Shown: positions 1 through 41,322 of the stretch, piece by piece
Layout: every line of letters starts with the position of its first letter
Position numbering within the stretch: the stretch's first letter is position 1
Source: a virus
DNA length: 41,322 bases
IMG/VR virus record: IMGVR_UViG_3300046167_000126
Span: 1-41,322 of that record
Reading direction: 5' to 3' (one strand)
Position numbers and translations under genes: made by a program
The notes under the pieces: model-generated
Database searches by the model: none
What the model was told of the DNA's origin: nothing
Seen by the model: only the letters and a program-made list of their open reading frames with translations

Positions 1-25
1 TGTTGCTTACCCCAAAACCCCCATA

Positions 26-250
26 CTACCCTAAAGGGTAGAGATTGGCACAGAAACCGTCACAATCTAGTCGTAAGACTAGTGTTCATCAGCTATTGCA
101 ACGGATTATAAATCCGATACTGCTGCCAAATGCGCAAGGAAGACGTGTTTGGAGAGTTCGGCTCAAACCATTCGTTCTTTTGTGAACAGATGTTTTTTGA
201 CTTAGAGCATAGCTCTAGACACTGCTCTCACATAAGACTTTTAAAGTCTT
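26..250 (+). ncRNA. Hairpin-rich non-coding left-end region, possible structured RNA
   Basis: No credible gene lies here. Perfect hairpins follow one another: 26-41 (CTACCCT/AGGGTAG, loop AA), 67-82 (CTAGTC/GACTAG, GTAA tetraloop), 102-116 (CGGATT/AATCCG, loop ATA), 147-168 (GTTTG-AG with CT-CAAAC, one bulged G), 203-217 (TAGAGC/GCTCTA) and 234-250 (AAGACTT/AAGTCTT). TTGGCA at 45-50 can pair with TGCCAA at 124-129, which would close a multibranch around the 67-82 and 102-116 hairpins. The region is identical in the right-end copy although the flanking sequence differs. It matches no RNA family known to me. DNA roles in packaging or replication are equally possible. Confidence 0.35.
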
Positions 251-284
251 GAGGCAAGCCTGCGTCTGTGTCGTTCTGCGATCG

Positions 285-434
285 TATAATGCCTACCGAA
301 TGCGATCGCGCACGAGCTGAGACCGATCCAAAACTTTTTTCGTCTTTTCGTATGGTATCCTATGCATAATGCGCACGATACGGCGTTGAAAAAAGTCCTG
401 ATCGCACGAGCCGACTTGACAAGGTTGTTATAAT
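285..434 (+). promoter_or_regulatory. Possible early promoter region with several -10-like hexamers
   Basis: TATAAT occurs at 285-290 and 429-434 and CATAAT at 365-370, in the last non-coding stretch before the first early gene. This is where T7-like phages place promoters for the host RNA polymerase. None has a convincing -35 box at 16-18 bases. TTGACA at 416-421 is only 7 bases from the TATAAT at 429. The region also has a CGATCG-rich segment (280-310). From 251 to 504 I see nothing else that I can name. Confidence 0.25.
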
Positions 435-504
435 GAAAGCGGCAAATCACTCCGATCACTGCCAAGCCAAGCAAGGCACAGCATACAATCCAATCATACA
501 CACT

Positions 505-654
505 ATGAAGGCACTATTAAAAACATACACAAACGACACTTTAACAAACGCCGAAGAGGTCGAGCTACCCGAAAACTACGACGGCGACCCATACGGTGAC
601 ACAGTCCCATTTTGTGTGGGTTGTAATCAAAGCCTTGAAGTCTTAGACAGTTAA
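505..654 (+). CDS. Small early protein (49 aa), present only in the left repeat copy
   Basis: The product is acidic and ends with a CVGC motif that could be half of a zinc site; I do not recognise a family. ATG 505 is chosen over the in-frame ATG at 433 because it follows the same CA-rich leader containing AATCCAATC (487-495) that precedes the neighbouring genes. The whole gene lies in a 190-bp segment missing from the right-end copy. Its position between leader-like repeats suggests an optional cassette. Function unknown. Confidence 0.5.
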   Translation: MKALLKTYTNDTLTNAEEVELPENYDGDPYGDTVPFCVGCNQSLEVLDS

Positions 655-695
655 TCAAAACCACAAAATCCAATCCCACAAAACCACATATAATT

Positions 696-1037
696 ATGCA
701 TAACGACAATCAAATCGACGCTAACGGCGGTTCTTACTACGTAGTCTCAGCTTTTGGATGGGCATCAGATAAGAACCCTTTCAGGGCTTTCATGAAGCTT
801 GCAGAGGACGGCTCAATCACAGGTAGCTTTCCTAAAGCTAAAGACCGCAAAGCTAACGGTGAACTCTGTAAGAGAGCTGACACTGCGATATTCGTTTACT
901 ACGTAGCCGACGATTCCAAGGTGAAGGGGTTTAATTGGTTTAGACCAATTGATGAAAACAACAAGCCTCTAGGCACTCTTATCTACGGTGGCGACGCTAA
1001 CTGCGAATTGGTAGCACGGTTATTAAGCCAAGACTAA
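696..1037 (+). CDS. Conserved early protein of unknown function (113 aa)
   Basis: This soluble protein of mixed charge has no recognised domain. The same gene is at 40681-41022 in the right-end copy. Only three residues differ between copies (Ser to Ala, Ile to Val, Ala to Asp), and other changes are silent, which supports real coding. No Shine-Dalgarno precedes the start; the leader is CA-rich with an AATCCAATC element at 667-675. The gene contains two perfect 7-bp hairpins (824-840 and 933-950). As one of the first left-end genes it probably acts early, perhaps in host takeover, but that is inference from position. Confidence 0.75.
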   Translation: MHNDNQIDANGGSYYVVSAFGWASDKNPFRAFMKLAEDGSITGSFPKAKDRKANGELCKRADTAIFVYYVADDSKVKGFNWFRPIDENNKPLGTLIYGGDANCELVARLLSQD

Positions 1038-1043
1038 GGCTCA

Positions 1044-1076
1044 CCTAGTCTACGCAGATCATCTTTGACAAAAGTA
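1044..1076 (+). repeat. Leader repeat, copy A (upstream of the gp88-like gene)
   Basis: This 33-bp element begins CCTAGTCT and ends TTGACAAAAGTA. It matches 2171-2203 at 26 of 33 positions, and the similarity runs on weakly into the start of each downstream gene. The inner octamers (CTACGCAG here, CTGCGTAG in copy B) are exact reverse complements of each other. Both copies lie just before an early gene, so the element may be a promoter or leader signal. TTGACA resembles a -35 box, but no good -10 follows. A third copy is in the right-end repeat at 41029-41061. Confidence 0.6.
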
Positions 1077-1091
1077 AAGCAAAAACTCGCT

Positions 1092-1745
1092 ATGCCAAAA
1101 ACCACACTCAAATCCATCGAAGCTACCGTAGGTACTTTATCCGCTCCATCTAAGATGCCATGTCACGGCTTTAGCTTACCAGCTAAGGACTGTAAGGTTG
1201 GCTCTAAGCTACGCTTGTCTGAAAAGTCCACTTGTGCTGACTGCTATGCTCTAAGGGGCAGATATGTTTTCCCTAACGTTCAAAATGCTCTAGAGAGCAG
1301 ACTCGACAAGCTCAAGTCTATGACTACAGACAAGTGGGCAGAAAGCATGACCGAATTAATATTCCGTAAGGAAAAGTCAGGCTACTTCAGGTGGCATGAC
1401 TCAGGTGATTTACAATCACTTGAGCATCTGGAGGCAATCGCTAAGGTGGCAGAGAATCTGCCGAACATTAAGTTCTGGTTGCCGACTCGTGAATACAAGA
1501 CTGTAAAGTCTTACGTCGACAAGCACGGCTCGTTCCCATCTAACCTAACCGTAAGGTTATCCGCCTACTTCAAGTACTCCGCTCCGCCTACTCAAACTGC
1601 AGACAAACTTGATGCAGTTTGCTCAACCGTAGGCTACAGCGAAAGCGAGCACGTTTGTCCATCAGGCAAGCAAGGCAATAAATGTCTAGATTGCAGAGCT
1701 TGCTGGAGCCGTAGCGTAGCTAACGTTGATTACCCTCTTCACTAG
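1092..1745 (+). CDS. Phage gp88-like (GP88 family) cysteine-rich protein
   Basis: This 217-residue protein resembles the GP88 family of mycobacteriophage and other phage proteins, whose role is unknown. Family signatures visible here are a Cys-rich N-terminal part ending CADCYALRGRY, the central FRWHDSGD block, a following KFWLPTRE strand, and a C-terminal Cys cluster (VCPSGK, CLDCRACW). The cysteine spacing suggests a metal or iron-sulphur site; that is inference. ATG 1092 is preferred over a TTG at 1065, which belongs to the leader repeat. No Shine-Dalgarno is seen. The right-end copy (from 41077) has lost one G and is truncated by the window end. Confidence 0.7.
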   Translation: MPKTTLKSIEATVGTLSAPSKMPCHGFSLPAKDCKVGSKLRLSEKSTCADCYALRGRYVFPNVQNALESRLDKLKSMTTDKWAESMTELIFRKEKSGYFRWHDSGDLQSLEHLEAIAKVAENLPNIKFWLPTREYKTVKSYVDKHGSFPSNLTVRLSAYFKYSAPPTQTADKLDAVCSTVGYSESEHVCPSGKQGNKCLDCRACWSRSVANVDYPLH

Positions 1746-1776
1746 AATAACCACACACAATCCAACACACACAGTT

Positions 1777-2175
1777 ATGCAACGAACACACAATCCATTC
1801 GACCCTGAAAAACCTGTAAAGGTTTACTGGAATCTACGCCGTAAACTGTACTCCGTACAGCAGAAGGGTCTTGTCGTAGGACACGCCGAAAACATTGCAC
1901 TGAAGAACGTAACCTTTAAGGTCAACGAGTCAGGCAGACAGCGCGTCTTGAAAGAGCGTAGGAAGAATGTACACGCTTTTGTCACTGGCTTACTCGACGA
2001 CAACTCTAACCGCTATTGGGATGTAAAGGTTGTTTACAACCCTTACAAGTACAACTCGTTCCGACTGTGGACAAACGACAGTGTAACTGTCAAACGAGCT
2101 AGTTCGGTCTTACTTCGTACTCGAAACGGTGGCGGAGAGATCCTTGCAGACCGTCAGCTAGCGTGTCTTGCCTAG
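1777..2175 (+). CDS. Early protein of unknown function, basic (132 aa)
   Basis: The product is rich in Arg and Lys with alternating hydrophobic residues, suggesting a small beta-rich nucleic-acid or protein-binding fold; I recognise no family. ATG 1777 follows a CA-rich leader with AATCCAA (1759-1765) and no Shine-Dalgarno. The coding sequence holds several perfect hairpins: 1810-1825 with a GTAA loop, 1846-1860, 2077-2091, and a 10-bp stem with one mismatch at 2023-2046. The end of the gene overlaps copy B of the leader repeat. Confidence 0.65.
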   Translation: MQRTHNPFDPEKPVKVYWNLRRKLYSVQQKGLVVGHAENIALKNVTFKVNESGRQRVLKERRKNVHAFVTGLLDDNSNRYWDVKVVYNPYKYNSFRLWTNDSVTVKRASSVLLRTRNGGGEILADRQLACLA

Positions 2176-2203
2176 TCTGCGTAGTACAATCTTGACAAAA
2201 GTA
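2171..2203 (+). repeat. Leader repeat, copy B
   Basis: This is the second copy of the 33-bp element at 1044-1076, with seven mismatches, ending in the same TTGACAAAAGTA. It overlaps the last codons of the preceding gene and precedes the 76-residue gene. A weaker relative sharing CTAGTCTG is at 4403-4410 upstream of the integrase. Confidence 0.6.
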
Positions 2204-2231
2204 TATGGCGAAACTGCCGAATCAAATCACC

Positions 2232-2462
2232 ATGCAAAACCACATCCAAATCGTTAGAGAATCACACTATGGCTGCACTAGGTATTACCTAGCTGCTGAC
2301 CATCACAGCCAAGCGTTTGCTGACGGTCTACGCCAGCTAACTGGACGTAAGTCCATTACTGAATTCGACATCGAAGGTCTGCGTAAGCTAGGCTTTCACG
2401 TTCACCTTATCAACGATTCACTCCCACTCAAACACGAACGCTATTCACCTATCTATGCTTAA
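2232..2462 (+). CDS. Small early protein of unknown function (76 aa)
   Basis: The product has a short N-terminal strand-rich part and a C-terminal part with the pattern DIEGLRKLGFHVHLIND, which looks like a helix-strand unit. I recognise no family. The start at 2232 is chosen because its first codons align with the start of the gp88-like gene downstream of the related leader repeat; an in-frame ATG at 2205 would add nine residues. No Shine-Dalgarno is present. A perfect 6-bp hairpin lies at 2278-2292. The last eight bases overlap the next gene. Confidence 0.6.
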   Translation: MQNHIQIVRESHYGCTRYYLAADHHSQAFADGLRQLTGRKSITEFDIEGLRKLGFHVHLINDSLPLKHERYSPIYA

Positions 2463-2634
2463 CGAAATCCTAGCCACCTGCAAGCAACTCAATCGTCTAC
2501 TCAAGGCGAAAGATCCGTACCATGCCGACCTTGTATCGACCCTACTCGACAAGATCGACAAGCAAATCCCATCAGACAACCCACAAGGGGTTGACAAGGA
2601 TGTTATTATTGAAGCTCTCAACGAAAACGACTAA
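2455..2634 (+). CDS. Small early protein of unknown function (59 aa)
   Basis: This reading frame starts inside the end of the previous gene (8-base overlap), suggesting translational coupling. The product is largely helical, with a Leu-rich first half (CKQLNRLLKAK) and an acidic end. I recognise no family. Its stop codon TAA (2632-2634) sits inside stem II of the predicted hammerhead ribozyme, so a ribosome finishing this gene would disturb folding of the ribozyme. Confidence 0.6.
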   Translation: MLNEILATCKQLNRLLKAKDPYHADLVSTLLDKIDKQIPSDNPQGVDKDVIIEALNEND

Positions 2635-2693
2635 GGCGAAACAGGGTGCAACTCCCTGTCTGCTGGTAACCTTCCAGCACTGACGAGCCTGTC
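2629..2693 (+). ncRNA. Type II hammerhead self-cleaving ribozyme
   Basis: All conserved core positions are present in the type II (open stem II) arrangement. Stem II is A2634-C2637 with G2687-T2690, extended by GAC 2629-2631 with GTC 2691-2693 across a two-base bulge. Next come GAAA 2638-2641 and stem III, CAGGG 2642-2646 with CCCTG 2654-2658 (7-nt loop). T2659 and C2660 follow, completing the G-U-C cleavage triplet. Stem I is TGCTGG 2661-2666 with CCAGCA 2674-2679 (7-nt loop), followed by the CTGACGA core 2680-2686. Every stem is fully paired apart from the bulge. Cleavage is predicted between 2660 and 2661, releasing the DUF932 message from the upstream cistrons with a 66-nt leader. Type II hammerheads are known from bacteria and aquatic metagenomes. 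Confidence 0.88.
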
Positions 2694-2726
2694 AGCTTAC
2701 ACATAATCAGATTACACATACTGCAT

Positions 2727-3711
2727 ATGAAACAAGACACATACATCGTTAACACTCAACAAAACGTCTGGTCTAACAAGATCACAGACAGCATCAACTC
2801 TGTTGAGGACATCGGACTTAACTGGGACGTACAGAAAACACCTATGGTGGCTCTGCTCGAAGGCAAGTATCCGCTGCCTATCGAGTCACACGTATCCATC
2901 AATCGCTCTGACTCTAACGAGTCTATCGGAGTGGTTGGCTCTGGCTACGAGCCTATCCAAAACTCTAAGATCTGGGAAGCTATGCACCGATCAATGGAAG
3001 GCACTAACCATGAAGTGTGTGGTGGTGGCTACACCCACAACGGTGGAAGAGTGTTCGTACAGACTAAGGTCAAGGACGAAGACTTCACGGTCAACGGTGA
3101 CGCCTTCGATAACTACGTTACATTCTACAGCTCACACGATGGCAGTTCTGCCTTCGAGTTGTTTGACACTAGTGTCCGAATGATTTGCCAAAACACGTTC
3201 CGACTTGCTAAGAAAAACGGAGGCAAAGCCTTTCAAGCTTAAGGTACGCCACACGAAGAACGCTTCGGTACGTTTCGAGAACGTCATGCAACATCTCGAA
3301 GAGATCTTCGACAATCGTCGGATCGCATACCAAAAGCTTAACCAGTTAACTGGCGAGACGTTGTCCTATCAGGACATGATCGGCTGGGCGACTTCGTTCT
3401 ATAACAAGACCAACAAACTGTCTACTGTCAGTAGTAACAAGGCTCACGAGACTCGCCGACTTGCTCACAGCGGTATAGGCAACAACGGTCGGACATCCTA
3501 CGACCTGTTCAACGGAGTCACTGAGCTGCTCACTCACGGCGACCGAAACACCTCCAAGGATAGCTCTGCTATCTGGCGTTCGTCGGAGCTAGGTGCTGCT
3601 GCGGTGCAAAAAGCTAACGCTTTAGAGCAACTGTCACCTAGCAAACGCTGGCTTCACATTGCCAGAGGTAACGAGCTTATCCGCTTAGGCGAAACTACTT
3701 TGTCTGCATAA
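2727..3711 (+). CDS. DUF932 phage/plasmid-like protein, frameshifted in this sequence
   Basis: The two frames 2727-3242 and 3205-3711 are one gene. An extra T in the run 3231-3233 turns a continuous GGKAFKLKVRHTKN reading into an early stop; correcting it gives about 327 residues, a usual length for DUF932 (phage/plasmid-like) proteins. Family features include the WDVQKTPM start region, the GSGYEPIQN block, FELFDTSVRMICQNT, and the helical C-terminal part. The role of the family is not established; members are common on phages and plasmids. The leader is the 3' product of the predicted hammerhead cleavage. No Shine-Dalgarno is seen. Perfect 12-bp palindromes lie at 3165-3176 and 3342-3353. 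Confidence 0.8.
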
Positions 3712-3761
3712 CTGTGTAACCCTAACCGTCCTGAGCATGACATTAAACTGCTCACATTTTT

Positions 3762-3920
3762 ATGAGCGATACTGATAGAATATTTGCACACAAACAAACG
3801 ATAGTCGTGCTTAGACATAAGCTCGCTGAGATGCACGATGTAAATGATGAGTTGCGCAAGCAGCTCGCTGAACTGACACGAACTACAGGCAGTCAACTAC
3901 CCAAATTTGTCACAAGTTGA
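3762..3920 (+). CDS. Small coiled-coil protein (52 aa)
   Basis: The product has a heptad-like helix (VVLRHKLAEMHDVNDELRKQLAEL) followed by a short tail, suggesting a dimerising coiled coil. I recognise no family. The start ATG 3762 follows a T-rich leader without Shine-Dalgarno. Its last codons and stop overlap the left arm of the perfect inverted repeat at 3906-3939. Confidence 0.45.
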   Translation: MSDTDRIFAHKQTIVVLRHKLAEMHDVNDELRKQLAELTRTTGSQLPKFVTS

Positions 3921-3939
3921 GGGGGTAATTTGTGACAAA
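3906..3939. promoter_or_regulatory. Perfect 10-bp inverted repeat, possible operator
   Basis: TTTGTCACAA (3906-3915) and TTGTGACAAA (3930-3939) are exact reverse complements separated by 14 bases. No T-run follows, so a terminator is unlikely. The inner 8-mer TTTGTCAC recurs at 4438-4445 over the -35 box of the integrase promoter, and its complement GTGACAAA at 5942-5949 upstream of the RNA polymerase gene. This suggests a shared protein-binding site, for a repressor or the integrase. The 8-mer also occurs inside genes (1978, 14757), so chance cannot be excluded for single sites. Confidence 0.4.
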
Positions 3940-3991
3940 ACTACAGCCGAAATCAACCGAGAGTTAACTTCAACATACAAATATAAAACAC

Positions 3992-4270
3992 ATGAAATAC
4001 GCAATCAAACTACCTAACCGCAAAGGTTATCTCTGTCACGCAGGCACAAACCGTGCCGTCATCTACGACAGCCCTACAGGGTTTCCAATAGCAATGGACA
4101 TCACATCATCTGGAGGCAAGCGCGTTGCTGTGGAAGGTGAGGTTATGTCCGAGATCTATGCGTACAACTGGTACGACAACAAAATCGACGAGATCGAAGA
4201 CCCAGTTGAAAGTCTGCTCGAATACAAGGGACACCATCGAGTTCAGGAAGATGCCACTGTGTATATCTGA
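3992..4270 (+). CDS. Protein of unknown function (92 aa)
   Basis: This acidic protein has a basic N-terminal end (MKYAIKLPNRKGY) and an acidic C-terminal half (WYDNKIDEIEDPVESLLEY). I recognise no family. The leader is A-rich (about 20 bases without G) with no Shine-Dalgarno. It is the last gene before the lysogeny module, between the inverted repeat at 3906-3939 and the integrase promoter region. Confidence 0.6.
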   Translation: MKYAIKLPNRKGYLCHAGTNRAVIYDSPTGFPIAMDITSSGGKRVAVEGEVMSEIYAYNWYDNKIDEIEDPVESLLEYKGHHRVQEDATVYI

Positions 4271-4486
4271 AGATTCCAAACCGTTGACAAATAATTCAGA
4301 ATCCAATATGGAAATCTCATGGATAATGCATATACAGAGGTATATCCATACCTTCACTTTCCTGAAACTTGGTATATACGCCAAGGTGTTGCATATCGCT
4401 AGCTAGTCTGGGTCTGACATACTCTGTAACTTTATCATTTGTCACACTAAAAATTTTATCTATATTACACACACACGGAGGGAAGC
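4271..4486 (+). promoter_or_regulatory. Integrase promoter region
   Basis: The best promoter is TTGTCA (4439-4444), a 16-base spacer and TATATT (4461-4466). It is followed by a strong Shine-Dalgarno GGAGGG (4477-4482) four bases before the integrase ATG. The -35 box lies within TTTGTCAC, the half-site of the inverted repeat at 3906-3939, so the promoter could be controlled through it. Upstream are TTGACA at 4284 without a good -10, a TATAC/GTATA hairpin at 4331-4344, a CTTGG/CCAAG pair at 4369-4386, and TACCTTCACTTT at 4349-4360, which recurs at 5960-5971. These may include arm-type integrase sites. Confidence 0.5.
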
Positions 4487-5581
4487 ATGGCAATACGAAG
4501 AAGAGGTAAGAGCTGGCAAGCCGATATGCACATAAACGGAAAGCGAGTCCGTAAATTATTCAAAAGTTTAGCAGACGCAGAGGACTTTGAGTCTAACGTA
4601 CAGCACCGTAGTAAGTTAGGACTTAAAGTAACTCACATACTCAGCACTAAGAATGCGAGTCTAACCCTGAAGGGTCTAACCGATACTGTTTACGAAGCGG
4701 TCTGGAAAGACACAGCTAATGGCATAAACGCACTGCGTAACGTCGAGCTGATACAGCGTATCATTGGTACTAACTTCAAGGTGGATGACATTAACACTAT
4801 GGTGATTGATGAAATCATTCACGCGATGAAAACCCAAGGCAACAGTAATGGCACTATCAATAACAAGATGTCTGCTCTTATGGTATGCCTGAAGTACGCA
4901 CACGATAGGGGATGGATACAGAATGTTCCTAAGTTTAAACGTTACAAGGCGTCCGAAGGGAGGCTGCGTTACTTCTCGCACGAAGAGGAGGAGATGATAA
5001 TTTCTACCAACAAAAGACTAGGGCAAATCGAGTTTGCTGACTTCGTTAAGGTGTTGATTGACACTGGCTTGCGTACTGGTGAGCTGTGCCGTGTCCAATA
5101 CAAGGACATCGTAAAGGAATCGGGAAGGTGGAAGATGTACGTATGGGCGAGAGGTCACGACTACCGCACTAAGAACGGAGAGATGAGAATCGTTCCACTA
5201 TCTGATGAGGTCGTGAGTATTTTTACTAATAAGTGGGATAAGCTTGACAGTAATCCTGACCATCCTAAGATATATAACAGTATTACATCTATTGCGCACC
5301 GTAATAGTAAAGTATTTAACTACACCAAATCTAACATACGCACACAATGGAACAACGTACGCGACTTACTAGGCTACATGAACGATGAGGAGTTTGTACC
5401 TCACCTGTGTAGACACACCTGCGCTACTCGCTTAGTCCAAGCAGGCGTCCCACTACTCGCAGTCAAAGACTGGATGGGACACAAGTCTATACAAGTTACA
5501 ATGAGGTACGCTAAGTTGGCTCCTGATGCTGTGTTCGATGCTCTCGATACACTAACCAAGAAACGTAAACTCAAAAAATAA
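4487..5581 (+). CDS. int: Tyrosine recombinase integrase
   Basis: This 364-residue site-specific recombinase would insert the phage genome at a bacterial attB. The N-terminal part (residues 1-50, RRRGKSWQADMHINGKRVRK) looks like an arm-binding domain, the middle (about 60-160) is the core-binding helical domain, and the catalytic domain follows. Catalytic residues are Arg196 (TGLRTGEL), His306 and Arg309 (HLCRHT), His332 (GHKS) and the nucleophile Tyr341 (MRYAKL). All are present, so the enzyme should be active. Unlike the surrounding genes it has its own promoter and a strong Shine-Dalgarno. A tRNA-Leu lies 235 bases downstream, the arrangement seen in integrase-bearing T7-like cyanophages. 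Confidence 0.95.
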   Translation: MAIRRRGKSWQADMHINGKRVRKLFKSLADAEDFESNVQHRSKLGLKVTHILSTKNASLTLKGLTDTVYEAVWKDTANGINALRNVELIQRIIGTNFKVDDINTMVIDEIIHAMKTQGNSNGTINNKMSALMVCLKYAHDRGWIQNVPKFKRYKASEGRLRYFSHEEEEMIISTNKRLGQIEFADFVKVLIDTGLRTGELCRVQYKDIVKESGRWKMYVWARGHDYRTKNGEMRIVPLSDEVVSIFTNKWDKLDSNPDHPKIYNSITSIAHRNSKVFNYTKSNIRTQWNNVRDLLGYMNDEEFVPHLCRHTCATRLVQAGVPLLAVKDWMGHKSIQVTMRYAKLAPDAVFDALDTLTKKRKLKK

Positions 5582-5773
5582 ATGACTCAATCAAATCAAA
5601 TGTTCAAACCTGATACTGAAAAGGTTTTGGTCAGAGGTTTAAACGCCATGACCAAAGCCTGTGATGCACTCTCAAATCAAAACGAACAACTTAACAAGGA
5701 CATCGAAGCTCTCAAGCGTAAGGTTGCTCGTCTACAGGAGAGAGTGCTGGTCAATCAGGGTGAAAAGGAATGA
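5582..5773 (+). CDS. Small coiled-coil protein co-transcribed with integrase
   Basis: This 63-residue protein starts on the base after the integrase stop codon, so the two are surely one transcript. The second half is a coiled coil (LSNQNEQLNKDIEALKRKVA) ending in a basic stretch. I recognise no family. Its size, charge and place suggest an excisionase or an integrase partner, but no helix-turn-helix or winged-helix motif can be read, so this is only a guess. Confidence 0.6.
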   Translation: MTQSNQMFKPDTEKVLVRGLNAMTKACDALSNQNEQLNKDIEALKRKVARLQERVLVNQGEKE

Positions 5774-5816
5774 GTGACTTGTGCCTAAAATGTGTCTATA
5801 CTGCCAACAAAAGGAT

Positions 5817-5902
5817 GGGTGTGTGGTGGAATGGTAGACACGGTAGACTCAAAATCTACTGTCAGCAATGACTTGGAGGTTCAAGTCCTCTCACACCTAC
5901 CA
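5817..5902 (+). tRNA. tRNA-Leu (anticodon CAA)
   Basis: A full class II tRNA can be folded. The acceptor GGGTGTG (5817-5823) pairs with CACACCT (5892-5898, first pair G-U). The D-arm region TGGTGGAATGGTAGAC is typical of leucine tRNAs. The anticodon stem is GTAGA/TCTAC with loop CTCAAAA, anticodon CAA. The long variable arm is GTCA-GCAA-TGAC, the T arm is GGAGG-TTCAAGT-CCTCT, and the discriminator A and CCA end are encoded. It could supply Leu-UUG decoding. Its place after int also marks it as the probable attP, since integrases of related phages use host tRNA-Leu as attB. Confidence 0.93.
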
Positions 5903-5928
5903 CTCCATCGGATTCAAAATCCGTTGCA
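5840..5928 (+). other. Probable phage attachment site (attP) region
   Basis: The 3' half of the tRNA-Leu lies just downstream of int. In P-SSP7-like cyanophages the sequence at this place matches half of a host tRNA-Leu and is taken as attP. Immediately after the tRNA, 5907-5928 forms a second anticodon-arm-like hairpin (CGGATT-CAA-AATCCG) sharing TCAAAATC with the tRNA anticodon loop. The exact core cannot be set without the host sequence. Confidence 0.45.
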
Positions 5929-5941
5929 TAATTTAATATCC

Positions 5942-6002
5942 GTGACAAATCCGTAGGGTTACCTTCACTTTTTTTTATTAACCATACATAACTCCCACTA
6001 CT
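5942..6002 (+). promoter_or_regulatory. Leader of the RNA polymerase gene with repeated motifs
   Basis: GTGACAAA (5942-5949) and TACCTTCACTTT (5960-5971) both recur upstream of the integrase (4438-4445 in reverse, and 4349-4360). An eight-base T-run follows at about 5970. No Shine-Dalgarno precedes the RNA polymerase start. The paired motifs on both sides of int could be integrase arm sites or operators linking the lysis-lysogeny choice to RNA polymerase expression. Confidence 0.3.
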
Positions 6003-8420
6003 ATGCAGACACTTCGTGAGACGTTTCCGTCCCAAAACCGTCCGATTGAGAACGATATGCTCGAAAGTGGTGTTAACCGTTTTCGTTCTAAGATTGATTC
6101 AAGTCGGCGAAGGGAGAGCGAATGCGAAACTCCGTATGGTCAACGTCTATTGAAGGCAGCACTTCCTCCTTTGGTCGATGCGTTGGAAGCATGGGAGAAG
6201 CAACAAGAGAAAGCACCCATAGCAGGGAACGCTTATTACAAGCTCCAAGAGATTCCAACTAAGACCGCTGCCTTCATTGGACTGAAAAGTATTTTAGATT
6301 CTATTACACAGAAACGTACGCTCGCATCCGCAGCTGTACGTGTAGGAGCTTTGATTGAGGATGAGGTACGCTTCGCCCATTTCAGCAACCACCCACAGTG
6401 GCAGGGTATACTGAAGGGTGCAAAACGTAGAGAGAGCTATCGTAAGAAACGATACTACCTGATTAAGTCTGAGAAGGGCGAAGCTACCAAAGGCGAAACG
6501 GATGAATGGGATAAGTGGGGAACACGTATTAAGCTACACGTAGGTACTGTTATCATTGATTCAATCAGAGCCTCAACTGGGTTGATTGATTACGTCATGA
6601 TACAGACAGACAAGAGAGGACCAGCTCGTTTTGTTACTGCATCCGACAAGACATCCGAATGGATTGAAGATATGATGAAGGACAACGAATTACTCTGTCC
6701 CTTCTGGATGCCGCTGTTAGATTTTCCAAAGCAATGGACAGACAAGTGGTCAGGTGGTTATGACATTGAGTCAGGGCTTCCACCGTTACCGTTCATTAAG
6801 ACACGAGACAAGACGTTCCTCCGAGAGAACACAGAGAAGATGACTGACGTTATGAACGCAGTGAATCTTCTACAGAATACACCTTGGAAGATTAACCAAC
6901 GAGTTCTCAACGTACTGCAAGAGACTTGGGAGCAGGGCATTGAAGTAGACGGTATACCTCAGCGTGAGGATGAAGAGCTACCGCCTTTCCCATCAGATGA
7001 TTGCGATCCGATTGAGAAGAAGATGTGGAAGCGTAGAGCTGCTGCAATCTACGATCACAACGCAGCTACAAAGAGTAGACGCCTCCTTGTACTCAATACC
7101 CAGTGGCTGGCTAACAAGTATCGAGACAAGCAGTTCTACCTTCCACACCAGACAGACTTCAGGGGTCGGTGTTATGCAGTGCCTAGCTACGTCAACCACA
7201 TGGGAGCTGACTTTCAAAAGAGTCTACTGACTTTTGCTAGAGGTGAAAAGATTAAGAACGAATCAGATGTTGAGTGGTTAGCTATTCACGGAGCCAACTG
7301 CTACGGAGTTAAGGGTACGTTCAATCAGCGCGTAGATTGGATTGAAGAAAACCGACACAACATTTTTAAGATCGCAAAAGATCCGATGGCTCACGTTGAT
7401 TTGTGGCGAGAGTGTGATGAGCCTTTTCAGTTTCTTGCTTTCTGTTTTGAGTGGGCTGAGTACATGGCTAAAGGTATTGGATTTGTTACACACCTACCAT
7501 GTGCGATGGATGCAAGTAACAACGGACTACAGTTGTTAGGTGTTCTCACCAGAGATATGCCTTCCTGCATAGCTACCAACGTAGCACCAAGCAACTACCC
7601 TCAAGACATCTACGGTATTGTAGCTAACAAAACGATTGAGTTTCTTAAACAGGATGGTGACTCTGACTACGCTGACAAGTGGTTAGCATATGGCGTAGAC
7701 AGGTCGGCGTGTAAGAGACCAACGATGACACAGAGTTACGGTTCAACTTTGTATTCATGTCGCCAATACATTAGTGACTGGTACACAGAGACGTCACGAA
7801 AGAAGGATGAAGTACCGTTTGATGAGACAGATAAGTTTCAAGCAACCGCTTACCTAGCTGGTAAAGTATGGCAAGGTATCAATGATGTTGTAGGTAAACC
7901 AAGAGAGGCGATGGCTTGGCTTCAATCTACAGCACGGATACTAGCCGATGAGGGTAAACCATTTTACTGGGTATCACCAAGTGGATTCCCTTGCCACCAA
8001 TCTTACATGAAGTGGGAAACTAAATCCATTAAGACAAAGCTCGGCGATAAAGTTATGAGGGTACGTTTCCGTGAGGACACCGATAAGCTGTGCGCCAAAC
8101 GACAAGCTCAGGGAGCATCCCCTAACTACATTCACTCACTTGATGCTAGTGTTCTTCACACGACAGTTAATCAATCCGCTACCAATTTCAACGTCAGAGA
8201 TTTTGCGATGGTGCATGACTCAATGGCGACACACACCACTAAGTGCAACGAGCTTGCAGCTACCATACGTGATGTGTTTGTAAAACAATTTACACCAGAC
8301 TTACTTCAAGAGTTGAAAGACTCTTTAGAAGATGAGCATGGAGTAAACCTTGAGCCTCTTCCAGTGAAGGGGACATTTAACGTTAACGACATATACAAAT
8401 CGGAGTACATATTCTCATGA
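6003..8420 (+). CDS. T7-like single-subunit DNA-directed RNA polymerase
   Basis: This 805-residue enzyme (T7 gp1 is 883) would transcribe the middle and late phage genes. Conserved blocks are DFRGRCYAVP at 385, the catalytic Asp503 in CAMDASNNGLQL (motif A), Lys571 and Tyr579 in KRPTMTQSYGS (motif B, nucleotide binding and sugar selection), and the second catalytic Asp739 in MVHDSMATHT (motif C). The gene marks the end of the early region. The leader lacks a Shine-Dalgarno. I found no repeated T7-style promoter that it might use, so its promoter consensus remains open. Its last four bases overlap the SSB gene. Confidence 0.97.
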   Translation: MQTLRETFPSQNRPIENDMLESGVNRFRSKIDSSRRRESECETPYGQRLLKAALPPLVDALEAWEKQQEKAPIAGNAYYKLQEIPTKTAAFIGLKSILDSITQKRTLASAAVRVGALIEDEVRFAHFSNHPQWQGILKGAKRRESYRKKRYYLIKSEKGEATKGETDEWDKWGTRIKLHVGTVIIDSIRASTGLIDYVMIQTDKRGPARFVTASDKTSEWIEDMMKDNELLCPFWMPLLDFPKQWTDKWSGGYDIESGLPPLPFIKTRDKTFLRENTEKMTDVMNAVNLLQNTPWKINQRVLNVLQETWEQGIEVDGIPQREDEELPPFPSDDCDPIEKKMWKRRAAAIYDHNAATKSRRLLVLNTQWLANKYRDKQFYLPHQTDFRGRCYAVPSYVNHMGADFQKSLLTFARGEKIKNESDVEWLAIHGANCYGVKGTFNQRVDWIEENRHNIFKIAKDPMAHVDLWRECDEPFQFLAFCFEWAEYMAKGIGFVTHLPCAMDASNNGLQLLGVLTRDMPSCIATNVAPSNYPQDIYGIVANKTIEFLKQDGDSDYADKWLAYGVDRSACKRPTMTQSYGSTLYSCRQYISDWYTETSRKKDEVPFDETDKFQATAYLAGKVWQGINDVVGKPREAMAWLQSTARILADEGKPFYWVSPSGFPCHQSYMKWETKSIKTKLGDKVMRVRFREDTDKLCAKRQAQGASPNYIHSLDASVLHTTVNQSATNFNVRDFAMVHDSMATHTTKCNELAATIRDVFVKQFTPDLLQELKDSLEDEHGVNLEPLPVKGTFNVNDIYKSEYIFS

Positions 8421-9001
8421 ATGAAATCATAACTACAGTACTGGGTACAGCGCGTTACCCACACGTAAACAAACCGAACACTACGTTCGATCCTGATGGA
8501 GCATACAGTTGTGACATCTTAGTAACTGAAGCAGAAGCTAAAGAGTTTACTGCTAAGGTTGAATCAATCCGCAGCGAAGCACACGAGATGGAGGAGCGTA
8601 AGACAGGTAAGAAGATTCGCCTGTGCAAAGAGTTCCCTGTTAAGCAGCTTGAGGACGGGCAGTGGGTAATCCGAAGCAAACAAAAAGCTAAGGGTAAGAA
8701 CACTCGCACCAACGAAGTGTACGAGTTCAAGATTAAACTCTTTGACGCAAAGGGTAAACCTTGTGATGTTGAAGTGGGCGGAGGTTCTCAAGTGAAGATG
8801 GCTGTTAAGCCTTACACTTGGTACAGCCCAAGCCTTGGGTTCGGTGTTAGCCTACAACTCAAAGCTCTACAGATTATGGAGCTTGCTGCACCTAGTGCTT
8901 CTGGTGCTAGTGCGGACGCCTTCGGATTTACTTCTGAAGAAGAAGGTTTTTCCAGTGGGGGCGAGTCCCTTGAAGCTGTCGTAGCCGATGGAGACTTTTA
9001 G
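8417..9001 (+). CDS. T7 gp2.5-like single-stranded DNA-binding protein
   Basis: This 194-residue protein should coat single-stranded DNA during replication and recombination. It has a beta-rich body suited to an OB fold (RYPHVNKPNTTF, YEFKIKLFDAKG, VKMAVKPYTWYSPSLGFGVSLQLKAL) and an acidic, Gly/Ser-rich tail ending EAVVADGDF. T7 gp2.5 uses such a tail, with a final Phe, to contact DNA polymerase and helicase. The start overlaps the RNA polymerase stop by four bases and the end overlaps endonuclease I by 14 bases, so the genes are translationally linked. Confidence 0.85.
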   Translation: MNEIITTVLGTARYPHVNKPNTTFDPDGAYSCDILVTEAEAKEFTAKVESIRSEAHEMEERKTGKKIRLCKEFPVKQLEDGQWVIRSKQKAKGKNTRTNEVYEFKIKLFDAKGKPCDVEVGGGSQVKMAVKPYTWYSPSLGFGVSLQLKALQIMELAAPSASGASADAFGFTSEEEGFSSGGESLEAVVADGDF

Positions 9002-9353
9002 GTCTGGCTTTGAAAAACGTGTGGCATCCTCTCTTTCGAGAGAGGGTGTCCATTACGCCTACGAGATGGAGTGTATTCGTTTCGTAGAACCAGAGAAGAA
9101 GCGCAGGTACACACCTGACTTTTTCTTGGAGAACGGAGTCATCCTTGAGGTCAAGGGTAGACTAACTTCAGCTGACCGTAAGAAGCACGAGTGGATTAAG
9201 AAGCAGCATCCTGACATCGACATCCGCTTTGTGTTCCAGCAACCAAGGGGCAAAATCTACAAGGGAAGTAAGACAAGCTATGCGGACTGGGCGGACAAAA
9301 ACAACATACCTTGGTGTAAAGGACCGAGCATACCAGAAGAATGGACGTATTAA
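8988..9353 (+). CDS. T7-like endonuclease I (Holliday junction resolvase)
   Basis: This 121-residue PD-(D/E)XK nuclease would cut branched DNA to resolve replication and recombination junctions and help degrade host DNA. Glu9, Asp44, Glu54 and Lys56 (in TPDFFLENGVILEVKG) correspond with a constant offset of 11 to the catalytic Glu20, Asp55, Glu65 and Lys67 of T7 gp3, so the active site is intact. It overlaps SSB upstream and the primase-helicase downstream. A perfect 7-bp hairpin with a TTCG loop lies at 9028-9045 inside the first codons. Confidence 0.95.
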   Translation: METFRSGFEKRVASSLSREGVHYAYEMECIRFVEPEKKRRYTPDFFLENGVILEVKGRLTSADRKKHEWIKKQHPDIDIRFVFQQPRGKIYKGSKTSYADWADKNNIPWCKGPSIPEEWTY

Positions 9354-10996
9354 AAACAGTTAACACACACACACATTGCCCTGACTGCGGAAGTAGTGAT
9401 GCCTTGTGTGAGAATGAAGATGGCAGCACCAAGTGTTTTAGCTGTGGCATTTTCAAACCTAACAACAAAACACAACCAACAAACACACACACGGAAACCA
9501 TGACAACAGTACAGGGAGACTACCAAGACTTAGTTAAACGAAACATACCTCAATCTATCTGTAAGAAGTACGGATACACTGTAGGAGAAAACAGATCCAA
9601 GCCTTGTCAGATTGCTAACTACAAAGACAGCACTGGTAAACTAGTAGGACAGAAGCTACGCTATTCAGATAAATCTTTCGAGACAGTGGGAACGGTGCGC
9701 ACCTTATTTGGTATGCACCTGTTTGGTAAAGGTAAACGCATCACCATCACAGAGGGAGAGATAGATGCGATGAGTGTGTCCACCGCCTTCAATGGTAAGT
9801 GGGCAGTAGTCAGTGTTCCTTCTGGAGCGCAGTCGGCTATGTCCGCAATCAAACACAACCTTGAGTACCTTAATAACTTTGATGAGATCGTTCTGATGTT
9901 TGATATGGATGAGGTAGGCATCGCAGCTTCCAAGAAGTGCGCAGCTATCCTTCCAGTAGGTAAGGCATTCATCGCTAACCTTCCAGCTAAAGATCCGAAC
10001 GAGTTGCTGATGGAGAATAGAGGAAGTGAAATCATTCAGTCGTTCTGGGATGCTACGCAGTACAGACCTGATGGCATCGTAGCTGGTGAGGATATGTGGG
10101 ACATTGTCAGCAAGACTGAGATTGTAGACAGTGCTTCCTATCCGTTCGATGGGCTGAACCGAATCACAAGAGGACTACGTGTTGGAGAGATTGCTACGTT
10201 CTGCGCTGGCAGTGGTGTTGGTAAGTCAGCCGTGTGTCGTGAGATTGCGTACCACCTAATCAAGAACAACGAGAAGGTTGGGTACATAGCCTTAGAGGAA
10301 AGCATCAAGCGATCGGCTCAAGGTATTATGGGTCTGGCTATTAATAAGACTCTGCACCTTGGCACTGAAGTGAAAGAGGATGAATTAAAGAAAGCCTTCG
10401 ATGCCACAATCGGTAGCGGAAACTTTGTTACCTATGACCATTGGGGTTCGATTGAATCCGACAACCTAATCAACCGCATCCGCTACATGAACAAAGGTCT
10501 TGGATGTAAGTGGATATTCCTTGATCACGTATCGATTGTTGTGTCTGGTCAGGACGGAGACGAACGAAAGATGTTGGACATTCTTATGACTAAGCTGCGC
10601 TCTCTTGTTGAAGAGGTTGGTGTAGGAATGATTCTAGTTTCACACCTTAAGAGACCAGAAGGCAGAGGCTTTGAAGAAGGAAGAGAGACAACTCTTGGAC
10701 ACCTAAGAGGTTCAGCTGGACTTGGTCAGCTAAGTGATATGGTTATCGGACTGGAGAGAAATCAACAGGACGAAGAAGTTAAGAACGAAACAACCATTCG
10801 CATTCTCAAGAACAGATTTAGCGGAGAGACAGGCGTAGCTTGTACTCTAGAATACAACAACAACACAGGAAGATTACATGAACAAAATACTTATTTCGAA
10901 AGTAACAGCGATGGCAATATGGTTGATCCTAATCTTTTGCCTGTCGAACCTGCTAGCCAAAGCACACCACACGGAGGAAAAAATGGACCATTCTAA
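9341..10996 (+). CDS. T7 gp4-like primase-helicase
   Basis: This 551-residue bifunctional enzyme unwinds the fork and makes primers. The N-terminal zinc-binding domain has CPDCGS and CFSCG (about residues 13-36). A TOPRIM primase core follows (ITEGEIDAMS, MFDMDEVG), then a RecA-type helicase with Walker A GSGVGKSA (Lys295) and Walker B WIFLDHV. An in-frame Met54 (ATG 9500) just after the zinc finger could give a helicase-only form, as the internal start of T7 gene 4 does. The 3' end overlaps the endolysin's upstream start by 119 bases. Confidence 0.96.
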   Translation: MDVLKTVNTHTHCPDCGSSDALCENEDGSTKCFSCGIFKPNNKTQPTNTHTETMTTVQGDYQDLVKRNIPQSICKKYGYTVGENRSKPCQIANYKDSTGKLVGQKLRYSDKSFETVGTVRTLFGMHLFGKGKRITITEGEIDAMSVSTAFNGKWAVVSVPSGAQSAMSAIKHNLEYLNNFDEIVLMFDMDEVGIAASKKCAAILPVGKAFIANLPAKDPNELLMENRGSEIIQSFWDATQYRPDGIVAGEDMWDIVSKTEIVDSASYPFDGLNRITRGLRVGEIATFCAGSGVGKSAVCREIAYHLIKNNEKVGYIALEESIKRSAQGIMGLAINKTLHLGTEVKEDELKKAFDATIGSGNFVTYDHWGSIESDNLINRIRYMNKGLGCKWIFLDHVSIVVSGQDGDERKMLDILMTKLRSLVEEVGVGMILVSHLKRPEGRGFEEGRETTLGHLRGSAGLGQLSDMVIGLERNQQDEEVKNETTIRILKNRFSGETGVACTLEYNNNTGRLHEQNTYFESNSDGNMVDPNLLPVEPASQSTPHGGKNGPF

Positions 10997-11342
10997 ACCA
11001 ACAGAGACTGAGATAAATATGCTTCTCTCAGCCATCATGAAGGTGGAGACTGGAGGAGAACCTAACCCAACCTATGCGGTGGGAAGATACCAAGAGATCG
11101 GTCCATTCCAAATCACACACGCTTACTTTGAGGACTCAGGTATCAAAGGTACATGGACAGAGAACTGTCTGTACGTTGACCGTTCCGTTCTAGTTATGCG
11201 AGCATACTGGAATAGATATGCAAAGCTACACACCTTGGAAGAGTATGCGAGACTGCATAACGGTGGTCCTAATGGCATGAAGAATATTAACACGCTGGAT
11301 TACTGGCGCAAAGTTAAGAAAGAAATGGAGGCAGGACGATGA
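10878..11342 (+). CDS. Endolysin-like peptidoglycan hydrolase with two possible starts
   Basis: The 119-residue core (from ATG 10983) has lysozyme/transglycosylase-like features: the first-helix acid in KVETGGEP, GRYQEIGPFQIT, and the closing ARLHNGGPNG...YW block seen in many phage and invertebrate-type lysozyme-like proteins. ATG 10878 adds 35 residues with a basic start and a hydrophobic span (TAMAIWLILIFCLSNLLA), a signal peptide or signal-anchor. Each start has its own Shine-Dalgarno (GGAAG before 10878, GGAGGA before 10983). The long form could be exported and the short one cytosolic, needing the holin. The N-terminal extension is coded inside the helicase gene in another frame. The family assignment is by motif only. 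Confidence 0.75.
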   Translation: MNKILISKVTAMAIWLILIFCLSNLLAKAHHTEEKMDHSKPTETEINMLLSAIMKVETGGEPNPTYAVGRYQEIGPFQITHAYFEDSGIKGTWTENCLYVDRSVLVMRAYWNRYAKLHTLEEYARLHNGGPNGMKNINTLDYWRKVKKEMEAGR

Positions 11343-13162
11343 GACGCGCATACTTTGATATAGAAACAACAGCGGTAGACAACTGGTCTACGCTTGAGGG
11401 TATGGACAAGATCCATTGTATCTCTGTTTTATCTGAAGACGACAACAAGTGTTTGTCCTTTAGTGGAGACAGTATCAAGCAAGGAATAGACTACCTTGTT
11501 GGACATGACCAAGTAGTAGGACATAACGTTTTAGGTTTTGATATACCTGCTATTAAGAAGCTGTATCCTGATACAAAGTTTCCTGCTGTACACGACACGT
11601 TGGTCATAGCTTCAGCAATCCATTCAGACGTACGCGCTACCGACTTACAAAAGCCACAATTCCCAAGAGAGTTAATAGGCAGACAGTCGCTGAAAGCTTG
11701 GGGTGTTCGCCTTGGTGTTCTGAAGGGAGACTTCGGCGACACAACAGACTGGACTACGTGTAATCCTGAAATGATTCAGTACTGCGAGCAGGACGTAGCA
11801 GTTACGTTCACACTCTACAAACACCTGATGTCGATGGAGCCATCAGATACTATGCTTAAGATTGAGCATAAGTTTGCGGAGCTTATGAAGATGCAGGAAG
11901 TACACGGCTGGAAGTTTGACACGGAAGGCTGTCGCAAGCTGACCAAAGAAATAATGCAAAGACGTGCTGACCTTGAGAAGCAACTGCAAGAGGCGTTCCC
12001 ACCTAAAGAGATTTCTACCAAAACACCAGTTTGGAAAACTGATGATGGAAAAATATGGAAGACGAAGAAGGCAGCAACGGAAGCAGGACACAAACCTTCT
12101 GAGGTAAAGAAAGATGGATTCAAGACAAAGAAGGTTCTGTTCAATCCTGCATCTAGAGATCAGATTGCTGAACGACTGACTGAAAAGTATGGGTGGAAGC
12201 CGAAGCTGTTCACTGCGTCTGGTAAACCGAAGATCGATGAGACTGTACTGAAGAGTATTGGTAAGCCTGAAGCAGAATTACTGTTCCAGTATTTACTCTG
12301 CATCAAACGCCTAGGTCAGGTGGCTGAAGGTCAAGAAGCTTGGCTCAAGCTAGCAGACAACGGTATCATGAGAGGACAGGTTGTTACCAATGGCACAGTG
12401 TCAGGACGTTGTAGTCATCGCCATCCTAACGTAGCGCAGGTTCCAGCTGTTGGTGCGGAGTACGGTAAAGAATGCCGTGCGTTGTTCGGAGCCAGAGACG
12501 GATACAAGCTAGTCGGCTTCGATGCGTCTGGACTGGAGCTGCGTTGCTTAGGTCACTACCTTACACCGTACGACAAAGGTGCGTACGCTAAGGAAGTTAT
12601 TGATGGTGACATCCACACTCTTAATCAGAAAGCAGCAGGACTGGCTACACGTCCAGAAGCGAAACGTTTCATCTACGCTTACCTCTACGGTTGTGGAGAC
12701 CAGCTTCTAGGTGAGATGATTAATGGTGGGGCTGCTGAAGGAGCTGCTTTGCGTAAGCGTTTCCTCAGTAAACTTCCAGCGTTGAACAAGCTTATCAATG
12801 ATGTGAAGAAAGTAGCGGAGGGTCAGAAGTATTTAAAGGCTATCGATGGTAGACGCTTACACGTACGCTCCAGTCACTCAGCTCTTAACCTGTTACTACA
12901 AAGTTGTGGTGCTATCTTAATGAAGACCACAAGCTGTTACTTGTATCACAACCTTATTAATCTAGGTTGGACACACGGCAAGGAGTTCGCGTTTGTCGGA
13001 AACATTCACGACGAAATCCAAGCAGAAGTAATTGAAGGGCGGGAGGATGAGTACGGTAAGTTAGCCGAACAATCCATTAAGCAAGCTGGTGAATATCTCA
13101 AGTTTCGTTGTCGCGTAGATGGCGAATACAAAGTCGGAAACAACTGGGCTGAGACCCACTAA
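11339..13162 (+). CDS. T7-like family A DNA polymerase
   Basis: This 607-residue replicative polymerase (T7 gp5 is 704) has a proofreading 3'-5' exonuclease domain with YFDIETT (Asp7, Glu9), GHNVLGFDIP and YCEQDVAVT. The polymerase domain has motif A GFDASGLELR (Asp395), motif B KRFIYAYLYG and motif C GNIHDEIQAE (His557, Asp558). The segment before FNPASRD, where T7 polymerase carries its thioredoxin-binding loop, is shorter here and Lys-rich, so the processivity partner may differ. It starts four bases inside the endolysin gene, with a GGAGG Shine-Dalgarno. Confidence 0.97.
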   Translation: MRRAYFDIETTAVDNWSTLEGMDKIHCISVLSEDDNKCLSFSGDSIKQGIDYLVGHDQVVGHNVLGFDIPAIKKLYPDTKFPAVHDTLVIASAIHSDVRATDLQKPQFPRELIGRQSLKAWGVRLGVLKGDFGDTTDWTTCNPEMIQYCEQDVAVTFTLYKHLMSMEPSDTMLKIEHKFAELMKMQEVHGWKFDTEGCRKLTKEIMQRRADLEKQLQEAFPPKEISTKTPVWKTDDGKIWKTKKAATEAGHKPSEVKKDGFKTKKVLFNPASRDQIAERLTEKYGWKPKLFTASGKPKIDETVLKSIGKPEAELLFQYLLCIKRLGQVAEGQEAWLKLADNGIMRGQVVTNGTVSGRCSHRHPNVAQVPAVGAEYGKECRALFGARDGYKLVGFDASGLELRCLGHYLTPYDKGAYAKEVIDGDIHTLNQKAAGLATRPEAKRFIYAYLYGCGDQLLGEMINGGAAEGAALRKRFLSKLPALNKLINDVKKVAEGQKYLKAIDGRRLHVRSSHSALNLLLQSCGAILMKTTSCYLYHNLINLGWTHGKEFAFVGNIHDEIQAEVIEGREDEYGKLAEQSIKQAGEYLKFRCRVDGEYKVGNNWAETH

Positions 13163-13164
13163 TT

Positions 13165-13686
13165 ATGGCGTACCGAAATCAACACGACTACACAGGCATG
13201 AGTAGTAAGAACGGAGAACGAGCAGAGAAATTATTTGTTTCTCTTATTGAGGAAGTTGGAGGAACAACAACTCCTTCAACACTAGCAGAGCAGTTCAAAG
13301 GAATAGACTTTCATGTTAACCTGTGTGGTAAGGTTGATGTTAAAGCACGGAGACGTAATCGCGATGGCGATGATTCTCCTGATGCTAAGAAGGTATGGCT
13401 TGAACTTAAAAACGTACAAGGACGTAATGGTTGGGTTTATAATGAGGCTGATTACATTGCCTTTGAAAGAACTAAAGAGTTCTTAGTTGTTAAACGCCTA
13501 AGCCTCTGCGAACTAATTGATAACCTAGTGGACATGGATGACATAGTACTGAGTCCAAGCGAGTGTATGTACAACTTGTACTCTCGCGTTGGTCGTAAGG
13601 ACTTGCTGACTAAAGTACACGTAAATGACATCCGCACCTGCACACACTACACACTACCAAAACCAGATGAAGACAGTATTAATTGA
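13165..13686 (+). CDS. PD-(D/E)XK nuclease-like protein
   Basis: This 173-residue protein has a pattern that fits the PD-(D/E)XK nuclease fold. GIDFHV carries a likely metal-binding Asp, VDVKARRR gives the second acid and Lys, and WLELKNVQG follows with a strand and conserved Glu/Lys. A C-terminal helical part has no known motif. Placed between DNA polymerase and the 5'-3' exonuclease, it probably acts on DNA, for example in host DNA breakdown or recombination. No exact family can be named. It starts directly after the polymerase stop and overlaps the exonuclease start. Confidence 0.65.
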   Translation: MAYRNQHDYTGMSSKNGERAEKLFVSLIEEVGGTTTPSTLAEQFKGIDFHVNLCGKVDVKARRRNRDGDDSPDAKKVWLELKNVQGRNGWVYNEADYIAFERTKEFLVVKRLSLCELIDNLVDMDDIVLSPSECMYNLYSRVGRKDLLTKVHVNDIRTCTHYTLPKPDEDSIN

Positions 13687-14377
13687 CGGAGACGAAGTAG
13701 CTTACAAAGCTTCGTTCGTATCAGAGATTCCCATTAAATGGGATGAAGACACTTGGACTCTACATTCAAGTGAACGAGATATGATAGACGCTATCGAGAC
13801 TCTCATAGAACAGGCATTAAAGGATACCTACTGTGAGCAGACGTACGTAGCTCTGTCTGGTGGTAACAACTTCAGGCTTGATGTTTATCCAGAGTACAAA
13901 GCCAACCGAGTTGGTAAACGTAAACCTCTAGGACTCAGGTTCTGCCGTGAGTATCTTCTTGATAAGTATGATGCAACAATAGTTGAGACCTTGGAGGCGG
14001 ACGACCTGTTGGCTATACGCGCTGTGGAAGATAAAGACACGGTGATATGGTCGGTGGATAAAGACTTCCTGACAGTACCTTGTCATCTATTCAGAGAAGG
14101 ATCTGTTCAGTTGATTACTGAAGATGAGGCGGACTACTGGTTGAAGTATCAGACAATGGTAGGAGATACCGCCGACAACTTCAAAGGAGCTGCTGGCTTT
14201 GGTCCTAAGAAGACAACTAAATGGTTGAAAGATAATGGAGTCACATGGAAATCTGTTCTTGCAGCTTTTGAATCGGCAGGACAGACTGAACAAGATTGCA
14301 CTACTAACGCTATCCTTGCGCGTATCTTACACACACACGAAGAGAAACTTAATTGGAAACCAGACTATGAAAACTGA
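13667..14377 (+). CDS. T7 gp6-like 5'-3' exonuclease
   Basis: This 236-residue flap/5' exonuclease would degrade host DNA and remove RNA primers. The FEN/PIN-type acidic residues are visible: LIDGDEVAY at the start, YKANR (helical arch Lys/Arg), TLEADDLLA, SVDKDF, and GDTADNFKGAAGFGPKKT, which is the helix-hairpin-helix DNA-binding part. ATG 13667 is chosen because it places LIDGDE next to the N-terminus as in the family. It overlaps both neighbours. Confidence 0.93.
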   Translation: MKTVLIDGDEVAYKASFVSEIPIKWDEDTWTLHSSERDMIDAIETLIEQALKDTYCEQTYVALSGGNNFRLDVYPEYKANRVGKRKPLGLRFCREYLLDKYDATIVETLEADDLLAIRAVEDKDTVIWSVDKDFLTVPCHLFREGSVQLITEDEADYWLKYQTMVGDTADNFKGAAGFGPKKTTKWLKDNGVTWKSVLAAFESAGQTEQDCTTNAILARILHTHEEKLNWKPDYEN

Positions 14378-14726
14378 ACAACCTACAACATTACCAGACT
14401 CAGGGGAACGTTCTGAGTTTGATACAGGCGCAGTCCGTGACGCTATGAGCGGTAAAGGAATGCCAAGCCTTATACCTATCGACGCACTCCGTGCAGTAGC
14501 TAAACGATTTGAAGACGGAGCCACTAAGTACGGACGTGATAACTGGAAGAAAGGGATTCCAGCTTCGCGTTACGTTGATAGTTTATACCGACACCTATGG
14601 CAGCTGATGGAGGATGACACCACTGAAGATCACGGTGGTGCTATCATCTGGAACGCTATGTGTCTGGTTCAAACACTGGATTGGGTGAAGCAAGGAAAGC
14701 TTCCGAAGGAGTTAAATGACCTATGA
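14367..14726 (+). CDS. dATP/dGTP diphosphohydrolase-like protein (DUF5664, MazZ-like)
   Basis: This 119-residue all-alpha protein has the family signature FEDGATKYGRDNWKKG, a YVDSLYRHLWQLMEDD helix with acidic metal-binding residues, and DHGGAIIWNAMCLV. Related MazZ enzymes remove pyrophosphate from dGTP or dATP and supply dGMP to the 2-aminoadenine pathway in some phages. No PurZ is encoded here, so the role is more likely general nucleotide-pool adjustment. It starts within the end of the exonuclease gene and overlaps the next gene by four bases. The assignment rests on motif similarity. Confidence 0.75.
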   Translation: MKTEQPTTLPDSGERSEFDTGAVRDAMSGKGMPSLIPIDALRAVAKRFEDGATKYGRDNWKKGIPASRYVDSLYRHLWQLMEDDTTEDHGGAIIWNAMCLVQTLDWVKQGKLPKELNDL

Positions 14727-14941
14727 GTAACAACTATATGAAAGGTCACGGTGAAACTTTGTCACCTATATCTCCGACACTTGTCAAAGAACTTGACTCA
14801 GTCTTTGCTGCAAAGGACTTCAATCCAGAGAACAGTAAGGATGAGATGATGTTCCACTACGGACAACGATCAGTGATTAGGTTCTTAAAGCATCATCTTA
14901 ACATTCAACAAGATAATATATTAAACCCAACTAAGGAATAA
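14723..14941 (+). CDS. Small protein of unknown function (72 aa)
   Basis: The product is soluble with mixed charge and has no recognised domain. It overlaps the MazZ-like gene by four bases (ATGA), with GGAG about 12 bases upstream, so it is translationally coupled. It lies at the switch from replication genes to virion genes. Confidence 0.6.
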   Translation: MSNNYMKGHGETLSPISPTLVKELDSVFAAKDFNPENSKDEMMFHYGQRSVIRFLKHHLNIQQDNILNPTKE

Positions 14942-14945
14942 AGCT

Positions 14946-15149
14946 ATGTGCATGTCTAAACCTAAGATTCCAGATCCTCCTCCTCCACCAGAAGCTCCAC
15001 CTCCTCCTACTCCAACAGCAAAAAAGGTGGAGAATAAAACTCTGAAAAACCGAAGCTCTTCTAAGAAGAGGGGAACAAGCGCATTAACTGTACGTCGATC
15101 TTCAGTAAACACTGGATCATCAGGCACTGGAGCGAGAATTAATTACTAA
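14946..15149 (+). CDS. T7 gp7.3-like virion/tail protein
   Basis: This 67-residue protein begins with a proline-rich stretch (PKIPDPPPPPEAPPPP), then a basic segment, then a C-terminus of the form SALTVRRSS...GARINY. That end resembles the Ser-Leu-x-Val-x-Arg-Ser-Ser...Ile-Asn ending of T7 gp7.3, a small virion protein needed for tail assembly and adsorption and ejected at infection. Its place just before the portal region fits. A weak Shine-Dalgarno (AAGGA) precedes the start. Confidence 0.6.
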   Translation: MCMSKPKIPDPPPPPEAPPPPTPTAKKVENKTLKNRSSSKKRGTSALTVRRSSVNTGSSGTGARINY

Positions 15150-15154
15150 TAACT

Positions 15155-18100
15155 ATGGCTGGTAAAACTCTAACACGAGTACAAGGTGGAATCACCGAAA
15201 CAATTCATATCAATCGAGATAGATTTGCTGGTGTTAGAGCTTTATCCAGCGGTTATGTGTACCCTGCTCAAGAAATAGGGACATCTAACTCAGATTACTT
15301 TGTACTTACTAAAACCGACGACCGAAACTGGAGGGTAGTAAGTGACCTAAGTGATGATACTCTTGGCGAACACGATGGAGGTAAGAAGTTCACTCAACTA
15401 GGAGCCATGCGCACAGGCTTGAATCGTATTTCTTTCGATGTTGAGCTGCACAGCGGTGACTTAACCGACCCACCTGAAGGAGGCTACGCTATCCGCTTAT
15501 CTTACAGAGATAAGGATGACGACCCAGTTGTGGGAGCAGCTATTGGTCGTGTTCGCATTAATGAGGGTCATAACGAATTTGACTTCAATATATTTAATGA
15601 CGGTGACAAGCACGTTCCAAAGATGTACTTCGCTTACCATAGCTCCAGTAAGTTTGATGTATCTATTACTAACCTTAAAATAATTCATGACCCTAGAGAC
15701 CTAAGCGTAGACCGCACCGCTGCTGTTAATGACTCAGACCGCAAGGGTGAGTCTCGTCCGTTACTCAGCAAGGTAGTGGGTGGAGCTTCTATGGGATTAA
15801 GCCTTACGTGACCTCAACGACAAAGCTGGTAACACTAAGGTAGTGCGTGTTCGTCGTGACACCGATAACTCCGAGCGTGACTTTCTTGCTAACGAGATTG
15901 GCAAGCCTATGGAGAAATGGGTAAACACTCAGAGCATCGCTCCTCTGGATATTGGAACCGAAGTAGATGGTGCAAGGCGTCACGTAAAGGACGGAGGTAC
16001 ATCCATCGGTACTCCTGTTGGTGCTTACTCCCTGCGTAGCTTAGGAGATGCACAAGCTGACGTTACTCCATCTGAGGGGGGAGAGGATGACAAGTACGTA
16101 GTACAGGTGCGAAGACAATCTGATGCTGTTATTAAATCATTTACCGCTGACAACTTAAAAGAGAAAATTGAAGAGTTCTGTGGGGAGGTAGATATTGATG
16201 ACACCAGACCAGCAATCCCTACAGGTAGGTACAACAGCAGTGCAGACGTAACTACTGAAATCATTGACCCCAGAAGTTCTGTTAAGTTTACACTAGACGG
16301 AACGACTGCATCTAGGTATTTATATTTTACAACGCTAGGTCTTGGAAAGTATAAGTTCACTGGCTCCATTCACATCAAGGCTGACTCAAGAAATGCAACT
16401 CATCCGCTAGTTTTGTATATAGCACAAGGTGTGGATATGATGCTTGAAGATACCTCTCACGGAACTACTGGCACAACCTTTACTTGGACTGAAGACAACC
16501 CTTTAATCTTCGAGACTACTAGATACCCTAACTGGACTCCTAGGCAGCAAGCAACTTGGTTCGGTGTATATACTGGAGGAACCTCACACAACCGTGTAGC
16601 TGTATCAAACGCTGAGATTACAGCCACCAACTTAAAGATTCAACAGATTCATTCAGACGCTAGAGTTGTTACTTGGTACGACCAAAGCGGTAACGATAAC
16701 CACATTACCGTAAAGAAAGAGGACTACTCATCGCGCTTTGAGCCTATTATTTGTGACGCAGGTGAATTTAAAGAAGAGTTAGACTTTGATGGTATTGACG
16801 ACTTAATGGAAGTTCCGTTTGAGTTAGACATTAACCCTGCTGGTGGTTCAGAGTTCGCTTCGTTTATTGTTGCTGCCTATGACAAGAACGCCTCAACGGA
16901 AAACCAAATACTTCTACGCAATTCAGGCACAACCCCACTGCACTCATTTGCTTTTAAACCTGATGGAGCTTACTCAGTAATTCTTAAGGATGACACTGAC
17001 ACCGCAACCATAGGTAGTGGTGGGCGCGACTTAGGAAACAACCAGTACCACCTGTTCAATACTTTAATTGAAGAGACTGCTGGTCGTAACTTTATTGACG
17101 GGACTGTGGTTGGTGAGGGATTATCTTTAAGTTCCATTGACTCAACCTCCAACCCAAGTAACGAGACACTCAGTACTGAAGGCAATCCTTTTGCTGGTAG
17201 AGTAAAGGAAATCATCCTGTACGATACTGCACAGCTAGACAACCGTGCTGCTATTGAGGCTAACATCGGTGATTACTATGGTCTATCCGCTGTTCCAACT
17301 GCTGTAGACAACCGTAACGGATATGTCGTGAAGTGGTATGACCAAAGCGGTAATGGTGTCGACGCTTACACTTATACTGAGGCATACCAACCAATGTTAG
17401 TTGAGAATGGGGTAGTAACACGTAACACAAAGGGTCAGCCATCTATTAAGTTTGACCCAACCTGTCAGCTAGACTTCGATGAGACTAACACAATGAACCA
17501 AGCTAATAAGTTCATTTCTAAAGATGGCACTGGAGCGATGTTTACTGTGTTCGAAAGGAGAAACCAATTGCTTGTTAATCACGAGACTAACACAGGTTCA
17601 GCTTGGACTGGTATCATTACTTTGCTATCCAAAATGCCAAACTATTCTTATAACTCTTCTCAAGGTCAGAATAGAATTAGTTACCTTTATACCCGAGCTA
17701 TGAATACCGATACAGCGACAGGCGTAGACCGAAGACCAGTTTGGGTAAGCTATGGCTCTCACAGTGGTCCAACTCCAACACCAGAATATGGTGAGGTATT
17801 TAGGATTTCTCACATTACACGTCCCTTCTTGGAAAACGGTGTGGATGACTCACATCAAATAGCGAAGATGAAATTAGCTATTGATGCGAATAATGGAAAC
17901 CGAACATCAGCAGAGACAGCTATACAACATGACGTACAGTTCGTATTAAATAGTGGAGTGTGGTCAGGGACAGCTAACGGAAAAACTTACACTGTATCCA
18001 AGACGGCAGACCGCTGGTCTGTTATGGAGGATGCGACAGAGGTTTGGTATGCTGAATCGAGCGAAGAGTATCCTTGGAAAATATCAGGACATGAGTGGAA

Positions 18101-18467
18101 AAGAGGGACAGCAACTGGGACGTTCCGTTCATTCGGTAAGTTCAAAGGCCTTAACGGTGTTGATAAAAATGGCTTTGACGCTGCCACTTCAGAGGTATGG
18201 TCGACAGCATTTTCAGATGCAGTGACTCAACCAAAGACCTACAATAATAAGGGAGCAGCTGGCGTCTCTTATCCTATTATGGTTAATAATACCGAAGTAA
18301 CTAGTTCTTGTCGGATTGGTACTCGTTTAACTAACGAAGACCGCACAACAAGCTGGCGAGCAACAGGTGGTGAAATTTATATGAGTGAAATTATTTACTA
18401 TAAATCAGCAGAGTCATTGAACCGCCCAGCAATCGACCACAATATTGATAACTATTACCAACTCTAA
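15155..18467 (+). CDS. Giant LamG-like structural/adhesin protein, frameshifted in this sequence
   Basis: Frames 15155-15811 and 15843-18467 are one gene of about 1,103 residues. An extra T at 15804-15805 breaks the reading GMSLRDLNDKAGNTKVVRV. A beta-rich N-terminal domain is followed by two copies of a motif (GMSLRDLND...VVRVRRDTD and GAYSLRSLGD...VVQVRRQSD). Two concanavalin/LamG-like units follow, each opened by WYDQSGN (near 16675 and 17336). Such units bind carbohydrate, and similar proteins in aquatic phages are thought to be virion appendages. Its place upstream of the portal is unusual for an adhesin. No homologous T7 gene is known to me. Receptor binding is inference. Confidence 0.75.
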
Positions 18468-18470
18468 ACT

Positions 18471-18713
18471 ATGTACTTAATTTATGAAACTGAACAAGGA
18501 GCCATCGCTCGTGCTGATGAGGAAGGAAAGTATCTTAATTACTCATACTGGACTGAAGGCAAAGGCACACGTTGGTTAACCGCTCCTGAACCTACTGCTG
18601 ATGGCAAGTGGGCATTGGACGTTACTAAGTACGACCTTGATGACTTTGAAGAGAACGCAGTGTTTGAAACATATGCACCTCTTGAAGTTGAAGAAGAACA
18701 ATTTGAAATTTAA
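18471..18713 (+). CDS. Small acidic protein following the LamG gene (80 aa)
   Basis: This strongly acidic protein ends PLEVEEEQFEI and is rich in Tyr and Trp. No family is recognised. It begins three bases after the LamG-like gene and six bases before the portal gene, so it is in the same operon. Small proteins in this position sometimes help fold or attach the preceding tail protein, but nothing here proves that. Confidence 0.6.
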   Translation: MYLIYETEQGAIARADEEGKYLNYSYWTEGKGTRWLTAPEPTADGKWALDVTKYDLDDFEENAVFETYAPLEVEEEQFEI

Positions 18714-18718
18714 TATTT

Positions 18719-20263
18719 ATGCACAAATCTGCCCAATCATTATATCAATCCCTTGAAGGTAAACGTTACACCTACTTGGACAGGGCTAGAAAAGCTGCAA
18801 AACTTACACTTCCATACGTCATGCCAGATGAGGGCTTCGGTTCTCATAGTCGTTTGGAAACACCATTTCAGGGCGTTGGGGCAAGAGGAGTAAACAATCT
18901 CGCATCTAAATTACTGTTGGCACTCCTACCTCCCAACGCCCCCTTCTTTCGTTTGAACGTTGACGAGTATCAACTACGCGCAGAGGGCGCGCCTGACGAG
19001 CTTATCACTGAGATTGAATCTTCACTACAGCAAGTAGAGGAAGCGGTGATGGATGAGATCAGCGGTAACACGTATCGCACAGGAGTTCATGAAGCTCTGA
19101 AGCATCTCATCGTTACAGGTAACGCTCTTATATATCTACCAGACGAAGCTGGTCTACGTGTGTTCCACCTAGACCGCTACTGTGTAGAACGTGATGCTAT
19201 GGGCAACGTCTTGTACATCTGCACCAAAGAAGACCTGTCTTATATGTCACTGACAGAAGAGATGAAGAGTCTTGTAGGTACGCAGGATATGGATTCTCCA
19301 GACGAAGAGATCCATCTATACACTGCGGTATGTCGTAAAGAAGACAGGTGGCACGTATGGCAAGAAATCAACGGAGAGCTAATTCCTTCTTCTGAAGGCT
19401 CATATCCGTTAGACAAGAATCCTTTTATTCCTCTACGGTTCTCGCGTATTGATGGCGAAGACTACGGCAGAGGATACGTTGAAGAATACTTGGGAGACTT
19501 GCAGTCACTTGAGTCACTGACTCGCGCACTTGTAGAAGGCAGCGCAGCAGCAGCTAAGGTACTGTTCATGGTTAACCCCAACGGAACGACCAGAGCTAAG
19601 ACTCTTGCTGAGTCTCCTAATGGAACGATTACACAAGGTAACGCTCAGGATGTATCTGTTCTTCAGCTTAACAAGTTCAACGACTTCCGAGTTGTACAGG
19701 ATAGTATGACACGTATTGAGGAGCGTATGGGACACGCCTTCCTTCTCACCTCTGGCGTTGTTCGTAACGCAGAGCGTGTGACAGCTGAAGAGATTCGAAT
19801 GTTAGGACAAGAACTAGAAGCTGCTATTGGTGGCTTGTACTCTCTACTCAGTAGCGAGATGCAGTTACCTATGGTTAATCGCTTGATGTCCATAATGAAC
19901 AAGAACAAGTCTCTTCCAAAACTTCCTGAGAAGGTAGTCAATCCTGTTATCATAACAGGTGTTGAGGCTTTAGGTAGAGGTAATGACCTACAGAAATTAG
20001 ATATGTTCTTAGCTGGAGCATCGCAGGTGGTAGGTCCACAAGCCATCCAACAATTTGTAAACATTGATGAATACTTTGAACGTCGAGCCACTGCGCTAGG
20101 CATCAAAACAGCTGGTCTAATTAAAGACCAAGAGCAAATGCAAGCAGAGATGCAGCAAGCTCAACAAATGCAAATGGCAGAGAAACTTGGACCAGCAGGT
20201 ATCAAGGCTATGTCAGAAGAAGCTAAGTTACAACAACAACAACCAGTGCGAGAGGAACAGTAA
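18719..20263 (+). CDS. Portal (head-tail connector) protein, T7 gp8-like
   Basis: This 514-residue protein would form the dodecameric ring at the capsid vertex through which DNA enters and leaves. Family features are the N-terminal YTYLDRARKAAKLTLPYV, FQGVGARGVNNLASKLLLALLPPN, HEALKHLIVTGNALIYLP, and a long Gln-rich helical C-terminus (EQMQAEMQQAQQMQMAEKL). Length and place upstream of scaffold and capsid match T7 (536 residues). No Shine-Dalgarno is seen. Confidence 0.97.
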   Translation: MHKSAQSLYQSLEGKRYTYLDRARKAAKLTLPYVMPDEGFGSHSRLETPFQGVGARGVNNLASKLLLALLPPNAPFFRLNVDEYQLRAEGAPDELITEIESSLQQVEEAVMDEISGNTYRTGVHEALKHLIVTGNALIYLPDEAGLRVFHLDRYCVERDAMGNVLYICTKEDLSYMSLTEEMKSLVGTQDMDSPDEEIHLYTAVCRKEDRWHVWQEINGELIPSSEGSYPLDKNPFIPLRFSRIDGEDYGRGYVEEYLGDLQSLESLTRALVEGSAAAAKVLFMVNPNGTTRAKTLAESPNGTITQGNAQDVSVLQLNKFNDFRVVQDSMTRIEERMGHAFLLTSGVVRNAERVTAEEIRMLGQELEAAIGGLYSLLSSEMQLPMVNRLMSIMNKNKSLPKLPEKVVNPVIITGVEALGRGNDLQKLDMFLAGASQVVGPQAIQQFVNIDEYFERRATALGIKTAGLIKDQEQMQAEMQQAQQMQMAEKLGPAGIKAMSEEAKLQQQQPVREEQ

Positions 20264-20266
20264 ACT

Positions 20267-21076
20267 ATGGGAAACTATCAAGCAGTTACGGTAAGTGAGA
20301 ATACTACCGAAGAGAATATCTCTCTTGAAAAACAAGCAGCTATGCAAGAAGAGGCTGCCAAACAAAGGGGACAGGCTTTGGAGTCTAGTGCCGACGAAGG
20401 TAAGCAAGAAGTTAAAGAGACTTCTGAGCGTCCTGAGTGGCTGGATGAGAAGTTTCAAAGCCCTGAAGAACTAGCTAAGGCTTATCAAGAGCTGCAACAA
20501 AAACAATCTAAGAAGGAGGCTCCCAAAGATGAAGCTACTGAAGAAGTTGAAAAAGAAGATGCGCCAGAGCCGTCGAAGGCTGATGACGCTATACAAAAAG
20601 CTACGGAAGAGTTTACTGAAAAGGGTAAGCTATCTGATAAAGCTTTCATCGAATTAGAAAAAGCAGGTATTCCAAGGGAACTTGTCGAATCTTACATTAA
20701 TGGACAAGAAGCTATCTCAACAGCTGCTGCTCTAGAGATTCAGGAGTCTATTGGAGGTAACGCTAACTACGCAGCCATGAGCGAGTGGGCTGGTGAAAAC
20801 CTAGCAGATGGGGATCTAGAAGCCTATAATGCAATAGTTGAAAGAGGATCTGTTGAGCAAGCGCGTGTAGCCGTTAAAGGTATGTACGCACAGTTCTTAG
20901 CAGCTGGAGGTAAAGCTCCAAACCTTAATCAAGGTAGTACCTCTGGTGCTGGTGGTGTTAAAGCGTTTGGGTCCGCTGCTTCAATGGTCGAAGCTATGCA
21001 AGACCCAAGGTATAAGAACGATCCAGCATACCGTGAACAGATTGAGAAACGGATTGCTGTGTCTAACGCATTTTAA
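20267..21076 (+). CDS. Scaffolding (capsid assembly) protein, T7 gp9-like
   Basis: This 269-residue acidic, helix-rich protein lies between portal and capsid genes. Its N-terminal half is low-complexity Glu/Lys/Ala; the middle has SPEELAKAYQELQQ, typical of phage scaffolds; the C-terminus has MVEAMQDPRYKNDPAYREQIEKRI, which resembles the capsid-binding helices of T7-like scaffolds. It would guide procapsid assembly and leave before or during packaging. A GAGGAA Shine-Dalgarno lies nine bases upstream. Confidence 0.93.
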   Translation: MGNYQAVTVSENTTEENISLEKQAAMQEEAAKQRGQALESSADEGKQEVKETSERPEWLDEKFQSPEELAKAYQELQQKQSKKEAPKDEATEEVEKEDAPEPSKADDAIQKATEEFTEKGKLSDKAFIELEKAGIPRELVESYINGQEAISTAAALEIQESIGGNANYAAMSEWAGENLADGDLEAYNAIVERGSVEQARVAVKGMYAQFLAAGGKAPNLNQGSTSGAGGVKAFGSAASMVEAMQDPRYKNDPAYREQIEKRIAVSNAF

Positions 21077-21078
21077 TT

Positions 21079-21483
21079 ATGAGCATGGAACTAATCGCGA
21101 TGCTTGGTGGTGGCTTGAGTGGCTTCGTTATGAAGATGCTCGCTGCACAAGCACAATCACAAACTCGTCTCCTTGAGATGCAGTTAGCAAAACAAAAAGC
21201 AGCAGATGAGTCTGCACAACTTGCCTCACAGAGAGGTGGTGTGTGGGTACGCCGTCTGTTCGTTCTGTTTGTTTTGTTCGCAGTGATTCTAGCTCCGTTC
21301 ATTTTATCACTTTTAAACACTCCTGTTACCATTGAGAAAGAAGCGTCCAAAGGATTGCTGGGTCTCTTGGGACTGGGAGGTGGTGGCTGGAGTTCTCTGG
21401 AGGGATTCGTAATCCTTCCTGAAGTACGACAATCTATGCTCGCCATTGTGGGCTTCTACTTCGGTAGCTCACAAGTTAAATAA
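21079..21483 (+). CDS. Small membrane protein, possible holin
   Basis: This 134-residue protein has a strong transmembrane segment (about residues 57-76, RRLFVLFVLFAVILAPFILSLL), a Gly-rich hydrophobic N-terminus, an amphipathic Gln/Lys helix, and a hydrophobic end MLAIVGFYFGSSQVK. The last motif resembles the end of three-TM holin-like phage proteins. It sits between scaffold and capsid, not with the other holin-like gene at 37598, so the phage may have two lysis membrane proteins. An alternative start at 21085 loses two residues. Confidence 0.6.
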   Translation: MSMELIAMLGGGLSGFVMKMLAAQAQSQTRLLEMQLAKQKAADESAQLASQRGGVWVRRLFVLFVLFAVILAPFILSLLNTPVTIEKEASKGLLGLLGLGGGGWSSLEGFVILPEVRQSMLAIVGFYFGSSQVK

Positions 21484-21629
21484 TTTCTACTCTAAGTTTA
21501 AAGTAGCGACAGAGCCTGATACGTCAGACAACTCTTAGTTCGTAAAATATACAAGGACTGAAAGACCCACAAAACTAACGAGAGCATTCAGCTCTCACTT
21601 ACTAACAAATATAGAAAAAGGAAAATACT
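21484..21629 (+). promoter_or_regulatory. Capsid gene leader with hairpins
   Basis: This 146-bp gap is one of the few in the late region. It holds a CTACT/AGTAG inverted pair near the start, a short CTGA/TCAG stem, a perfect hairpin GAGAGC/GCTCTC (21580-21596, loop ATTCA), and the Shine-Dalgarno AAAGGAAAA before the capsid start. In T7 the strongest phage promoter and an RNase III site lie here, so a promoter or processing site is plausible. No consensus shared with other gaps was found by eye. Confidence 0.35.
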
Positions 21630-22670
21630 ATGGCAAATGGTGACTTCACAGGTCTCTCGCGTAGTGGTTTAATCCAAGGTGGATCTGACAATGATGCACT
21701 CTTTTTGAAAGTTTTTTCAGGTGAAATTCTTACGAGTTTCGCTGAGAACAACGTGATGAAAGATCTGCACATGATGCGCACGATTTCTTCAGGGAAATCT
21801 GCACAGTTCCCAGTCTCTGGAATTGCTACTGCTAAATATCACAACGTAGGCGAAAACATCGTCGAGTCCGACACTGGCTACTTGTCCAGCATTGGCATGA
21901 ACGAGAAAATCATCACTATCGATGACGTTCTTGTTTCTTCGACATTCATCGCTAACATCGACGAGCTTAAGCAACACTATGATGTTCGCTCAATCTACGC
22001 AGGTGAGCTAGGTAAAGCACTCGCAAAACGTTTCGACATCGCTACGATGAAGACTCTCTATGCTGCTTCCCAAGCTTCTGCTAACTTGGCTAACACAAGT
22101 GCTGGTACAAGCATCACAGGTGCTGAATTAACTACCGCAGCTGGTATCATTGACGCTCTCTATGCTGTCGCTGAATCGCTCGACAAGAATGACGCTCCAG
22201 ACGAAGGTCGCTTCGCTGTCTTGAGTCCTTCAACTTACTACAAGTTGCTGACTTCGGACAACGTTGCGATTAACAAGGACACTGGTACTGGCGGTAACGT
22301 CAATGCTGGTACTGTTGCTAGCGTTGCTGGCATCCGTCTCGTAAAGAGCAACCACCTTACTGACATCGCTGAATTGGGCGACGATAGTGGTGTTTCTACT
22401 GGTGATGGTTCGTCTGCCAACAATGTGTTCGAAGGTAACGGTACTGGCTACAACGGAGACTTCTCCGCTCTTAAGGCTGGTTCTGGTGCAACCCTTGAGT
22501 ACGGCATCCTTGCTGGTACTAAGGAAGCTATCGGTACGGTGAAACTTCTCGATTTGGCAACCGAATCGGAATATCAGATCGAACGCCAAGGTACGCTGTT
22601 CGTTGCTAAGTATGCAATGGGTCACGGAGTTCTCCGTCCTGAGTGTGCTGTTGCAGTGAAACCTGCATAA
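21630..22670 (+). CDS. Major capsid protein, T7 gp10-like
   Basis: This 346-residue HK97-fold shell protein matches T7 gp10A in length (345) and pattern: FLKVFSGEILTSFAENNVM, SGKSAQFPVSGIATAKYH, IITIDDVLVSSTFIANIDELKQHYDVR, and the C-terminal LFVAKYAMGHGVLRPECAV. It would form the icosahedral head. The start has a Shine-Dalgarno, fitting high expression. A strong terminator follows directly, as in T7. No gp10B-like frameshift extension is apparent, because only about 14 bases separate the stop from the terminator. Confidence 0.97.
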   Translation: MANGDFTGLSRSGLIQGGSDNDALFLKVFSGEILTSFAENNVMKDLHMMRTISSGKSAQFPVSGIATAKYHNVGENIVESDTGYLSSIGMNEKIITIDDVLVSSTFIANIDELKQHYDVRSIYAGELGKALAKRFDIATMKTLYAASQASANLANTSAGTSITGAELTTAAGIIDALYAVAESLDKNDAPDEGRFAVLSPSTYYKLLTSDNVAINKDTGTGGNVNAGTVASVAGIRLVKSNHLTDIAELGDDSGVSTGDGSSANNVFEGNGTGYNGDFSALKAGSGATLEYGILAGTKEAIGTVKLLDLATESEYQIERQGTLFVAKYAMGHGVLRPECAVAVKPA

Positions 22671-22683
22671 CCTCTTAACTCAG

Positions 22684-22716
22684 CCCTGCCCCTCTTCGGA
22701 GGGGTGGGGTTTTTTA
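22684..22716 (+). terminator. Intrinsic terminator after the capsid gene
   Basis: A CCCCTC-TTCG-GAGGGG hairpin (22689-22704) with an outer CCC/GGG extension is followed by six T residues (22710-22715). This is the position of the T7 late terminator after gene 10, which keeps capsid message more abundant than tail message. Confidence 0.95.
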
Positions 22717-22740
22717 TTCCTTTAAATAGAAAGATAAATA

Positions 22741-24419
22741 ATGCCAGACACTACCATCTCCACTACTCTCCTTGAGTCAGTAAACATCGTACTTGCTAAC
22801 TTAGGTGAAGCACCAGTTAACTCTCTTTCTGGTAACGCACTCCCACAACAAGTATCGCTGGCGTTAAACACCATTGAGGAGGTTAGTACTGACATCCAGT
22901 CAAAAGGGTGGTGGTTCAACCAACAGTCTGGTGGCAACTTTGACACGACAGCCAACATTGTTATCTATCCAAGTAACTCCACTAACGATTGGAGTTCTAA
23001 CATCCAGAAGAAGCTAGACGGTACATCACTATCCGTGCTTCTCGTATTGCACAGACACGTTTAATTGGCTCTGAGGAGCTACAGAAATTTAGTTACAATG
23101 AGGAGCTAGTATCGCTGGCTATCCTCCAACAAGCACAAGTACGCAACTCCAACGGTGTACTGGATTTTAATTCGTTTCCTTCTGAACTTCGTAGTTTAGG
23201 TATAGACGAAGTTATGTTCCTTCAAGGGAACGTTGAAGAGAAGATGGGCATCCTCCGACTTGGAGGAGAGCTTGCAACTGTAGCTAAGACCAAAGCTGAG
23301 ACATCACTAGCTGCTGAACAAGAGCGGTTGGTTGAAAAGCAGGTCACTACAGAAGAGAAAGCAGCCGAAAAGGTCCAAGCTGAGAAAGCACTGATTGACG
23401 CTCAGGAGTTAAAGACTGACGCAGAGAAGTCTTTTGTGGATGCGCAGACTCAGACCGAAGGATACCAACAAGGTGTATTAAGCGCACAGACATCTAACCT
23501 TGGTGCTGACTCAACTTTAAAAGGTAAGCAAGGTTCTCTCGTAGACAAACAAGCTCTAGACGTAGAAGCGGACACCACACTTAAAGGTAAGCAGGGAGAC
23601 TTCTTAGACTCACAGAAAACAGAGTTAGACGCCAAGACAGCTATTGACGTAGGAGCTGAGAAAGCCTTCTACGATGGTGTTGTAGCTGGCACACAGGACA
23701 CCTATCGAGACTACGCTGCTGAGATGCGTATAATGGGTATTCAGGAATCTGATTTTACACAAACCCCAGCGTACAAGAAGATAGAGCTTCTGAAGGATGC
23801 TGTTAAGCTCCGTACAGTATCCGCCACAGAGACTAGCCAGAACAGCAACGAAATAGAGCAGGTAAACAAGGTGCTTCGTTTTATTGGTGAGCCTCCCGTA
23901 TCCACTCTTGGCGACCATGCTTTATCTTCCGAGACTGCTCGTTTACTGAGAGACACAGACGCAGAGTTACAAGGCAGAGGTTGGTGGTTTAACACCCATA
24001 AAAATGTGGAGTTTGAACCTGATGGAGGCATCATACCTCTGGAAGACGTTGTTCTTAGTATTGAAGTTGATGGGATACCAACTCATATATCTCGTTACGG
24101 TTCTGGCTATAGATTATTTAACCGAGATGCTAATAGTACTACGTCTTGGACTTCCACCATCAAAGCAACTGTTATCTATAAAAAGAGTTTGAGCGATGTA
24201 CCAACTAAATACCTTGAGTATTTAAATGTCCGTACAGCCATCTTGTTAACAGAGCTGTACCCACAGAGTGGCATAGACATCCAGCGTCTTCCTAAGATGG
24301 AGCAGGAGTTACGTGCGTACTTTAAAGACCGTCAGAACGACGAAGCTAACTATACCGTCTTTGACAATTATGATGCAGCATCAATAATCGGAATCAACCG
24401 CAACCACTCTATTATATAA
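22741..24419 (+). CDS. Tail tube protein A with duplicated domain, frameshifted in this sequence
   Basis: Frames 22741-23064 and 23214-24419 form one gene of about 559 residues; one base is missing near 23020, before YITIRASRIAQTRLIGSEEL. T7 gp11 has 196 residues. Here the N-terminal 160 residues resemble gp11 (LESVNIVLANLGEAPVNSL, SKGWWFNQQ), and the last 189 do so again in full (IEQVNKVLRFIGEPPVSTL, GRGWWFNTHKNVEF). About 200 residues of coiled coil with repeats (LKGKQGSLVDKQ, LKGKQGDFLDSQ) lie between. The gp11-type ring joins the portal to the nozzle. The stop shares one base with the next start. Confidence 0.85.
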
Positions 24420-27145
24420 TGCCATTAATTAACACTGCCGTACCCAACCTTATCCAAGGTGTTTCTCAACAGCCAGACGCTACACGTTATGCTGGTCAAT
24501 GTGAGGAGCAGGAGAACGCTCTTAGTTCTGTTGCGGATGGTCTAAAGAAGCGTCCTAACACAAGGCACGTAGCTAGGTTACTTGAAGAAGCTATTAGTGA
24601 AAACAGCTTCGTTCATTTTATTAACCGAGACGACAACGAGAAGTATGTTGTTATTCACGATGGCACTGACTTAAGAGTGTTCAATATACAGACTGGTGTC
24701 GAAGGCACTATAAACGGTGCTTCGGATAAAAAGTTTACTCCAGCGAGTGGGTCTTACTTAAACCTAACAAACCCAAGAGAAGATTTAAAAGCTCTTACGG
24801 TTTCTGATTCTACCTTTCTCTTAAATACTTCAAAAGTTGTTGAGAAAGCCCCTACACGCACACCTGATTTTGATAAAGAAGCTTGGGTATTTATTAAACA
24901 AGGAGCCTATAGTGCGACATATACTGTTAACATCGAAGCAAGAGAAGGTATTGTTTTAAATATAATTGAGTACGCAGGACAAGGTCAGTATGGAGACCCT
25001 TACAGTGAAAATAGGTGGATATTTAGTCTAGCCTACAGCCAAGACGGTTATACTCCAAATAGTTACCTTGCTGTAAAAAACAATTATACATCTACTCCAA
25101 CTACTGTGTTTTACATTTACATTGGAGATGACGGTATAGCTGAAGGTTTATCAGCCACCAATGGAGGGGATGTTGTACAAGAATTAGAGTTTCATACAGA
25201 CTATGACCCTAACGGTGACTATTTTGATGGTAGTTGGGCTGAAGAGTATTTTGCAGACCCTACTATTGATGGTGAGCCTTTGGGATTAAATGAAGAATTT
25301 AGCATCATTACACAAAAAAGTTCGGATAACAGACTAGCATCAGGATCAACAAACATCATATCTAGACTCAAAACTGAAGGTGAATCGACTTCGCGTAATA
25401 TCAGTAACTATTTTGATTTCTACGACTACAAGAATGGTTTGTTGTGTATCCCTAAAACATCAGACAACATTGGTTCAAGCTACACCGCAGTAAACAACTT
25501 CGCTATACACACGTCAGACTCACTATCAGACACAGGAGCGCAAGCTCTTTACAAATCTGCTCCAGCTATCTCAGACCTACCAGTTACATGTAAGAATGGC
25601 TTCCGTCTTAAAATTATTGGTGATGCAGAGTTAGACCAAGACGACTACTATGTTGAGTTTCAAACGTCTAGTGGAGAAGAAATCGGATTGGGTGCTTGGG
25701 TTGAGGTAGCTGCTCCCCTTGACCTTGTAGAGTTAGATAAAGAAACGATGCCGATTCGGTTAATCAACACTGCGGAGAACACGTTTGAACTTGAGACTAT
25801 ATCTTGGGACAGAAAGAAAGCAGGAGATAGTGACACGAACCCATTCCCATCTTTTATCGATAATAAGATAAACAACATGTTTCTTTACAAGAACCGTTTA
25901 GGGTTCCTTAGTAATGATAATATTGTGTTGTCTGAGTCTGGTAACTTCTTTAACTTATTCAGAACAACTGTTCTTTCTCTTCTGGACTCCGACCCAATCG
26001 ATGTTTCTGTATCATCTCGTAAAGTTACAAACCTAAAAGATGGGGTAGGCTTCCAAGAAAACCTTATACTGTTTTCTGATAACGCGCAGTTTGCTATGAA
26101 GGGTGGTGACTTACTTACACCAAAGACAGTAAGCGTGACTCCCATCACTAACTTCAACTTTGAAGATAAAGTTGACCCACTACCTTTAGGATCGTATATT
26201 TACTTTCCATTCACCAGAGGCGCGTTTACTGGTATGCGTGAATTTACTGTTAATGCAACCAGCGATACCTACGACTCTGTGGAGATCACTGAACACGTTC
26301 CTGCATACATTCCCAAAAACATCATTGATATGGCAGGTACTACATCGGAAGATATTATAGCTCTTCTGAGTGGTGAGGAGAAGGACGCTCTTTACGTCTA
26401 CAATTACTTCTGGAACAATAACCAGAAGGTACTAAGTGCTTGGAGTAAGTTCAAGTTTACAGGCGATGTAAGAGGTGTTGAGTTTGTTGACTCCACTTTG
26501 TACGCTGTTGTCGTTAAAAATGGTGAGACCAATTTAGTTGAGATGCCTATGGAGTCAGGTTTAACCGATGATTCAGGGTACATTACTCACCTTGATATGC
26601 GCGTAGCTTCGACAGTCACTGGCGGTTCAGCCACAATTACGTTGCCGTACACTCCAGACGATGACTCTGTAGAGGTGTATACAACTGACGGATTAAAGCT
26701 TAGTTGTACGAACACTGGTTCAACAGTAACACTGAACCAAGCTGTTACTGCGAACACGGACGTATGGGTTGGCATCCCCTACACTATGAAGTACACCTTC
26801 TCTGAGCAGCTGTTTAAAGCTAAATCAGGAAACGGAACGAGTCCTTCAAGCGCAGCTGTCATGAAGATACGCAACGGTTCTGTGTACTTTAATAAAACAG
26901 CATACTTTAAGGTGAAGGTAACTCCTAAGTTCCGTGATACTTATGAGAATGTATTCACTCCTGATGTGGTTGGCTCTACAACAATCGGATCTCTGAACCT
27001 AGATAGTGGGTTCTACCGCTTTCCAGTTTTTACTAAACCGCAAGACACAGTCATAACCATAGAGAACGAAAGTGCCTTACCATCTAATTTCCAATCAGCA
27101 GAGTTTGAATCATTTGTTCACTCCAGATCTAACCGATATGCGTGA
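24419..27145 (+). CDS. Tail tube protein B (nozzle), T7 gp12-like
   Basis: This 908-residue protein (T7 gp12 is 794) would form the tail nozzle below the tube A ring. Typical blocks are the start NTAVPNLIQGVSQQPDATRYAGQ, KKRPNTRHVARL, NNMFLYKNRLGFLSNDNIVLSESG, and the later FPFTRGAFTGMREFTV. The body is beta-rich. It overlaps tube A by one base and the gp13-like gene by eight bases. Confidence 0.96.
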   Translation: MPLINTAVPNLIQGVSQQPDATRYAGQCEEQENALSSVADGLKKRPNTRHVARLLEEAISENSFVHFINRDDNEKYVVIHDGTDLRVFNIQTGVEGTINGASDKKFTPASGSYLNLTNPREDLKALTVSDSTFLLNTSKVVEKAPTRTPDFDKEAWVFIKQGAYSATYTVNIEAREGIVLNIIEYAGQGQYGDPYSENRWIFSLAYSQDGYTPNSYLAVKNNYTSTPTTVFYIYIGDDGIAEGLSATNGGDVVQELEFHTDYDPNGDYFDGSWAEEYFADPTIDGEPLGLNEEFSIITQKSSDNRLASGSTNIISRLKTEGESTSRNISNYFDFYDYKNGLLCIPKTSDNIGSSYTAVNNFAIHTSDSLSDTGAQALYKSAPAISDLPVTCKNGFRLKIIGDAELDQDDYYVEFQTSSGEEIGLGAWVEVAAPLDLVELDKETMPIRLINTAENTFELETISWDRKKAGDSDTNPFPSFIDNKINNMFLYKNRLGFLSNDNIVLSESGNFFNLFRTTVLSLLDSDPIDVSVSSRKVTNLKDGVGFQENLILFSDNAQFAMKGGDLLTPKTVSVTPITNFNFEDKVDPLPLGSYIYFPFTRGAFTGMREFTVNATSDTYDSVEITEHVPAYIPKNIIDMAGTTSEDIIALLSGEEKDALYVYNYFWNNNQKVLSAWSKFKFTGDVRGVEFVDSTLYAVVVKNGETNLVEMPMESGLTDDSGYITHLDMRVASTVTGGSATITLPYTPDDDSVEVYTTDGLKLSCTNTGSTVTLNQAVTANTDVWVGIPYTMKYTFSEQLFKAKSGNGTSPSSAAVMKIRNGSVYFNKTAYFKVKVTPKFRDTYENVFTPDVVGSTTIGSLNLDSGFYRFPVFTKPQDTVITIENESALPSNFQSAEFESFVHSRSNRYA

Positions 27146-27620
27146 GGTAGTTTACCAGAAAGGCAAGCTTACCATGTGTAAGTCTGTTGAGGAAGATGTT
27201 GAAGACATCTATCCGTTCATGCGTCAGGTGGACAAGATTGAGTGTGAGTGTATGGGATTCAAACCTAAAGAAGCTCTACAAGTTGCGTTAGGTGCTGATG
27301 ATGTGACCTTTACAGGTTTTGATCCGCACGGAGTTCCTTTTTGTATGTTTGGTGCTGGCTCGTTAACACCAGACAAAGGTTACATTTGGATGCTAGGCAC
27401 TGATACTGTGTCTGAACATAAATACGACTTTATTAAGGCATCTCGCTTTGTCGTTAACACTTTAACAGAGCCTTATGGTTCAGTGACGAACTTCGTCCAC
27501 AAAGACAATAAGTCAGCTATAGAATGGCTGAAATGGTGTGGAGCAGTTATGGGAAGAGAGCTAACTTTCTCTGACCACCCCTTTTATGAATTTACAATAA
27601 CCCACAAGGAGAAAGAATAA
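27138..27620 (+). CDS. T7 gp13-like internal virion protein A (GNAT-like fold)
   Basis: This 160-residue protein sits where T7 gp13 (138 residues) does and has a GNAT acetyltransferase-like pattern: an N-terminal EEDVEDIYPFMRQVDKIECE helix, the strand pair VPFCMFGAG / KGYIWMLGTD, and the end YGSVTNFVHKDNKSAIEWLKWCGA. Related phage proteins are annotated as acetyltransferase-like, though catalysis is unproven. In T7, gp13 is needed for infective particle assembly. ATG 27138 lies inside the nozzle stop region; a longer upstream frame start (27072) is unlikely. Confidence 0.8.
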   Translation: MREVVYQKGKLTMCKSVEEDVEDIYPFMRQVDKIECECMGFKPKEALQVALGADDVTFTGFDPHGVPFCMFGAGSLTPDKGYIWMLGTDTVSEHKYDFIKASRFVVNTLTEPYGSVTNFVHKDNKSAIEWLKWCGAVMGRELTFSDHPFYEFTITHKEKE

Positions 27621-27621
27621 T

Positions 27622-28201
27622 ATGTGTCCAGTAACTATTGGTACAGCTCTAGGAGCTACCGCAGCGAACGCTGCTGCTGTTGGTGCGACAGCTATATCTG
27701 CCACAATGGGAGTGACTACATCAGTCTTAAGCATCCAAGGACAGCAACAAACAGCTAAGGCACAAGCTAAAGCTCAAGCCAATCAAACCAAAGCAGAGCA
27801 ACAACGTCTTCCTACAGCAACAATCTGCGGAACGGATCAACCAACGATTCCAACAGGAGCAAGTTGCGCAACAACTTCAAAAGTCTAACATCAAAGCTAT
27901 GGAAGCCAGAGCGACTGCGCGTGTATCGGCTGGCGAAGCTGGCGTCTCTGGATTAAGTGTAGACGCTCTTACGAACGACCTGACACGCAAACAAGCGGTT
28001 TATAACTTTGGTCTACAACGTCAGCTTGAGCAGTCCAACGTTGCGACAGACTTACGTATGCAAGACAACGTTCTTGGTTCACAACAACGTATCCTCTCTA
28101 TCAACCAACCTATTGAGCAACCTAACTACCTTGAAGGATTAATGAAGGGCGCAACTACAGGTCTCAATACGTACTCAACTCTCAGTTCTATCGAATCATA
28201 A
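27622..28201 (+). CDS. T7 gp14-like internal core protein, frameshifted in this sequence
   Basis: Frames 27622-27888 and 27899-28201 are one gene of 192 residues (T7 gp14 has 196). An extra C at 27811-27812 breaks the Gln-rich helix. The N-terminus is an Ala/Gly-rich hydrophobic segment, then a Gln-rich coiled coil, then VSAGEAGVSGLSVDALTND, a signature of gp14 proteins, and a C-terminal helix. In T7, gp14 is ejected first and forms the outer-membrane part of the DNA channel. A Shine-Dalgarno AAGGAG precedes the start. Confidence 0.85.
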
Positions 28202-30763
28202 TGGCTAGAAAACAAACCTTAAAATCTCTACTAGGTGGAAGTGACTCTCGTGTTGAGGTAGATTTAAACCTAGACGAGCAGGTCTTCCAAGCACCTACAG
28301 TACGTGCTGGTAACTATTCGGTAGCTGCGCCTGTGTACGCTAAGACAAACGCCCTGAGCCAGCTCTCAGATGCGTTACAGCAGTACTCTGGTCCAATCCT
28401 CCGTAACTACGCTAACATTAAACAGCAGCAGTCCATCGCTATGGCAGATGCTGCGGAGTTATTAACGGATGAGCAGCTTCAACAATTAAACGGTGGAGAC
28501 CTGTCAGGGCTAAAGGACTCTATTAATGAGACTGAAGGTAAGTTTGATGACGCACAACGTAAGAAGTTAATCAGCTTTGCTGAGAACCCTAACAATTACT
28601 CACGAGCCTACAAGCGTGTAGGACAACGTGTGGCTGGTTTGTTCACTGAAGACTTCATGGCTAACATGGAGAAGTACGCAGAGGATGAAAACTTTAACTT
28701 TCAGAACAAAGCGGATGAGTTAGCCGAGCAGTATAACCTTCAAGGACTTGGTGCGGAGACGTTCTACAAGGAACTCAATGACATTCACCAATCAACTAAG
28801 GCTAAATTTGGGCAGCTAAAGAACGAAGGCAATGGAGCGTAATGATGCTGCGGACATCGTTAACGTAAGTTCTTTACAAATTAAGACCCAAACATTTAAT
28901 GCGGAAAAACTGAGTGAGTCTCTAGCTGGTAAGACTCTCGAACAACAAGAGAATATATATTCACAAATTATTAAACAAGCTGTTGATGAAAGCCCACAAC
29001 AAGCTGAACGTTTGTTGGAGGATTATCGAGAAGGAAACTTTGGTTTAGGTAATGGTGCTGTTCGTCCTGAGTTTGTCGATGAGCTTGAAAATGTAATTGC
29101 TAATGAAGAGACGCGCATCCAGCAAATTGCAAACATTGAAGAAACCAAACGTAATGAATCCGTTGAGTCATTCTTGAACGGATACTCGAACGCATTCACA
29201 CTTAAAACTGACATACCAGCATCTACAGATTTATTTATTAATGATGGGATGACTATTTCGGTAGACACATCAGAAGCTAAGACTATGGCTGATGTGGCTA
29301 AGTCTGTTGCAGCAGCTGTTACAGAGATTCCAGAAAACGACCGAACCGTTTCTCAAACTGTTCGTAATAATCTTGTCGCTAAGTTTGCTGGTTACGTTGA
29401 AGTTGAAAAGACAAAGGTTCTTGATTTCCGTACGGCAGCTGGCACAGGTAGTGTAGCTTCCAGTCTGTCTAGGCTGTACTCGATAAATGATTCACAGAAC
29501 AATAACATCTACGATTTGTCAGACCCTAATCAAATTACCAACAAGGTAATGGAAGACATGTCTGAGATTAATCAGATCGTTGATGAAATATTCACTAACC
29601 CTGAGTTAGACATCATCCAGAAGAACGAACAAGCTAAAGCATCTGTTGCTAAGTTTGTTGCTGAGAAGTCAATGACTCACGACCAGTTCGTTAAAGACAA
29701 AGAAGACTCTATCTTACGACTAGAACAGGAAAAGGTATCAGGAGGCGACCAACAACGTTTTCTTCTACAAGACTTATATGCGTTGAAAAGTGAGGATGCA
29801 TCATCTGTAGAGTTAGCTGCGGATCGTCAAGACGACATAAACACCATACGTAGGTTTGATGAAGAAACTGATCGTATGCGTAACGAAATCTTTGACAGGG
29901 AGATGACTGACGAAGAGATCGCGTCAGGGATGACCAGTGAACAATTTTATCAAGCAAAGATTAAAGAGGCTAAGAAACTAAACGAAGATCGACGCGCCTT
30001 ATTACAAGCCGATTATGTTGCTGATAATAAGATTGATGGGCGTACGAGCGAAGAGCAACAACCTGAGAACGTCCTGTCAGGACAGAAAGATAAGAGTGCG
30101 GACACTGAAGTTGCTAATGTAACTTTAGGTAACATTGCTGGAATGGTTGATTCTTCCCAACGAAAGAAGAACAAGTCAAAACTTGAACTGGCAGCGATGA
30201 AACGTAACAGGTTTCTTAACGACCTTAATAGTTCAAAAGACCCTTGGGGTACGGTCGATCGTTCCGAAGTCACTAAACACGAGCATAACTTAGCTTCTGT
30301 TTTAAGATGGCAGAGCGGTGAGTTTGATAATAGTTTTAATTTTAGATCACAACAAGAAGTACCTATTTCTGAAAAACAGAAAGAAAAGCTTGATGAAAAA
30401 TACACACAACAAGCTGCTGATTATTTATATGGTGAGACACTTAAACGTGCTTCGGAAACTGGAGATACTCCAATCACGATTAATGAACTTGAGCTAGGAA
30501 CTATTAATGGTGTACGATTCAACCCAACAGGGATTGATCAATCATCTCATGTTATTCTTCCGTACGACCTAGTTAACAAATCATTCACTGATCCTGATAA
30601 TCTGACAGTACAAGAAGAAGCGATGGTAAGAGACTATGCCTCATCCCTTTATGATACTTCCAGCATGGATGATGCAGGAATGGACGAGATAGTACAAGCA
30701 ATGGTCACTTACCAAGTTAACGCATACTCACTGATTGGGTTCGCATTTTCAAAAAACCGATAA
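28201..30763 (+). CDS. T7 gp15-like internal virion protein, probably frameshifted in this sequence
   Basis: Frames 28201-28842 and 28832-30763 together give about 853 residues (T7 gp15 has 747). One extra base near 28830 would join KAKFGQLKNE to the following frame. The N-terminal part matches gp15 organisation (short disordered start, ALQQYSGPILRNYANIKQQQ, long helices) and the rest is helical with few motifs, as expected for the periplasmic tunnel protein. The two frames could be separate overlapping genes, but the second alone lacks the usual start of the family. The start shares one base with the gp14 stop. Confidence 0.7.
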
Positions 30764-30772
30764 AGAAACATT

Positions 30773-33700
30773 ATGGCATTTGGATTAAATACTGACGAAA
30801 TACTGAACAACCTCAACGATGGTAACAACGAAGAGCTGCTACAAAACAAAAAGGATGCCAGCTTATTGAAGGACATCGCAGCCGCTCCGTTCAGAGGTAT
30901 TGAAGGGGCTGTCCAAGGTGCGTACCAATTAGCTGACTGGGCTACGTTTGATTACCTCCCTGACTACGACAATCGTTTTCTAGGGCGGTCGGAGACTATT
31001 GCTGGTTCTCTTGTTGAAGGTATTACTCAGTTCGTCGTTCCGTACGGTGCTATTTCCAAAGGGGTAAGTGCAGCAGGTAAAGCAACTAAGTTTGCCAAGC
31101 CTTTCATGAAGACCAACAAGAAAGGTAAAGAAGTCCTAAATTGGAAAGGCGTTTTGGCTTCTGAAGCAGCTACAGACTTTGTAGCGTTCGATGCGCAGGA
31201 AGAACGTCTCTCTAATCTAGTACAAGCTTTCCCCTCACTGTCTAATCCTATTACTGAGTACCTAGCAGCTGAAGAGGATGATGGTGAACTTGAAGGACGT
31301 TTTAAGAACGCTCTGGAAGGTATGGGCATCACAGGAGTTGTAGCTGGCTCGTTTGGTTTAGCTCTGAAGGCTCACAAGAAGATGAAGACCAAGCCAGAAG
31401 AAGCCAAGAAGATTGGTGAAAGCATGGACTTCAAGCAGATTCGTACAGTGCCTGTAGAGGATTACAGCCCTGCTGTTAAAGCTTCTAAGAGTGTGTTCAC
31501 TAAGTCCAAGAAGATTAAAGAGGGAGGTATCATGGCGCACCAGATGCGCAAAGAGTTTGATGCCTACGGAGAAAAAGGTACAGGCGAAGAGCTTCGTTGG
31601 ATGGGATTTGACGATTGGTTAAAGGAGAAAGGAACCAATCGTGTTACACAGAAAGAGGTTGATACGTTTCTAGAAGAGAAGCAGTTCAATTTCTCATTAA
31701 AGGAAAGAACAGGAACAGACACAAACCGTGTATATGAAGACTTTAAACAGGACGGTGGTGATAACTATCGTGAGTTTATTTTAGAGACAAACGATGACGC
31801 TGTTCGACTAGCTTCTGAAAATGTAGACCAACACTTCAACGACAAAACTCTGCTTCACTACCGAACAACAGACCGTACAGATGATGTAGATGGCTCAAGG
31901 GTTCTTTACGTAGAAGAGTTACAATCAGACATCATACAAAAGAACAGAGGCAACGACTTCACTGAAGGTAAACAAATCCCTCTTGAAGACAGTTACATAT
32001 CAGCAGCTATGCGTATGATTATGCAGTTAGCGTCTAAGGAAGGGTATGACAAAGTAAGCTGGGCAACGCCTCAACAGATAGCAGATCTCTATGACTCAGC
32101 CGTTGATAACATTAAACTAAACTCTGTTAATGATGACGGAGTTCGTTCTTTTGATATTACTAAAAACGGAAGGACTGAAACTAAAGTAGCAAAGAACGAT
32201 GATGAAGTTGTAGCTATCTTCGGTAAGAAAGCAGCGGATGAATTAACATCACGATTGGTTAAAGAAGGAGATGAGACTGGCGAGTATACTGTCAAACAAG
32301 ACTCCAAGAGCTTCAATCAATACAAAGATAAGATGGTGTCTGCCGTTAACAAGGTAGCTAAACCTTTTGGTGGTAAGGTTGAAATGTCTAAAACAGACAG
32401 GACAAAAGAGGCGACGTCCCTTGGGGAAAAGTATCAGGTTGCCATGAAAGAGTTAGAAGACATAAGCGGTAATGATTCGTATCAACTTATGTCCGACTTT
32501 CAGCAGTCGGATTTAATAGATAAATGGAAGGAATCATCTGTTCGTCGAAGCGGTCAAAATGTTCCAGCCGAGAAAGCTTTTATACAAGACTTTGAATTTG
32601 AATTAAACAGGTTTGGATTAGACGAAGATGAACTTGAGGGTCTTGAAAGATTAGAAAGTTTTGATGAGTTATTTGATGCTGCTGGTGACTCTATTAATCC
32701 TGATATTATAGACCTTTTCAAAGAAACTTTAGATGATCACTTTAGGAAATATAATCCAGAAGTGCCGACTGAATACTTCGATGCCGCCCAACCTTCTTTC
32801 TCAATTAACCTTAATGAAGGTATGAAGAAGTCCGTAGAAGAAATACGGTTGTGGGGACTCAAGACTGGTGACGAAGCAAAGAATAGTGGAGAGATTAAGG
32901 ATTCAGCACTAGAGCAAGTGCTACAACTTCCTGCACTTCGTTATTTAAATGACAAAGAAGTTATAGGCATGGAGCGAGATTTTTCTGGCAACATTGTTGG
33001 AGAGACAAACGCTAAGTTTGCGCTTGAGCGTTTTGCTGAGAATGGATCAACACCTCAAGTTAAAAAAGTAGCAGCTGGTCTTTTAGAAATTTTAGGAAAA
33101 GACAATGAGTTTCTTGAAACAACTGTTCGTACTATCATAGAAGACTCCGACTCCTTTGGTTCGTTTGGATTTCAGGGTAATAAACAGACTGTTGATCTGT
33201 ACTCAAACCGAACACAGATTGCGGATGGAAAGATGGCAAGAGATGCTGTGTTCACGGAAGCAACACTGCTCCATGAAATTACTCATGCAGCTCAGGTTCG
33301 TTTTATCCCACCAGAAATATCTACAATTAGCACTCTTAAAGGCGCAGACTACTTAGCAAAGGTTGATGAACTTATTGCTAGTGCTGACACAGCTCCACCA
33401 CTCAAGCGTTTAATGGAGAGCTACAAGACAGCTCTTGATAACGCTCCTGAAGAGTTCAAGGGAATCATGGGGAGCTTGAATGATGCAACAGGATTCTTAG
33501 ATGACGCAGGTATGCGTTCTCGTGTTGGAGAGTGGTACGGTCTTAGTAACGTAGATGAGTTCTTAGCTGAAGCGATGAGCAACACTAAGTTCCAGAATTA
33601 TCTAAAAAGTGTTAAGACTGGTAACACAAGTCTATGGGATAACATCATTCAGGTCTTGAAAGACTTTCTTGGTGTTGACGCTAAGGGAACTTTGTTAGGA

Positions 33701-36698
33701 GACACTGTATCAAACTTTGCTGACCTAGTTAGTAAGCAAAACAGAAAGTATTCTGTAGAGAGTTACAAGACGCCGTACGTCAATCCTATCAGGTCAAGAG
33801 GCGCACGGATGAACGAGAATCGTTTCTTCCAGAAGTCAGGCGAAAATAAAGCAGGCATCACTGTAGAAAACAGAGGTGGTCAAGTTGCTGTTGAAGGAAC
33901 AGTCAAGGCTATTAGTGAAGTTGAAACAGCATACGACCTTGGTGAAGTATTAGCGAAGGCTGAGACTTCTGTTCTCGAAGAAATGGAAAGAACAGGAAGC
34001 ATTGGCTTCTACGAAGACGGTAAGCTCCAAGGTTCCGATGGACTGAAGGGCGGAGGTATTGTTCAAGCTGTTGAGCAAGCTCGTCGTATGGCTGAGATGT
34101 CTGGTCAGAAGATTGACATTGTTGAGTCGGAAGTCCGAGCAGCAGGTAAAGACGCAGCAGCGTTGCGCAGAATTGCAGCGCGTATGTACACAGTAGAGTC
34201 TATTGCCGTGCAGCAAGGTTCGGACATCGTCGCTAAAGCTAAGAAGATTGCTGCGCAAAGTGCTGAGGCTACAGATGCCGACCGAGCGGAACTGATGGGT
34301 GACATCCAGAAGATGTTGAACTTAGTTGCTGCTGGCTCAAACCTTCGTAGAGGATTTGGTCAAGGTCTACAGTCAACGCAGTTTGCACGTACTAAACTAA
34401 GTCTATCGTCAGCAGAGAGACGTTCCCAAGAAATTGTTAACCAGTATATGGCTAGCAACAAGGGAGAGAAGAACAACTTCGATGCTCTTATCAACCGAAT
34501 AATCCTTGCTGGTGGAGACCCCAAGAACATGTCCGCTAAGGATATGATTGATCAGATGCTGGGTGTTGTTAAAGCAGGACGTGCTTCTGAAGGTGGTAAG
34601 TTTATGGAGATGGCGCAGAACTGGTTCATCAACTCGCTACTGTCTGGTCCAAGAACTATGATGAAGAATGGTATTGGTAATATGATTACCCAGACTCTTC
34701 TTCAGACCGAGCTTGCTGTTGGCGGTCTGACAGTGGACCCATCCATCACACGTATGGTGTTGAAAGAGATGGCAACGTTTGAATCGTTCCGTGAATCGAT
34801 GAAGTACTTCTTAGATGTGTATGCACTGAAAGACCAGCTGCTAGACATTGGACGTAACCCTCTGGAGAATACAGCAAACACAGGTATTCCAAAGTACTTT
34901 GATAACGCTGCTCCTGAAGAAACAATCAAACAGTCCATGAACTGGTTCAGTGAGAATGTCGTTAACGTTCCAGCTAAGACCCTCATGGCGATGGACGAAG
35001 TGTTCAAACAATCCGTATTCCGTCAGAACGCTAAGATGGAATGGACCTTGAAGGGAATGAAGTTGGGAATCAAAGACCCTGACGCTCTATCTGAGTATGT
35101 CATGAGAGGTATGGACGCTGTCCTTGTTGATGGCGAACGTGCGTTCTCCGATGCTGGTGTGATGAAGTTTGCGCAAGCAACGGTCAAGAAAATGGACGAC
35201 GAACTTGTAGCTTCTGGTAAGAAGCCTATGACCCCTCAAAAGAGAGGCGCAGAAGTTAATCGTATCATCAGCGAAGAAACACAGAAACGTGCAGACATGC
35301 TTAAGTCATACGAAGAAGGTGGTCTTGGATTAGAGAACATCTCTGACATTGACAACGTAGCAGCTCGCTCGCTGGAGCAAGCACGGTACGCAACGTTCAC
35401 TAACGATGCAGGTGCGTTCGCTGACTTGGCGCAAGCTATGACGCAGAAAGTACCACCACTACGTCTGATCTTCCCGTTCATTCCGTACTCCAGTAAACAT
35501 TCTGAAGTTCTCGTTTGATCGCGCATCAGGTGGTATGATGGATGCAGGTCGCAGTGCGCTAGCTCGTATGCCAGACATGCCAATGCTAAAACGTACTCAA
35601 GAAGAACTGCGTATGAAGCTGAACTCTCGTGACCCTATTGAGGTGGCACGAACAAGAGGTAAGATTGCTACAGCTGTAATGATTAACAGTACGTTGATGT
35701 ACATGATCATGACCAACCGTGATTTCATTACAGGTGGTGGACCAAAGGATATTGCACAGCGCAAGACTCTGGAGGAAACAGGGTGGCAGAAGTACTCCCT
35801 TAAGTTTGGAAACCAGTATGCAAGCTTTGCTGGTCTTGACCCACTAGGTACACACTTCGGTGTTCTCGTAGATATTGTTGAGCAGTTCGACGAACAAGGA
35901 AGCCACAACACTACGTTGGCAGAACAAATGTTTGCAGCAGCTTCAATCTCGCTGTCGCGTAACGTAACAGAGAAGTCTTACTTGGCAGGTCTTAAGTTCC
36001 TGACAGACGCTATCTCTGAGCCTGACCGTAAGATGGAACGAGCAGTCCGAAACATTGCTGGTGGATTTGTTCCTAATGTTCTGTACCAAAGTCAATCCGT
36101 GATGGGTGACACTACCGCACGAGAAGTTCGTAGCCTAAGTGATGCGTTCATGAAGAAGCTTCCTTTTGGTAACGACAACCTTGATCCGAAACGTAACATC
36201 CTTGGTGAGCCTATCATTATGGAGCAGTTCAAGTTTGTTGGTCCGTTCAATCCTTCAGCAATGTCAACACGAGATGGTGACGTAGTGTTTGAAGAGTTGG
36301 CAGCACTTGATCACGGCTTTACGCAGACAAGCACTATGCTTGACCGCAGTATCGACATGACCGAGTTTGTTAACGATAAAGGACAGACCGCTTATGACAG
36401 ACGCTTAGAACTGCTCAGTAACACAAAGATTAGAGGTAAGACACTCCGCCAAGAACTTGAAAAGCTAATAAATAGCTCACGTTACCAACGACTGTCTCCA
36501 CTTACTGATGGAGCGTTGAAGAGTCCTAGAGTTGCTTTAATCAACCGAGTACTGAGTAAGTATCGCTCTCGTTCTCTTAGTTTGATGATGGAAGAATTTC
36601 CTGAAATCGAAAACGAGTACAAGCGTATGCGCTCAATTAACAAACAAGCAAAGAGAGGTGCTTCAACCGAAGCATTACAAGCACTTCTAGACGCATAA
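30773..36698 (+). CDS. T7 gp16-like giant internal virion protein with HEXXH motif, frameshifted in this sequence
   Basis: Frames 30773-35518 and 35535-36698 are one gene of 1,974 residues (T7 gp16 has 1,318). An extra C at 35483-35484 breaks FPFIRTPVNILKFSFDR. Early parts include LLKDIAAAPFRGIEGAVQGAYQ. Then comes a block common in large polyvalent phage proteins (VEELQSDIIQ ... ASKEGYDKVSWATPQQ). HEITH at residues 834-838 is a zinc-protease-like HEXXH. The C-terminal third (from about residue 1,260) is the conserved channel part. I see no T7-type N-terminal lytic transglycosylase. The protein is expected to be ejected into the host and span the inner membrane. Protease activity is inference. 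Confidence 0.85.
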
Positions 36699-36726
36699 TA
36701 TATTAACCCCCCTAACCAATAGTGAG

Positions 36727-37593
36727 ATGCCCTTGTCATACCAATCCGAATTAAATCCAAGCTCGACTACCTTTACAGTAGGTTTTGAGTTTATATCAAC
36801 AGCAGACATTAAGGCTGTTGGAAAACTTAACTCAGCTAGTACATGGACTGAGCTGGACGTAACCAACATATCCACCACCAACGGAACAACCACCTGTACT
36901 GTAGCTGATGCTACAAATTACAGTTCTAATGGTGAGGTGCGGATCTACCGTTCATCCCCCACCAGTGCTTTGGTAGACTTCCAGAACGGCTCTCGTTTAT
37001 CGGAGAGTGACTTGGACACAGCTTACAGACAAGGCTTGTTTGCAGCGCAAGAAGTTCGTGAGAACGCAACAGAGGCTATTGCTGGTATTGGTCCACAAGG
37101 TCCGCAAGGTGCAACTGGTCCAGCAGGTGTTGATGGGCAGGATGGTGCTGATGGAACTGACGGTGTTGATGCAAGTAACAGTCCAGCTTTTCATGCTTAC
37201 TCTACTACGACCACATCTGTTGCCAACGCCGTAGACACAGTCTTAAAAATAAACACAGAGTCCTACGATACTGGTAATTGTTTTAATACAGGCAATCACA
37301 GATTCACGCCAAATGTCGCTGGTCGATACCATATCTATATGTCAGCAAAATATGGTAACTCAAATGATTTTGACCATTTACGAGTTAAGATAAGAAAAAA
37401 TGGAACAACTCAAATTGCCATCGCTAGTACAAGACAAGAAGGGCAGACTTGTTTAAATTGTGCAACAGTTTGTTACATGAATGGCACTACAGATTATTTA
37501 GAAGCGTGCGCTTATCAAGCCTCTGGTTCAACAGAAAATTTTAGCTCAGGTTACGAAGGAACATTTTTTGGAGCTTATAGGTTGCTCGTATAA
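36727..37593 (+). CDS. Tail fibre protein with collagen-like stretch and C1q-like tip
   Basis: This 288-residue protein has the T7 gp17-like N-terminal tail-attachment domain (SYQSELNPSSTTFTVGFEFIS, LDTAYRQGLFAAQEVRENA; about residues 1-115). A short collagen-like Gly-X-Y stretch (GPQGPQGATGPAG and DGQDGADGTDG, about 118-145) follows. The C-terminal beta-sandwich (FHAYSTTTTS ... NHRFTPNVAGRYHIYMSA) has a C1q/TNF-like pattern. The tip probably binds the host surface. T7 gp17 has 553 residues, so this fibre is short, and the LamG-like protein may share the adhesion role. Confidence 0.88.
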   Translation: MPLSYQSELNPSSTTFTVGFEFISTADIKAVGKLNSASTWTELDVTNISTTNGTTTCTVADATNYSSNGEVRIYRSSPTSALVDFQNGSRLSESDLDTAYRQGLFAAQEVRENATEAIAGIGPQGPQGATGPAGVDGQDGADGTDGVDASNSPAFHAYSTTTTSVANAVDTVLKINTESYDTGNCFNTGNHRFTPNVAGRYHIYMSAKYGNSNDFDHLRVKIRKNGTTQIAIASTRQEGQTCLNCATVCYMNGTTDYLEACAYQASGSTENFSSGYEGTFFGAYRLLV

Positions 37594-37597
37594 TACC

Positions 37598-37768
37598 ATG
37601 AACAACGATAGCCATCTTACACCTGCTGTAGCCATCGCTGGACTACTAGGCACAATAACTCTTGAACATGTAAATACGTTTGTTGCAATTATACTTGGAC
37701 TTGTTTCACTTGCGTATGTCAGTGTTAAACTATGGAAGGAGATAAAAGATGACGAAGACGACAAATAA
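37598..37768 (+). CDS. Holin-like protein, T7 gp17.5 position
   Basis: This 56-residue protein has two hydrophobic stretches (LTPAVAIAGLLGTI and FVAIILGLVSLAYVSV) and a charged C-terminus KLWKEIKDDEDDK, the layout of class II holins. It lies between tail fibre and small terminase exactly as T7 gp17.5. It would permeabilise the inner membrane and let endolysin out. ATG 37598 is chosen; the longer frame from 37568 runs into the fibre gene. It overlaps the small terminase by 20 bases. Confidence 0.8.
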   Translation: MNNDSHLTPAVAIAGLLGTITLEHVNTFVAIILGLVSLAYVSVKLWKEIKDDEDDK

Positions 37769-37985
37769 GGAACTGCTGGATGAGTTGATGGCTCTGACAA
37801 TCGAAGAGCTACTGACCGTGATTAAGTCTGGTGAATCAAGCCCAGCAATTCTTAACGTAGCTAGGCAGCTACTTAAAGACAATCAAGTCACTGCCTCCAT
37901 TAAGGAAGACAGCCCTATGCAAAACTTAGTTGAGGTGCTGCCGTTCCGTGAAGATGATGAGCCAATCGCTGCCACAAATACCTAA
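37749..37985 (+). CDS. Terminase small subunit, T7 gp18-like
   Basis: This 78-residue helical protein (T7 gp18 has 89) has NKELLDELMALTIEELLTVI and AILNVARQLLKDNQV, the helix pattern of T7-like small terminases, and an acidic C-terminus. It recognises concatemer DNA and regulates the large subunit. A strong Shine-Dalgarno (AAGGAG) lies eight bases upstream, inside the holin gene. The 3' end overlaps the large terminase start. Confidence 0.88.
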   Translation: MTKTTNKELLDELMALTIEELLTVIKSGESSPAILNVARQLLKDNQVTASIKEDSPMQNLVEVLPFREDDEPIAATNT

Positions 37986-39639
37986 CGAGTTAAAAGACTT
38001 TAGAAATTTCCTGTATTTTATCTGGCACTCACTTGAACAAATCAAGCGTGACCCAACAGAGATACAGTACGATATTGCTGACTTCATGCAGAACGGTCCC
38101 AAGCGTGCTGTTGTGCAGGGATTTAGAGGAGTTGGTAAGTCTTGGATCTGTTCTGCGTTCGTAGTACACCAGCTATTCCTAGACCCAACAAAGAACATCC
38201 TTGTGGTGTCAGCGTCCAAGACACGCTCTGACGACTTCTCTACGTTTACGCTGCGACTTATTCATGACATCCCTATTCTAAGTTTCTTGAAGCCCAGTGC
38301 TGACCAACGCTTCTCTAAGGTGTCGTTTGATGTTGGACCCTCTGGAGCCTCTCACGCACCCTCTGTTAAGTCTTTAGGTATTACGTCCCAGCTGACTGGG
38401 TCTCGTGCTGACATTATTATTGCGGATGACGTTGAAGTAGCGAACAACTCAGCTACGCAGCAGATGCGCGATAAGCTGTCCGAACAGATAAAAGAATTTG
38501 ATGCTATCATTAAGCCCAACGAAGATTCTAGAATTATTGTTCTAGGTACTCCGCAATGTGAAGATAGCCTGTACACTAAGTTACAAGAAAGAGGTTTTAC
38601 TACACGAGTATGGTCAGCGGAAAAGGTAGCTACTAAGAAAGCCCTTAACACCTATGGAGATACCTTGTCTCCCCTCTGTATAGATGACGAAACTGAAGGA
38701 GAAACTGCCGAACCTACGCGATTTACTGACTTTGATCTGCAAGAGCGAAAAATATCTTATGGATCTGCTGGTTATGCGATGCAGTTCATGCTTAACCCCA
38801 ACCTTGCTGACCTTGATCGCTACCCTCTTAAGCTTGGTAACTTGGTTGTGCAAGATGTTGACCCAGACGTTGCACCAGAAAAAATAGTTTGGGCGCAGAC
38901 GCCAGAGCTTGAATGGGATAGACTTCCAAACGTAGGGATGAGAGGCGACCGCTTCTACAGACCTATGAAGATTCTAGGTGACATGATACCTTACACTGGG
39001 TCTGTTATGTCTATCGACCCATCTGGTAGAGGTAAGGACGAGACTGGTTACGCTGTTGTAAAGATGTGTAACGGTACGCTGTACGTTCCTGAAGCTGGTG
39101 GTCTTAAAGGTGGATATGAGGAGCCTACCTTACTTGAACTAGTCCGTATAGCTAAGAGGAACAAGGTTAACGCTGTTATCACTGAGTCCAACTTCGGTGA
39201 TGGTATGTTCAACCAACTTATAACGCCCATATTTAGCCGAGAATACCCAGTCACTCTTGAAGAGGTACGACACCATCAACAGAAAGAGAAACGGATCATA
39301 GACACCCTTGAGCCTCTCCTAGCAGCCCATAGACTGGTGATAGCACCCTCTGTTATTGAGAACGACTACAAAACTGCTCAAGGATACCCAGCAGAACAAC
39401 AACTCAGGTACATGATGATGTACCAACTGACACGTCTAACAAGACTTAGAGGTGCTTTAAGAAACGACGATAGAATTGATGCTCTCTCCATCGCCTGTAA
39501 TTATTGGGTAGAACAAATGGCTCAAGATGCAGATAACAAGATGAAGGAACGAAGAGACGACCTAGCATCAAAAGAACTCGATAAATTCATGGATACCTAC
39601 TATAAGAGAACAACTAGACCAAGCACCTCTTGGATGTGA
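37957..39639 (+). CDS. Terminase large subunit, T7 gp19-like
   Basis: This 560-residue packaging motor (T7 gp19 has 586) has Walker A GFRGVGKSW (Lys61), Walker B IIIADDVEV, the coupling motif IIVLGTPQ, and the nuclease domain SIDPSGRGKDETGYAVV with later ESNFGDGMF and DDRIDALS, whose acids bind metal. It would cut concatemers and drive DNA into the procapsid. Two adjacent ATGs (37954, 37957) are possible starts; an upstream in-frame ATG at 37930 gives residues unlike the family. It overlaps the small terminase by 29 bases. Confidence 0.96.
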   Translation: MSQSLPQIPNELKDFRNFLYFIWHSLEQIKRDPTEIQYDIADFMQNGPKRAVVQGFRGVGKSWICSAFVVHQLFLDPTKNILVVSASKTRSDDFSTFTLRLIHDIPILSFLKPSADQRFSKVSFDVGPSGASHAPSVKSLGITSQLTGSRADIIIADDVEVANNSATQQMRDKLSEQIKEFDAIIKPNEDSRIIVLGTPQCEDSLYTKLQERGFTTRVWSAEKVATKKALNTYGDTLSPLCIDDETEGETAEPTRFTDFDLQERKISYGSAGYAMQFMLNPNLADLDRYPLKLGNLVVQDVDPDVAPEKIVWAQTPELEWDRLPNVGMRGDRFYRPMKILGDMIPYTGSVMSIDPSGRGKDETGYAVVKMCNGTLYVPEAGGLKGGYEEPTLLELVRIAKRNKVNAVITESNFGDGMFNQLITPIFSREYPVTLEEVRHHQQKEKRIIDTLEPLLAAHRLVIAPSVIENDYKTAQGYPAEQQLRYMMMYQLTRLTRLRGALRNDDRIDALSIACNYWVEQMAQDADNKMKERRDDLASKELDKFMDTYYKRTTRPSTSWM

Positions 39640-39779
39640 CCTATATATATATATATTATATAATTCTAGAACTGCTCTAGAGCCATCCTAGCTTGGGAGG
39701 TCTTGTTATCTCAGTGCTAGCACCATTCCGTATTAGTTAATAATAATTATATAAGCAACTTTAACCCTGTCAAGCCAAT
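39640..39779 (+). promoter_or_regulatory. Gap after the terminase with AT repeat and palindromes
   Basis: The gap holds an AT-alternating run (39642-39662), a perfect hairpin TCTAGA-ACTGC-TCTAGA (39665-39681), and a 10-bp palindrome GTGCTAGCAC (39714-39723). AT-rich sequence with TTATATAA elements precedes the last gene. The hairpin is not followed by a T-run, so it is not a classical terminator. A promoter for the last gene or a packaging/replication element is possible. Nothing definite can be assigned. Confidence 0.3.
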
Positions 39780-40025
39780 ATGTCGGATAATCCTCTAGAA
39801 CAGATTCAAGGTATTGCTGGGGAACACTTTGAGAATTATGTCGTTATAGTCGTTCATCCAGAACATCACGAGCTTGAGTACGTCTACGACAACGTCTTCG
39901 CCTGTAAAGGGATGCTGGATGTCGTTAAAGAGCAACTGAACCAGACTGAGCTAGTAGATGCTGCTGAGATAGACTGGGAAGATGCTTGGAACGAAGAGAT
40001 GGATGACGAAGATAGCGACTTTTGA
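39780..40025 (+). CDS. Last small acidic protein (81 aa), unknown
   Basis: The protein is strongly acidic, with a beta-strand start (ENYVVIVVHPEHHELEYVY) and an acidic end WNEEMDDEDSDF. I recognise no family. It is the last gene of the unit genome, comparable in place to T7 gene 19.5 but not clearly related. The leader has no Shine-Dalgarno. A terminator follows 75 bases after the stop. Confidence 0.6.
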   Translation: MSDNPLEQIQGIAGEHFENYVVIVVHPEHHELEYVYDNVFACKGMLDVVKEQLNQTELVDAAEIDWEDAWNEEMDDEDSDF

Positions 40026-40099
40026 CTTGAGTATTTTAGGTAATGTATTAAATATTACCTGCACTGTATTTCAACGTGTGTGTGTTGTTAACATGTGTG

Positions 40100-40147
40100 C
40101 CCTCTCCTTGTGATGTAAAAGTCCTTGGAGGGGGTTTTTGTTTTTGT
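40100..40147 (+). terminator. Intrinsic terminator at the end of the late region
   Basis: CCCTCTCC (40100-40107) pairs with GGAGGGGG (40127-40134) with one T-G pair around a 19-nt loop, followed by a T-rich run interrupted by single G residues. It ends the late transcript just before the terminal repeat begins at 40176. Confidence 0.85.
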
Positions 40148-40200
40148 TGGAAATTTCTGAGAGGGTTTATATACGTGTTGCTTACCCCAAAACCCCCATA

Positions 40201-40425
40201 CTACCCTAAAGGGTAGAGATTGGCACAGAAACCGTCACAATCTAGTCGTAAGACTAGTGTTCATCAGCTATTGCAACGGATTATAAATCCGATACTGCTG
40301 CCAAATGCGCAAGGAAGACGTGTTTGGAGAGTTCGGCTCAAACCATTCGTTCTTTTGTGAACAGATGTTTTTTGACTTAGAGCATAGCTCTAGACACTGC
40401 TCTCACATAAGACTTTTAAAGTCTT
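40201..40425 (+). ncRNA. Right-end copy of the hairpin-rich non-coding region
   Basis: The sequence is identical to 26-250, including all hairpins and the TTGGCA/TGCCAA long-range pairing, although nearby positions have changed. The same alternatives apply: a structured transcript or DNA signals. Confidence 0.35.
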
Positions 40426-40680
40426 GAGGCAAGCCTGCGTCTGTGTCGTTCTGCGATCGTATAATGCCTACCGAATGTGATCGCGCACGAGCTGAGACCG
40501 ATCCAAAACTTTTTTCGTCTTTTCGTATGGTATCCTATGCATAATGCGCACGATACGGCGTTGAAAAAAGTCCTGATTGCACGAGCCGACTTGACAAGGT
40601 TGTTATAATGAAAGCGGCAAATCACTCCGATCACTGCCAAGCCAAGCAAGGCACAACACACAATCCAATCATACACAATT

Positions 40681-41022
40681 ATGCATAACGACAATCAAAT
40701 CGACGCTAACGGCGGTTCTTACTACGTAGTCTCAGCTTTTGGGTGGGCAGCAGATAAGAACCCTTTCAGAGCTTTCATGAAGCTTGCAGAGGACGGCTCA
40801 ATCACAGGTAGCTTTCCTAAAGCTAAAGACCGCAAAGCTAACGGTGAACTCTGTAAGAGAGCTGACACTGCGATATTCGTTTACTACGTAGCCGACGATT
40901 CCAAGGTGAAGGGGTTTAATTGGTTTAGACCAATTGATGAAAACAACAAGCCTCTAGGCACTCTTGTCTACGGTGGCGACGATAACTGCGAATTGGTAGC
41001 ACGGTTATTAAGCCAAGACTAA
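40681..41022 (+). CDS. Right-end copy of the 113-residue early protein
   Basis: This matches the gene at 696-1037 apart from three amino-acid changes. Here it directly follows the first AATCCAATC leader because the 49-residue gene is missing, so its leader is a hybrid of the two leaders in the left copy. Function unknown. Confidence 0.75.
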   Translation: MHNDNQIDANGGSYYVVSAFGWAADKNPFRAFMKLAEDGSITGSFPKAKDRKANGELCKRADTAIFVYYVADDSKVKGFNWFRPIDENNKPLGTLVYGGDDNCELVARLLSQD

Positions 41023-41076
41023 GGCTCACCTAGTCTACGCAGATCATCTTTGACAAAAGTAAAGCAAAAACTCGCT

Positions 41077-41322
41077 ATGCCAAAAACCACACTCAAATCC
41101 ATCGAAGCTACCGTAGGTACTTTATCCGCTCCATCTAAGATGCCATGTCACGGCTTTAGCTTACCAGCTAAGGACTGTAAGGTTGGCTCTAAGCTACGCT
41201 TGTCTGAAAAGTCCACTTGTGCTGACTGCTATGCTCTAAGGGCAGATATGTTTTCCCTAACGTTCAAAATGCTCTAGAGAGCAGACTCGACAAGCTCAAG
41301 TCTATGACTACAGACAAGTGGG
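41077..41322 (+). CDS. Partial right-end copy of the gp88-like gene, frameshifted
   Basis: The first 54 codons match the gene at 1092. A missing G at 41240-41242 then shifts the frame, so the reading departs from the family after CADCYALR and stops at 41277. The window ends before the gene would. The left copy is intact, so this is probably a sequence error or a defective allele. Confidence 0.7.

Follow-up and report, generated by a model that had tools for sequence, protein, structure and literature searches.

A type II hammerhead ribozyme with a core-complementary tail between early genes of a T7-like marine phage

Why should a phage carry a self-cleaving RNA between two of its early genes? 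What hammerheads do in bacteria and phages has been debated since 2011, and the question is raised again by IMG/VR record IMGVR_UViG_3300046167_000126, whose full 41,322 nucleotides (hereafter, the window) were analyzed here. A reading made from the sequence alone had placed a type II hammerhead at 2629-2693 (all features are on the + strand), in the early gap of a T7-like phage that separates upstream small genes from DUF932. We scrutinized the structure, its close relatives, and a wider viral set, and consider it likely that a functional type II hammerhead cuts the early RNA at 2660/2661, leaving hairpins on both ends, after which a tail downstream of stem II locks the core.

The ribozyme and its genomic setting

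Every element of the hammerhead lay where the sequence-only reading had put it. The 5' strand of stem II, AGGC (2634-2637), pairs with GCCT (2687-2690), as supported by the Rfam match, the fold, and the pair counts, and is followed by the core GAAA (G12 A13 A14 A15.1; 2638-2641). The stem III hairpin (2641-2659; 2641-2646 with 2654-2659) consists of the CAGGG/CCCTG helix originally proposed plus the A15.1-U16.1 pair. The GTC triplet ends at C17 (2660), so cleavage is predicted between 2660 and 2661 by the hammerhead rule NUH, and the stem I hairpin (2661-2679; 2661-2666 with 2674-2679) leads into the core CUGACGA (2680-2686), where N7 is C2684. Both core segments, CUGANGA and GAAA, and the UH cleavage site were thus present, and all core bases matched the hammerhead consensus. 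Fold and pair counts support stems I and III, which are loop-closed, whereas stem II is open. The flanks GAC (2629-2631) and GTC (2691-2693) add three outer stem II pairs across a UA bulge (2632-2633), with GTC being common to the tail described below. This bulge is formed by the first two bases of the upstream stop codon, TAA (2632-2634), the final A of which pairs with U2690, in agreement with the proposal that the stop codon lies within stem II. The three-way junction was also the unconstrained RNA fold of 2629-2693 (z -2.2).

Identification as a type II hammerhead was upheld by the covariation, invariant core, and conserved position described below together with a match to the covariance model RF02276 (Hammerhead_II). 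This match, from the suggested Rfam search, spanned 2634-2701 with an E-value of 2.1e-4 (501 bases searched against all families) or 4.1e-6 (genome, one-family search); its score of 30.9 bits fell short of the gathering score of 37. Consequently, the default Rfam scan of the window misses the hammerhead and returned a tRNA only; E-value mode was required. Hammerheads of the relatives scored 25 to 34 bits against RF02276; the short stem II and the pseudoknot tail built into this model probably account for such scores. Across 14 control genomes, five gave matches at E<=1, none of them above the cut-off, and none gave a match at E<=0.01. First-order Markov randomization of the window, repeated 300 times, produced no motif with 15 or more pairs, as many as the hammerhead has, and two with at least 11. 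Neither PaP3 nor Bcep176, for which variant hammerheads have been cited, matched by strict-core scan or at Rfam gathering, hence these two provided no positive control. No other known ribozyme or hammerhead was found elsewhere in the early region of the window, and no second strict-core type II hammerhead across its whole length. With only one hammerhead, most early junctions of this phage are not cut by such a ribozyme. Scans of the window for sigma-70 promoters and terminators gave results at chance level.

The window encodes a T7-family single-subunit RNA polymerase (PF00940, E 6e-88; phrog_414, E 2e-225), whose closest records, mostly pelagiphages and roseophages, were 33 to 38% identical. 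Judged by this gene, the host of the element is an uncultured T7-like marine phage (Autographivirales), as had been proposed. The window also encodes a phage major head protein and, close to a tRNA-Leu gene, an integrase, and DNA similarity of positions 1-8000 to cultured phages was limited to tRNA-Leu. The early region runs in the order GP88-like, L5-gp82-like, two unnamed small genes, ribozyme, and DUF932. The ORF immediately upstream (2455-2634; 59 aa) belongs to no family, and the predicted cut falls 66 nt ahead of the DUF932 start codon (gene at 2727-3711). Relative to the DUF932 genes of contigs L001, L002, and L004, one extra base near 3215-3242 breaks the frame, being either a sequencing error or a real mutation. 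GP88, L5 gp82, and DUF932 families stand side by side at 1065-3711; the L5 gp82 family takes its name from a gene of a mycobacteriophage, and actinobacteriophages commonly carry DUF932 relatives. The ends of the window repeat at 99% identity (1-502 as 40176-40677; 692-1338 as 40677-41322), with the second copy (40176-41322) lacking about 190 bases of 1-1338, perhaps reflecting terminal redundancy assembled from two variants.

Conservation in close relatives and occurrence across viruses

We collected 14 IMG/VR contigs encoding close relatives of the window's DUF932 protein, 13 of which include the upstream stretch. A hammerhead occupied the same junction in nine of these 13 (L001-L007, L012, and L014), consistent with the location first proposed, and was cleanly absent in the other four (L008-L011), so the ribozyme is dispensable there. 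Upstream of DUF932 in these four, the junction sequence is TAGTCCATC, which resembles the 3' strand of stem II together with the tail in a different hammerhead type from the same clade and is perhaps the scar of a deletion. Relatives carried one to three hammerheads each, most having extra copies at other early junctions, and in two near-complete relatives (39.9 and 40.0 kb) all Rfam matches were confined to the early region. The upstream stop codon lay six or ten bases before GAAA in the relatives' hammerheads, with one listed exception.

Covariation in all three stems had been put forward as a check, and it was found. Across 25 hammerheads from the relatives, 96% of pair cells were paired and 10 of 18 pairs had changed on both sides. 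The covariation score was 0.37 compared with 0.15 for shuffled alignments, none of 500 shuffles scored as high, and every slid version of the stem alignment scored far lower than the true register. The core was invariant except for N7, the variable core position of hammerheads generally, and thus did not show the free variation that would have spoken against the original assignment.

Scanning IMG/VR with degenerate patterns, supplemented by a search with a DUF932 alignment, yielded a wider set of at least 750 type II hammerheads (at least 486 after removal of near-duplicates, from at least 274 loci), a sample in which the scan patterns favor certain stem II sequences. A long upstream frame ended nearby in 411 of the 486 listed; among these matches, the upstream stop codon fell 3 to 16 bases before GAAA in 302 and 5 to 7 bases before it in 178. 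A stop codon in or adjoining stem II is thus usually seen and represents a general feature of viral type II hammerheads. The median distance from stem II to the next ATG was 26 nt (first 162 hammerheads listed), and the richest single locus among the matches listed held at least eight hammerheads. In the surroundings of 80 DUF932 genes, 96 hammerheads were in the sense orientation and none was antisense. One lay directly upstream in 21 of these 80 genes, nearly all from one DUF932 subgroup, though this is not an unbiased rate since the search alignment was built from hammerhead-bearing loci; none lay directly upstream of the distant DUF932 genes among the 80. DUF932 is a recurrent downstream partner of type II hammerheads.

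Other kinds of phage carried arrays of approximately five or more type II hammerheads between small genes (L031, L035, L051, L094, and L398). A narrow-pattern scan of GTDB gave four bacterial matches, none with a TCAG tail right after stem II: Filomicrobium insigne (L387; NZ_FNJC01000004.1), Fretibacterium and Synergistaceae MAGs (L388-L389), and a Hyphomicrobiaceae MAG with three copies (L390). These hammerheads possibly sit in prophages.

A tail complementary to the core

Of all 4-mers within 12 nt downstream of stem II, TCAG was the most enriched in the listed set (76 occurrences compared with 11.4 expected). UCAG is complementary to core CUGA, and the base before it, N', is the partner of core N7. 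This N'UCAG motif occurred in about 14% of the 486 listed viral hammerheads, including that of the window. The usual alternative hairpin, CUGANG/YN'UCAG, has six pairs and a four-base loop; in the window, CUGACG (2680-2685) pairs with UGUCAG (2690-2695) around the loop AGCC, as supported by the product fold and by N7-N' covariation. This hairpin excludes the active hammerhead fold. Its distance to the first ATG downstream had an interquartile range of 17 to 23 nt across such cases.

Bases at N7 and N' were matched in nearly every case of the listed set (T-A 39, C-G 23, T-G 3, and G-T 1, against T-T 1 and C-A 1). The same was true of hold-out loci that were not used to form the idea (T-A 29, C-G 11, T-G 1, G-T 1, and C-A 1; p=3e-8, with sequences treated as independent although they are not fully so). 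Covariation persisted within each stem II type, so that a lineage effect of stem II type does not account for it, and was also seen between paralogues within one locus (L007, L040, L170, and L302). The alternative pairs were present in the minimum free energy (MFE) fold of the product in 64 of 64 cases, and in that of the window. However, the core also paired downstream in 30% of product folds lacking the motif, compared with 21% of controls; the fold alone is therefore weak evidence and covariation carries the argument.

Most hammerheads bearing N'UCAG had at least four pairs in stem II and lacked a pseudoknot between loop I and the tail, whereas that pseudoknot was present in 68% of motif-lacking hammerheads with no more than three stem II pairs. 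Phage type II hammerheads hence appear to form at least two groups, the first with the pseudoknot and the second, to which the window belongs, with the tail motif. Farther out, a 4-bp GUAA/UUAC pairing is possible in the window. In the openly available passages on type II hammerheads that were searched, neither a core-complementary tail nor the stop-codon overlap was described. The hammerhead itself is of a known kind; the tail-bearing subclass appears to be new.

With such a core, hammerhead cleavage falls after H17 and yields a 2',3'-cyclic phosphate and a 5'-OH; among the classical permutations, type II alone places a hairpin at each of the two new ends. In the window, cleavage between 2660 and 2661 of a polycistronic early RNA, just past the stop codon of the 59-aa gene, would probably cut the shared message in two, and as the site is in the untranslated gap both reading frames would be left whole. 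The upstream message would be closed by the stem III hairpin with its cyclic phosphate, while the DUF932 message would begin with the stem I hairpin and a 5'-OH, both new ends presumably being protected by these hairpins. Once the cut has released the core strand CUGAC (2680-2684), the tail GUCAG (2691-2695) would pair with it; the leader of the DUF932 message would thereby gain a second hairpin, and re-ligation would be hindered. That the RNA is cleaved in the cell, that its ends are protected, and that cutting precedes locking is what we infer from this anatomy.

Alternatively, the tail hairpin could form before cleavage and act as a brake or switch, with N'UCAG keeping the core inactive and stem II pairing activating it. 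One version has a ribosome on the last upstream codons keeping the ribozyme off, such that cleavage would report an untranslated upstream gene. The two structures are mutually exclusive and near balance in the window: stem II was estimated at -4.2 and the alternative at -6.2 kcal/mol, values that leave out the outer stem II and tertiary contacts, and for the uncut RNA the MFE structure was the hammerhead and the centroid the alternative hairpin, at similar stability. Moreover, GUC (2691-2693) can pair with either the GAC before the stop codon or the core, and a stop codon in or adjoining stem II was found in most cases. Competition between upstream translation and cleavage, as the sequence-only reading had suggested, is plausible on the layout of the locus. 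Yet that overlap also occurred in hammerheads without the tail motif, the hairpin is located downstream, and it is not known to have a ligand or partner. A tuned switch with correlated stability of both forms was not supported, as the two were uncorrelated over 66 cases (rho -0.07), albeit in a weak test of tuning. A lock is favored over a brake because the stabilities are unmatched and the hairpin appears in every product fold, both of which are weak arguments. We regard the brake as unlikely, and it is doubtful, if marginally less so, that this widespread subclass with its own antagonist tail is bistable, coupling cleavage to upstream translation as a natural translation-sensing switch.

Less probable still is that all the tail does is lengthen stem II outward or make a tertiary contact in the active ribozyme, with core pairing a by-product. 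An extended stem II (GAC-UA-stem II/stem II-GUC) does form in the window and in several others. However, N' tracks N7 rather than the base that flanks stem II, and the covariation remained in 38 cases in which an extension cannot form (T-A 28, C-G 7, C-A 1, T-T 1, and G-T 1; p=1e-6, assuming full independence of sequences that are in part related), so a pure extension does not account for it. Nor does a loop I pseudoknot, which occurred in the N'UCAG group at the control level (10% compared with 10%). Finally, it is very improbable that the hammerhead is decayed or inactive and persists through descent alone, a reading in line with its loss from four relatives, given that the core varies at N7 only whereas the stems show compensated pair changes.

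Comparison with known systems

The locus offers a specific anatomy, namely a position locked to a stop codon, a predicted hairpin on both product ends, and a covarying hairpin that would shut the core, and with it the function question becomes one of mutants and rescue at a single base pair, N7-N'. DUF932, a gene of unknown function, gains a recurrent ribozyme partner, and clustered hammerheads are now extended to T7-like marine phages. In T7, RNase III cuts the early polycistronic mRNA between genes, leaving structured ends. The window's ribozyme may by analogy do a comparable job, although there a protein enzyme acts on a double-stranded site and here the RNA would cut itself, leaving a 5'-OH and a cyclic phosphate. 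The Theta (HDV-like) ribozymes of gut phages are likewise phage-borne self-cleaving RNAs, but have another fold and are tRNA-linked.

The nearest known systems are the type II hammerheads (RF02276; Perreault et al. 2011, PMC3088659). The shared features are the permutation, core, GUC triplet, and intergenic phage position, together with several copies flanking single genes and a suggested role in cutting transcripts. Clustered type II hammerheads between phage genes were proposed there to cut long transcripts, and a message-separating role in the window, with which its sequence is consistent, is the same idea. Of 18 consensus hammerheads tested, 14 cleaved in vitro and four did not; prophage arrays of bacteria also cleaved in vitro, and that of A. 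tumefaciens in E. coli as well (PMC3088659). Unlike those type II hammerheads, that of the window has a stem II lengthened to 4+3 pairs around a UA bulge, a T7-like phage host, an N'UCAG core-complementary tail, and a stop codon inside stem II. The published pseudoknot between loop I and the 3' tail, common but not defining in type II (PMC3088659), was not in evidence for the window's group. PMC10085705 states that hammerheads and twisters in bacteria show an enrichment close to particular genes, strongest for Mu-like phages, with the reasons given as unknown. HHphage of haloviruses HF1 and HF2 (PMC3088659) differs in its archaeal virus host and in a variant core related to one needing high Mg2+, whereas the core of the window is consensus. 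Like the ribozyme of the window, it lies just upstream of an early viral gene, and a transcript 5' end was mapped within 3 nt of its cleavage site (PMC3088659).
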